From contig OX578138.1 in NCBI GenBank assembly GCA_951213105.1, positions 93,650,914 to 93,714,913 of the forward strand: a DNA stretch of 64,000 bases, written 5' to 3'. Made by a program: the position numbers and the translations under genes. A model generated the notes under the pieces. The model did not search any database. It was not told where the DNA came from and saw only the letters and a program-made list of their open reading frames with translations. The number at the start of each line of letters is the position of its first letter. The first letter of the stretch is position 1. This document shows, one piece after another, positions 1 through 64,000 of this stretch. The stretch comes from Amaurobius ferox (taxonomy: Eukaryota > Arthropoda > Arachnida > Araneae > Amaurobiidae).

Positions 1-1276
1 TGCTTAAAGCATTGATTATGAAGCACTTTCCAACTTCAATGCAATTTCATTTAAACATGTCTAAAATGCAATACATTCCTCGGTAATATTTTAAAACTTA
101 TCACAATACTACATTAATTTATTATATTTGAAACCTTAAACCTTCATCGAAAAAAATTAACTTCAAATGACGGCATTAAAGTATAAATTGCCTGGTTTAA
201 ACATCTCTAAAATGTGATACATTCCTCGGTAATAATTTTAGAATTATCATAATACTACGATAATTTATTATATTTGAAAACTTCATCGAAAACAACTGAA
301 ATTCATTCAAATGACGTCATAAAAAAATAACACGTCTGGCTCTCTCTATAAAAGAAACATTTCATTCATAAATAATTCCCCCATTCATGTCATTCATCAC
401 AATACTATAATAATTTGTTTTATTTAAAAATTAAGACCATTGAGCTACAAGTAAATAAACTCTATGCGTTAAACTTCATCGAAAAATATCGTCCTTCTCT
501 TTCTAAAATCAATGAATATTTCATTCATATCAGCTAAGTAGACTCCATGGACTAAATTATTTTGTGTTAAAGAATTACAGCGATTCTAATACAACTCATT
601 CTACATATTTTGCTGTTTACATTTTACATAGGTGAAAAATAGGCTTAATAGTAGAAATAATAAAATTTAGATGAGCATTTAAACTGGAATATATTGTCAT
701 TGCGTTGTTTCAGTATGTAGATGCACAGAATTTACGCAAAAATAAAGTAGTTTTAGGACGGATACAACACTCAATATGAATTAAAAAGAACTTTAAAAAT
801 CACGATTTTGACACAAGATGGATGCCATATATCATTTTGAAATGGGTCATGTGATCGTTTCATATCATGGACACGTGATCGCTTCATATAAGAGGTGTTA
901 TTATTATTTTAATTTTTATTTAAAAAACTACTGAATATATTTCGCTGAATTTTTTGTTATATATTTTATGGAACAATTTGAATATTGCCTAAAATTTTCG
1001 AAGCAATTTAAGAATTTTAAATCCGCTTAAAAAATACTTGAAGAATTAGGTCCCATAGGGCTCAATGTATTCCATTTTTTCAACCCGGGTTCAATCCAAA
1101 ACTAATTGGGTGATACTCTTCATTTATATTCCCATAGGTCCTATAGACCGTCTGAACAACATACTAAAATTTCATTTTGATTAAGTCATTTTTACGGCAG
1201 TTATCGTGCTAACGGACAGACAGACAGACAGAATGAACAAAGTCATAAACACTTTTCAACTTTGTTGTAAAGTGTT
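1..1276 (-). repeat. Family A element (HINE/Helentron-like), copy A1, cut by window start
   Basis: Non-autonomous repeat also present near 31958, 34741 and 47895. Read on the minus strand it begins with AACACTTTACAAC within a terminal palindrome (1246-1276), then a (TGTC)n-type microsatellite (about 1212-1230). It ends with GTTGGAAAGTG at about 23-36 and a stem-loop whose outer part lies beyond base 1. The inverted subterminal motif plus 3' stem-loop resembles HINE/DINE-1-like Helentron derivatives. No coding capacity is seen. The family assignment comes from architecture only. Confidence 0.7.
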
Positions 1277-2029
1277 AAAAACAGTTAGCTATGCATATAG
1301 GTTAGAATATGCAACAAATCTACTCACATCAGTTTAGTAGAGTTATGGGATACACAGTTTCTAATATTTTTTATGTCAAACAATTCGCCAAATTTAATTT
1401 ATTTCCTGGATTGCATATAAATAATATTTTGACAAGGTTTTTATACTGGCGAATAAATAAACAATAGAATATCACGTACAGTTATAAATGTAAATTCTTT
1501 GATACATAATTTATTAACTTGGGTATGAATTAGATTGCAAATTGATAACGTTTTCTAATTATCAGAACAATTCATCACAGTATGCATAATTTTGTTTGTA
1601 GCATAATGCATTAAATTTGCACGAAATAATATGGATGATTATTTCAAATTACGCTGAATTTGCTGTTTTAATTCCAGTTTTAGTTTCGTTCGGAAACTTG
1701 GCGTATTTTCAAGAGTAATGTGGCAAAAATGCAAAAATATACAACAACCCTAGAATATCTGGAGAACGACGAGTCCTTGATTTATGGGGTTGGTCCTTTT
1801 GTTTTCGTTCGTTGTCAAATTCCGCGTATAAAACATGCTTTTAATTGACACATTTAAGCATGTGTAGTTCTGTTCTTTTTTAGATTTCGAAGATTTTTGC
1901 AGGTCATTTGGAAATCTGTTGAATCTGTTGAACCATCTGCTTTTACGAATCATACCAAATTGCCACAGGGTAAACCACACGTGAAACATCCAAATTTTAT
2001 AAAATTTGATCCACTAGTTTTTCAGCTAG
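1277..2029. other. A+T-rich stretch without recognised feature
   Basis: No gene or clear repeat is recognised. The part around 1660-1960 shows faint similarity to 39255-39430 (the same run of small motifs around a TTCCAG/TTTCAG-TTTT start), so it may be an old shared repeat. The 79-codon minus-strand frame here has no recognisable protein character. Confidence 0.4.
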
Positions 2030-2266
2030 AGTGGATGCATGCATTGCAGAGGTAGGCACGCACACAGACAGAAGCAAAGCTAAAAATTGGATACATACAT
2101 TGCACAGACACACAGACAGACACACACACAGACGTCACGTTAAAAATGGGTTTTTCGTATTCTAGAGGTCTCGAAACGTGTAGATCCGTCGAAAACTCGA
2201 GTTGCGATTTTCTGCTCGATTCCAATACTTTTCCTATACATTACCATGTATTGTAAGGAAAGTAAA
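2030..2266 (-). repeat. Diverged 5' end of a family B-like element
   Basis: Read on the minus strand it starts with the family B-type hairpin (TTACTTTCCTTAC ... paired with AGGAAAAGTA). Next come a diverged form of the TTTTCGAC block, the GAAACGTG-like line, and a CA/GT plus GACA microsatellite at about 2050-2135. The order of blocks matches family B copies such as 33521 but identity is low, so this is a related subfamily or an old copy. Confidence 0.5.
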
Positions 2267-2484
2267 AATGAACAATTCCGACTGATATGCAAAAATGTCT
2301 TAGATTTTGGGCCCTATAATCGACGCTTCAATCCTATAATATTTACGATTTTTCTAATTTCATGGATTCTAAATAAAATGTTTCATTTTTGGTATACAGA
2401 ATTGTTTCAATATTATAAATATATTTTGATATTTTGCAAGGAGTCACATGATGTCTTCGTATAATAAATGTGTAATTAATATTT

Positions 2485-2852
2485 CGATATTTATTTAAAC
2501 ATTTACTTAACATATTTTGATGCAATTTCTTTTACACATTATACGTGATAAATTAAATATTTTCTACAGTTTTCAAGGCAATTTGTAAATTTTAACTTCG
2601 TTTAAAAATGTTTGAATAATTAGGTCCCCTAGGGTTCAGTGTATTTTAATTTTTTCAAACCGGGTTCAATCCAAAACTATTTAGGTGATAATCTATCTTT
2701 TACATTCCCAAACGCCCCACAGACAGTTTCAACAACATACTAAAATTTCATTTTGATGAAGTCATTTGTACGACAGTTATTGTGCGAATGGGCGGACAGG
2801 CAGACAGAGTGAACAAAGTCATAAACATTTTACAATTATGTTGGAGAGTGTT
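2485..2852 (-). repeat. Family A fragment, copy A2 (5' third in its own orientation)
   Basis: Matches about 910-1276 of copy A1 and the corresponding part of A5: the AGGTCC(C)CTAGGG line, the GGGTTCAATCC line, the GACAGACA block and the terminal palindrome ending at 2852. The other two thirds of the element are missing. It is followed immediately by an antisense LINE 3' fragment, exactly as at A5 (49205). Confidence 0.65.
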
Positions 2853-2884
2853 AAAAACGGGAATTATGACAATTAGAGCAAGTA

Positions 2885-3235
2885 AATAATGTGCTATCAA
2901 TAAGGAAAAAAAATTCTCAATTTCAGTCGCATCATAAGTAAATTACATGTATTTGAAAGCCCTGGAAAAGGAACAATAGGTAATAATGCTTTTAAAAGAT
3001 TGAGTCAGAAGATTATGAAATCTAGGAGCTTAAAAGAGATAAACTTTCTGAAACTCAGTAGAATTGGATCCAGGCGGTCTTATAGAACCCTGCCTTAGTC
3101 CAAAGTTACTCTAACTACCATCCGCATTCTTATTTCCAATGAAAAGCATATTAAGAGCTTTGTAAATATATAGATGCCAAAATGGCATAATGATAGAATC
3201 GAGGAAAAGAGGAAATGAAATTGAACCCTAAATTT
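2885..3235 (-). pseudogene. LINE reverse transcriptase C-terminal fragment (Jockey/CR1-like)
   Basis: The minus strand carries a broken reading frame with APRFHNLLTQSFKS near 2985-3035, matching APRFYNVLPQSYKS in the homologous piece at 49215-49580. This motif is typical of the last part of Jockey/CR1-type LINE reverse-transcriptase proteins (the R-x-YN-x-LP block). Several stops and frame changes are present and only the 3' end of a LINE remains. It adjoins a family A end in the same arrangement as at 49205. Confidence 0.5.
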
Positions 3236-3326
3236 AAATCGGACGTTCAGTTTTGAAAAATTCATATGGAAAATTATTTTTGCAATGTGGTGAAAGGTTA
3301 TTTTTTTTAACTCATGTCTTATATAA

Positions 3327-4110
3327 TATACTCTATAACAAAAAGAAATCGACGCACCAAGAAGAAGTCATCCGATTGTAATGCAATTTCGTATGCAAAG
3401 ACATTTTGAGCGAACATGCAAATAAATAAAACTTGATGTCCAATGAATAAATAGTGGTAGGTCCAGCTCATCGGAACTGCGCATTCAGCAGGCGTATATC
3501 TGGGCAGGTGTATATCTGCAGGTGGGTATGGAATGGGGTGCCATGTCCTTTGTTAGACGGACCCTTTTGGTAGTCATTTCTGGCATACTGACAACATAGC
3601 GGTACGTAGACAAAATTCTACGACTGGTTGTGTTACCGTTCCTTTTGCGACACCCGGACTTATTTTTCAACAAGATAATGCCTGGCCGCACACGGTACGT
3701 GTTCTATGAATTGTCTTCAAGCTTGCCCAACACTTCTTTGGCCAGCTAGGTCTCCTGATCTCTCTCCCATAGAGCACATTTGGGACGTTATGGGAAGGCG
3801 ATTGCAACCATCCCGGAATTTGGACGATTTAGCCCGACAGTTGGAGACAATTTGGCAAGACCTTCCGCGGGATACCATCCGTGAACTTTATCAGTCCATG
3901 CCACGCCGGGAGACATCTTGCATCCAGGCCAGAGGTGTACCGACGCCTTATTGACTTCCTCCCTTTGTATACGGTCGAACTCTAAATCATTAAATTGTTC
4001 TGAAATTTTAATCGTTTCTTTTTCTATGCATGTTTTTCACGTCCACCTATTTTTATCACAATCGAACAACTCCGTCTTGGTGCGTCGATATCTTTGTTAT
4101 AGAGTGTATA
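3327..4110 (+). mobile_element. Tc1-type DNA transposon, internally deleted
   Basis: Inverted ends are visible: CTCTATAACAAAAAGAAATC at 3331 and its partner ending GTTATAGAGTG near 4106, each followed inwards by GACGCACCAAGA. TA dinucleotides flank both ends, as expected for Tc1/mariner insertion. At about 780 bp it is shorter than a complete Tc1 element (about 1.3 kb or more). The DNA-binding N-terminal part of the transposase is missing. Confidence 0.85.
3520..3954 (+). pseudogene. Tc1 transposase C-terminal half, frameshifted
   Basis: The open part (3706-3954) reads WPARSPDLSPIEHIWD, the classic Tc1 block carrying the third catalytic residue (E in SPIEH), and ends in MPRRETSCIQARGVPTPY. 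Upstream, in another frame, FQQDNAWPH (about 3666-3692) holds the second catalytic D. Further upstream RTLLVVISGILTT and ILRLVVLPFLLRHP occur with one in-frame stop. At least two one-base frame changes separate these blocks, so it is not functional. Tc1 transposases cut and paste DNA using a DDE triad; here the first D region is lost. Confidence 0.85.
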
Positions 4111-5124
4111 TAAGGATCGTGTTCTGCGGGATTGTACCCAGATTACACAAGTGGACAGAGGTGATTATGTGCCCGCTCAGGGTAAACATACCTCGCAGAA
4201 CAAATCCGCAATGTGGCAAAAAAAGAGTTTAGCACTCGCACGGCGGTCTAAAGGCGTTTATTTAGGGCGTATGCATATTATTTACTCATTTAAATTAAGA
4301 AAGTGATTGCTAAAGTTCTGGCAAAGCGTGACCACTCCTTTTGAAAAATTGAATTCACGAATTAATCCAATTAATTCTTGCATTAAAAACTTTTAAATAC
4401 CAGATTTCAATTTTTTTTAACTTCTCTTAAGTTCGCTTTTGAGCAGAAAAAACATTGTTTTAAACATTAATTATGTAAACATTTATAACGATTGTTGATA
4501 TTTTCAGCATACAAATCTAACAAAGGTGTATATATTTAGTGATATATATAATATAAAAATCTATATTTTGTATGTTATCATTTCACTTTGCATTTGAGAT
4601 CTTGGTTAAATAGTCCTATATCGTACTAAAAATATTCGATAACATATTTTGCTTCTACTTGAGTTTTTTCAATTTTGAATATTTTGTTGGTTTCTTTATA
4701 TTTACTTGGGACGACAATCTTGAGCATAGAAAACACGGATTCTTAAATATTCTGATTTTTTATTAAGGAAGTAAATGTATTGTTTTAAATGAAATGCTTT
4801 GAATACTATGATTGATAACATGATAATTGCGATTTGCTCATATTCGAAGCGTTGTGCAATGCCGGTTATACCTACCACTTATACAGTGAATGATCAAATA
4901 ATTATGACCAGCAAGCGATTTAAGACTATCCCCCAGGTATTGCTGAAGTTAAATTGCTGAAGTTAAATTGCTGATTTGGTATACGTAAAAACTGGTGGCA
5001 TGCAAAGGCAAACCAAGTTCATTCGTGTAGAAATAATGGGTAAAGGACACGATCCAACATTTATTAAAGATTACAAAGTGTAGACCAACGGCCAAAATCT
5101 GGATCTGAGTGCAAGATGTGTCAA
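4111..5124. other. Mostly unassigned A+T-rich DNA; possible mariner-like end at 4885
   Basis: No gene is recognised. At 4884-4915 the line CAGTGAATGATCAAATAATT followed by ATGACCAGC resembles the terminal repeat of Tc1/mariner elements, but I could not find a partner end. The 62-codon minus-strand frame at 4949-5137 has no recognised motif. Confidence 0.3.
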
Positions 5125-5299
5125 CAGGGCTGACCATAAGGTGGGGCAGAGTAAAAAAGTCCGGGCTCCAGAGGGGGCACGGATCGCCAGCATTTGAGAA
5201 GACATGAAAAATTCATAAAAATTAAGAAAATTAAATAGAGAGGGGAGAGGGGGCTGATAAATGTTTGTAGGGGCCCCATCATTTTTATAGGCGGCCCTG
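5125..5299. mobile_element. Possible short hAT-like MITE
   Basis: The left end CAGGGCTGACCATAAGGTGG and the right end (inverted) CAGGGCCGCCTATAAAAATG form imperfect terminal inverted repeats of the CAGGG type used by hAT elements. Length is about 175 bp. The flanking 8-mers (TGTGTCAA and TCGTCAGT) share only a GTCA core, so no clean 8-bp duplication supports the call. Confidence 0.35.
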
Positions 5300-6253
5300 T
5301 CGTCAGTGAGAACTAGATGTTCGAGATGAGCAAACAGTTTACAGACTTATTTTGCCCAATACAGAATGGCAACAGTTTGTTAAATTATGAATTATGTTAA
5401 TCAGCGACCACATCAACACCTCTGCTTACTGCCGCACATTACACAATATAATCTATATAAGCTGGTGTATTAACTAGTTTTTCATAATAATTTCGCCTCT
5501 CAGTAAACATAGAATTGATATAAATTAAAATTTATTAAGAATCTAAATTATACTTATATCACGACTTTTTAGATCTGAATCTCAGCAGCTGTCTCACATT
5601 TCCTAAAATATTCTTGAAGAATTAAAACAATTCCTTTAAATCATCCGGCCACATTGCGAGTTGAAATTTGAATAGAAGTAAAATTCCTTTGATGCAAATA
5701 CATGTTTAAATAAAATAAAGATAAACGCATATCAAACATTTAATTTCACGTATTATACTTGATTCGTAATATCAAGTATCCCATTGTTCTGAATCTTCAC
5801 AGCTGTGTTTATCTAAGTTTGTTTTTTAATAAAATTTGAAACCTTTCAGCATTACCTAAGGAATAATATTCTAAGAATTAAATGAGTTAGAATCGCTCGA
5901 GAAATAAATTTATTTCTTTTAAATTGTAATTTCTATTGAAACGTTGCTTGTAAAAAGCATTTCATTTCTAGGAATATTTAACAGATTTAACAAACGCATT
6001 CCAGGCAGCTTATATATTTTAAATTTAAAGTGTAAATTCACATTATTTTTAGTAAATACATAATAATGTTGATTATTTTTATAATTTTTTTTAATACATA
6101 GTCTACGAAAGATATATTACATAGTTTAACATATAGTATACGTCCACCACAGTATTCGTTCACTTAGTGTAAGTAGGCGAATCCAAACACGAAAGGGGGG
6201 AGTAGGTTAGAAGATGAGCTGAACTACATATTGGATTTTAGTCCAGTGCTTCC
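5300..6253. other. A+T-rich stretch, nothing recognised
   Basis: No ORF, RNA gene or repeat structure was recognised in this stretch between the putative MITE and the first full family B copy. Confidence 0.4.
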
Positions 6254-7548
6254 ACTTTCCTTATATACATAGTATACTGTAGAAGGAAAGGTTGTGACGG
6301 GGTTGAAAACTCGAATTCCAGTTTTCGACGGGAGAGCACATTTCAAGCATCCCTGAACACGAATCAGACATTTTTAAGGTGATGCCTGTGTGTGTGTCAG
6401 TTAATCTGTGGAGATATATCTCACGAACGAATCAAGCGATCTGAATAAAATTTGGTACAAAAATCACAATCAGTGAATACTGGAAGCCTATTGTTTTCAG
6501 ACGCCTAAATTTTGAAATGAAAATTTAAAAAAAATTATCAAAAATTTGAAACATTTAATAAAGTTACGTAAATAATTATTTCTAATGTAATATTTCATTA
6601 GAAACCCATTGACATAAGCTTTAAATCAATAGCACGAACCGTTCTCGAGATATTGGACATTTTTCAAATAAATTTATAAAAAACCCATATAAAATTAAAT
6701 ATATATATATATTAACTATAGTGAAATCTATTCACTTTTCATATATAATATTATGCGGTTTCATATGTAATATTATGCGATTTATTATCAACATTCTATT
6801 AGATTTAGCTCGTTCGTTCACGAGAGAAGATACTTTGGGTAATAGCTTTGTAATTTGACACCATTAACGTTTCTCTATCATAAGACTCGCCTATTTCTTC
6901 ATAAACAATGCTTGGCGAAATTTTGGTGGCGAATTTAGTAGAATATCTCCAAAGATAAAAATGAATAAATTAATGAAACTGGCGGCTAATTGATGAAAGT
7001 ACAATATCTTGAAAAGAACGTAAATGTAGACTAACCCATTCCTCCGTCCGTCCGTAACGCTTGGCGAGAAATTTAGCGAGAAGTCGCCAACTTTACGACT
7101 ATTTGAAATGCTGCCAAAGTGTCAGTAATGCCGCCAAATTGATAAAAATGATGCCTTGCTGATGCATTTGGCGAACTTGGCGACTAATTTAGCAATGTAT
7201 TGCCAACTATGCTATATTTTGCTCCAGATTGACAGAAAATTGCAAAAATGTCGCTAAACTAATGAAAATAACGCCTAAATGATGAATACAGTATTAAAAT
7301 ATTTTAATATATGGACTACATCGCTGTTTGAGGATGCTATCTGGTAAATGTTTCTTTAGAGTTGCGCGAAATGTAAGTTAATTGGATACTTTAATATAAT
7401 TTTACATGCTGTCATCCGGAAATTCGCCAAATATGCAATTCAACGATAAAAACACAGTAACGTGGATCTTATACATTATTGTTTTACTGTAAAAGTAGTA
7501 AATTCATTGCATTATATAAGAAAAGTCACTTACTGCTCACATCATATT
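6254..7548 (+). repeat. Family B element (HINE/DINE-1-like), copy B1, long form
   Basis: Starts with ACTTTCCTTATATAC and the near-palindromic GTCGAAAA...TTTTCGAC block, has a short GT tract (about 6385-6400), then the long A+T-rich body. About three diverged copies of an internal unit (around 6890, 7045 and 7170) carry GCTTGGCGA and CGCCAA words. The 3' end has ATATAAGAAAAGTCACTTACTGC and a CACATCA end. The inverted subterminal motif near the 3' end and the repeat-bearing middle fit a HINE-type Helentron derivative. It is joined head-to-tail to B2 with no spacer. Confidence 0.75.
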
Positions 7549-7549
7549 A

Positions 7550-8495
7550 CATTCCTTATATACATAATGTATAAGGAAAGTATTGTGGCGGGGTCGAAAA
7601 TTCGAATTCGAGTTTTCGACGGGAGAGCACGTTTCAAGCATCCCTGATCACGAATCAAACATTTTTGAAGTGATGTCTGTCTGTGTGTGTGTGTGTGTGT
7701 GTGCGTGTGTGTGTGTCAGTGAGACTGTGGAGACGATAACTGACGAACGAATGGACCGATTCGAACCAAATTTGGTACAAAAATCACAATCCGTAAACAC
7801 TGGAAGCCTATTGTTTTTATACGAAATCGAATGTCCAGAACCCCCCTAAATTTTCGAATGAAATATTGAAAAAATCGTCAAAAAATCAAAACCACTAATA
7901 AAGTTACGCAAATAGACATTTCTTATGTAATTTCTCATTAGAAATCGATTGACATAAATTTTAGAACCCTAACATGAACCGTTCTCTAGATATTGTACAT
8001 TTTTCAAAAAAATTATCAAAAATTCATATAAAATAAAAAAAAAAAATATTTCCTATTGAGAAACATGTTCACTTTTCATATGTAATACCATGCGATAAAT
8101 TGAGTGACATCATTCTCGTGGATCTAGCTCGTTCCATTCATGAAAAAAATACTTTGAATAATATTTTTGTATTTGAACGCCAATAGTCATTTATCTGCTG
8201 TAAGAATCACTTATTTCTTAGTGCATAACGCTTGGCGAGATTTTGACGACAAATTTGGCGGAATGTCGCGAACTTGGCGACTTTTTTTTAAATGTTGCCA
8301 AATTAACGAAAATCTCGCCAAATAAATAAATATGACGCTAAATCAATGAAAATGACGACTAATTGTCGAAAATTCAATATCTTGGAAAGAATATTAGTAT
8401 CTACTATAAGTAAAACTTATTTTTTTACTGTAAAAGTAGTAAATTCATTACATTATATAAGGAAAGTCATGTGTTGCCCACATCAGATTTTTTTT
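7550..8495 (+). repeat. Family B element, copy B2, short form
   Basis: Complete short form: a TTCCTTATATACATAATG hairpin start, the TCGAATTCGA palindrome block (about 7597-7622), (GT)n at 7680-7715, then GACGAACGAATGG and AAATTTGGTAC. It has a single GGCGAGATTTTGACGAC unit at about 8230 and the 3' end ATATAAGGAAAGTCATGTG-TTGCC-CACATCAG with T tail. The 3' stem is ATGTG/CACAT. The 88-codon frame here is not a protein; it crosses the microsatellite. Confidence 0.8.
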
Positions 8496-8973
8496 ATTTT
8501 TCGTTTATATTAGAAATAAACTCAACAAGCAATAATTTCAAAGAATTTCAAGATTTTCATATAATGTTAAAAGTTATTTTGAAATAACTCTAATAAGTAA
8601 TCCTTCAGTAACTAAGTAATAAAATCCATCTGAACAGATAATTTATAGTAAAATTGAAGAAATAAATATTATAAAATACTTGCAAAATTTTTTATGCACT
8701 CATATTTTAATGCACAAGAATGACTAAATATATTTAAGACATTTTAACTAAATAACAGTTAAAGTTCAGATTTTTGATAGTCAGGAATGTGAGATATCTT
8801 TGAAATATATTTAATTTGAATTTTTAATTTCTTAAAGATTCTACTGCACAAATAGTTAATATTTTCCTCAATATAATTTGAATAGCAAAAATATTTTATT
8901 TGATGTTTGCAAAGGATTTGTACGTACTTCACAACACGATATTTCACATATTTTTTCTGCTTCAATAATTATT
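8496..8973. other. A+T-rich spacer, nothing recognised
   Basis: Low-complexity A+T-rich DNA between two family B copies. The 68-codon minus-strand frame shows no known motif. Confidence 0.4.
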
Positions 8974-9013
8974 ACTTTCTTTATATACATAGTATAATGT
9001 ATAAGGAAAGTAT

Positions 9014-9072
9014 ACAGAAGCAGTGCACACATTCTTTCTTAATAAAAATATGTTAGGGACACGACACCAACC
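9014..9072 (+). mobile_element. 5'-truncated SINE (family S1) tail inserted in B3
   Basis: The 59 bp match the 3' end of the SINE at 21989-22184 (GAAGCAGTGCACAC..., GACACGACA.CAAC). It interrupts the family B start and is flanked by a perfect 13-bp duplication ATAAGGAAAGTAT (9001-9013 and 9073-9085). The direct repeat and the 5' truncation show target-primed retrotransposition of a SINE into an older family B copy. Confidence 0.85.
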
Positions 9073-9177
9073 ATAAGGAAAGTATTGTGACGGGGTCGAA
9101 AATTCGAATTCGAGTTTTCGACGGGAGAGCACGTTTCAAGCATCCCTGATCACGAATCAGACATTTTTGAGGTTATG

Positions 9178-9354
9178 TTTGTGTGCGTGTGTCTGTGTGT
9201 TTGCATAAGTGCATGTGTGTGCATGAGTGCTTGTGTGTGTACGTGTGTGCGTATGTGTTATGTGCGTGTTACGTGCGTGTGTGTGTGTATGTGTTATGTG
9301 CATGCGTGTTTGTGTGTATGTGTTTTGTGCGCGCGCGTGTGTGTGTGTGTGTGG
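9178..9354. repeat. Impure (GT)n microsatellite inside B3
   Basis: Long GT/GTGC/TATGTGTT-rich tract at the position where all family B copies carry a shorter GT run. It creates spurious Cys/Val-rich and Thr/His-rich frames on both strands. Confidence 0.9.
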
Positions 9355-10405
9355 AGATGATATCTCACGAATGAATCGAAAACTTACAATCCGTGAATTC
9401 TGGAAGCTTATTGTTTTTAAGCGCAATCACATGTTCAGAACCCTCCTATATTTTGGAGTGACATTTTGAAAAAATCATCACAAAATCAAAACCTTTAATA
9501 AAGTTACGCAAATAGTCTTTTCTTATGTAATGTTTAATTAGATTCACATAAACTTTAGAACGATAGCATAAACCGTTCTCAAGATATTTAACATTTTTCA
9601 AATTAATTAATCAAAAAATCACATAAAAAAGTATTAACTCTTGTGAAATATATTCACTTTTCATACATAATATAATGCGATAAATTTGGTGACATTATTC
9701 TCGTGGATCTAGTTTGTTCCATTCATGAGAAAAGATACTTTGCGTAATATTGGTTTTTTTTTTTATACTTGAACGCAAATAGTCATTTCTCTGCTATAAG
9801 AATAACTTGGTTCTCCGTCCATAATGCTTGGCGATATTTTGGTGAAAATCGCCAACTTGGCGACTTTTTAAAAACATTGCCAAATTAACAAAAATGTCGC
9901 CAAATTTAAAAATGTTACACTAAATCAAACAAAATGCCGACTAATTGACGAAAATGCTCTTTCTTAGAAAGAATATAAGAATCTACTATAAGAATAATCT
10001 ATTTTTTCGTCCGTAGCCTTTTCAAAATTTTAGTGACGAATTCGTCGGAATATCTGAAACTTGCTGACTTTTGAAATGTTGCCAAATTGCCAAAAATGTC
10101 ACCTAATTGATAAAAATCCGTCAAACTGATGACTGTTCAATATCTTGAAAAGAACATAAGAGTAGACAATAAGAATAACCCGTTTATCCGTCCGTAACAC
10201 TTGGCGAGAAATTTAGAGGGACGTCGCCAACTTGGTGATTATTTTAAATGTGGCTAAATTGACGAAATTTCGCCAAATTTATAAAAATGACGTCAAATGG
10301 AACCAACTCTGAAAACAACCAAAATTTTGAATATAAGAAATGGTCATCTCTCAGGGTGTCTGTAACACTTGGTGATGCATTTGGCGAACTTGCCACCTGC
10401 TGCAT

Positions 10406-10956
10406 ACACGTTATACATCCATTGGGGTTCCCTTGTTCGGTGACGCTTACCAACCCTGAAACTCCTTTCGCGAACTCCGATTCACAAGCTCTTTAAATAT
10501 CGATTGGCCAAATTTAAAGAGCCCTGGTCAAATATGCTTGTGAACTCCCGGTGCTTGGGGGCTCCAACTCCGGTTTGTTGTCAACAATAATTCTGGAAGT
10601 ATACTTGTATTAACTACGTCATAGATGTTAGTGAAATTTAGGTATTTTATATTAAACCCTTTATACTATTGTTCTATTGTTACAAACATGTAAATTGCCT
10701 TCACTGGAGGCTCATTGAGGATTGGTCCTAATACGGAAATGTAGTCTTACCATACATATCTCGATTTTCGGGGCAGGGTTGCATTATTTGGTGATTTATC
10801 GTCCACTTGGCGAGTTATCGTAACAATTACTGTTTATATTGATACTAAATAGTTTAAATTAATACTTTATAAGCAAAATGCCTCAAATGTCACTAAGCTG
10901 TTGTGAGATTCAAATCAAAACCTTTTAAATAATTAAATATTTACAACATGTTTTTA
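10406..10956. other. Unassigned stretch between B3 and B4
   Basis: Less A+T-rich at 10400-10560. No protein or RNA motif is recognised in the two short overlapping opposite-strand frames at 10244-10496. A short GGTGATTTATCGTCCACTTG line near 10780 recalls family B internal units. Confidence 0.35.
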
Positions 10957-11869
10957 CTTTCCTTAAATACATAACGTATAAGGAAAGTATTGTGATGGGG
11001 TCGAAAATTCGAATTCGAGTTTTCGACGGGAGAGCACGTTTCAAGCATCCCTGATTACGTATCAAACATTTTGAGGTGATGTCTCTGAGTGTGTGTCAGT
11101 GAGCTTGTGGAGACGATATCTTATGAACGAATGGAGCGATTCGAATGAAATTTGGCACAAAAATTACAATCTATGAATACTGGAAGCCTATGGTTTTAAA
11201 GCACAATCGAATGTTCAGAACCCTCCTAAATTTTCGAGTAAAATTTTGAAAAAATCATCAAAAACTCAAAACCTTTAATAAAATTACGCAAATAGACATT
11301 TCTTATGTAATTTTTCCTTAGAAAATGATTCACATAAATTTTAGAACACTAGCAAAAACTGTTCTCAAGATATTAACCATTTTTCAAATAAATTTATCAA
11401 AAAGACCCATAAATTAAAAAAAATATTAACTGTTAAGAAACGTGTTCACTTTTCATATGTAATATGATGCGATAAATTGGGTGACATCATTTTCGTGGAT
11501 CTAACTCTTTCCATTCACGAGAAAAGATACTTTGAGTAATACCTTTGTATTTGAACGCCAGTAGTCATTTATCTGCTGTAAGAATAACTTATTCCTCCGT
11601 CCATAACGCTTTGCGAGATTTTGGCGACGAATTTAGCGGAATGTCGCCAACTTGGCAACAATTTTAAATGTTGCCAAATTAACGAAATTCTCGCCAAATG
11701 GATAAAAATGACGCTAAATCAATGAAAATGACGACTAATTCAAGAAAATTCAATAACTTTGAAAGAATATAAGTATCTGCTATAAGAATAACATTTTTTT
11801 AACTGTAAAAGTAGTAAATTCATTGCATTATATAAGGAAAGTCATGTGTTGCCCACATCAGATTTTTTT
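10957..11869 (+). repeat. Family B element, copy B4, short form
   Basis: Full-length short form with start ACTTTCCTTAAATAC, the GTCGAAAA/TTTTCGAC near-palindrome, a very short GT tract (about 11088-11096), and one internal unit containing GTCGCCAACTTGGCAAC at about 11644. The 3' end is ATATAAGGAAAGTCATGTG...CACATCAG at 11829-11862. It lacks the GT expansion of its neighbour B3. Confidence 0.8.
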
Positions 11870-12394
11870 AAAAAATGACTTGGGTACGAAATCTGAGAAA
11901 ACGATACATTTCACTTCATTTTAAGAACATACTCACCAATGATATCTCAAAAAGTAATGATTATGGTAGAAGTGAAGCTAATCATTCAGCCTATAAGGAA
12001 CTTGAGTGGAACGAACATAATATTCGTTATGCATAGCCACATTTATAGAGATAAATGTTAACCATTTCATTTCAATTTTTACATTGGCATATTATTGCAT
12101 AGACAAAATATGATTTTTCGGAAATTTTCGCATTCACGATGTTGTCGGACGAATGCGTTTTAAGTTTTAAAAAAATTGAGAAAAAGACCTAGATTATGAT
12201 ATCTATCTAATAATAAAATCCTGCTGTTTTTTTATATGGCTAAGTCTGTTAAGTGTGAGTGCGATAACTCAAAAACAAATGAACGCGTCTAAATGAAATT
12301 TCAAGTATCAAATAAAAATCATTTTTAATTTAACGTGAATTTTTGAGATTTCAGATTTTTATAGCATCATTCCTTATGGAAAAACATTTTCCAT
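11870..12394. other. Unassigned; holds a Helentron-like module at 12240-12310
   Basis: No gene. At 12250-12310 the line GTGCGATAACTCAAAAAC followed by AAATGAACG and AAATGAAATTTC matches the order of the block that follows the microsatellite in families A and B. It is probably a remnant of another repeat family. Confidence 0.35.
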
Positions 12395-12990
12395 TTCTCC
12401 TTGAAATATTATTCCCTTGGAAAATTCACTGTTCCAAGAAATTCCTGGAACATTCAATGTTCCACGAATTATTTCCTTATGATTGTATTTGAAACGTCAC
12501 AAAGATGGCCGAGAACTGACTTCTTGTAGCTCTAGAAACATTAAAAGTATAGATATTTAATTCTAAACAATAGCGTCAGTTAGTACATTTAGAACATTGT
12601 GGAATGTTGATGATTCAATGCATTTGTGTGGTTTATTCTAACGAAACAACACAGCGTTTCGCAAATATTGTTGTCATGGAGATGATAATTAAAATGTATC
12701 ATTGCACAATAGTATATGTGTTAATGTTGTAAATTAGACTATAATAAAAACATAACACAATGTTTTTGTCGCTTCATTAAGAACAAATGCAAAACTCACA
12801 GTTTTGAAATTGTACATATAGACTGAAGTGAGTCCGTAGATAGCGCACGATGGGTTTAGAATTTTGTTTTAGGTCTCAGTTAATTAAATATTAATTAATT
12901 GCATTTTATTACCGGTATTAAAAAATATTTCATTGGTCAAGCAAATTCCCAACTTACCTCTGGTTTCTCTGTGGTAAGAGCCAAAGTTAC

Positions 12991-13589
12991 TGAACAAATC
13001 AATCAATTCGCCTATCTAGTTCTGTCAGTTAGTGAGCGTCAGCAACATGGGACGGCTCCAACGGCCGTATTACGCCTGCATAGCAGGGGGCGCAAAACAA
13101 CTCGACACACGAAGATAGTTATAGTTTTGGCGAGCGTAGTAAGGGAGCCCAAGTGACGTGAAAGAGATCATGAAACGTTTTCCGTGGGTTTGTGAGCGTT
13201 AGCGAATAAGCGGCGAATCTCCAACGGGTGTATTACGCATACAACGAGTTATGGCTGTTAAAGAGCGGCAGTGGGTTTTCAAGTGTCAGCGAGCATGGAA
13301 CATGAAGGCGGCCGTGTGCGCCAGCTGAGTTGTTCGGGGGTTTGGGAGCATCAGTTAACAAGGAACGGTCACAACGAGCGTATTATGCATGCTTAGCGTT
13401 CCTTGGTGCGACTCGCTGCACAAAAGTACTCGGGAATCGAACTCAGCGAGCGCCAGCGATTTGGATGCGAATGTTCCTGACTCACGAAGCGAGATACAGG
13501 AGTTGGAGAACGCAACGAGCAAGTTATGGATCCTCTTAGTTCCTGAAATAGTGCTTTTGTTCAGGAGTTGTGGCAATGATGATGATGAC
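12991..13589 (+). repeat. Satellite higher-order unit 1
   Basis: 599-bp unit starting TGAACAAATCAATCAATTCG and ending with ATGATGATGAC. It contains about five diverged sub-monomers of ~80-110 bp with the pattern GTGAGCGTYAGCGAA ... CCAACGG.. GTATTACGC.. ACAACGAG. It is a few per cent different from units 2 and 3. Short frames occur on both strands but are shared by chance. Confidence 0.85.
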
Positions 13590-14192
13590 TGAACAAATCA
13601 ATCAATTCGCCTCGCTAGCTCTGAGAGTTAGTGAGCGTCAGCGAACATGGGACGGCTCCAACGGCCGTAATACGCCTATATAGCAGGAGGCGTAAAACCA
13701 CTGGACACACGAATATAGTTATAGGATTGGCGTGCGTATTGAGGGAGCCCAAGTGAGGTGAAAGAGATCATGAGACGATTTCCGTGGGTTTGTGAGCGTT
13801 AGCGAATAAGCGGCGAATCCCCAACGGGTGTATTACGCATACAACGAGTTCTGGCTGTAAAAGAGCGGCAGTGGGTTTTCAGGTGTCACCCAGCATGGAA
13901 CATGAAGGCGGCCGTGTGCGCCAGCTGAGTTGTTCGGGGGTTTGGGAGCATCAGTTAACAAGGAACGGTCACCACGAGCGTATTATGCCAGCTTGGCGTT
14001 CCTTGGTGCCGCTCGCTGCACAAAAGTACTCGGGAGGCGAACTCAGCGAGCGCCAGCGATTTGGATGCGAATGTTCCTGACTCGCGAAGCGAGATACAGG
14101 AGTTGGAGAACGCAACGAGCAAGTTTTGGATCCTCTTAGTTCCTGAAATAGTGCTTTTGTTCAGGAGTTGTGGCAATGATGATGATGATGAC
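13590..14192 (+). repeat. Satellite higher-order unit 2
   Basis: 603-bp unit aligned with unit 1 over its whole length, with one extra ATG in the terminal (ATG)n run. Differences from unit 1 are scattered point changes. Confidence 0.85.
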
Positions 14193-14780
14193 TGAACAAA
14201 TCAATCAATTCGCCTCGCTAGCTCTGGGAGTTAGTGAGCGTCAGCGAACATGGGACGGCTCCAACGGCCGTATTACGCCTGTATAGCAGGATGCGTAAAA
14301 CAACTGGACACACGAATATAGTTATAGGATTGGCGTGCGTATTGAGGGAGCCCAAGTGAGGTGAAAGAGATTATGAGACGATTTCCGTGGGTTTGTGAGC
14401 GTTAGCGAATAAGCGGCGAATCCCCAACGGGTGTATTACGCATACAACGAGTTCTGGATGTAAAAGAGCGGCAGTGGGTTTTCAGGTGTCACCCAGCATG
14501 GAACATGAAGGCGGCCGTGTGCGCCAGCCGAGTTGTTTGGGGATTTGGGAGCATCAGTTATCAAGGAACGGCCACAACGAGCGTATTATGCCTGCATAGC
14601 GTTCCTTGGTGCCGCTCGCTGCACAAAAGTACTCGGGAAGCGAACTCAGCGAGCGCCAGCGATTTGGATGCGAATGTTCCTGACTCGCGAAGCGAGATAT
14701 AGGAGTAGGAGAACGCAAAGAGCAAGTTTTGGAACCTCTTAGTTCCTGAAACAGTGATATTGATCAGGAGTTGTGACAAT
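14193..14780 (+). repeat. Satellite higher-order unit 3, diverging at its end
   Basis: About 588 bp, close to unit 2 up to about 14740, then degenerates (ACAGTGATATTGATCAGGAG instead of the usual end) and leads into the A+T-rich flank modules. Confidence 0.8.
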
Positions 14781-15012
14781 GATTATGATTCATCCCCCGA
14801 ACTAATATCTGAAGCATTGTTCTATAATTATTTATGCTCCATAACTTGCAATCCTTCCTTGGAACAATGAATGTTCCATTGTTCTAAGAATTAATACATG
14901 TAATAACAATAGTAGTTTGAGAATTAAGTCAATAATAATGACTCAGAAATTCCCTGGAGCAATTATTGCTGCAGGAATTCCCTATAATAATTCCTGGCAC
15001 TATGATTACAGT

Positions 15013-15051
15013 TCGGGAGTTGAAACAATAATAATGAATCAACTCCCGAAC
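15013..15051. repeat. Inverted repeat AGTTCGGGAGTTGA
   Basis: The arms AGTTCGGGAGTTGA and TCAACTCCCGAACT are perfect complements separated by about 13 bases. The left-arm sequence recurs at about 15181. It is part of the satellite flank. Confidence 0.75.
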
Positions 15052-15401
15052 TACTGTCTAAAACATAGTTCTATAATTTCTTGAAACATTCCGTTCTTAG
15101 AATAATGAATGTTCTAAGAAATTTCTGGGGCACTCGTTGCTCCAGGATTTATTTGTGCTAATCCCTAGAATTATCATAGCAGTTCGGGAGTTGAGCCAGT
15201 GATGATTTTTGGATAATCAAGTCAACCATAGTCGCTTACAAGCGTATCGGGAAATTAAATGTTGTACTATGAAATGAAATAGATATTAAAATAGTATATA
15301 TTAACAAATATCAGCAGGATACATCCATTCCTTAAAAAAAAATTTCATGAATATTTTTAAAGGAACAACTCGCAAATTATACCTCACAAACAAGCACTTT
15401 T

Positions 15402-15540
15402 CTAACACTTTCCAACATAGTTGAAAAGTATTTATGACCTTAGTTATTCTGTCTATCCGCTCGCATAATAACAGCTATAAAAATGACTTTATCGAAATGA
15501 AATTTTTGTATGTGAGACGTTTGGAAATGAAAATGAGCAA
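15402..15540 (+). repeat. Family A 5'-end fragment, copy A7
   Basis: In plus orientation: AACACTTTCCAAC, AGTTGAAAAGTATTTATGAC, a TCTGTCTATCCG microsatellite relic, and the line AAAATGACTTTATCGAAATG. This is the start of family A in its own orientation, truncated after about 140 bp. Confidence 0.6.
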
Positions 15541-15816
15541 TGTCACTAAATTAAATTGAAATAAAAATTATTTAATATCATATAAATTATGATCAAATGC
15601 AGAGAAACAATAATAGCAAAGAATTTATGAGAAATTTCGGCAATGCATCATAATTCCATTGCTATATATTATATTAATTTAAATATTTTATATAACACGC
15701 AGATCTATTGCACAATATGAATTCTATGTAAGTCAGCACATGTCACATAAATAAACTGATAAAATGATAACTGAATTATAAATTATATAAAATTGATATT
15801 TTAATTTACTATTTAT
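15541..15816. other. A+T-rich spacer, nothing recognised
   Basis: No gene or repeat structure is seen between the family A fragment and the hAT MITE. Confidence 0.4.
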
Positions 15817-15824
15817 GTTTAAAG

Positions 15825-16508
15825 CAGGGCCGTAGCCAGATAGGGGCCAGAGAAGGCTAAGCCCCCCCCAAGAGGTATACATATATCCCCCCTGATGAAA
15901 GTTTAAAATTTTTAGTAGTGATATGGAATTTCATATAAAATGTCATTCAAATTTTGCATAATTATTTTTTTTATAATTTACTTCATTTTAAAGATTTAGC
16001 TGAATTTGTGATTATACTATTGACCAATTTATTACATATTTAATTTTAAAATATTTAAAAATTATGACAATAGTATTAAGGATATTTGTGTATTATTATG
16101 GGGCTCACTGTTATACATTACAGAGTCAAAATCAACTGATAGGTAGGTAAGACTAATTATTAAGCATTAACTTGCATTAACTTTCAGAAATTTTCTTCGA
16201 TTAATTAAGAGCTTCATTACTTGTTAATGCTTTTATTAAAATCATGAAAAAATGAAATAATTATTAAGTATTAATATTAGTGTATAGTAGCTATATGTAT
16301 ATTAATAATCAGGTCTTAGCTTGTAAATATAAATATACAATTATTTCTTAATAATCTATTTGAATTGAGATATATAATAGTAACTATTATGGCTTATAAA
16401 TGCTAATGATTAATTGTGTTTGTGGTGAGCACCTCCTTTAAGACTGTTGAGTCCCCCTTGAATTTTCCTTCAGCGCCCTCTTCAATTTCGGCTCTGGCAT
16501 CGGCCCTG
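15825..16508. mobile_element. hAT-type MITE with perfect 8-bp target duplication
   Basis: The ends are CAGGGCCGTAGCCAGA and, inverted, CAGGGCCGATGCCAGA. The element is flanked by GTTTAAAG at 15817-15824 and 16509-16516, a perfect 8-bp duplication as made by hAT transposases. It is 684 bp long and A+T-rich inside, with no transposase frame, so it is non-autonomous. CAGGG-type ends plus an 8-bp duplication are diagnostic of the superfamily. Confidence 0.9.
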
Positions 16509-16774
16509 GTTTAAAGCTATTATGAAATAAATATCCTTAAATCCAATGAAATAGAACATGGCAATAGAAATCGGACGAGGAGAAATTGTATATTTGTCAG
16601 AAAAAACATAATGCAACATCTTCGGTCCGACTAAAATTGTCTCCAGTTTCGTATTTCAGTTATTGCCTTGAGACAAAGTAGTTTCATTTCTGTATCACTG
16701 AAGGAATACAGCTTCTATATACGTTCATAAAAAAGCAATAAAAACATGTTATCGTTCAAAAAAATAATGCGGCT

Positions 16775-16975
16775 ATCATTTTAACTTTCTTATACTATAA
16801 TTGTGTAGAAAAAGAATAGAGAGAGAGAGCTTTCTCGAAACTTTTTCATTTCGAAATTATGACAGATAAGCACGTTTCAAGACCTCCTTAGAACATGTCG
16901 AATACTTGCGAAAAGATGTATGTCTGTGTGTGTATGTGTACGTGTGCATGTGTGCATGCGTATGTACTTATATGC
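16775..16975 (+). repeat. Diverged family B-like 5' end
   Basis: Starts AACTTTCTTATACTATAATT, then TTTCTCGAAACTTTTTCATT, AGCACGTTTCAAGACC, and a TGTGTGTGTATGTG tract. This is the order of the family B 5' part but with strongly changed sequence; a sister subfamily also appears at 33215-33486. Confidence 0.5.
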
Positions 16976-17714
16976 CTATAATTGTAGCACGGTAACTGAA
17001 ATCTAAATTCAAGTAATGCAATAAAATATGTGTAAACACGCTGTGTGAAAAAATAAAAGTAGATATTTTTTTGTTATTAAAACAGAAAATATAAGAAATT
17101 TAATAATTTGATAGAACTGTTTCTTTTTTTAAATTTCTATAATTATTGGAGCAATAGTTATAGTACAGCCTGGGGGAATATTCATTTTATTTTCTTACGT
17201 GTAAGGGTGCATAACCGCGGTAGAGGATCCAGATTGGTGACTGTCACGAACAAAAACATGATATATTCATTTCGGAAATAACAAATGACCACATGTTTTA
17301 AATTTGTCAACCTTGAGCAAACATACTTTATTTTAATTTGAGAAATTGACATGGTAGAAACATCTGGATTTCTTACACGCACATTAAAAAGCATACATAA
17401 TTTTTAACAAGGGAATTTGAATAGCAATAATTATGTCAAGTTATAGGAACATAAAACATATTATTATCTTTCAGTTAAACTTATCTGATGTTAGAAATGA
17501 TAGCTGATAACAGATCACTACAATCAACGCCATTATTTAAAAGTTTCAAATAAAAAATATATATAAGGAATTTTTCTTTCGATTTCACGAGAACAAAAGT
17601 TAAACAGTTCTCTTAAAGTAATACATGACTATATACTGAAAGAAATAACCACATTTTTTATAAATATATGTAGAATAAGAAACCTGTTCTGAATCTTTTC
17701 AACCCAACTATTAG
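16976..17714. other. A+T-rich stretch, nothing recognised
   Basis: No gene is recognised. The 70-codon minus-strand frame at 17182-17394 lacks known motifs. Confidence 0.35.
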
Positions 17715-17793
17715 TTCTCCGGCCGTCCAAACAGTTACCTTACACACTTTTCTGGTAGGTCGGGCGGTCTGGGTCTCAACAACCCTGCTGTTA
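17715..17793 (+). mobile_element. 5'-truncated SINE tail (family S2)
   Basis: Matches the last ~80 bp of the SINEs at 22338 and 45483: GGCCGTCCAAACAGTTACC, GGTAGGTCGG.CGGTCTGGG, TCTCAACAAC. There is no head or body, as expected for an abortive retrotransposition. Confidence 0.8.
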
Positions 17794-18160
17794 GCATTAT
17801 AGTAGATATGATCTCAAATAATCGAACTATACTCAATCACAAATCTAACTAATGAATTGAAAAGTCAAATAAAAAATATAATATCTGCAAAATTCCTCGT
17901 TTTGCGACAAATAATGAAGAATTTTATAGGCCCTCTGAGTAATAATACAAATAAAACATATCCACATTGATTTAAAAAGTGGAAGTATAATGAACCATGT
18001 GATGATTAAACGTTATGAGGTTTATATAACCATTGATTATGCTTTTCCGCAATGTTTACGTTTTAAGTCATGATTAACTTTATACTAACAATTTCTTACT
18101 GGTTCGGGCATGTAGATCTATCTAGAGCCAACTAACAAGTTTCTGCGATCCTGTGGTAGA
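17794..18160. other. Unassigned stretch
   Basis: A+T-rich DNA with no recognisable gene or repeat. Confidence 0.35.
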
Positions 18161-18960
18161 ACAGTATAACATTTCAGTTCGTAGTGAATAAAGAGGGCGT
18201 ATTCGCCTTCGATGATTCGCCGATGTTTCTGAAGGCGTTAAGCATTAAATCTGAGGTCTGTGTGTGGGGCATACAGCTTAGCAATGAGTGGTAAGTATCC
18301 GAGGTGTATGTGGTTGAGATTGCCATGGGAATGGACAATTGGGATGCATCTTAAAGCCTACTTGCGTCACCTGCTGGAAGTTGGTAATGATCTTTCCTCA
18401 GTCTTGTTTTAACTGCAAAATAATCCCGAAAGTCATATACTCGTATATCACCAAGTCCCGTAATGTCTGTGTCTTTAAGTTCCTTCAATTAAACGTGCCT
18501 GCGCAATAGTATGTCCGTTTCCTGTATACAGAACTTTTTGTTTTTACAACAGCAGGCACAACAGGATAACATTTCAGTTCGTAGTGAGTAAAGAAGGCAT
18601 ATTCGCATTCGATGATTCGCCGTTGTTTCTAAAGGTGTTAAGCATCAAATCCGAGGTCTGGGCGTGTGACAAACTGTCTAGAGATGAGTGGTAGGTGTCC
18701 ATGGTGTATGTGGTTGAGATCACCATGGGAATGGACAACTGGGGATTCGTCTTGAGTCCTATTTACGTCACTTGATGGAAGTTGGTAATACTCTGTCCTC
18801 AGTCTTGTTTTAAGTGTAAAATAATCCCGAAAGTCATATATATCACCAAGCCCCGTAATTTCTGTGTTTTTTTAAGTTTCTTCAATTGAATGTGCCTCCG
18901 CAATAGTATGTCCATTTCCTATTTCCTGTATACAGGCCACTTTGTTTTTACAGCAGCAGC
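18161..18960 (+). repeat. Direct tandem duplication, two ~400-bp copies
   Basis: Copies 18161-18560 and 18561-18957 align along their length (starts ACAGTATAACATTTCAGTTC and ACAGGATAACATTTCAGTTC; ends GTATACAG..TTTTTACA.CAGCAG). They differ by several per cent and small indels. A third start, TATAACATTTTTTCGG, may follow at 18961. The unit is less A+T-rich than its neighbours and includes GTCCGTTTCCTGTATACAG. No reading frame is conserved across both copies. Confidence 0.85.
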
Positions 18961-19073
18961 TATATAACATTTTTTCGGTTAGTAAATGAGTTGGATTTTA
19001 AATCTTACGTCTTTATATGCTTGCCTTGACCGCTAAGGCTCCACTGAGTTAATCCCGGATTTCTGAGTTGTTG

Positions 19074-19454
19074 TTGTTGAGACCCAGACCGTCCGACCTA
19101 CCAAAAAGGTGTAAGGTAAATGTTTGGACAGCCGGGAGGTGCCACCCAATTTAGACCGGAACCCAGTGGGGGAGGCATCCACAGGGACCGTACCCCCCTT
19201 CCCCTACCACCAACCTCTCGGAAGGACTTACGGACCCACATGTTTAACGTGATCGTACTCCGCATGAACACGGCGGCAGTTGTGGCAGCGTGCGAATCTA
19301 GCGCGCAAACCACCGGGGTACCGCGCCCGAAATATGCCAATAGCACCCGGTGTTCCCAGGTGGTCATCCACCCAAGTACTAACGGCGCCCGATGATGCTT
19401 GACTTCGGTGATCTAACGAGAACCGCTGTTTTCAGCACGGTACGGCCGTTGGCT
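19074..19454 (-). mobile_element. Composite 5S rRNA-headed SINE, full length
   Basis: On the minus strand, a 5S rRNA-like head (19453 down to 19336) is followed by a short A-box-like remnant (GCGCGGTACCCCGGTGG). Next comes a body with ACTGCCGCCGTGTTCATG and GTGGGTCCGTAAGTCC, then a tail GGTCGGACGGTCTGGGTCTC and (CAA)n. It is flanked by CGGATTTCTGAGTTGTTG at 19056-19073 and 19455-19472, a perfect 18-bp duplication that fixes both ends. Compared with the SINE at 45483, it lacks the B-box-bearing stretch. SINEs of this kind are transcribed by Pol III and moved by LINE enzymes. Confidence 0.9.
19336..19453 (-). pseudogene. 5S rRNA-derived SINE head
   Basis: The 118 nt read GCCAACGGCCGTACC..., then AGATCACCGAAGTCAAGCA, GTTAGTACTTGGGTGGATG, ACCACCTGGGAACACC and GGTGCTATTGGC, which is 5S rRNA from end to end. 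It is an internal part of a SINE with target duplications, not a member of a 5S gene array. The internal control region is largely preserved, so it may act as a type 1 Pol III promoter. Confidence 0.9.
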
Positions 19455-19559
19455 CGGATTTCTGAGTTGTTGAAGACCCAGACCATCCGACTCGTCCGAG
19501 ATTTCTGAGTTGTTGAAGACCCAGACCGTCCGACTCGTCAGAGATTTCTGAGTTGTGAC
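19455..19559. repeat. Short tandem repeat, ~43-bp unit x 2.4
   Basis: Units at 19455-19496, 19497-19539 and a partial one at 19540-19559. Each carries GATTTCTGAGTTGTTGAAG followed by ACCCAGACCRTCCGACTCGTC. The first half equals the SINE target site. The second half recurs inside the LTR at 52687-52713. Confidence 0.8.
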
Positions 19560-19900
19560 ACTTTACATCGTAAGTCCCTAGTATACGAGTTAGGGACTTT
19601 AAAAAGAATCACACAACATGCAGAAATATTTAGGTATAAATTGTTTCTAAGGGACCCATCATAGAGCTTATTCAGATATGATAACGATACTTTCAAAGAT
19701 AGTATGTATGTAAATGATATAAACATTGGATATCTTAATACAAATCAACTGAATACGGCTTATTCCTTAACGTTACAGACTGTTGCAAACTTAGAAAAAT
19801 ATTTTTAAATACATTTTATGAAGCTTTAATAAAACCGTACGAACATAAGCTGCTAATTTTTTACTGACACTGATTATGATAAAATTGGATCTATAATTAA
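19560..19900. other. Unassigned stretch
   Basis: Nothing recognised; the 62-codon minus-strand frame has no known motif. Confidence 0.35.
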
Positions 19901-20390
19901 GGTGGTATCACGTCTACTTCAATATATAAGCAATAAAATTAAAGAGACATATCATAAAAATGTCATTTAATCAAATAAAACCATCCTATAAGACGTACAA
20001 ATGTTAAAAGGCCAGAGCGCTTTCGGGTATCACTATATCCTTCATCAGTGGCTATATAAAATTTGTAGTGGAAACAAGCTTATATGTAGACCAGATCGAC
20101 AGACAAATTTGCATAAATCAGCTACAGAATAATTATATTATAATTATTTAGGAATAATGATAATATTATTGTTATTCCGTAGCTGATTTATGCGAATTTG
20201 TCTGCGGATCTTGTCTACATATGAGCTTGTTTCCAAGGTGATTTTTCATGTAGACACTGATGAAGGATGTAGTGATACCCGAAACCGCTCTGCCCTTTTA
20301 ACATTTACACGTCTTATAGGATGGTTTTATTTGATTAAATAACCTTTTTATATATGATATTTGTCTTTAATTTTATTGCTTATAATTGGA
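19901..20390. mobile_element. Fold-back element, inverted arms of ~210 bp (family D)
   Basis: The left arm 19926-20132 and right arm 20172-20383 are imperfect reverse complements (for example AATCAAATAAAACCATCCTA, AAATGTTAAAAGG.CAGAGCG, TTCGGGTATCACTA.ATCC, ACAAATT.GCATAAATCAGC). A ~40-bp A+T-rich loop lies between them. The left arm with upstream AAGGTGGTATCACGTC recurs at 35955-36530. This is a MITE-like hairpin; no target duplication was identified. Confidence 0.8.
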
Positions 20391-20975
20391 TCTAAATATT
20401 GATATAAATTTGTAAGAGAAAGTATCGAGGAACCTTAAACTGACGAATTTTTTATAACCGAATTTTATTCATTTTGAAACACATTGTGTTATGTTTGTCA
20501 GTACAATATCTCTGGCAAATTATCAGAATTCTGGTCTTTTGATGCGTTGGACCCGCATTTGATTCCTTGCATATAAAAGGGACATTCCCCCTCGCATGGC
20601 TGTTTGTGATTGCTTCGAAAACATTTCATGCAATTTATTTCGCTATATATTGCTCTAATGTATAAAGGTTACTAAAGTGTCTAAATTAGTTTTAGGAAAA
20701 CCTGTCAATTTTGTTTTGTTACTTGACACTACTGTGCTGTTAACAACTTATTATTTTACGTTCTGTGATCAGGTTCAGATCTAGATCAGGTTGAGGTCCT
20801 GATCAGGTTCAGATCTAGCATTGCTTCAGATCCTCTATCCATCAGCGAGGAAACGAATTGACGTATTCGCTGATTAATATCTGATTTTTTTTTTTCGTTT
20901 TTGCAATTAACTTCAGGAAATAGTTATTCGTCATTTTTTTACTTCAATATTTGTCTTTATATTGTCAATTATTGT
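20391..20975. other. Unassigned; TATA-like motif at 20571 and short repeats at 20768
   Basis: TTGCATATAAAAGGGAC at about 20566-20582 looks like a TATA box, but no transcript-like structure follows that I recognise. GATCAGGTTCAGATCTAG is repeated at 20768-20818 with a reversed copy between. Confidence 0.3.
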
Positions 20976-20998
20976 TATATATATATATATATATATAA
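20976..20998. repeat. (AT)n microsatellite
   Basis: Perfect alternating AT run. Confidence 0.9.
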
Positions 20999-21342
20999 TT
21001 GAAGAATTTTTATTTTACTTGTATTATATATACCTGAGATTGATCATTAATAGAAAATGTTCTGTATAGCAAAAGTGACAGGAAGAAGGACTGAAATGTA
21101 AATGTGACATCAAAAGTACTATACGACAAGCCCTTGAATATTAAAAAAAAATATGATAAGTAAGCATTATAAATAAAACAGGTACTAAATTGGTATAAAA
21201 TACCCCTTTTTCGCTGTTCCATATATAAGTTAAGGAATGGAATAAGAATTACATGTGGTAAAGATGGCTGAAAATATTTTTTATAACTACACATTAAAAT
21301 GGAATTATTGCTATATAAATCATATATGTAATGCAGGTACTT

Positions 21343-21349
<7 letters not shown>

Positions 21350-21399
<50 letters not shown>
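21350..21399. repeat. (AT)n microsatellite, ~50 bp
   Basis: Perfect alternating AT run. Confidence 0.9.
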
Positions 21400-21403
<4 letters not shown>

Positions 21404-21976
21404 TACATTTTATCATATACTTATGTGCTTAGTGCAAAGTTCTACGGTGCAGCATAAGTATGACAAAAATCCTAGTTCGATAATGATGATATTTAACAAT
21501 AATTGAATATAAGGAGGCGCTATTAACTTTACCGCAATAGATTAAGTTTCTCTACTTAAGTTTCACATATATTCATAGATGAAATTGTTTAGGTCTAGGT
21601 GTATTATATTTATTACCAGAATACAAAGAAATGTATCTTTTTATCCGTTTTGTTTCTATCACGTTGATCTTCGAAAAATAATTTGTTTTAAATTTTGACA
21701 TAATTTTTGTAAGTTAGTAAAAGCTCTACCACAATGATGAATTAATTGATCCCTATTAATGGGTTAACACTAATATTTTTTTTACATTCATAGCGTGGTT
21801 ATAACTATTATATATCCCATTGTCTATTGAATGTAATAATGATCTCCATATTATTTTATTGCTTTCCTGTATGGGAAATACAGATGCAAGATATTTTTCT
21901 ATTCTAAACTGGGGTTCCATCAAAGTATTGTTTATATAATCGTAAGTTAATGTATTTATGATCATATGCTTATATA
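21400..21976. other. A+T-rich stretch, nothing recognised
   Basis: No gene or repeat structure is recognised. Confidence 0.35.
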
Positions 21977-21988
21977 AAAAGAAAAATC

Positions 21989-22184
21989 AGAGGCAGACGT
22001 TTCTCGTGATGGCTCGGCTGCCAGATTGCGGGTTCGAGTCCCGCCTGCGGGCATGGATGTTGTGATGTCTTATTTGGGGCAGAAGTCAGACTTCTACCTT
22101 CGGGTGCCCCGGGTCATTAGACTAAACAGAAGCAGTGCACACCTTCTTCCTTAAATGTAATGTTAGAGACACGACAACAACAAC
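21989..22184 (+). mobile_element. tRNA-headed SINE, family S1, full length
   Basis: The head GATGGCTCGGCTGCC plus GCGGGTTCGAGTCCCGC (A-box-like and B-box GGTTCGAGTCC) is tRNA-like. A body with GTCAGACTTCTACC, CGGGTGCCCCGGGTC and GAAGCAGTGCACACC follows, ending in (CAA)n. It is flanked by AAAAGAAAAATC at 21977-21988 and 22185-22196 (12-bp duplication). The same tail occurs at 9014. The middle block resembles one in the S3 element at 36056. Confidence 0.85.
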
Positions 22185-22337
22185 AAAAGAAAAATCTTTA
22201 AATTGAAAAATACAAGTTAATATTTGTCATTATTTTATTTTTTTCTGTCAATATAAAATTTACCTTAGAAAAAAAAGCAAAAGGAAAATATTAATTTTTC
22301 TTTGTGTAATTCCGCGTATCAACACATACCCCCTGAG

Positions 22338-22720
22338 AGCCAACGGCCCTATTGTGCTGATAACACCAGTTCTTGTTAAATCACCGAAGTCAAGCAGAAA
22401 CGGTCGCGGTTAGTACTTGGGTGGGTGACCACCTGGGAACACCGCGTGCTGTTGGCACATTTCGAGCGCGATAGCCCGGTAGTTTGGGCTCTGGATTTGC
22501 ACACTACCACAACTGCCGCCGTGTTCATACGGAGTACGATCACGTTAAGCATGTGGGTCCGTAAGTCCTTCCGAGAAGTTGGTGGTAGGGGAAGGAGGGT
22601 ACGGTCCCTGTGGGTGCCTCCCCCACTGGGTTCCGGTCTAAATTGGATGCCACTTCTCGGCCGTCCAAACAGTTACCTTACACCTTTCTAGTAGGTCGGA
22701 CGGTCTGGGTCTCAACAACT
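22338..22720 (+). mobile_element. Composite 5S rRNA-headed SINE, full length
   Basis: A 5S-like head (22339-22456) is followed by a degenerate A-box-like strip (GAGCGCGATAGCCCGGTAG) and the shared body and tail (GTACGATCACGTTAAGCATG, GGTTCCGGTCTAAATTGG, GGTCGGACGGTCTGGGTC, TCAACAAC). Flanks TACCCCCTGAG (22327-22337) and TACCCCTGAG (22721-22730) are a target duplication with one C lost. The B-box line of the tRNA-headed relative is absent, as in the copy at 19074. Confidence 0.9.
22339..22456 (+). pseudogene. 5S rRNA-derived SINE head
   Basis: GCCAACGGCCCTATTG..., AATCACCGAAGTCAAGCA, GGTTAGTACTTGGGTGGGTG, ACCACCTGGGAACACCGCG, TGCTGTTGGC: recognisable 5S rRNA with changes mainly in the first 60 nt. 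The box C region is close to intact. It belongs to the SINE and is not a 5S gene. Confidence 0.9.
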
Positions 22721-22888
22721 TACCCCTGAGGTACGTATATCTCATATTAGAAATCAGTGATCTATACTAACATCATAGTTTCTATAATTATACTATTTTT
22801 CCAAAGCTAGGAATGCTATAATACTTTTAAATTTCGAATAAGCTTCAGTTCTAATGACGGTAATTACTAAATATTATATTTCGTTTTA

Positions 22889-23100
22889 GATTTATGCCAA
22901 AGGTAGCCGCACATGAAATTTTATTGCCGCACGTTTTTGAGATATCATCTTCATACCTCGCATACATACTGAAATACATAGACGGACAAAGGGGAATATT
23001 TTTAAATATTGTGCCAGAAAGTCCTAAAATGATATTATTACGACGACGACCAAAAATACTTCAAACGATAGAATGGGAAAACGGGTTAGGAAGGTCTTAA
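22889..23100 (+). other. Possible terminal exon or relic ORF, unrecognised
   Basis: An open frame of 68 codons from ATG 22894 follows TTTCGTTTTAG, a fair 3' splice-site sequence (AG at 22889-22890). The peptide (PKVAAHEILLPHVFEISS, LLRRRPKILQTIEWENG near the end) has balanced composition unlike the low-complexity frames nearby. I do not recognise a family. It could be a last exon, part of an unknown element, or chance. Confidence 0.25.
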
Positions 23101-23800
23101 GATGTCCTTATCCGTTAAAATGCAGAATTCAAACATTGTCGTGAACATAATTAAAAATTTAAAATAACTTTTAGGCAATTCCCAATAATTCAACATAATG
23201 TAATTTTTGTACAGTAGTATAATAAAATCACAATTTGCTACAAAATACTAATTTCCCCATGTGGTTGAATATTCCGAAAGGGGTTGTTTGAGAAGTGTGT
23301 AAAATAATTAATTTTCATATTTCATACATATTATGTTTCATACATAATCAGAATATTCGCAAAATTGTATAAAATTATATCTTTATTCTGGATAACACTT
23401 GAATCTAAAACCAGGAAGGCCAAAACCGTACTATTTTTTTTTAAATTATGTTTCAAAACTTAGACTTTCACAATCGGAAATATATGAAATTTAATTACCT
23501 TTGAGAAAATAAGACGCATAGCTGCTTAGCATGTCAAAGCACACGGGAAAATACAAATTATGATCCGACTCTAAAAACAGCATATAAAAATTTGCTACTA
23601 ATTTCTCTACTAATTTCATCATTTGCAACCCTCTTATTATTACGATTGCTAATATACCCAAAATGAGGTCCTTATACATGAGAAATGTCATACATATGAA
23701 CATCACTGAGACTATGTTTAGAATTTTTGTGAAAGTATAAAAATATTTTTGAAAATATAATATTATAAATTGAAAATTCCCCACTATTCCATATATTAAT

Positions 23801-23803
<3 letters not shown>
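23101..23803. other. A+T-rich stretch, nothing recognised
   Basis: The 97-codon minus-strand frame at 23491-23784 is hydrophobic and A+T-driven with no known motif. Confidence 0.35.

Positions 23804-23870
<67 letters not shown>
23804..23870. repeat. (AT)n microsatellite, ~67 bp
   Basis: Perfect alternating AT run; it generates an artificial Tyr-Ile frame. Confidence 0.95.
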
Positions 23871-23874
<4 letters not shown>

Positions 23875-24940
23875 GAAATGAAAAAAATTCTCAATTTACT
23901 ACATATTCTTCTTTCCTCAACGCCAAAATTTTAAGAAATAATCCGCTATCTTTGAACAAAAGACTTCACATTAACCTATCAATTACTTTTCGCAAAATTG
24001 TAACTCTGTTTAACTTTAACTTCAAACTTTTATATGTTTTTAAATGTGAAATATCTATTTATGAAAAAAAAATATTGTGAAAAGTAGAATGAAGTTACAT
24101 TTTTAAAACCATATACTAAATTTTCGAAATTTTAGTACTGAAATTATAATCTGAAAAGTTAAATTTTCTCATACCTAAACATTTGTATAAATATCATCCA
24201 AAATAATTTAGATGTAGCTCTTTTATCTACAAATAAAATGTATAAAATGGAAAATATTCTATTTTGAAAGTTTTTTTTCCTTAGGAGGTTTCCTGGGACA
24301 GATACATATGTTCAAGAAATGACTTTGGTATTATCTATTGAGAAAATATTTTAACTCTACAAATTTTCTTCTTTTTTTCTAATGGTATTCTCTAAACATC
24401 TGATCGATAATTAGAGGCGTTTCAATTAATTCTTTTAAATCATAAAGTACTATTTTATACGGAATAGCAACTGCAAAAAAGTTTCTATCAACGCCAAAGG
24501 ACATATATCAACAATAGACAGAAAATTACACGTCGAACACATCGAAAATTACACATCTATTTCGGAGATAATCTCCAATTGGAATATGCATATGGATTTT
24601 GGTTATTTCGGTCCAAGAAGGTGATTACCCTCTGCAAAACCGCATCGGTTCAATCAAACGGCCATAGTTCCTTATATATAAAGAAAATATATGTATAAAT
24701 ACGTTTCTCAATAAGGTTCTAGTATGCAAGATGAAGAGAACTCGCCCTACTCTATCTCCCCTTTTCTAGTCCCCCTGTTGTCCCAATCTTCGAACTGGCT
24801 CCGGATGGACAATCTGTGTTCCGAGATCTGTCTGTATCGCTCACCTACCTAACATGTGCATTTCTGTAGCTCTGAATGGTGCAGTATACACCATTTTATG
24901 TATAAAGTCACAATTCACCTTATTTCTACTTAGGGCCGGA
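23871..24940. other. Mostly unassigned A+T-rich DNA
   Basis: No gene is recognised. 24720-24980 is less A+T-rich and pyrimidine-rich (CTATCTCCCCTTTTCTAGTC) with GGGCCGGATAGGCC at 24932-24947. This may be the edge of the hAT remnant that follows. Confidence 0.3.
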
Positions 24941-25079
24941 TAGGCCAATCGAACCAATTCGACCCATTTGCGCCCTGTGCTGAAAAGAACCAAGCTCTGA
25001 AAGGGCCGTAAATATTTAATATATCATTAAAATAATACAATATCCATCAAATTTCCAGAAGATTGGTAAAGAAACATCG

Positions 25080-25490
25080 GCGAATTCTGCTGCTGATTTA
25101 GAAATGTCATTCTCTGACTTCGAAATTATTGAAGAAATGCGAATGATCATCACTAATAAATTTGAAGTTCTCAACTCAGATAGCTAGTTTTGCAAATGGA
25201 AGAGTTAAAAATGGGGCTTCCACTTTTATTTTATGGAGAATAAAGAAAAAGAGAATTCCAGATTCTGAACCAAAATGAAAGCTCTACATATTTTTCGTAT
25301 TTGCATATTGTCCATCGCAAACAGTATTTAGCAATCCCTATTACAGTAGCTCCACAAATAAAAGGGTTTCTCAAAACTTACAGTAACGAAAACATCACCC
25401 ACACTACAAGAGCGAGTGAACAATTTGGCAATATTGTCAATAGAATGTGCGAAAGCAATAAATATTAAATTTAAAAGAATTCTATTTAAC
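25080..25490 (+). pseudogene. hAT transposase C-terminal relic (ZMYM1-like type)
   Basis: Near 25421-25470 one frame reads QERVNNLAILSIECAKA followed by INIKFK, the end of the hAT dimerisation region. Just upstream, in another frame, IPITVA stands where active proteins have the TVASAERSFS-like block. AADLEMSFSDFEIIEE occurs at about 25090-25135. Multiple frame changes and stops show it is dead. It may have supplied or been related to the CAGGG-ended MITE at 15825, but no sequence link was shown. Confidence 0.6.
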
Positions 25491-26002
25491 TACTGAGAAA
25501 AGTTCAAGAACATTTTTTGTTCAAATATATTATAAATTCTCGTAATTATGTAATCTCGTATATTTTCAATGTAAATTATTTTCATACATAAGATTTAAAC
25601 ACCGCAAATTTGCATATGCATTAGTCAAATTGCGCAGCAAGATGAGAAAATAATACAAGCAAGTTCATTTTTATTGCAACACGGTTTCCCCTAAATATTA
25701 TTGCCAAATTGGAGTCGTACAATATGAACACCCTGTATAAAATCAAAATAAAAATAAAACATGACGTAAAAATCCCATTACAGATACCAGGGCCATGCAA
25801 ATGATACTCCCAATAGGGCATGCTTCCTAAGAACGTTTTCACTAATCGAATTTTTCTTAATTCTATTTTTTAATTTTCTATACTATTGCATACTGTGTGA
25901 CTATTGCATAGCTTGATTTAAGAAATTTTCAGGGAAAGTGTGATTTCCCCGAAAATTTACTAAATCAAGCTTTTGCGTAAAAGTACATTTTAAGATTTTC
26001 TG
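25491..26002. other. Unassigned; possible DNA-transposon end at 25726-25745
   Basis: The reverse strand of 25724-25741 reads TACAGGGTGTTCATATTG, resembling the terminal repeats of some Tc1/mariner-like or other TA-inserting elements. No second end was found. Confidence 0.3.
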
Positions 26003-26158
26003 AAGACATTTCGAATGCTTCCGAATATATATATATATATATATATATGTAATCATTATGGTGGAAATATATAAATATATATATTTCCATAATGATTACA
26101 TTTATTCTAACGGTAGTAAATTCTTTATTTATTTTCTGAAGACATTTCGAATGCTTCC

Positions 26159-26221
<63 letters not shown>

Positions 26222-26303
26222 ATCATTATGGTGGAAATATATAAATATATATATTTCCATAATGATTACATTTATTCTAACGGTAGTAAATTCTTTATTA
26301 AAA
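26003..26303. repeat. Tandem duplication carrying (AT)n and a hairpin
   Basis: Two copies (about 26003-26142 and 26143-26303) start TGAAGACATTTCGAATGCTT, continue through an (AT)n run (24 versus about 58 bp) and end ACGGTAGTAAATTCTTTATT. Each holds an inverted repeat: GTAATCATTATGG and GGAAATATAT pair with ATATATTTCC and ATAATGATTAC. The copies are almost identical outside the microsatellite, so the duplication is recent. Confidence 0.9.
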
Positions 26304-26687
26304 TTCAAAATTTCTTATTGAAACACTTTTCTCGTAATTTAAACCCTTTCATTTTCTGAAAAGTGCACAGTGCATTTTATGAGTACGAATTAATGATTTA
26401 TATCCAAAAATAAAAATGAAGCATTGACGCAAACACAAATATTTAAAAGCTTTATCATTCTAATTTTTTACGCTTCTTCCAACGTATTCAACTGCTATAA
26501 AATGCAGAGCAAAATCTTCTATCTAAACATTTTTGTTTGCGTTTAAAGCACTTTTAGTGACATTTTATGCATATTTTTTATTGCAGTTGCGCATCTCATA
26601 GAGTATCAATATTTGTTCATTTTCGAAATAAATGTTAATGGTCTAGTGCATGTTGAATATGGTGTCTAAGCATTAGCCGTGTTTCAG
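26304..26687. other. A+T-rich stretch, nothing recognised
   Basis: No gene or repeat structure is recognised. Confidence 0.35.
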
Positions 26688-26761
26688 TTGGACAACTGTG
26701 CAACAGCGCTACTTGGACAACTGCGCAACAGCGCTACTTGGACAACTGTACATCTGCGCTT
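26688..26761. repeat. 25-bp minisatellite, 3 units
   Basis: Units TTGGACAACTGTGCAACAGC plus GCTAC at 26688, 26713 and 26738, the last diverged (GTACATCTGCGCT). Confidence 0.9.
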
Positions 26762-28479
26762 AGATTTCATAGAGTAAGTAACCTAAAGAGGAGCGGTATA
26801 TATATCCCTCTTCCAGATGCAAAATTTAACTTATTTCATTTAACCACTAAAATTGACATAATTTGTGATTTGAAATTTCTGAAATATTATATATAAAAAA
26901 ACGGACCCGCCTCCTTTCCCAGAAATGTATATGTTTCTTATAGAGACCCATTGTGCAGAAGAAAATTTTCATTAGAGAAAACCCAGTAGATAATTTCACT
27001 AGAATCAGCTGCATGTTTTTTCAATTCGCATTGCTAGAACTTAAATGATTCAAAATTAAATATTTCCATATGATTGTTTAAGACACAAAATTCGAGAACA
27101 AGCACATTGCATGGTGCATGTGCGAAACACTATGGTTACAAATGGCATTAAAATAGCACAAATTAGCGTAAATCAGGCCAATAAATCCTATTTATCAACT
27201 TCACCAGTTTGTTGCCAAGTTTAAAATAATAACATTTAAAGAATGTTTAAGAAATATTTTAAAAGAATAACTTGGGAAGAAGTCATAACAACAGTCATAA
27301 AAATATGACTGTTTCTTATTCTGTTACTAATTACGACGGAAGTGGAATATGCATTTACGAGAAAGGTCAGGTGAATATGTTTGGTGCCAGATTTTTTTCC
27401 CTAAATAAATGTTTTATCTAGATATTTGCACACTGAAACCGCAAATACCATTACATAGCCCCGTAAGTGCTTTCGCCGTCGAGAAATCTCTCTGAGACAG
27501 GGCAGTCGACAAGGGAGGACAGAAATATGTATTGCACATAGGGGCCTGGTCTGTATAAACCTTTTATGAAAATTGATTAAAAATTTATGAAATATGCTAG
27601 AGTAGAGGGACCCGTGTATTTTCTGCATAGAGGTCCGGAAATTCCATCGGCGGCATTGCTCAGAGATATATATATATATACACATAGAGATATGGACACC
27701 GTGTGAAGTGTTTAAAATGTGCGCTGGGAGCCTTATAACATGTTTTTGAGTTACAATCGACTATTACAGGGACACCAATTTATTTTTTTTATACTTTAGT
27801 ACGAGAAATTGAAATATAATCGCTACTTTGTCGAAATTATTATGAGTGAGAAGATAGCAACATATTAAGTAAAATACATTACATTCTAATTTAAAAACTA
27901 TATTTAAATAACAGATCGGACTTTTGTGCATATAATTTTAACCTATATAAGTATAATTGAAATTTCATCTGTTTATCTGTCTCATCATAATGGGAGAACG
28001 GCTGAATAAAAGTATGCTGGATACCTTTGACATGGTCTCATATAAAAATTAGTCGTCCGTCTATTTTTCTGACTCTTTCTATATATAAGCGTGACCCAAT
28101 CCTTATTTTAGTCTTCAAACTGACGTGACCTAATTGCATTTCTGAACCTCTCTACAGTAAATGCAGTTCAAAATATGATAACGCAACACGATCGTTGTTA
28201 ATGCCTCTATCTCTAAAAATATTAAAGCGTTTATAAATTTATAAAATAAAAAATTGTTATTCACTATATAAATAAAATTATAAGTTGTGTTTCTGTCTGT
28301 TCGTTATCTCAACTCGGGCGAACTCACCTAGTTCATTTTCATGCGAATTATTATAAAATTTCCATAATAATTACTCCGAATATTAACTGTTCGCCGCAAA
28401 TTGTGAATTATGTTTCTTTACATTATATAATCCGGACGAAGTACCGGTACACAGCTAGTCCATTATAATTTTAGTGTAT
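26762..28479. other. Unassigned A+T-rich DNA with repeat-module remains
   Basis: No gene is recognised. Around 27965-28010 (TTTATCTGTCTCATCATAAT, GGGAGAACGGCTGAA) and 28270-28340 (TTTCTGTCTGTTCGTTATCT) there are remnants of the microsatellite-plus-conserved-block module seen in families A, B and C. The 94-codon minus frame at 27401-27685 has no known motif. Confidence 0.3.
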
Positions 28480-28920
28480 ATCCTATGACTTTAACGTCAA
28501 AATCTACCTCATCAGGAGGCGCAGCTATGCGCGCTCAAGATATTCTTGCATATATGTATTTAAACTCTTTACTCACCGTTTATTCAGCAATCCTACTACT
28601 AAACTCAACTCCTCACGTCACTTAAATTGAGACAAACAGAAGTAAGAGCGTACTACCCAAGTAGCAGCAAACAGTATTTACTGCAATGGAGCAGCGGCAT
28701 CGAACAGTCGAACGAAAAGAGTTCCAATCTCGTTCTGTTGGAGTCGTCTGCTTTGCAGTCCACTTTTAAATCCGCACATTGCGCCACTACTCATCGGGCA
28801 CTGTTGATACCCTCCCCCCGTCCTAATCCTTGTCCTCCCTTCATGACGTAGAAACGCAGTGACAGTGGCGCCACCTATGCGCCGGCGGAGGAGATATTAG
28901 GGGAGACTGAGTTTTGTTGA
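28480..28920 (-). mobile_element. Possible solo LTR or promoter-like island
   Basis: GC-richer island. On the minus strand it shows TGACGTCAT-like CRE (TACGTCATGAAG), a TATA-like GGATTTAAAAGTGG about 28772-28759, and AATAAACGGTGAGT about 28587-28574, in the order expected for U3, R and polyadenylation signal of an LTR. The palindrome GTGGCGCCAC lies at 28865-28874. Exact ends and target duplication were not found; a host promoter is an alternative. Confidence 0.3.
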
Positions 28921-30126
28921 ATGTATATGTATGCAAAATGACTGGGAAAATGTTGTGTAGCGGGAGAGGAGTAAAGTTGTCCTCATCCCCGCGGATAAGA
29001 GGATTGACATGAGGGTGGTGAATGCAGAATGATTTTTATTCGAAAGGGCGTGTCTCTGTTGAAAGCTGCATATTAAAGTCATCGTATAGGGAAAAATCTA
29101 AAAAAAAAGTTTGTTTGTTATTCGTTTTAATTGCGGGTCGCATACGAATATATCTCAAGCATGTAGCAGTGATTTTTATCGCATCGAAATGGCTAAAATA
29201 TAGTCTTTTTCGAATAAATTTTACTGTCACGTAAGAAACTTTCCTTCCGTGTGTTTAGAATTTAAAACTTTTGCGTATCAAAAAATAATTAATATTTCTG
29301 TGTTTTTCTAGGTGCTTTTTAAAATATTAAACTGTTATTCCCGGTAAAAGTCGCTTCTATTTTACAGAAACGATTATAAAGCACTTAAATGGCTTATTTT
29401 ATTATTTTGAAAAATGAAGTTATTGAATCATTCAAACTATTTTACTTATACTGTTATTTCCGGCCACGAAACCAGCTGCTCATACGCTAGGGTGAGTCGC
29501 TGGCCTGGGTCTTCCACTTATACTGTTATTCAAATTACTGAAATAAGAAACATTAATAAAATTTAAGAATATTTTTGTAGCCAGTAACTCAAAAAATTTT
29601 TGAGATTTTTATCGCACGAAATATGTTTCAATGGTTCAATTAAAAAAATAGTTGCTCAAAAGGATATCAAAATTTTCAAAGTTAAAATGACTGTTCGGAA
29701 AATAATCAACTTTTGATTTTTAACGTAATTTCTCTCTGAACATCATATTTATTCTCACATTTTTAATGATCCGTAAGACCCTACTGATTAAATATTACGC
29801 GTATAATTATCATCTAAAAAATTAATTTTAAATGTAATTTTATTTAAAACATGTTTTATCATAGCTAAATGACGGTTTTTCGAATTCTAAATTTTGTTAC
29901 TTCTGTAGCACGTTCCGAACACGTAAGGAATGAAATATGTCTGTTCGTGTCTGTGTGCATTTCGAAGGTCGGTAATATAACAGTAGTGTCAATGCATGTA
30001 CCGTAACTATCATATTCTGAAAGAATATGAAAAATATAAATATAATATTTTGTTATTTGCATAACAAGAGTTGGCGTTATATGAAAATTAAAATTTCGAC
30101 ATTATACATTATCATATTCTGACTGT
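28921..30126. other. Unassigned stretch
   Basis: A+T-rich DNA. Overlapping opposite-strand frames at 29022-29234 show no recognisable protein. Confidence 0.3.
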
Positions 30127-30187
30127 AATTTCATTCGAAAATTTAGGGGTGTACAGAATGTACACCCCTAAATTTTCGTATGAAATT
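30127..30187. repeat. 29-bp-arm hairpin at the edge of B5
   Basis: The left arm 30127-30155 and right arm 30159-30187 are complementary with one mismatch and a 3-base loop (GAA). The right arm is the family B line ACCCCTAAATTTTCG...ATGAAATT. The left arm is an inverted copy, so this copy of family B starts with a fold-back. Confidence 0.9.
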
Positions 30188-31356
30188 TCGTAAAAATCGT
30201 TAAAATATCAAAACCTTCAATAAAATCACGTAAATAGTCATTTCTTATATAATTTTTCATTATAAAACGATTGACATAAAAATTAGAACGCTAATTCGAA
30301 CCCTTCTCGAGTTATTACTCATTTTCAAATAAAGTTATCAAAAAATCACATGAAACTAAAAAACAAATTAACTTTTGTAAAATATGTTCATTTTTCATAT
30401 GTAATATTATGCGATAAATTAACATCATTCTCGTGGATCTAGCACGTTTCATTCACGAGAGAAGTTACTTCGGGTACTAGTTTTTTATTTAGATGTCAAT
30501 AATCATTTAGTACATAATAACATATTTCTCATCCATAATGTTTGGCTAAACAAATATGGCCAACTTGACGACTTTTAAAAATGTTGCCAAATTGGCGAAA
30601 ATGTCGCCAAATTGGTAAAAATAATGCCAAGTTAATGAAAATGACGACTAATTGATAAAAATTTATTATCGTTGAAAGAACATAATAATAGACTATCAGA
30701 ATAACCCATTTCTTCTTCCGTCCGTCTATCCATCCGTCCGTCAGTAACACTACGCGAAAATTTTGGCAGGATGCAGCCAACTAAGCGATCTTTTCTAAAT
30801 GTTGCCAAATTGAGGAAATATCACCAAATTGATCAAAATGTCACCTAATTGATAAGAATGACTGAAGATAAATATAATGATTTGCAAATTTTGAATTCCG
30901 TCGTATTACGGGCACCTGAACACCTTCTAATATATAAGAAATACTAGTTTATCTGTAATACTTGGCGAGACATTTGGCGAACTTAGTGAATAATCTAACC
31001 GGATATCGCTATCTTGGGGATATTTTGCCCTAGATTGACGAAAATATACTCAAAGTTAATGAAGTTGACGCTTAATTGATGAATTAATTATTAAAAGAAT
31101 TTGATATATAGATTATATAGATTATTGAGGATGCTATCAATATTAATAATTGCTAATTTAGTTAGTTTAGTAATAATTGTTAATAAGTTAATCGGGTTCT
31201 TTGAAATAATATTGCATGTTATCAAAAAGCGCCAAATGTACAATTCAACATCAAAAACACAGTACTGTGGATCCTTTCATCTTTTTTTCACTGTGAAAGA
31301 AATAAATGCATTGCATTATATAAGAAAAATCACATACGGTCTACATAAGATTTTTT
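30159..31356 (+). repeat. Family B element, copy B5, 5' truncated, long form
   Basis: Begins at the CCTAAATTTTCG line, without the hairpin start and microsatellite. It continues with three diverged internal units (about 30530, 30720 and 30950; GTCGCCAAATTGG, TCCGTCCGTC, GGCGAGACATTTGG). It ends with CATTATATAAGAAAAATCAC and a decayed terminus near 31350. Strongly diverged from B2 and B4, so an old copy. Confidence 0.7.
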
Positions 31357-31957
31357 CAGTTTTTTTTTTTTTTTCCTTTTTTTTATAGAAAATGTAATAG
31401 TTTACCATTTTGAAATTTTAGCACAAATGTAAACTTCTATAGTAAACATTGACCTTTTTTATTTTTTTACAATTTCAGAACATTTTATTCTATTTGCTCA
31501 TGTATAAGAGAATGTTATAATATTTATGACATAATCATGCTAAAACTGTTATTGTATACGCTGAAAATAAATGTTCAATGCGGCAAAAAAATGTGTTTTT
31601 CAAAATTATACAACATTGGCAATTCCAAAATTTAAATTTTATAAATTGTATTACCATGGATTATATTTGTGAATGTTATTTACGGTGTCTGTTTTAATTC
31701 ATAAAATAGTTTTCCTGTTTTTATAAATTATTTTATAGTGGACTTATTTATTTTATAGCGAGTCCTTTATTACTCGCGACGTATGTTTTAAAATATTCCA
31801 TTAACGGAATTTACAAAGTAACTTCGTTGGCATTGAAAAGAGATTTTTAAATATGCGGTGCTCACGCAGACGGAACAAAACCGAGAAAGGTATAATAATG
31901 TCTTATAATGATCATTTCAGAACTCTAGCACAGACATTTTTTTTTTGGAGCAAATAG
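31357..31957. other. A+T-rich stretch, nothing recognised
   Basis: T-rich and A+T-rich DNA between family B and family A copies. Part of 31680-31880 (AATATTCCATTAACGGAATT and following) resembles 41420-41640 and 50460-50560, indicating an old dispersed repeat. Confidence 0.4.
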
Positions 31958-33195
31958 AAACAAGAAAAATCAACCATGCTTAAAGCATTGATTATGAAAC
32001 ATTTTCCAACTTCAATGCAATTTTATTTAAACATCTCTAAAATGCAATACATTCTTCGTTAATAGTTTAAAACTTATCACAATACAACATTAATTTATTA
32101 TATTTGAAAACTTAAACCTTCATCGAAAAAAATGAATTTCATTCAAATGACGGCATTGAAATATGAATTGCCTGGTTTAAACATCTCCAAAATCTGATAC
32201 ATTCCTCGGTAATATTTTTAAATTTATCATAATACTACGATAATTTATTATATTTGAAAACTTTATCGAAAACAACTGAAATTCATTCAAAAAACGTCAT
32301 AGAAAAAATAACATGCCAAAAAATAACATGCTCTATAAAAGCAACATTCCATTCACAACATTTTCCCATTCACTTCATTCATCACAATACTATAAAAATT
32401 AAATTTATTTAAAAATTAAGACCATGGAGCTACAAGTAATTCAACTCTATGCTTAAAACTTCATCGAAAAAAATCGTCCTTCTCTCTGTAAAATCAATGA
32501 ATATTTCTTTCATATCATCTATGCAGACTCCATGATCTAAATAATTTTGCGTTAAAGAAGTACAGCAATTCTTATACAACTCATTCTACATAGTTTGCTG
32601 TTTACATTTTACATAAGTGAAAAATAGGCTTCGTTGTAGAAATAAGGACATAAGGATGTTTTAGGATGGATACAACACTCAATATGAATTAAAAAGAACT
32701 TTAAAAATCACGATTTTGAGACAAGATGGATGCCATATTTCATTTTGAAGTGGGTCATGTGATCATTTCATATCATGGTCACGTGATCGCTTCATATAAG
32801 AGGTGTAATTATTATTTTAATTTTTATGTAAAAAAACTACTGAATATATTTTGCTGATATTTTTTATATATTTTATGGAACAATTTGAATATTACCTAAA
32901 ATTTTTGAAGCAATTTGTGAATTTTAAATCCGCTTAAAAAATGTTTGAAACATTAGGTCCCATAGGATTCAATGCATTTCATTTTTTCAACCCGGGTTCA
33001 ATCCAAAACTAATTGGATGATATTATTTATTCATATTCCCATAGGTCCTACAGACCGTCTGAACAACATACTAAAATTTCATTTTAATTAAGTCATTTTT
33101 ACGGCAGTTATCGTGCTAACGGACGGACGGACAGACAGACAGACATACAGAATGAGCAAAGTCATAAACACTTTTCAACTTTGTTGTAAAGTGTT
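31958..33195 (-). repeat. Family A element, copy A3, full length
   Basis: Minus-strand orientation: it starts at 33195 with AACACTTTACAAC and the hairpin to AAAAGTGTT, then (TGTC)n at 33124-33146. It ends at 31958 with GTTGGAAAATGTTTCATAAT, the stem-loop CAATGC-TTTAA-GCATGG, and CTTGTTT. About 1.24 kb, non-coding. Confidence 0.75.
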
Positions 33196-33214
33196 AATAT
33201 AAACAACAGGCAAA

Positions 33215-33486
33215 GACTGTTTTTCACATTTTAATATTTTTGCTTTCTCTTACGTAGTTTTGAGAAAATATTGTTTTCACGAAAATGTTCTACTTCGAAA
33301 TTGTGATAGCAATATATGTCTTAAGACCTCCCGAACAAGTTTTGATTATTTTTGGAGTTATGTGTATCTGATGTCGAGTTTTGCCTACACGATAGCAGCC
33401 ACAAATATTAAAGGATTTTCAAGAAACTCTATATCGGGTTTTGTTATAGAAATGTCTAGCGGTAGACAGAATTTTAATTCGAGCTA
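33215..33486 (+). repeat. Diverged family B-like 5' end
   Basis: Carries TTTGAGAAAATATTGTTTTC, ACGAAAATGTTCTACTTCG and TATGTCTTAAGACCTCCCG, parallel to 16775-16975. The 75-codon frame over it has no recognised motif and coincides with repeat DNA. Confidence 0.35.
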
Positions 33487-33520
33487 AAACAGCGAATTTT
33501 ATTCGAAATTTTATATTTTA

Positions 33521-34467
33521 ACTTTCCTTATATACATAATGTATAAGGAAAGTATTGTGACGGGGTCGAATATTAGAATTCGAGTTTTCGACGGCAGAGC
33601 ACGTTTCAAGCATCCCTGATCACAAATCAAATATTTTTGGGGTAATGCCTGTGTGTGGGTGTGTGGATGTGTGGGTGTGTGTCAGTGAGACTCTCTAAAC
33701 GATATCTCACGAACGAATAGAGCCTTGAAAAAAATCACAAGAAAAATCACAATTCGCGAATACTGGAAGCCTATTGTTTTTAAACGCAATCGAATGTTCA
33801 GAACCCCTCTAAATTTTCGAGTGAATTTTGAAAAATAATCAAAGAAACATCAAAAAAATCAAAACCTTTAATAAAGTTACGCAAATAGACATTTCTTATG
33901 CAATTTTTCCTTAGAAAACGATTGACATAAATTTTAGAACACTAACATGATCCGTTATCGAGATATTGCACATTTTTCAAATAAATTTATCAAAAAATCC
34001 CATAAATTAAAAAAAAAACATATTAACTGTTGAGAAACATGTTCACTTTTCATTTGTGATATCGTGCGATAAATTTGGTGACATCATTCTCGTGGATCTA
34101 GCTTGTTTCATTCATGAGAAAATATACTCTGAGTAATACTTTTATATTTGAACGTCAATATTTATTTATCTGCTATAAGAATATCTTATTTCTCCGTCCA
34201 TAACGCTTAATGAGAATTTGGCGACAAATTTGACGGAATGTCGACAACTTGGTGACTTTTTAAATGTTGCCAAGTTAACGAAAATCTAACCAAATACATA
34301 AATATGACGCTAAATAAATGAAAATGACGACTAATTGAAGAAAATTCAATATCTTGGAAAGAGTATAAGTATCTACTATAAGAATAACATTTCTTTTAAC
34401 TGTAAAAGTAGTAAATTCATTGCACTATATAAGGAAAGTCATGTGTTGCCCACATCAGATTTTTTTA
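33521..34467 (+). repeat. Family B element, copy B6, short form, complete
   Basis: Complete from ACTTTCCTTATATACATAAT to CATGTG..CACATCAG. Its microsatellite is GTGTGTGGGTGTGTGGATG (33651-33680), an impure GT tract. It has one internal unit (about 34195). It sits between two family A copies. Confidence 0.8.
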
Positions 34468-34740
34468 ACATGGCAGCATAGGACAAAATTTGACATAATC
34501 ATACATAAAATGGTTTATTTATGGTTCAATGGTCACGAGACTTAATAGTTTCAATCATTGTGATAAATAGACGCGATAATTGTTTTTTGTTTGTGACGTC
34601 ATTAGCCCTCTTAGGGAGGGGGGCAAGTTACTCCCCCGGGAGTATTGTATCAATCAAAATATATTTTTAGCCCTTTAAAGTGTAGGGTAACATGCTCTTG
34701 TTGCAATCTTTTGGACCAACAAATTTTCTTGTATAATTTG
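34468..34740. other. Spacer between B6 and A4
   Basis: Contains a small GC-rich palindromic strip, CCCTCTTAGGGAGGG at 34607-34621 and CTCCCCCGGGAG at 34632-34643. Otherwise nothing recognised. Confidence 0.4.
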
Positions 34741-35721
34741 AAACAAGAAAGATCAATCATGCATAAAGCATTGATTAGGAAACACTTTCCAACTTAAATT
34801 CAGTTTTATATAGACATCTCTAAAATGCGATACATTCCTCGGTAATATTTTTAAAATTATTACAATACTGCATTAATTTATTATATTTGAAAACTTCATC
34901 GAAGAAAACGAACTTCATTCAAATGACGGCATTGAAATATAAATTACCTGGTTTAAACATTTCTAAAATGCGATACATTTCTCAGTAATATTTTTTAAAT
35001 TATCATAATACTACAATAATTTATTATATTTCAAAGCTTCATCGAAAACAAATGAACTTTATTCAAATGATGTCATCGAAATATAAATCGCCTCTATATA
35101 AAAGCAACATTTCATTCATAAACATGTTTCCAATTGTTTAATTCATCGCAACACTATAATAATTTATTTTATTTAAAAATTTGAAAAATTATTATCTACC
35201 ATATTTATTTTAAAATGTGAAACCTCTCTAATATATGAAACAATAAAACTCTTCTAAAGATATTTATTATATAATATATCTCAATTTTCTTTCTGGAGAA
35301 TATAGCAAAAATCAGAATTTAATTGAATTTGTTTTTCTGCTTATATTAAATAATTCTTATTTAAAAAACTACCTAACATATTTTACTGAAATTTTTTCTA
35401 TATATTTTATGGGATAATTTGAATATTTCCTAAAACTTTCGAAGCAATCTGTGAATTTTAAATTTGTTTAAAAAATGTTTGAAAAATTAGGTCCTATAGT
35501 GTTCAATGTATTTCATTTTTTCAACCCGGGTTCAATCCAAAACTAATTGGGTGATATTATTCATTTATATTCCCGTAGGTCCCACAGACCGTCTGAAAAA
35601 CATACTAAAATTTCATTTTGATAAAGTCATTTTTCTGGCAGTTACCGTGCTAACAGATAGACAGACAGACAGACAGAATGAACAAAGCCATAAACACATT
35701 TCAACTATGTTGTAAAGTGTT
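34741..35721 (-). repeat. Family A element, copy A4, internally shorter
   Basis: Both ends are present (AAACAAGAAAGATCAATC at 34741; AACTATGTTGTAAAGTGTT ending at 35721). The central part around the GTAGATGCACAG line found in A1 and A5 is missing or replaced, giving about 0.98 kb. The microsatellite is a clean (GACA)n at 35657-35677. Confidence 0.75.
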
Positions 35722-35861
35722 TAAAAGAAGAATTCTCGTATGAAAAAGTCAAGCTGAGCCACACTCAGGTTAATTCTATGTACGTATAGTGGAGTGTCTA
35801 AAGCTCATGAATCACAAACAAGTCACCGTTAAATTAAAGGGATATATCAATATTATTAAAT

Positions 35862-35892
35862 ATCAGATGTGGGCAGCACATGACATTCCTTA
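35862..35892 (-). repeat. Family B 3'-end fragment
   Basis: TATCAGATGTGGGCAGCACA and TGACATTCCTTA equal the reversed 3' end of family B. Only ~30 bp remain. Confidence 0.6.
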
Positions 35893-35954
35893 CAGACTCA
35901 TATTCATTTTATCTTCCTTTCTCTTTTTAATTCATTAAATTGCATTTAATATTT

Positions 35955-36535
35955 AAGGTGGTATCACGTCTACTTCAATATATAAGCAATAACATTAAAG
36001 ACACGTATATTAGATGAAAAGGGCATTTCATCAAATAAAACCATCCTGTAACGCGTTGTTGTTGTTTCTTATCCCACTTGACCGACAGCAACATCAGATC
36101 AATTACATGAACCCGTGAGTCTTCAAAAGATGAAGAACTATTCCAAGACTGGAATACAGCTGGCTCCTTTTAAACCAACAAGCCATAATAAAGGGTAGAA
36201 AATGCAGCTTCAGAAGGTCCGGGGACCGCGAGGCACCAAAGGATGAAGTCTGACTTTGCCTCTGCCTGTAGGCACGCCTTGGGTGAACCAGGATTATACA
36301 CTCCCGACGTACTTCACCCATTCCAGGAATACTCCCCACCACGATGAAACAGCAGAGCCGGACTTTGGGGGAGCTATAAGACGTACAAATGTTAAAAGGC
36401 AAGGGCGTTTTCGGGTATCATTATACCCTTCATCAGTGGCTATATGAAAAATTACCGTGGAAACAAGGTCATATGTAGACCAGATCGGCAGACAAATTTG
36501 CATAAATCAGCTATTAAATAATGATAATATAAACC
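35955..36535 (+). mobile_element. Family D left arm, interrupted by a SINE-like insertion
   Basis: 35955-36055 and 36373-36530 together match the left arm of the fold-back element at 19901 (AAGGTGGTATCACGTC, AATAAAACCATCC, ACGTACAAATGTTAAAAGG, TTCGGGTATCA). The arms are separated by the 36056-36372 insertion. The inverted right arm is absent. Confidence 0.75.
36056..36372 (-). mobile_element. SINE-like element S3 with (CAA)n tail inserted in family D
   Basis: On the minus strand it ends in AAGAAACAACAACAA and is flanked by related strings CCTGTAACGCG (36045-36055) and GCTATAAGACG (36373-36383), a degraded target duplication of the family D sequence CCTATAAGACG. It contains GTCAGACTTCATCCTTTGG, GTGCCTCGCGGTCCC, similar to the middle of SINE S1. 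The head (CTCCCCCAAAGTCCGGCTCT...) is not tRNA or 5S that I can recognise. The 99-codon frame is incidental. Confidence 0.7.
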
Positions 36536-36712
36536 GGATATTGGAAATTAATCAATTACAGAATTACAATAGTAAGTGTTATAAACGGGAGATTCAAAAT
36601 TTAAGCAAGTATTAAATGGAAATACAAATAAAATACAATGGAAAATGTCCAAATTGAAGCCAAGCATAAATTACAATAAAATGCACTTAATAACTGCATT
36701 TAATAGCTGTGA

Positions 36713-36795
36713 AGAGCCTTGCTGCCTCAACCGGGAATCGAACCCTGGGTCTCCGACATGGCCAGCCGACGCTCAATCTTTAAGCTACTAGGACA
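36713..36795 (-). repeat. tRNA-like unit (family E, first)
   Basis: The minus strand reads TAGTAGCTTAAAGATTGAGC (A-box-like) and CAGGGTTCGATTCCCGG (T-arm with B box GGTTCGATTCC), with GCCTCAAC-type closing. The acceptor stem does not pair properly, so it is a tRNA-derived repeat and not a tRNA gene. Confidence 0.65.
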
Positions 36796-36799
36796 ACAT

Positions 36800-36893
36800 C
36801 CATGCCTTACGTGGGACTTGAACCCACAACGCGGCAACGAAGGATCGCTTGGAAACGCTCGCCTTCACCGCTCGACCACCGCGTCGGCAAGCT
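36800..36893 (-). repeat. tRNA-Ser/Leu-like unit (family E, second)
   Basis: The minus strand has GCGGTGGTCGAGCGGTGAAG (class II tRNA D-arm type), a long middle, and TGTGGGTTCAAGTCCCAC (T-arm, B box GGTTCAAGTCC). Acceptor pairing holds for only about three base pairs. It follows directly on the first unit. Confidence 0.6.
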
Positions 36894-37110
36894 TTTAATG
36901 TCGAAGGGGGCTTTGCATTCACCACCCACTAATGTCAGATCGGCGGACAATTGACAATCTGACGCACCATCTCCTGCTATTTTTACCTCAGTTAAGTATT
37001 ACGCGGGGTCGTTACTGTCTCAATTTAGAATCGAGGCTTACCCTTCCAGAGTCCAGTGAATCTGTACTAGTCTTGCTAGGGACACTTTCAGACCTCTGAC
37101 ATCTATCTTA
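36894..37110 (-). repeat. Family E body
   Basis: Matches 43140-43385: the TCCTGCTATTTTTACCTCA line, GTGCTAGTC/GTACTAGTC, CACTTTCAGACCTC.GACATC. It links the tRNA-like units into a dispersed family with two copies in the window. Confidence 0.65.
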
Positions 37111-38051
37111 AATTATCTGAAAATTATTTTAATGATTATATTTCCATCAGGACTGGTGATCCGGCTAGAATCTTTTCTTACCCCTCTATAGTGAATCCCT
37201 AATTTACAAATTCTTAATAAATATTGCATTTACTTTCATACTGGCCATGGCCCCTTTCTTGATTACCTAGACTTTTTCAAAATTAAATCCACTTCTAACT
37301 TTATTGGCAATAAATTTGGTGACTTTGACCATTACATTTTCGATTGTCCTTTTTCAAAAAAATTTCATCTTTGCAAACCCTCCCCCTCTAATAAACCAAT
37401 TCGGTTCTCCAAAGTTCGTTCAAATCCTTCTTCAGTAGATAAAATTAAAAAATGCATTCTTGTTGCCATGGAAATTTCTAATAAAGTGACCTAAGCTTAT
37501 GAGTAGATTCTGCTCTCAATTAATTTTGATCAATGAATTCCTTTATTTCATTCTTATTAACTTATATGGACTTATTGTGTTCCCTCCATATTTTCTTAAA
37601 AAAAAAAAAGCTATGTTAACTGTTCTTATTTTTGTGATTATTTTTTTCTTCTGACCCTTTTTATTTGTATTTTTTCTAATTTTCTTTTCTAAATTTTATT
37701 CCAAATTTCTGTTTTTGTTTTTCATGTGCCTATTTTTTTTCCTTTTTATATATTTTCTTTTCATACATTTTCTAAATTTTACCTTTAAAATTTTATTATT
37801 TTCTTTAATTTTAATCTATTTTTCATTATGTTTCTATACCTCACTCTAAATTTTATTTTCCAATGATATTTTCATCTATATTTGCAATAACCCTTTTCCC
37901 ATTTTTGAAATATGGACGTACTTGTCAAGTTCAAATATAATGTAAAACTGGCTGTTTAATCACAATATTTTTCATCAACTGTTACCTTTTTAGATTTAAA
38001 TAAATGTTCGTTTCGAGGGATGGTAGAGCTTGTGGACCTCCTGAGTGCAAA
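37111..38051. other. Unassigned; T-rich polypyrimidine tract 37560-37880
   Basis: No gene. A long region of T/C-rich, A-poor composition with many TTTTCT/TTTCTT words (37580-37880) stands out on this strand. It may be an old polypyrimidine repeat. Confidence 0.4.
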
Positions 38052-38602
38052 ATATGTGTGTGTGTGTGTGAAAGTATGTGTGTGTGTGTGTGTGAAAGTA
38101 TGTGTGTGTGTGTAAGTGTGTGTGTGTGTGTGAAAGTATGTGTGTTTCAGTGAGTCTGTGGAATCGATATCTCACGAACGAATGGAGCGATTCGAATGAA
38201 ATTTGGTGAAAATTACAATCCGTGAATACTGGAAGCATATTGTTTCTAAACACAATCGAATGTTCAAAACCCCATAAATTTTCAAGTGAAATTCAAAAAA
38301 AAATTTTCAAAAGATCAAAATCTTTAATAAAGTTACGCAAATAGGCATTTCTTATGTAATTTTTCCTTAGAAAACTATTGACATAAACTTTAGTAGGCTA
38401 GCATGATCCGTTCGAGAGATATTGCACATTTTTCAAATTAATTTATCGAAAATTCCATGAATCATAAAAAAATATTAACTTTTGAGAAACATGTTCACTT
38501 TTCATTTGTGATATCCTGCGATAAATTTGGTGACATCATTCTCGTGGATCTAGCTTGTTCCATTCATGAGAAAATATACTCTAAGTAATACTGTTATATT
38601 TG
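38052..38602 (+). repeat. Family B element, copy B7a, both ends truncated
   Basis: Begins at the GT microsatellite (38056-38155, with GAAAGTATGTGTGTG sub-repeats). It runs through TCACGAACGAATGGAGCGA and the body to ACTGTTATATTTGA, where it stops at 38602. Confidence 0.75.
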
Positions 38603-39246
38603 ACCTAAATTTTTGAATGAAATTTTGAAAAAATCGTCAAAAAATCAAGACCACTAATACAGTTATGCAAATAGACATGTCTTATATAATTTTTTATTAG
38701 AAAACGATTGACATAAATTTTAGAACGATAACATGAACCGTTCTCTAGATATTGCACATTTTTTAAAAAGATTATCAAAAAGTCATATAAAATAATAAAA
38801 AAAAAATCCTATTGAGAAACATGTTCACTTTTCACGTGTAATATCATGCGATAAATTTGGTGACGCCATTCTCGTGGATCTATCTCGTTCCATTCATGAG
38901 AAAAAATACTTCGAGTAATACATTTGTATTTGAACGCCAATAGTCATCTATCTGCTATAAGAATAATTTATTTCTCCGTTCCTAACGCTTGGCGAGATTT
39001 TGGCGACAAATTTGGTGGAATGTCGCCAACTTAGCGATTTTTTTAAATATTGCCAAATTAACGAAAAATCTCGCTAGATGGATAAAAATGACGCTAAATC
39101 AATGGAAATGACTAATTGACGAAAATTCAGTTTCTTGGAAAGAATATAAATATTTACTATAAGAATAACCTATTTTTTTAACTGTAAAATTAGTAAATTT
39201 ATTGCATTATATCAGGAAAGTCATGTGCTGCCCACATCAGATTTTT
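38603..39246 (+). repeat. Family B element, copy B7b, joined to B7a
   Basis: Starts abruptly at CCTAAATTTTTGAATG, a position about 300 bp earlier in the family consensus, so body sequence is repeated after the junction at 38602/38603. It has a full 3' end with CATGTGCTGCCCACATCAG at 39221-39239. Confidence 0.75.
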
Positions 39247-39499
39247 TAAAATTGCAAATTTGCAGTTTTATTTCAGTTTTCGTTTTCATTTGGCAAATGA
39301 ACGTAATTTCAAAGGCGACTGTGCAAAAATACTGTCAGCCCTAGAACTATAGGGAATGATCTTATTATTTTCGTAGTCAAGAGTTACGTATAAAACAATC
39401 ACTTAATTGTTTCATTTCAAGATACGAAAACTTCGTTTTTTACTAATATCTCGAGAACCATTGATCGTAGAAACTCCGAACATGGACTAAATTTTAAAT
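39247..39499. other. Unassigned, weak similarity to 1660-1960
   Basis: Faint block similarity to the stretch before the B-like fragment at 2030. No gene. Confidence 0.3.
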
Positions 39500-39628
39500 G
39501 AGACTATTTCCAGGCTACCACACATAATTTCAAATTCGCTTCAGCCGTTCTCCCGTGATGACGGGACAAACAGGCAGACAGACAGAAAGACAGACAGACG
39601 GATTTTCAATTTTATTTATATAGATTTT
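39500..39628 (+). repeat. LINE- or Helentron-like 3' tail module
   Basis: TTCAAATTCGCTTCAGCCG, TTCTCCCGTGATGACGGGAC, (CAGA)n at 39570-39600, then ATTTTATTTATATAGAT. The mix of a GACGGGACAAACAG line and a GACA microsatellite is typical of several arthropod non-LTR and Helentron repeats. No coding part is present. Confidence 0.45.
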
Positions 39629-39997
39629 TTTGGCATTTAAGATGAGGTGGATCGAATGAGACCAAAACAACGATTTTACGGGCAAATACTCTAAAAGTGT
39701 TATATTGACCTCTTAAAGTGACCATTTCATTAAATGTACCCCGCTAAGATAGACTTTACATTAACGATACATTGTTAATGCTAGGAAACATTTCAGGCAA
39801 CATCAAAACATACAGCGGATTGCAGGGATTATTATTGGGGATAACATGGTCGTCAATGTACTTCATTCCCCTTGCAGTGGTCGATACCTAAGTCTTCTTT
39901 AAATAAACTTAATATATAAATCCCCATTATAAAATATAATTTGAAAAAAAATGAAGATTATGCGAGAATTTGAAAAGGGGGATATAAAGGGTATGGG
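39629..39997. other. A+T-rich stretch, nothing recognised
   Basis: No gene or repeat structure is recognised. Confidence 0.35.
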
Positions 39998-40240
39998 AAA
40001 CTAGAGCAAAGTAAATAAGCACAATGAACATATAATGCAGCATGCAGCTGTTTAGAAGATACGCTAGATCCCCTCCGTCAGTGCAAGACAGCCAACAAAC
40101 CCGAAGTTCAAAACAGGAATGGGCCGTCTTCTTTTGGACTTTGAATTTGTTGATTCTCTAACACTGGCGAAGGGATATCCAGTGTTATTATTGTGCTGCA
40201 TTATTTTGTTATTTGTGCTTATTTGCATTGCTGTAGTTTT
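39998..40240. mobile_element. MITE-like element with ~45-bp inverted ends (family G), copy 1
   Basis: The left end AAACTAGAGCAAAGTAAATA, AGCACAATGAAC..ATAATGCAGCA, and the right end inverted AAACTACAGCAATGCAAATA, AGCACAAATAAC..ATAATGCAGCA, are imperfect inverted repeats. Related ends enclose 50801-51195. About 243 bp, non-coding; the target duplication is unclear. Confidence 0.7.
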
Positions 40241-40947
40241 TCTTATCCTTCACATAAAGAATATTTTCCTATTAATATAAAGGGTAATTAAAAATATTTC
40301 CGCACTTTGACAAAATTAATAATACATAAACACCCATTGACAACCCCCACCCCCTTCCTGAAAGCTGCATTCTGCATTGGAGATCAATTGATGTTTTGCA
40401 CCTGCGCAACTATTAGCAAGCCATTTTAGCAGAATGGTGATCCCACAGCGGAAGTTTATTTTGCGTCCTGATGTTCTGCAAGATGAATTGGGCACATCAA
40501 ATGGCTGTTTGCAGTAGTTTTAACTTGAAATTAGCTAAATAGATGGATTTCTTCGCTGGCTTGGTATAAAGAATTCGCTGATTCGAGTGAGAATCTCATA
40601 TGATACTCTTGGTCGACTGATGTTTTCTGTTTTGCACAGACATCTCATCCCGTCTTTTCGAACAGGCCGTATCAAAGGTAGATGGACGAGCAATTTGACA
40701 AATAACTGAAACTTATACGTTAATTCCATTGTACTGATGTGACGTAATTCGTTTTGTAGTCCCACATAATTCAGGATGCAAAATACCTTTACGTGTTATG
40801 TGACCATTTCGCATGTCTACGCATACCTACCATGTGTGTGGGGTATGTGAAAAATGACAGTCATGCGCTATTACAAAATGGAATTATGATATTTTTTTCT
40901 GTCGATGATACATAGCACGTTACTGTATTATTCTTAGCTGACTAGGT
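40241..40947. other. Unassigned stretch
   Basis: No gene is recognised. The 76-codon minus frame 40535-40765 has no known motif. Confidence 0.3.
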
Positions 40948-41346
40948 ATGACTTTATCAAAAGGCAAAATTCTTTTTAAATTATCATGTGTAAGCTTCAC
41001 CAGTGAGAATTTTTATTTCATTTCCGATTTATCTTTAAAACTTTGTACAGGTAGTGTATCCGTAAGTGACAACGAGGAGATCCGCTTGTACAAGGTTTCG
41101 TGGATCCAGTTGTCAACGGCGATGGGTGCAGGAAATCGATGTAACAGAGATACATTTGATTTCTTACCTGATATAGTTAATAAACCTTTGTTAACTTATA
41201 CACCACACCAGAGAGCTTTACAATTACCACACTATACCATTACCACAGTATATCATTACCATTTTTGCATTTTTATCAAGCAAATTTGCGCATATTTAAC
41301 GTTAAAATATACAAAATTATCTTCAATCCAGTGCACGTTAACTTAA
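40948..41346 (+). other. Unrecognised 132-codon ORF with an exon-like core
   Basis: The frame as a whole has no family match I know. Its core (about 41050-41180; SVSDNEEIRLYKVSWIQL, STAMGAGNRCNRDTFD) is less A+T-biased, with G/C at many third positions, and is preceded by CTTTGTACAG, a possible 3' splice site at 41050. CGATGGGTGCAG at 41120 could be a donor region. The rest of the frame is A+T-driven. A small host exon is possible but unproven. Confidence 0.25.
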
Positions 41347-42538
41347 CAAATATATAAAAGCGTGAAACAAGACATGATTTAAATTTCCGGTTTCTGCATT
41401 GTTAGAATGTTATTTACCTTTTCTTTTCTAATTTATGAAATATTATAATTTTAAATCTGAGCCTTACATTAACTTTAAATTCCCTGGTTTTGGGAAATTA
41501 CTTTATAGTGGATTTTAACTCCGACCCTTTATCACAGGAGAAATAGGTTTTATAATATTCCATTAACGGAATTTAAAGTAACTTCATTAGCATTAAAAAA
41601 GGATTTCTAAATCCACGGTGTACGTGAAGGCGAAACAGGAAGTAAAAAGCCTTATTAATGCCATATAATGAACAATTCAGACCAATAACAAGGAAATTAT
41701 TGTTGCTGTAAATAGGAATATAATTAAAAAGCTAATAATAGTTTTAGTGTTGAACATTTTTTGATGCACGTGTAGTAGAATTTTTTATTGCTCGTGAATC
41801 ACAAGAAGCGGTCGTTGAACTATAATATATTAGTAAGATTTAAATTAATGTATTATTTAAAAAATAATTAAATTAAATAATTATTTGAATAGATTGTTAA
41901 ATTATCCTTCTTATCAAAGACTACTGTCAAGATATTGTTTTGCATTCTTGTAATTTGAGGCATATAACTTGCTATGCAAATAGAGTGGTTGTAGATTTAC
42001 AGCGGATTTTTACTTCTAGTTCTTTTCCCAATTCCGGTTCAAAATTTTTTATATTCCATGGAACATATTTTTCTCATAATCAATTTTCATTCAGAATCGG
42101 CAATGGGTTGAGCTCCCATGGTGACTGATAAGGATGATCAAATTTTCCAGGGTGTTGGAGGATTTGCTAGTGCTTTCAACTTTTAGTTCATCACTTTCGG
42201 TTTAAAATTTTTCCTTCAAACATATATTTTTCACTTGGCTGTAGATAGAGATTAAATGATGACTTATATGGATTCATAATCACATCCTAGTGTTAGGGAT
42301 CTCTCTAAGCATTTTCATTTCCGGTTCTAGAGATGCCAGCTAATTACATATAAAAAATTACATTTAACTTGCAACATTTGTATCTTAGGACTGTCTATTC
42401 ACACATCCTCAATGATCATTGTAATGGATTCAGCATATAAATTTTGGATGGAGTTGGAGAGTTCACTAAGTATTTCTACTTCCAGCTCTGGTAATGTCAC
42501 TTCCAGTTTTCCAGAAAATTCGTAAAGCTGCACTAAAC
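41347..42538. other. Unassigned; old repeat at 41420-41640
   Basis: 41420-41640 resembles 31680-31880 and 50460-50560 (TATTCCATTAACGGAATTTA, then AAAGTAACTTC and TTTGCATTAAAAA-like lines). It is a dispersed, decayed repeat without recognised ends. No gene. Confidence 0.4.
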
Positions 42539-42738
42539 AACTGTGCAAAAGAGTTATTCTGTACGAGAGAAATAAGTGTACAAAATAGTCATGTTGCACG
42601 GGATAAGTATGCAAAAGAGTGATTCCATACAAAATAAGTGTGCAAAAGATAAATTATGTACGAAATAAGTGGGAAAAAGAGTAATGATGTCTACAATAAA
42701 TGTGCAATGCTGTACGAAAACGTGTGCAAAAGAGTACA
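42539..42738. repeat. 31-bp minisatellite, ~6 diverged units
   Basis: Units at 42574, 42605, 42636 and 42667 are exactly 31 bp, each like AAGTGTGCAAAAGAGT.ATT plus .TGTACGAAAT. Partial units lie on each side (42539, 42698, 42721). Units differ by 20-30%, so the array is old. Confidence 0.85.
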
Positions 42739-43054
42739 AAACTGCTTGATTATTCTGTCCAAAATGAAGTGTATTCACCACTTCTCACCATATGAAGGCT
42801 CCTTCATAAATTTCTTGTCATATATGTTTACTCCAAACCATGCTAGTACACTAACCAAAATATGGATTTAAATAAAATAAAAATATATGATATGTTGTCG
42901 CCTAATGATAAATTCGTCACTGTCTAGAAGTCGGAGAATGAATTTACCACTGGTTCTATTATCTAACTTATTGATCTTCTTAAGTAGAAAATTTCTTTCT
43001 AAAATACATTAAATAAATACGTTGGTAATAATTATGCTGTGTAAAGAATATTGC
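42739..43054. other. A+T-rich stretch, nothing recognised
   Basis: No gene or repeat structure is recognised. Confidence 0.35.
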
Positions 43055-43130
43055 TTATCCAACCTGGAAGCGAACCACGGATCTTCATATTAGCCTGTCG
43101 ATGCTCTACCATTGAGCTACTGGGATGGAT
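43055..43130 (-). repeat. tRNA-like unit (family E, copy 2, first)
   Basis: The minus strand has CCCAGTAGCTCAATGGTAGA with GCATCGAC (a good A box and D arm) and GTGGTTCGCTTCCAGG (T arm, B box). It resembles a whole tRNA but with mismatched acceptor ends. It is linked to the family E body to its right. Confidence 0.65.
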
Positions 43131-43139
43131 TTGGAAGCT

Positions 43140-43385
43140 CTTATTGTCGAGATGAATTCTACATTCCCTAACCTCTAAAGCCAGACTGACGTGCAATTAA
43201 CACTGACTGATAATATCCTGCTATTTTTACCTCAAGTTAGCCCCATGATGATATTTTTATCCTAAAGGTTAGCTTCTTACGTAGCCGTTGTCCTCCTGAT
43301 TTGAAATCAGCAATTCTACTGCATTCGTGCTAGTCATACTGGGATCACTTTCAGACCTCCGACATCTTTGCACTAACCTACACTG
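43140..43385 (-). repeat. Family E body, copy 2
   Basis: Matches 36894-37110 (AATATCCTGCTATTTTTACC, GTGCTAGTCATACTGGGATC, CTTTCAGACCTCCGACATC). Confidence 0.65.
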
Positions 43386-43414
43386 ATTTGTTAGAGCTTC
43401 ATTGTAAAGAATTT

Positions 43415-43500
43415 TGTTGCCCCAACCGGGCATTGAACCACATATATTTGTAATATCTGGCCGACGGTCTACCGTTGACCTGCAGAGTCGGTATTGATGC
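43415..43500 (-). repeat. tRNA-like unit (family E, copy 2, second)
   Basis: The minus strand has GCAGGTCAACGGTAGACCG (A-box-like) and TGTGGTTCAATGCCCGG (B-box-like GGTTCAATGCC). With the unit at 43055 it brackets the family E body, giving a tRNA-body-tRNA order. Confidence 0.6.
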
Positions 43501-43510
43501 CAACGATGGT

Positions 43511-44272
43511 AATCGATTGTAATCGATGTCAACTATATTTCAACATGTAATGCAAATATAATTTAAAAAGAAAACCAGATAGCGCTGATATTGCTCAACT
43601 TCGTTGAAGAAGACAATTACTTTATTTCTCTCTGTGTGTGTTATATTTTGCTCAATAATATTTATGTATAACATTGCTCAATACTGTATATATCATACAT
43701 GAATTTTCGGGCAAAATTTTCATCTAGACTGTTAGCCCTTTCTATGAAATAATTAATTCTTTTAAAATGCATCAATATTTATCGGGCAATGCTTCTCTGT
43801 TTGATGAATTAAAAGGGATTTGTTTGTTCAAAATTCATCAATTGCTGTTGTGCATCAAAGTGAGCCATCTTTTATTTTCTTTGTGAATTGTCGATGCTGC
43901 CGCAACGGCCATAATTTATGTTCACTATTTATTATGTATGTTTATATTTGTGAGACCAGATTTTGAGTAAGACTTAGCTGAGACAATTTTATGTTCAATA
44001 TTTACGATGTATGTGATGTTTAACAATAGCAGCAGACGTAACGACGCCAGTTTTCACAACACTTTGACCCGAGAGGTCAATTAGGCCATAAAGCTAAGAG
44101 GCTACATATAGCCACGAGAATGGTTAAAAAAGTTGACCAATTATGGAAGATCTCTGATCGCATTGTCCTAAGGTCGGTCCATCAGAGCGACAAGGGACAT
44201 TATAGAGAGCAGGCAAAAGAGGCGGCAACAAAAGGTTCAAAGTGATATTTAGAACTACTACTACGACAGATT
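43511..44272. other. Unassigned stretch
   Basis: No gene is recognised; a moderately GC-richer region starts near 44030. Confidence 0.3.
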
Positions 44273-44535
44273 TTACGATGACTTCGGCGGCAATAGCGAT
44301 TTTTCATAGAGAGATGCAGTAGAGAAGTATTCCGCAAGTTTTGCAAACAGAGTGTTCCGTAGAAATTCCACAGAAATGTCCAATGTCTTGATATACAGAA
44401 CGTCAACAGTAGATGCCAGATCAACACGAGTACATTCAGCAGTACCATACCCTGAGTTGGTACCTGTACAAAATACTCTGATGTGAGATTTGAGATCAAT
44501 GTCCAAAGACAGACTTGAAGGTATATGTTCCTCAT
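44200..44535 (-). other. Overlapping unrecognised ORFs, possibly a relic exon
   Basis: Two minus-strand frames overlap (111 and 77 codons). The shorter one (44273-44506) reads more like protein: HIRVFCTGTNSGYGTAEC, TRVDLASTVDVLYIKTLDIS, with balanced composition, and it stays open upstream of its ATG to about 44535. I do not recognise a family. It could be part of an unknown element or an exon. Confidence 0.2.
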
Positions 44536-44936
44536 TTATTGTTGAAGGTCATCAATGCATTTTAGGCATTTTTAAACTGGTCTCACATTTGCTCTCTCCA
44601 CCGCAATTAATATGAGCAATTGTTGTAATTAATTTAATAAGTAATCTATGTTGTTAATAAAGGATTTTATTTTAAAGTAAAAATGACGCATTTAATTGTA
44701 GTACTATATTAATAAATATTATATTCTAGGACTCGCATTAAAGAGGAAAAAGGTGGGATTAAGCGGCACACAACGTAATGTGTTTAATGTTTAATGTTAT
44801 AAGGGTTCACGATTTACGATAATTCTGCCATAAATATGAGTTATTCGATAAGCATAAAAGCCAACAATTAACTTCAACTAATGTTTTCGTTTGTGCACCA
44901 CAACATTCATATAACACGAATATACGATTTTTTGGG
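44536..44936. other. A+T-rich stretch, nothing recognised
   Basis: No gene or repeat structure is recognised. Confidence 0.35.
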
Positions 44937-45125
44937 TGATAACTGGGTTTATGTGCCTGTCTGTCTGTATGATGTATATATCCGCTGCAGATTGAAAATT
45001 ATCGGATAACATTTTAAAATATTTGGTAAATAAATAAGTCACTTGTGGTGTTTGTAAGATTTAGATAAAATTTGAAAAAAAAAACGGTTAGTTTTTTGGA
45101 ATAGCCCAGAAAATTCGTAAAAATT
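44937..45125 (+). repeat. Family C repeat, copy 1
   Basis: Shares with 49735-49925 the lines TATGTGCCTGTCTGTCTGTA, ATTATCGGATAA.ATTT, AAATATTTGGTAAATAA, TAAGTCACTTG and GCCCAGAAAA. It has the same order (TGTC microsatellite, then a conserved block) as families A and B. Confidence 0.65.
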
Positions 45126-45467
45126 TGAATGGGATTCATTCGTTCCAAATTTCTTTAATAATTGATAATCATATTTAACTTTTCTTTATGAATTATCGAT
45201 GCCGCCGTAACGACTATATGCTATGTTCATTATTTATTATATATTTTTACATTTATATAATATTGAAATATATACATATTACGTTACTTATTATATGTAT
45301 ATAATACAATTCATTTATTCTTTTATATTCAGAAGTAAGAAGATTGCAAGATCCATGAATATCCACTTCTAAAAAATAACTTAGAAGTGGATAGATGGAG
45401 GTAAGTAAACACGGTAATTATAGCAGCATCAAATGGCATAAAAACCCGTTACAGATAAAACAATTAC
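45126..45467. other. A+T-rich stretch, nothing recognised
   Basis: No gene or repeat structure is recognised. Confidence 0.35.
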
Positions 45468-45482
45468 ACAAAATCATTACAT

Positions 45483-45774
45483 GGGGGCGCGGTAGCCCAT
45501 TGGTTAACGCGCTGGAGTTGCACTCGGTAGGCCCGGGTTCGATTCCAGCCACTGCCAAAACTGCCGCCGTGTTCATGAGGAGTACGATCACGTTAAACAT
45601 GTGGGTCCGAAAGTCCCTCCGAGAGGTTGGTGGTAGGGGAAGGAGGGTACGGTCCCTGTGGATGCCTCCCCCACTGGGTTCCGGTCTAAATTGGGTGGCA
45701 CTTCCCGACCGTCCAAACAGTTACCTTACACCTTTCTGGTAGGTCGGACGGTCTGGGTTCCAACAACATCAACA
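45483..45774 (+). mobile_element. tRNA-headed SINE, family S2, full length
   Basis: The head GGCGCGGTAGCCCATTGGTT with AACGCGCTGG (A box) and GGCCCGGGTTCGATTCC (B box) is a clear tRNA-derived Pol III promoter. The body and tail (CTGCCGCCGTGTTCATGAGG, GGTTCCGGTCTAAATTGGG, GGTCGGACGGTCTGGGTTCC, (CAA)n) are the same as in the 5S-headed SINEs. Flanks ACAAAATCATTACAT at 45468-45482 and 45775-45789 are a perfect 15-bp duplication. The 115-codon frame across it is not a gene. Confidence 0.95.
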
Positions 45775-45805
45775 ACAAAATCATTACATCATAACAATCA
45801 AAAAG

Positions 45806-46563
45806 AAAATCTGATGTGGGCAGCACATGATTTTCCTTATATAATGGAATGAATTTACTATTTTTACAGTAAAAATAATAGGTTATTTTTCTAGTAGATA
45901 TTTATATTTTTTCCAAGATATTGAATTTTCGTCAATGAGTCGTCATTTTCATTGATTTAGCGCCATTTTTATCCATTTGGCGAGTTTTTCGTTAATTGAA
46001 CAACATTTAAAAAAGCTCCAAGTTAGCGACATTGTAACAAATTCGTCAGCAAAATCTCGCCAAGCGTTATGGACGGAGAAATAAGTTATTCTTACAGCAG
46101 ATAAATGACTATTGGCGTTCAAATAAAAAAGTATTACTCCAAGTATCCTTATTCATGAATGGAACGAGCTAGATCCACGAGAATGATATCACCAAATTTA
46201 TCGCATGGTATTACATATGAAAAGTGAACATGCTTCTCAATAGGAAATATTTTTTTTTAATTTCATATGACTTTTTGATAATTTTTTTGAAAAATGTGCA
46301 AAATCTAACTTTATTAGAGGTTTTGATTTTTTGACGATTTTTTCGAAATTTCACTCGAAAATTTAGGAGGGTTCTGAAGATTTGATTGCGTATAAAAGCA
46401 ATAGGCTTCCAATGTTTACGGATTGTAATTTGTGTCCCAAATTTCGTTCGAATCGGTCCATTCGTTCGTCAGTTATCATCTCCACAGACTCACTGACACA
46501 CACACACACACACACACACACCCACATACATACACACACAAACACACACAAACACACAGACAC

Positions 46564-46595
<32 letters not shown>

Positions 46596-46752
46596 ACTTT
46601 CACACACCCACACACACACAGAGTCATTACTTCAAAAATGTTCGATTCGTGATCAGGGATGCTTGAAACGTGCTCTCCCTGTCGAAAACTCGAATTAGAA
46701 TTTTTGACCCCGTCAGAATACTTTCATTATACATTATTGTATATAAGGAAAA
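45806..46752 (-). repeat. Family B element, copy B8
   Basis: Minus orientation, from ACTTTC at about 46724 with a decayed start to CTGATGTGGGCAGCACATG at 45811. The GT microsatellite (CA on this strand, 46497-46620) is the longest among short-form copies. It lies just upstream in coordinates of the same-orientation copy B9, with an ~18-bp spacer. Confidence 0.8.
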
Positions 46753-46770
46753 TAATAAATATATACAATA

Positions 46771-47711
46771 AAAAATCTGATGTGGGCAACACATGACTTT
46801 CCTTATATAATGTAATGAATTTACTACTTTTACAGTAAAAAAAGAGGTTTTTCTTATAGTAGATACTAATATTCTTTCCAAGATATTGAATTTTCGACAA
46901 TTAGTCGTCATTTTCATTGATTTAGCATCATTTTTATCCAATTGGCGAGATTTTCATTAATTTGGCAACAATTCCAAAAAGTCGCCAAGTTGGGGACATT
47001 CCACCAAATTCGTGGCCAAAATCTCGCCAAGCGTTATGCACTAAGAAAAAAGTTATTCTTACAGCAGATAAATGACTATTGGCGTTCAAATACAAGAGTA
47101 TTATTCAAAGTATATTTTTTCATGAATGGAACGAGCTAGATCCACGAGAATGAAGTCACTCAATTTATCGCATGGTATTACATATGAAAAGTGAACATGT
47201 TTCTCAATAGGAATTTTTTTTTATGTGACTTTTTCATAATTTTTTTGAAAAATGCACAATATCTCGAGAACGGTTCATGTTAGCGTTCTAAAATTTATGC
47301 CAATCATTTTCTAATGAAAAATTACATAAGAAATGTCTTTTTGCGTAACTTTATTAGCGGTTTTGATTTTTTGACGATTTTTTCAAAATTTCATTCGAAA
47401 ATTTAGGGGGGGTTCTGAACATTCGATTACGTATAAAAACAATAGGCTTCCAGTGTTTACGGATTGTGATTTTTGTACCAAATTTGGTTCGAATCGGTCC
47501 ATTCGTTCGTCAGTTATCGTCTCCACAGACTCACTGACACACACACATACTTCCACACACACACACACATACACACACACAGACATCACCTCAAAAATGT
47601 TTGATTCGTGATCTGGTATGCTTGAAACGTGCTCTCCCGTCAAAAACTCGAATTCGAATTTTCGACCCAGTCACAATACTTTCCTTATACATTATGTATA
47701 TAAGGAAAGTA
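46771..47711 (-). repeat. Family B element, copy B9
   Basis: Complete short form in minus orientation: starts ACTTTCCTTATATACATAAT (47710 downwards), has GT tracts at 47538-47582, one internal unit near 46990, and ends CATGTGTTGCCCACATCAG at about 46777. It is tandem with B8. Confidence 0.8.
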
Positions 47712-47716
47712 ACAAG

Positions 47717-47888
47717 AAAGTACCGGGTACTGTATGACCAGCATGAAAAGGCCTCCACACCATAAACGCATACTGAAGCGCAGATTTGACCAAGGCATTA
47801 AAGAGAACAATGAGGGTATCCGCATTAGTAAAATCGTGAGTAATCATCTTAATGTAACCGAGTTTCCTATAGGATTTATATCAGACAT
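47717..47888 (-). pseudogene. LINE reverse transcriptase fragment (Jockey/CR1-like)
   Basis: The minus-strand frame reads LGYIKMITHDFTNADTLIV and LVKSALQYAFMVWRP, then HAGHTVP. This is the conserved region after the polymerase domain of Jockey/CR1-type LINEs (LV-x-S-x-LQYA-x-x-VW-x-P). No stop occurs within this short fragment, but it is cut at both sides by family B (47711) and family A (47895). Confidence 0.7.
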
Positions 47889-47894
47889 ATGAGG

Positions 47895-49205
47895 AAACAA
47901 GAAAGATCAATCATGCTTAAAGCATTGATTATGAAACACTTTCCAACTTCAATGCAATTTTATTTAAACAAGTCTAAAATGCAATACATTCCTCGGTAAT
48001 ATTTTGAAACTTATCGCAATACTGCATTAATTTATTATATTTGAAAACTTAAACCTTCATCGAATAAAATGAACTTCATTCAAATGACGGCATTGAAATA
48101 TAAATTGCCTGGTTTAAACATTTCTAAAATGTTATACATTCCTCGGTAATAGTTCTAGAATCATCATAATACTACGATAATTCATTATATTTGAAAACTT
48201 CATCGAAAACAACTGAAATTAATTCAAATAACGTCATAGAAAAAATAACACGCCTGGATCTCTCTATAAAAACAGGATTTCATTCATAACTTTCTCCCAT
48301 TCATTTCATTCATCACAATACTATAATAATTTATTTTATTTAAACATTTTATTTAAGACCATGGAGCTACAAATAATTAAACTCTATGCTTCAAACTTCA
48401 TCGAAAAATATCGTCCTTACCTCTTTATAAAATCAATTAATATTTCATTCATATCAGCCATGCAGACTCCATGGACTAAATTATTTTCTGTTAAAAAATA
48501 CAGGAATTCTAATACAACTCATTCCACATATTTTGCTGTTTAAATTTTACATAGGTAGAAAATAGGCTTAGTTGTAGAAATAATCAAATTTAGATGAGCA
48601 TTTGAACTCAAATATATTGTCATTGCGTTGTTTCAGTATGTAGATGCACAGAATTTAAGCAAAAATAAAGTAGTTTTAGGACGGATACAACACTCAATAT
48701 GAATTAAAAAGAACTTAAAAAAATCACGATTTTGAAACAAGATGGATGCCATATATCATGTTTGAAGTGGGTCATGTGATCGTTTCATATCATGGTCACG
48801 TGATCGTTTCTTATAAGATGTGTAATTATTATTTTAATTTTTATTTAAAAAACTACTGAATATATTTCGCTGAATTTTTTTTTATATATTTTATGGAACA
48901 ATTTGAATATTACCTAAATTTTTCGAAGCAATTTGTGAATTTTAAATCCGCTTAAAAAATGTTTGAAAAATTAGGTCCTATAGGGCTCAATGTATTTCAT
49001 TTTTTCAACCCGGGTTCAATCCAAAACTAATTGGGTGATATTATGCATTTATATTCCCATAGGTCCTACAGACCGTCTGAACAACATATTAAAATTTTAT
49101 TTTGATTAAGTCATTTTTACGGCAGTTATCGTGCTAACGGACAGACAGACAGACAGACAGAATGAACAAAGTCATAAACACTTTTCAACTGTGTTGTAAA
49201 GTGTT
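47895..49205 (-). repeat. Family A element, copy A5, full length
   Basis: About 1.31 kb. It starts at 49205 with TTAACACTTTACAACACAG, hairpin to AAAAGTG, and (TGTC)n at 49142-49160. It ends at 47895 with GTTGGAAAGTGTTTCATAAT, stem-loop AATCAATGC-TTTAA-GCATGATT, and CTTTCTTGTTT. Similar to A1 over its whole length. Confidence 0.8.
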
Positions 49206-49214
49206 AAAACGGTA

Positions 49215-49580
49215 AAGGTGGCAGTAAAAACAGGCTAAAAATTAGTTATCAATACGTAAAAAATCTCAATTTCAACTGAATTATAAGTAAATAACATTTA
49301 TTTGATATCCCCAAAAAAGGAACGATAGATAAAAATGCTTTTATAAGATTGAGGTAGAACATTGTAAAATCTAGGAGCTAAAAATAGATAAAATTTCTGA
49401 AACTTAGTAGAATTGACTAGTGGAGGTCTGATAGTACCCCGTTTTATTCAAAATTAATTTTGACTACCACCCGTATTCCTATTAATATAAAACATATTAA
49501 GAGCTTTGTAGGCATAAATACGCCTCGAGCCTATGATTATGCCTAAATAGCATAATCAGAGAATGGGGGAAAAGCGGAAA
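49215..49580 (-). pseudogene. LINE reverse transcriptase C-terminal fragment
   Basis: The minus-strand frame shows KFQKFYLFLAPRFYNVLPQ and SYKSIFIYRSFFG (the C-terminal R-x-YN-x-LP block), homologous to 2885-3235. An upstream part (TGGSQN, RGTIRPPL) needs frame changes. It sits directly against the family A end at 49205, as at 2852. Confidence 0.6.
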
Positions 49581-49734
49581 GGATGGTGTCTGTCGAGATT
49601 TACATAAGATAATCCTAATAAATAACTTTTGAAGCAAAAATTATTTATTAAGATTAATGCACAGGGAAAGTGTAATAATGGAGGTAAAAATTAGAGGTTC
49701 TACACGTTTTGGGTTTGCTAGAACACGAAAATTT

Positions 49735-49925
49735 CCTTGATGACTGCGTGTTTGTGCCTATGTCTGTCTTTCTGTATGATGTTTGCAACGGCTGTAGCTC
49801 AAAAATTATCGGATAAAATTTCAAAATATTTGGTAAATAATTAAGTCACTTGCTGTGCTTATAAGATTTCGGTGTAATTTGGAAGAATAAACCCTGTCTG
49901 TTTTTGAAATTGCCCAGAAAAATCT
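49735..49925 (+). repeat. Family C repeat, copy 2
   Basis: Homologous to 44937-45125 (see the shared lines there), with upstream GGGAAAGTGTAATAATGG and CACGTTTTGGGTTTG preserved here. Confidence 0.65.
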
Positions 49926-50800
49926 TAAATATCTGAGATCTAAGAATGCTGCAGAAATGTATTAATCGAATGCTTGTTTTATACTGAATGTTTCACCACA
50001 AAATGTATAAAATCAAACCTTTTTCTGTAGAATGGACTACTATTATTATATATTTTTTAATTTTTGCTGCATCGCCATTTTAAAATTCGCTAGGTCGCTA
50101 AATGAATTTAAAATTTGAGTTTATCTTCAAATTGGGTTTTAAATATGTGCAATATCACTCTATTTAAAGCATCCTGAAAGAAAAGAGAAAATTAATTTCG
50201 ATTTCTAGGTAAAACCATCTGCTGCCCACATCACAAAAGTTCATTTCCAGATTAACGCCTTAGTAATAAAAGTTAAAACTAGATTCTGTATTAAAATTTC
50301 TGCACTTTACCCTTTTTGGTTATTATTTCTGTGGGACTGCTACTAACCCGCATTTTGTCTGAAACATAAAAAGCAAAATAATTTTGGACTTCAGACAACT
50401 AAAGGGCTCAATCCTGTCTAAGAAAATTCTGCTGCATTCGACTTTAACACCAGACCTTCATTACAGTCGAAAGGAATTTAAAAATATCCCATTAGCGGAA
50501 TTTAAAGTACCCACAACACTTCCCCATTTGCATTAAAAAAGAATTTCCGTTTCCCTAGTACTCGTGAATGCGAAATATGCGGGAAAATATCCACGAAAAG
50601 AATATCTTGAAATGAGCACTTCTTTGTATCTAAAATAAAATATTTCTATCACACAGAAAAATAATCTTCAAACGGATTAACAAAGATTTTATGCTAGTAT
50701 ATGTGTGATTTTACAATGCTACTGGAAATAAATATAAATAATACGTAGGGTTGTCACTTCTACCAAATATCACTACAGTAAAAGAATATGTAAATTACGA
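49926..50800. other. Unassigned; small family B terminus at 50208 and old repeat at 50460
   Basis: CATCTGCTGCCCACATCA at about 50217-50234 is a stray family B 3' terminus. 50460-50560 resembles 41560-41640. No gene. Confidence 0.4.
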
Positions 50801-51195
50801 TTTATGCAAAGGCTAAGGAAAGTAAGCACAAATAACGCATTAAGCAACCTACAGCTGTTTCGAGGAAACCTTGGATCCTATTTGTCAGAGTAAGAGAACC
50901 AACAAACACACAATCCAAAAGAGGAATAATCACATCAAGTCGCAACTTTACGGGGTACCCGTGACTGAGGTCACTTAACCCCACATAAAGAGGAATGGGT
51001 GCGAAAGGAAGAAACAGGGGTGATTATATACCCAAGATCTGGATTAAGAGAGAACGAATCAGAAAGCAGCATCATGAACAAAGGGCCCAGCCTATCAGAA
51101 ATGAGAAGTAGCATATGTATCCTCGAACGTATCTTCGAAACAGTTGCATGCTGCATTATTGTGTTACTCGTTCTTATTTACATTGCTCTAGTTTT
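50801..51195. mobile_element. MITE-like element (family G), copy 2
   Basis: The left part AAGTAAGCACAAATAACGCA, TACAGCTGTTTCGAGGA and the right part inverted AAACTAGAGCAATGTAAATA, AGAACGAGTAACAC..AATGCAGCATGC, AACTGTTTCGAAGATACG, correspond to copy 1 at 39998. It is longer (about 395 bp), with extra central sequence holding the 73-codon frame, which I do not consider a gene. Confidence 0.65.
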
Positions 51196-51585
51196 ACTTA
51201 TCTCCTTATCACCGAAGTAGTTCCATATAAAACTTCGGATTGACAAATTTTGGTTAGTGGCTTCATTCCTTTTCGGATCATAAAACTATATAATTTAAAT
51301 AAAAAGTGATATCGATAGGTAACATTTTGTTAACAATATTATTAACGAGGTGTAGCTGATAACTGAAAAAATCACTACAGTAAACAGACTTCTTTAACTA
51401 CTAAGAAATATATATTTTAAAAACACGAAACTTCTTTTCCAGATGTTTTTTTATTTCTTTCTAAAACTATGTTTTGTGAATTACCATCTTGGATCATATT
51501 TTATTCAAAACAAATCAATACATAATAAATCTAACTACTCTTCCTTTTTGAACTTGAATTTTTTTCAAGAAAAAATGTATATAAG

Positions 51586-52249
51586 TGTGAGACCAGCATA
51601 TGTTCTCACATGAGACATTTTTATTTGTATTATTTATGGTGCCCAGAACGGCAAACAAAGCTATAGTCTGGCTGGCGCCGGGGTTTATGAGGACTTGAAT
51701 TTTCAGGTCATAATACTATAAATTTAGGTGTGCCAGATCAGAGGGGCTGAGATGGGGCCTTGCTATATATGTGAAATGATGCCATTGGGTTGAGAAGAAC
51801 CAATGAGCGCCAAGGGGAAGAAGGGCGGAGCTATCCCCCCCTGCCGAAGGAACCACAGCTTGGATGAGAGGAATGAAATCAGAGTTCGGAACCACACACT
51901 CCGGAGTTGTGGACGAAATACACGAGTTTCAGATATAGACGAAATGAGAGTGCAGTAGCATACGAAAGACAACGAGGAGCAGAAATGGAGATCAGACATG
52001 AAAAGAAAATAATCACGAATTTTGATTTAAAGTACGAGTAGTTGCTGAGTGCCCCGTAAAGGTAATCTATGTGCAAGTGCATTATAGTGCGAGTAGGAGC
52101 CACATACCCCAGAGTTGTGGCAAGACTGATGCAAGCCTTGGAGAGATGATAAGCCCAAGATTAAACTGGAAGGTATGTGCTCATTATAACAGGTCCTAGA
52201 CACCATCGTAAAACTAATATTTCTGGTCGCATATGTCCCCGCGCTAAAA
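51586..52249 (+). mobile_element. LTR1, inverted and truncated
   Basis: Starts TGTGAGACCAGCATATG and matches LTR2 and LTR3 in reverse orientation. It ends at CGCGCTAAAA, exactly where it meets the CGTCCCACA end of LTR2 (TGTGGGACG at 52250). The last ~310 bp of the LTR are missing. It has one rather than several copies of the internal CTCTGGGGT repeat. Confidence 0.8.
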
Positions 52250-53324
52250 TGTGGGACGAAGAAGTTTAATTATATGTTACACTTTTAATTATTAAATTCA
52301 TTATTTTTAATCACATTAACATTGCCGTAAATTCATATTGTGGAATTAACATTAAAACGTACATTGCTCGTTGTTGTGCCGCAATAAACCCTCCAATTAT
52401 TTTTATCTTTTGTGTAAGTCCTGAAAGAAATATTAATTAATATAAAAAGATTAGACCATTTAAACTTAATAATATCATTTATTAACAACGTCAGTTAATC
52501 AATAACATCAATTTTCATTAATATCAGTTTTTATTTAATTATTTTAGCGAGGGGACATATGCGACCAGAATTACTAGTTTTACGATGGTATCTAGGACCT
52601 GTTATAATGAGCACATACCTTCCAATTTAATCTTGGGCTTATCATCTCTCCAAGGCTTGCGCCAGTCTTGCCACAACTCTGGGGTGTTAAAGACCCAGAC
52701 CGTCCGACTCGTCCTGAGGACTTGAGTATCTATTTGGACGGCCGGACAACTCTGGGGTGTGAAAGCCCCAGGCCGTCCGGCTCGTCCAGAGGATAACTCT
52801 GGGGTGTGTGACTCCTACTCGTACTATAATGCACTTGCACATAGATTACCTCTACGGGACACTCAACAACTACTCGTACTTTAAGTCAAAATTCGTGATT
52901 ATTTTCTTTTCATGTCTGCTCTCCATTTCTGCTCCTCGTTGTCTTTCGTATGCTACTGCACTCTCATGTCGTCTGTATCTGAAACTCGTGTATTTCGTCC
53001 ACAACTCTGGGGTGTGTGGCTCCGAACTCTGATTTATTTCCTCTCATCCAAGCTGTGGTTCCTTCGGCGGGGGGGGGTAGCTCCGCCCTTCTTCCTCTTG
53101 GCGCTCATTGGTTCTTCTCAACCCAATGGCATCATTTCACATATATAGCAAGGCCCCTCTCAGCCCCTCTGGTCTGGCACACCTAAATTTATAGTATTAT
53201 GACCGTAAAGTTCAAGTCCTCATAAACCCCGGCGCCAGCCAGACTATAGCTTTGTTAGCCGTTCTGGGCACCATAAATAATGCAAATAAAAATGTCTCAT
53301 GTGAGAACATATTCTGGTCTCACA
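52250..53324 (-). mobile_element. LTR2 (3' LTR of the gag element)
   Basis: 1,075 bp, TGTGAGACCAGAATATG (53324 downwards) to TTCGTCCCACA (52250). On the minus strand CATAATACTATAAATTTAGG (about 53202-53183) is a TATA candidate. CAATGAGCGCC/GAACCAAT lies at 53116-53099. A minisatellite of CAACTCTGGGGTGTG with ACCCAGACCGTCC words occupies 52670-52820. It is preceded on the minus strand by the purine tract CCGTGGGGAGATA. Confidence 0.8.
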
Positions 53325-53338
53325 TATCTCCCCACGGA
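53325..53338 (-). promoter_or_regulatory. Polypurine tract of the LTR element
   Basis: The minus strand reads CCGTGGGGAGATA directly before TGTGAGACC of LTR2, the position of the plus-strand primer site in LTR retrotransposons. Confidence 0.6.
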
Positions 53339-54568
53339 CAAAAAGAACAAAAAAAATTCAACAACAATAAAGTTTGAAAAAAGTTCCATTCACATGCCAC
53401 TTTTTAATTGGCATTTTTTACATTTTTTGGGATAAAGTTCGTCCAGAATTACTTCAACAGTCTTGCTGTATCACAAAAGTTTTTTAGCACACATTATATA
53501 CACTAAATAAACATAAGTTATGTACTCATGAACTCCACCAGGTCCAGCTTTCAATTGAAGCTAAATTAAATTTTAACTATTTAAAAAGATTTTTAAACAT
53601 ATGCACATTCACTTTGAAATGTTACTCACTACTATCCACTTTTATATTTTTAACACCATTACAATTTTTTTTGTACAAATTACACATTATGACTTTTTGA
53701 ACACAATTCTTTTCATACTTCATTAATTTCCATAATTGATAACTTCATCACATATATAACATTTTTGCTGAACCTTGATATTGGTACATACTTATTAATA
53801 CAATCACATATATATATTTTTTTTACATCAGTCATTGAAAATATACATACTTTTAACAGAATTCTGTAACTCCCATTACAATTGCATACGGGGTGACACC
53901 TTCCCTTTAAATTGTTTTTTCTTACAACGCATTCTATGTAAACAACACCAACAACCATTGCACTTGATGACAGCAATTGATTGATTATTTTCAAAAATAT
54001 CATTAGAAGAACCCTTCTATGAGACCCTTTTTACCCAAGCCTCGCTACCGGAAATGCGTACCGGAAATGTTCAAATCTCCTATCCGACACAAGGAAAGTG
54101 ACCAGTCAAATACAAGACTCGAAAACGATTACCTTTCTTTTAATAGTTTTTTGCAACAGCGATTAGCAGCTCGATCCCCTCAACTCTACTTTTCCCAAAT
54201 GACAAAGCAGTCTTGAAATGGACAACGTGCGGCGTGGAGTTTCTTTTCGCGCTTTCCATAGGCCTGCAATCAAGTATTGTAAATCTTTTATTTATCCACT
54301 CGGCGTGTTATATAAACGTCGACTTATTCTTTAAAATATATTTCCTCCTTATCAATTGAATTATTAATTATATCTGATAATCAACTTTATACAATAATGC
54401 TCATGGCTTGTACATTGTATAGCTCTCTTTTTTTTTAAAACTCAACTAAAATAGCCCCTTATTTAAATATCATTCAGTTGGTTCCTTTGAGGTGACTTGT
54501 ATTAATATCAAAGTCATCTTTATGGTGCCTTCCATTACTGCCTGTATACCCTTTTATACTGACATTAT
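53339..54568. other. LTR element internal region downstream of gag, no pol seen
   Basis: On the minus strand this is the part between gag and the polypurine tract. It is A+T-rich with no reverse transcriptase, integrase or protease motif. A 33-bp segment at 53593-53622 (TTTTAAACATATGCACATTC) has an inverted copy at 55604-55633. Confidence 0.5.
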
Positions 54569-55350
54569 TCAACATTCTTTAATTTCTTGTCTAAAAACCC
54601 TTTCTTTCGTAAAAGTTTGGGTATTTGACCGAATATCATTTCTTTCTCTGAATCCGCTATTTTGCGTATTACGAAATCCATTGCTTTGCCTTTCATACCT
54701 TTCATATTTTAATTGCTGAGGTTCCAATTTTGAATTTTGTAAATGCCTTTCCATTTGATTATTAAATTTTTTGCCATTATTTTTATTGCGATAAACTGCA
54801 TTAATTTGCGTACGGTCACAATCCTCCTCCATAATTTTCTCTAAATGTTCTGCAAATTCTATTGCCTTGTCAAAATTTTGAATGTTTAGTTTTCTAATTT
54901 CAAAAGCAAGATCTTGTCTTACAGACTCTAAAAAGTTAGATAACATTATATTATTTATAACTTCGCAAATCTCATTATTTGCGTAATTTCCCAAAAAATC
55001 ATTTGTCGCATTTGAAATATTTCATGCCAGCTCAGCTACCTTCATGCCTGGTGACATTTTAATATTGTTCAAATTTGTTTGCTTTCGAAGCATTGCCAAA
55101 GATATTTTAAATTTTTTCATCAATATCTGTTCAATATCTCCCATATTATTTGCAATCTGCAATTCTCTTTTTTTTGATAAGAATTCCGAAGCTTTCTCCT
55201 TTAATCTAGTTTTTTATAATTACAACTTTATTTTCTTCTGACCAGTCGGCCATTTTTGCGACATTTTAAAATTGCTAAAAAAAATTCAATGTCCCCGTCT
55301 TCCCTTCCATAAATAATTGGCAATAAATCAATTAATTGAAAGTTCTCCAT
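54569..55350 (-). pseudogene. Gypsy/Ty3-type gag relic
   Basis: From ATG at 55350: DLLPIIYGREDGDIEFF, then WSEENKVVIIK and LKEKASEFLSKKRELQ in another frame, then the open 141-codon part 54569-54994 (FLESVRQDLAFEIRKLN, KAIEFAEHLEKIMEED, rich in N, R and Q at its end). The order fits a retrotransposon Gag capsid and a basic tail; no CCHC knuckle is seen. At least one frame change near 55245 and an in-frame TGA near 55020 disable it. Gag forms the particle for reverse transcription. Confidence 0.7.
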
Positions 55351-55636
55351 TTTAACTCTTTGATTTTCAATATTTTCTCTCTGTAACCTGTCCGGCGACT
55401 TTTGTCGTCACGAATTTCTAGTGGCTCTATGAGGCATTTAAAACAAAAATTATCCCGTCCAAAATCCTACTTAACATTAATAGCATAAAATGCACTTCAA
55501 AAATACTGCACATAAAAAACACTTCAACATCAAACTAAATATTCTTGCATTAAATTTTTAAACACTATTTTCAATTATTTCAAAATATATATTCAACTTT
55601 TTTACATTTTCAAAGTGAATGTGCATATGTTTAAAA

Positions 55637-55976
55637 TGTGGGACGAAAAAGTTTAATTAAAAGTTACACTTTTAATTATTAAATTCATTATTTTTAATCA
55701 CGTTAACATTGCCGTAAATTCATATAGTAGAATTAACATTAAAACGTACATTGCTCGTTGTTTTGCCGCAATAAACCCTCCAATTATTTTTATCTTTTGT
55801 GTAAGTCCTGAAAGAAATATTAATTAATATAAAAAGATTAGACCATTTAAACTTAAATAATATCATTTATAAACAACGTCAAATTATCAATAACATCAAT
55901 TTTCAATAATATCAATTTTCATTTGATTAGTGATCGTGCATATTTAATTTTAACAATGCAAAATATCTGGTCAACA
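55637..55976 (-). mobile_element. Short LTR-like segment sharing the U5 part
   Basis: The minus strand runs from GGAGGAGCATA (purine-rich) then TGTTGACCAGATATTTTGC (55976 downwards) to TTCGTCCCACA (55637). About 290 bp match the last part of LTR2 and LTR3. The first ~50 bp differ. It lies between the primer site and gag, and could be a short LTR of a related element or a template-switch product. Confidence 0.5.
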
Positions 55977-56077
55977 TATGCTCCTCCAAAATTTACATTC
56001 ATCTCTTTATTTAAATTATTTTTATTCACCTTAGTATTATTTATTAAAATTTTCATTTAAATTATGACTCACACAAA

Positions 56078-56095
56078 AGCGTCACGGAAACCAAA
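56078..56095 (-). promoter_or_regulatory. Putative primer binding site of the LTR element
   Basis: The minus strand after the LTR3 end CGTCCCACA reads TTTGGTTTCCGTGACGC. TGG two bases after the LTR is the usual start of a tRNA primer site. The tRNA was not identified. Confidence 0.5.
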
Positions 56096-57259
56096 TGTGG
56101 GACGAAAAAGTTTAATGATAAGTTACACTGTTAATTATTAGATTCATTATTTTTAATCACATTAACATTGTCGTAAATTCATATAGTGGAATTAACATTA
56201 AAGCGTACATTGCTCGTTGTTGTGCCGCAATGAACCCTCTAATTATTTTTATCTTTTGTGAAGGCCTGAAAGAAATATTAATTAATATAAAAATATTAGA
56301 CCATTTAAACTTAAATAATATCATTTACTAAGAACGTCAATTTATCAATAACATCAATTTTCATTAATATCAATTTTCATTTTATTATTTTAGCGAGGGG
56401 ACATATGCGAACAGAATTATTAGTTTTACGAAGGTGTCTAGGACCTGTTATAATGAGCACATACCTTCCAGTTTAATCTTGGGCTTATCATCTCTCCAAG
56501 GCTTGCATCAGTCTTGCCACAACTCTGGGGTGTTGAGGACCCAGACCACACAGCCAACCCTAAGGCTTATGGCAATCAAACGTGTGACCGGACACAACTC
56601 TGGGGTGTGTGGCCACTACAGAGTTGTGCTGGCCACACGTTTGATTGCCACAACTCTGGGGTGTGAAAGCCCCATGCCGTCCGGCTCGTCCAGAGGACTT
56701 AGAGCAACAAAATGGACGACCGGACAACTCTGGGGTGTGTGGCTCCTACTCGTACTATAATACACTTGCACATAGATTACCTCTACGGGACACTCAACAA
56801 CTACTCGTACTTTAAGTCAAAATTCGTGAATATTTTCTTTTCATGTCTGACCTCCATTTCTGCTCCTCGTTGTCTTTCGTATGCTACTGCACTCTCATTT
56901 TGTCTATATCTGAAACTCGTGTATTTCGTCCACAACTCCGGAGTGTGTGGTTTCGAACTCTGATTTCTTTCCCCTCATCCAAGCTGAGGTTCCTTCGCCG
57001 GGGGGGGGGGGGTAGCTGCGCCTTCTTCCCCTTGGCGCTCATTGGTTCTTCTCAACCCAATGGCATCATTTCACATATATAGCAAGGTCCCCTCTCAGCC
57101 CCTCTGGTCTGGCACACCTAAATTTATAGTATTATAACCTTAAAGTTCAAGTCATCATAAACCCCGGCGCCAGGCAAACTATAGCTTTGTTAGCCGTTCT
57201 GGGCACCATGAATAATACAAATAAAAATGTCTCATGTGAGAACATATTCTGGTCTCACA
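56096..57259 (-). mobile_element. LTR3 (5' LTR of the gag element)
   Basis: 1,164 bp, TGTGAGACCAGAATATG (57259 downwards) to TTTCGTCCCACA (56096). It is longer than LTR2 because its minisatellite (about 56515-56750) has more CAACTCTGGGGTGTG units and two GGCCAC/TTTGATTGCC inserts. Its outer end is followed by ATAAG. Confidence 0.8.
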
Positions 57260-57264
57260 ATAAG

Positions 57265-57500
57265 CTATCTGTTTTTACAACAGTTTTGCACTTGCGACGT
57301 ATGGTAGTTCAATACATTGTAAATCTAATATATATAGGCACAAGTAGTAGATTGTTTCTTCTGATGATTAGTGGCCAGTAAATCAGAAAAAGCTGCCAGC
57401 CAAACAGTTGAATATGAATTTAGCCTTTACTGCTATTTACTAAGTGTATGAGTATATTGTGCCACTCACATATATTCTAAAACTATTTACTGTACACATA
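57265..57500. other. A+T-rich spacer, nothing recognised
   Basis: No gene or repeat structure is recognised. Confidence 0.35.
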
Positions 57501-57502
57501 TA

Positions 57503-57907
57503 CACCGGTGTCCAAAATTATCTTTACAAAAATACTGATGTTTTAATTTATCTGCACAAAAATACTGATTACTCAACAACTATTTAATATAATGGAATAA
57601 ACCCTTTGGGGATGATGCATAGTATCTTAACGCATCAGTACAAACTGAAAAACTGAATATGGGTGCATACGTTACAAAACTAATAAGGAACAATTTGCCA
57701 CTTCCATCAATATCTGCCGAGCCTCTATACGATCGACAGTTCTTTGCATCAACGTTTCTTCCCAAATGATACTTTGGAGTCATAAAAACTGTTTTGAGTC
57801 GACAAACATCGAAATCAAATCCTGAATTGCGGAAGTTCGCAGGCATATTTCGTGCACAGCCTTACGCAGCTTATTTCTATGTAAGTAAAGATAATTTTGG
57901 ACATCTG
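57503..57907. mobile_element. Tc1/mariner MITE
   Basis: The ends TGTCCAAAATTATCTTTAC (57509-57527) and its perfect inverse (57885-57903) are inside CACCGG/CAGA outer bases, with TA on both sides (57501-57502 and 57908-57909). TA flanks and the GTGTCCAAAATTATC type end are typical of Tc1/mariner. About 405 bp. The 88-codon minus-strand frame within does not show transposase motifs. Confidence 0.85.
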
Positions 57908-57909
57908 TA

Positions 57910-58337
57910 TATTTAAATTTATTTATTAGTGTATATATATACATGCACTTATCTACGATTATTCAGAAACAAAATTTTATTTTTAATATTTGGATATAAT
58001 ACGGGTTCCGCTTTAAACTCCCATTAATGGCTTCTTACAAAATTGCTTTATTAAGCTTATTTTTTGTTGAAACATACCACAATTTGCACTCCGGAAAATT
58101 TTAATTTCAAATTCGAGATTGGAGCTATGGGTTAGATTTCATTTTTAAATTTCCTTTTCTTTCTTTTTTTCCTGTTAGTTTCACATTTTCCGAAATTTTA
58201 TCATCGGATATTTCCGTGTTTTAAAATAATTTAAATTGGTGGGTTTTTTTAATTTTTCCAATTTTTAATTTTTCCGAACTCCAATATTTAGTACATTCTT
58301 TCAATCTAATAAGAGCGGTCTGATGGCGTATGCATAT
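57910..58337. other. A+T-rich stretch, nothing recognised
   Basis: No gene or repeat structure is recognised. Confidence 0.35.
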
Positions 58338-59577
58338 TGTTACGAACGTATCCTCTAAAAACGTGGGTAGGCAGGATACAAGAACGAAACCAAGTTTCAG
58401 GATAACTTACTTTTATTCACATTTGCTTACTATTGATGTACTTATATAGTAAACGAATTAATATAAAAATATCTTTTAATAAAATGGGTTACAAAGATTT
58501 AATGGCATGGTGTGATTCTAAATAAATTGTATATGTGTGATTTTAAAATAATTTATAAATAATATGTAAATAGTAGGTAATTGTAATTAGATTACAATGT
58601 AAATAATGGTATAGGCAATGTAGAATGGGATATTCATAATGGATTTTTATATTTTATTCATGAATTAATATAAAAAGATTTTACAAATAAAATGGGAATC
58701 TATGATATAATAATGGTGTTTAAAACATAAATAATAATATTGTTAAAATAATAGTATAGGTGTAATTTTAAATTAACTGTATTTTAATTAATTGTATTTG
58801 AAACTTATATGTTAATACTGATATATATTTTTGAATGATGTTAACCAATTGTATATACATTATGTATATATTATTATGTCTGTATTGTGATACTGGATGA
58901 TCAAGTTTTGTATATATTGTGATATTTGTGAAAATTGTGAAAATTGCGATATATGACCTCTGTATAGGGTTATAAATATTTTCTTTTGTGATTTGTTAAC
59001 CTAATTTAGATGATAGGTTTTTCAACTAAAATGTTTTTATTTTTGTTGCTGGCCCGCTTGTTTGTGGCCCAATTCACGTTTGTCAATTGAGTTTCTGTAT
59101 TGATTTTTATTTCGTTTTTATATAAAGTCCTTAGGTTAGTTTTTCATCGCCGTTCTGTGGTGGCGCGGATTGCCTACTTGGTTTCTTTGCGGATGGGTCT
59201 CTGGCCTATTATTGGGGCTCTCGGTCGTCTCCGCTCTTCTTCAGGACTGGTGGTGGTTGGCCTCACTCGATGAAGTGATGGTCTGTTTTCCCTTTGGCCT
59301 CCCGGGCTATATGCGTTCTGTGTGGGCTTTCTCTGTCTGGTGGGGTTGGGGACTCGTTATTCCTGCTTGGTGCTCTGTGTCGATTTCTTTCCCGGCCGGG
59401 GAATCAGCAGCTATATGCCATTCGTGGCTAGCGCCTCGGTCTGGGTTTTCAAGTTCTTCAAATAAGTGTCCTAAGCAGAAAGTTTACTGATTGTAACCCC
59501 CAGTTGTCTGAAAGTCTATATTGGTTCGTCCTAGGGCCTATATTATAAAACAAAATCCAGTATAACCACTCCCAACA
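58338..59577 (-). mobile_element. Probable solo LTR
   Basis: The minus strand begins TGTTGGGAGTGGTTATACTG (59577 downwards) and ends CGTTCGTAACA (58338), giving TGTT...AACA ends and about 1.24 kb. The first half is GC-richer and holds a TATA-like TTATAATATAGG. The second half is A+T-rich with internal repeats (GAATTAATATAAAAA near 58455 and 58665). No 5-bp duplication is seen (CATAT versus ATTAC), which weakens the call. The 106-codon Trp-rich frame at 59170 has no known motif. Confidence 0.4.
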
Positions 59578-61459
59578 ATTACCGTCCCGAAGAATATACC
59601 CCCTCCCCCTTTTTCTGCACGCTGCTACACTACTAGCTCAAATTATTTCTGGAATATAACAGCGCATGAGCGATTTATTTTCGAAAGTTTTTGCAGGTTA
59701 TTTGAGGTCTCAAACAGTCCGAATACCCTAGGACCTCTAGATTTATGTCAGTGATTTTACATTTATGAGTATTATCACAAATAAGATGTTATCCCATAAA
59801 GAAACGACAGGAATGAGGAGGTCTTAAATAATCTAAAATTTTACTTTGACTTAAAATCTATAGGAGGAAAATGTAGAGTCCATTATAACTGAAAAAAAAA
59901 AGTAAAACTATCAATACTTTAGTTTAATAGATAGAACATTTTGTTAGGCCTGGGTCTGTGATTCAAATCTCATTTGGGGCATGAGTTCTTTACCCACTGC
60001 CTGTGTATTTGTATGGAAACTTATGTAAGATATGAGATTTCTGGAAATCGGAAGAGGATGATTGGATAGTAACCTAAGTATACTTTATGACAACTTTTTT
60101 CTTCAATGTTCTTTCTGTATGTCACGCTGTTTGTTTTTCTTGTGTTGCATTTGTTCTGTTCTTTTTGTGGCATATAATAGTGTATAGATGCCTAAGTGCT
60201 TTGTTTTAATTAAAAAATACATTTTGATACCTATAAATCAAGAACGATCTGTTGCATTTTTAGCTTCGAAATTAATTTGTGAATAAACTGAAAATATTTT
60301 AAATAATCCGCAGCATTCATCAAGTATGCCTCGGAATATATTTCTATATTTTGAAATTGATTTCTCGAATACTTTATATATTTATGGAGCCAAAAATAAA
60401 GTAACTGCTCAGTAACTGTGAGGCAAGCTGCTTCGTCTGTGCAGGTGCTGTATCTGTATGACTGCGCATAAGCAGAAAAATTTAAAAATAGAAAATAACT
60501 AAACAGTTGAGAAGAATATGAAAATGCATATAAGTATTAATATTATATTTTATGTATAGCATTTCAGAACATTTGCGGTATAAAACAGTTTTTTAAAACT
60601 GTTTATTTAAACAGCATTAGCATATGGTTCTGAAGGTGTGCATAGCTATTTGAAGCAAACGATAGTTTTGAAATTTGTTCGGTTTTAATATTTTGGTATT
60701 TTACACTACTTATTACAAAACGTATCAAATAATTACTAAATTTTTTGTGGCGTATAGCTACAAGTAAATATTTGTCCCGATCATTTACTTTAAGAAAAAA
60801 ATTATGCAGTTTTCACATTAATATTCTAGAAACTCCAATAAGCATATTTGCATATTTTTAAACTTAATATATACAGTACAGACCTATTTACAGTTTATTC
60901 GTTTTTGTAAAAGGCGCAGTGTTAGAATAAAATGTTACTATAATTATATCTTTATTTTTTAAAACACTAAAAAGAATTAACATTTTTAGTGATATAAAAT
61001 ATTATAATTTTTGCTATTCATGCATGAAAAATACTAGTACTTGAAAAAATAATTTGCTGTAATCGTATTTAATTCAGGGCTTTCATTATTTCAAAATATT
61101 CCATATGCAAAATCTAAAGAAGATTAAAAAAAAGCATTTTCAAATCTACAAATCTTACGAGTGCAATGTAATTAAATTTAAGGGAAAATGCAAAAAAACG
61201 AAAAAATGCAATTAAATTTAAGATTGCAACGAATCCAATGAACATTAAAAAATTAACTGTCGAGTAATAGTTATAGATAAGAGCATATTTCTTATATATT
61301 AGCTTATTTCTCAAGTTTTACATAAACTAATTTTAATATAGTTGCTCTGGCGATATGTATAACAAGATAAATCTTATTTAGTTTCAAGACCTAAAATAAG
61401 TTTCACCACATTGGAAGTTTTAGAAAATTTTTACCTTGAAGATATAGTACAATGTGTTG

Positions 61460-61461
<2 letters not shown>
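59578..61461. other. A+T-rich stretch, nothing recognised
   Basis: No gene, RNA or repeat structure is recognised, apart from C-rich CCCCCTCCCCC near 59600. Confidence 0.35.

Positions 61462-61557
<96 letters not shown>
61462..61557. repeat. (AT)n microsatellite, ~95 bp
   Basis: Alternating AT interrupted once by ACATATACTT; it creates an artificial Tyr-Ile frame. Confidence 0.95.
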
Positions 61558-61558
<1 letters not shown>

Positions 61559-63604
61559 GCAATTGATCTACAGTCGCTAAACTTGGCAAATGTCGTTTGT
61601 GCCGTTTTAAGAGTTAAGCAAATGATTAAAATGTCACCGTTAATGATATGTTAGGGTTCATACAACGGTTGTGAGAATGACGCATCGTGAAAACGATCGT
61701 TTTTCTCACTCACGGGCAATAGAAACTGGATTTTGTGCTTAACTATTGCAAGTTGTCAAACTTTGGCAGTTGGGAAATCTTTGGAAGTTGGGAATGAAAG
61801 AACGTCCCTCCTAGTCGATTCACTGTATGAACTCGAATGAGTTAGAATGTCCATGTCCACTGAAATATTGGTATAACTATTATTAGAAGAATTTAGTACT
61901 CACTAGTTGCTTAGAACAATATTTTGATATCCTCAGTCGCAGTTTGGTAACCATCGGCTATTTATGTTCTGTTACGTTGATTAATGTGAAGATAGTTATA
62001 CCAGCAGGTCGGTTGAAATCCAATTCATCTTTAAGTTACATTACGGGAACGTGCAATACTGGCTGTTTGCTATATGTCTATCATTATTTTAAGCAACCAG
62101 CTGTTATATTATTATAATTGTGAACAATACATGTGTTTTAGTTAAAATCAAGTATCAGTGTGTTCTTGCACCTGGCCGTAAGGCCACTGTATTTCTTATC
62201 TCAGATATGGAATTAAGTTACATTTGCACCGAATATGTATTAGTACTTTGTAATGGCAATCCTACAGGGTAAATGACCAACTTCGTATGAGCTAAAGGTT
62301 CAGACTTCACAATGTCCCCCGAGCAGGACAAACTTCACATGTGTAGGCTGTGGGTCCACCAATGCTGACAAAAAAAAAACCCCGATAAATAAAATGATTT
62401 TTCAATTTTTAAAATTCTAAATAAATTTATCTTCAAACTTTAAATAAAATGTATGTACCTCCCACTAGAGCACACAAAATATGTCACCATTAATTAAGAG
62501 CGGCTCAGTAGACTATAGGTTTGTCAACACTGAAGAACGAAAAAAAGTCCTAACGACAATCGTACAAGTGTCGTTTTTAAGAAAAATCTCTGCTATTGCA
62601 CCAACTATAATATTTTTTTTTGGTTTGAGCAGCTTTGCAGAAAAAAAAACATTAAGTATTTTATTTTCGCAGAGACTGGGCAACCGCAATTTAGAAATCG
62701 GGGTTTGTCACGGCAAGTTTAATATATACTTGACATCTGAGAATTCGGATAGGACGACTTGGAGAGGGGAAAGCCGTGTTCCTAAAATTGGAATTTAACA
62801 TATTTTTTGTAGACTGAAAATCAACAACTATATCTTTAACCAATATTGGTAAGTGTTAGCTAACATCAATAAACATGAAATTGCACTTAGAGACCGGATA
62901 TAACACCAACATCCAGGAAAGGTTATAAGTGAAAGCGTTATTTAGCCTGCCCTTTCGTTTGAAAATTGAAAGAAACCTTTAAGGACCCCATGAACGTCAT
63001 TATTGGATTTACGACGAAATTTCTATCACCCAGACAAATCCATCACAATTGTTCGTAAGTAGAAAATTCAGTATATGGAAAGTATAATTTTATTTTAAAA
63101 ATAAATCTTTCAATTGTGAAAAGCAAAGAAATGTGCTTTGTAATATTTGCTTGAACACAGCAAATCGGTATTAAATATAGCCGTTTATAAAGAATAATAA
63201 AACGCAGTTTTCCGTTTCAAAATGCAATTTTTTCGTGACTTAAGCGTTTTGTTGTCGAATGAATGAATTTTATGCATTTGTGTGAAGCAGAGTAAATCCT
63301 CTTAAACGTTAAACTAATATATTTAACTGTGCTTTAGTCGAATATTTATTTTGTTATTGTGTCCTTTCTTTTGATAATTCAACAATGAAAATCAAGCAAT
63401 AAGCAACGTTATTTAGAATGCATTCGAAAGCCAGAATTCTTTCTTTTTTTATAAAAACAATTTTTCAATTTAGTCGACTTTAATACATAAAGAATTATTC
63501 CAGTAAAGGGGTTATTTTTAAGGTTTTTGCATTTTATGAGACTCGGTTATTTAAAGAATTTGGAAGGAGATTTAGCATGTGTTGGTTGTATATATTTTAA
63601 AAGA
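61558..63604. other. Mostly unassigned A+T-rich DNA
   Basis: No gene is recognised. The 105-codon plus frame at 62481-62798 has no known motif. A slightly GC-richer strip at 62160-62350 (CACCTGGCCGTAAGGCCACT) could be an unknown short repeat. Confidence 0.3.
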
Positions 63605-63776
63605 AAGGCCGATGAAGTTTTAAGTTTTTCAGTATAAGAAATAACTGTAGTACTGTGATAATTTAAAATATACCATCGCTGAACGTATAGCATTTTAGAG
63701 ATGTTTAAATAAAATGATATTTCGGGTGGAAAGTGTTTCATAATCAATGCTTTATGCATGAATGATCTTTCTTGTT
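63605..63776 (+). repeat. Family A 3'-end fragment, copy A6
   Basis: Plus orientation: CGATGAAGTTTTAAG, GTAGTACTGTGATAA, GCATTTTAGAGATGTTTAAA, GGTGGAAAGTGTTTCATAAT, the stem-loop AATCAATGC-TTTAT-GCATGAAT, and CTTTCTTGTT. Confirms the 3' terminus of the family. Confidence 0.7.
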
Positions 63777-63825
63777 AAGCTCGTAATCGTGATCAACATG
63801 CCCAAATTAGTGAAACAGAACTATT

Positions 63826-64000
63826 ACTTTCCTTATATACATAATGTATAAGGAAAGTATTGTGACGGGGTCGAAAATTCGAATTCGAGTTTTCGACGGG
63901 AGAACACGTTTCAAGCATCCCTGATCACGAATCAAACATGTTTGAAGTGATGTCTGTGTGTGTGTGTGTGTGTGTGTGAAAGTATGTGTGTGTGTGTGTG
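63826..64000 (+). repeat. Family B element, copy B10, cut by window end
   Basis: ACTTTCCTTATATACATAAT start, GTCGAAAA/TTTTCGAC near-palindrome, GCACGTTTCAAGCATCCC-like line, then (GT)n and GAAAGTATGTGTGTG as in B7a. The remainder lies beyond the window. Confidence 0.85.

Follow-up and report, generated by a model that had tools for sequence, protein, structure and literature searches.

A 5S rRNA-headed SINE family with a B-box-less tRNA head in the spider Amaurobius ferox

The spider genome analysed here carries a 5S rRNA-headed SINE that is a real retrotransposed family, with thousands of copies. Its copies have a composite head, in which a 5S rRNA-derived part is joined to the 5′ part of a tRNA head at a fixed junction that lacks the B box. 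They are inserted with target-site duplications and have a tail in common with a tRNA-headed sister family, and a second junction of a different make also occurs. The explanation that we consider highly probable is a LINE-mobilised SINE with a composite head, whose type 1 start in the 5S part would let chimeras without a B box breed true. The family was recognised in a stretch of 64,000 nt (hereafter the window) and followed through the 3.56 Gb, 276-contig genome.

Results

Composition of the 5S-headed copies

The first 5S-headed copy of the window, on the forward strand, begins with a 5S rRNA-derived head at 22339–22457, the region of a type 1 Pol III promoter, which matches the Rfam 5S_rRNA model (RF00001) over model positions 1–120 with 78.6 bits (gathering score 38). 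The 6-nt linker CATTTC (22458–22463), which may be a remnant of the 5S 3′ oligo-T trailer, joins this head to a 38-nt strip at 22464–22501, identified by alignment to the tRNA-headed family as the 5′ part of the tRNA head with its A box. The site of the missing 27 nt, including the B box, lies at 22501–22502. The body common to the tRNA-headed family (22511–22656, by alignment) and the 3′ tail hairpin, which runs into a short CAAC tail (22657–22717), complete the element. The preliminary description had placed it at 22338–22720; the end is nearer 22719, and the target-site duplication CCCCTGAG lies outside it, at 22330–22337 and 22723–22730.

The second copy is on the reverse strand. Its 5S rRNA-derived head (19335–19453) matches RF00001 over the same model positions 1–120, read from 19453 to 19335, with 81.8 bits (gathering score 38); its A-box strip (19291–19328) is followed directly by the body and tail (19073–19290) with the B-box strip absent, and the duplication CAACAACTCAGAAATCCG lies on both sides of the inserted element. 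Directly upstream of its 5S head are two truncated tail-hairpin insertions, also on the reverse strand (19457–19556), each with identical target sequence after it. Full-length RF00001 matches of 78.6 to 104 bits were found in the four 5S-headed copies scanned. The 5S-like heads first noted in the copies at 22338 and 19074 are thus complete. The body and tail were likewise correctly traced to the tRNA-headed SINE at 45483, with identities of 92.7% over 218 nt for the first copy (22502–22719) and 94.1% over 222 nt for the second (19288–19067).

The tRNA-headed sister family

The tRNA-headed reference form occupies 45483–45775 on the forward strand, next to its target-site duplication ACAAAATCATTACAT at 45468–45482. 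The 27-nt strip that is absent from the 5S-headed family lies at 45523–45549 and contains the B box, GGTTCGATTCC, at 45536–45546. When consensus sequences were built from 42 5S-headed and 8 tRNA-headed copies, a single 27-nt gap separated them, corresponding to the loss of CTCGGTAGGCCCGGGTTCGATTCCAGC, B box included, from the 5S-headed form, as the preliminary description had proposed.

Substitutions between the two consensuses are unevenly placed, with 3 of 209 differing sites in the body and tail against 4 of 38 in the A-box strip (Fisher p 0.012). With its greater divergence, the strip is unlikely to derive from today's main tRNA-headed form by a single copying step; the differences are more simply explained if the fusion involved an older tRNA head. 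Mean non-CpG divergence from the consensus was 2.6% for the tRNA-headed copies and 2.3% for the 5S-headed copies, a value that may be too low, since most of these were best matches; such low divergence suggests recent activity of the 5S-headed family.

Regularly spaced samples amounting to 240 kb (20 + 4 stretches of 10 kb each) held six near-complete tRNA-headed copies and two 5S-headed copies, and Rfam models run on the first 200 kb returned the matches of those two copies and no other 5S. ARAGORN found no tRNA gene in the 64,000-nt window, and Rfam gave two tRNA matches elsewhere in it, one slightly above and one below the gathering score.

A B-less junction throughout the family

A genome search with the 383-nt copy returned, besides the query, 39 full-length matches at 92–93% and one of 33 nt; 40 of 8,070 candidates were scored, so that these are best matches and biased toward the query copy. 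Together with the two window copies and one from the regularly spaced samples (L026), the 39 make up the 42 copies that were read. All 42 are continuous and have the identical B-less junction, which we call the type 1 junction (27 nt missing). Target-site duplications of at least 8 nt flank 36 of the 42, compared with 2.5% when flanks were shuffled between loci, and 6 of the 8 tRNA-headed copies (shuffled control, 1.9%). Two of the copies, L040 and L047, have flanks in common and are probably a single duplicated insertion.

These properties place the family among known classes. The 382-nt consensus has a 5S, hence Pol III-type, head and a tail common to the tRNA-headed family and to hairpin-only insertions, and its insertions lie between target-site duplications, as in SINEs. 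The 5S rRNA-derived head is at the 5′ end in the four copies scanned, as in SINE3, and is joined to parts of a tRNA-headed SINE, as in 5S/tRNA chimeric SINEs. The A and B boxes that mark the head of a tRNA-headed SINE (SINE2) do not occur together, the B box being absent from the head in 42 of 42 5S-headed copies read.

The 42 copies entered the set through a single continuous match to a query that itself lacks the B box, a selection that disfavours B-retaining copies, so that this set alone could not reveal them; counts of the spacing between two anchors can, for copies in which the anchors are unmutated. Two exact anchors, one at the end of the 5S part and one where the body starts, lay 48–62 nt apart, a range that includes the B-less spacing of 54 nt, at 9,298 places in the genome (reversed-pattern control, 0). 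Among the matches listed (100 of the 9,298, in contig order), all span 75–79 nt, and the 82 given with letters read as the type 1 junction. A spacing of 63–92 nt was found at 58 places (control, 0). The B-less spacing thus accounts for 9,298 of 9,356 exact-anchor places, a count that omits copies with mutated anchors, truncated copies and the L025 type described below, which differs in the 5S anchor. Eight of the 58 longer-spaced places span 103–107 nt, where a strip kept in place predicts 105 nt; judged by length alone, the strip could therefore be retained in at most 8 of 9,356. The junction is accordingly a trait of the family, and the many B-retaining 5S-headed copies that would have counted against the initial reading did not appear among these exact-anchor places of the genome.

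A further pattern, the 5S end followed by N60-88 and GGGTTCGATTC, matched four places in the genome. Its spacing starts 3 nt beyond an in-place B box, which would sit at 57 nt, so the pattern is no test of in-place B boxes. Three of the four matches have the B-less junction first and then more sequence where the pattern demands GGGTTCGATTC. The fourth (G000 C23:103230742-103230834) has a 5S-like 3′ end followed by different, possibly tRNA-like sequence, and is maybe another 5S fusion.

A second junction

One of the sampled regions contains a 5S-headed copy, L025 (7637–7121, reverse strand; RF00001, 104 bits), that is not among the 42 continuous copies because a later 132-nt insertion split it. 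At its junction GTTTGCGCGC abuts GATTCTCGCCGCTGCC; the preceding stretch is missing, and with it the GGTTC half of the B box, but the 3′ part of the T arm, GATTCTCGCC, which the type 1 junction lacks, is kept. This L025-like arrangement is termed the type 2 junction. Its break points differ from those of type 1, and half or more of the B box is gone. With up to 2 mismatches allowed, its 26 nt were found at 1,430 places in the genome (control, 0), and the matches listed (100 of 1,430) are all exact; L025 is the one place at which a 5S head is known. A private deletion in L025 is ruled out by this recurrence. The precise loss of the B box, as originally described, therefore holds for the fixed type 1 junction but is not the sole form of the loss, since the type 2 junction cuts the B box differently.

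The A box of L025 has AGTGG, as in older tRNA-headed copies, and its linker contains TTTT. AGTGG also occurs in some type 1 copies, such as the one at C1:16470080, and so does not separate the types. In its 5S part, L025 has two minor letters that recur among the 42 type 1 copies, in 13 and in 9 of them.

At L025:7637-6812 (reverse strand), the split 5S-headed copy and a tRNA-headed copy stand in tandem with three copies of the target sequence ACATATATACATCC. Three type 1 junctions with identical letters are spaced 4,418 nt apart at G000 C1:1688882, 1693300 and 1697718, and three type 2 junctions are about 3,800 nt apart at C12:84177511, 84181315 and 84185123; these triplets are probably tandem arrays of larger units.

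The tail hairpin and hairpin-only insertions

Covariation in the tail hairpin was assessed on 21 stand-alone units with five measures, two of which gave no signal. Cells changed on both sides numbered 26, against 11.1 in shuffles, and the covariation score was 0.319 against 0.201 (each reached in 0 of 500 shuffles); the values drop when the hairpin is slid. The double-changed pairs (5 against 3.6; 69 of 500 shuffles) and the further pair types (19 against 17.6; 76 of 500) were not unusual. Single-sequence folding z-scores of ten hairpins were modest, from −0.95 to −2.63. The hairpin fits a presumed recognition by a LINE reverse transcriptase. A hammerhead-like interpretation of it was also weighed and dropped.

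The hairpin also occurs by itself, in insertions of about 60 nt of the form CCGGCCGTCC...GGACGGTCTGGGTCTTCAACA, many of which have the same target sequence on both sides. One with the SINE-type loop lies at 17719–17781 (forward strand). Others in the window are at 29460–29517 (forward strand) and at 52685–52745, 52758–52794, 56531–56591, 56662–56723 and the already mentioned 19457–19556 (reverse strand), and those in the sampled stretches are at L018:1775-1981, L022:3364-3495 and L026:9654-9786. They often begin precisely at the base of the hairpin, others being truncated, and a second stem type among them, CCGGCCACAC...GTGTGGTCTGG, shows compensatory changes. In 264 kb, a search with a hairpin model gave 34 hairpins, a number that includes SINE tails. 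These insertions look like minimal LINE-mobilised retroposons.

Differing hairpin and SINE insertions are in places arrayed with identical target sequence between them (L018:1775-1981, L022:3364-3495, L026:9204-9786 and 19457–19556 of the window), as though new insertions reused the target next to a tail already in place. A hairpin lies within 30 nt upstream or downstream of 12 of the 42 5S-headed copies and of 1 of the 8 tRNA-headed copies, where it is the tail of a neighbouring SINE. The window also contains, at 20069–20234, a long inverted repeat that several RNA-family hairpin models matched below their gathering scores; it is perhaps the remnant of a palindromic transposon.

Discussion

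TFIIIC binds type 2 promoters, with their A and B boxes, which set the start a short way upstream of the A box; TFIIIA serves type 1 promoters. On this background, the origin of the family can be proposed as follows. A tRNA-headed SINE would have gained a 5S part at its 5′ end, probably when the reverse transcriptase jumped template from the SINE RNA to a 5S transcript, and RNA would be made by initiation of type 1, dependent on TFIIIA, in the 5S head. In chimeras that still had the B box, Pol III would often begin transcription at the tRNA part, giving tRNA-headed daughters that had lost the 5S head. Deletion of the B box would remove the start in the tRNA part, and only B-less chimeras would breed true. 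A LINE recognising the 3′ hairpin may reverse-transcribe both families. The order in this scheme, with fusion preceding B-box loss, is suggested mainly by the T-arm letters GATTCTCGCC kept in L025; none of the copies read is 5S-headed with a complete tRNA head.

It is quite possible that the absence of the B box has no promoter meaning at all, the box having been lost once, by accident, at the founding template switch, and the B-less state being inherited from one founder ever since. A single founder would give the uniformity of the type 1 junction, which is present in each of the 42 copies read and, judged by length, at each of the 100 listed places out of 9,298; the two minor letters of the L025 5S part that recur in 13 and 9 of the type 1 copies also fit, as if L025 had arisen within type 1. 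Yet the type 2 junction, with break points of its own, likewise lacks half or more of the B box, and deriving L025 from type 1 would need several changes within about 10 nt. These same differing break points favour a convergent loss, in which two 5S-headed subfamilies would have shed the B box independently, a downstream B box redirecting Pol III and so stripping the 5S head from daughters. We regard this as conceivable, if somewhat doubtful. The T-arm letters retained in L025 and absent from type 1, its AGTGG like that of older tRNA-headed copies, and the near-lack of places of B-retaining length agree with it; against it, the sole type 2 head that was read has the two minor letters also seen in part of type 1, AGTGG is found in some type 1 copies too, and a complete ancestor with 5S and a tRNA head with A and B boxes was not found.

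A chance joining of 5S pseudogenes with SINE pieces, or an artefact of assembly, has next to no probability. The junction spacing is the same at 9,298 places, the copies have locus-specific flanks, and 36 of the 42 read have target-site duplications; a common junction at different insertion sites refutes both, and with them the thought that the heads were joined separately at each locus.

A further-reaching reading starts from one 5S fusion, after which the B box was shed separately in two 5S-headed subfamilies, since a type 2 promoter downstream of a type 1 promoter would capture the start and block inheritance of the composite head. We think it rather unlikely. If true, 5S-headed SINEs would propagate themselves only by deleting the B box, and, were the losses independent, the genome would offer a natural experiment, run in replicate, on how Pol III promoters are switched.

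It depends on the head of a SINE whether a copy, once inserted, can be transcribed anew. Here, type 1 and type 2 Pol III promoters precede the same body and tail in sister families of one genome, which allows the two promoters to be compared directly. Thousands of copies with one trimmed junction are a natural case of a mobile element that has, as we infer, switched its system of transcription start. If B-box loss were required for the 5S head to persist, this would give a testable rule for the origin of composite SINEs.

Composite SINEs of 5S and tRNA origin were correctly said in the preliminary description to be known in vertebrates, but they are not confined to them, as moths have them too (PMC3272025). 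The literature listings searched, mainly of open-access papers, showed no 5S-headed SINE from spiders or any other arachnids, and a half-deleted tRNA head with two B-removing junctions was not described in the literature passages compared. In the passages available on Helicoverpa armigera, HaSE3 is 5S-headed, has its body and tail in common with the tRNA-headed HaSE1, and is termed a 5S/tRNA-SINE chimera; found with the 246-nt 3′ region of HaSE1, it is depicted as 5S joined to this region (PMC3272025). This pairing of a 5S-headed and a tRNA-headed element with common body and tail resembles the spider families, but those passages make no mention of a retained A-box strip or of a B-box deletion, both of which are present here (PMC3272025). 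According to the parts of the respective reports consulted, PxSE4 and PxSE5 of Plutella are 5S-derived (PMC8010984), and SINE3 is recorded for vertebrates and some insects (PMC7245038) and for further moths (PMC10886601). AmnSINE1 of vertebrates is there given a 5S rRNA-derived promoter, then a tRNA-derived region, a body and a tail (PMC3234267), the same order as in the spider element; the body of AmnSINE1, however, is a Deu domain. Like the SINE3 class as a whole, the spider family has an internal promoter of 5S origin, with boxes A, IE and C, but here the 5S part sits before a truncated tRNA head. Since 5S/tRNA chimeras are known in vertebrates and moths, the spider family belongs to a kind of element that is known already.
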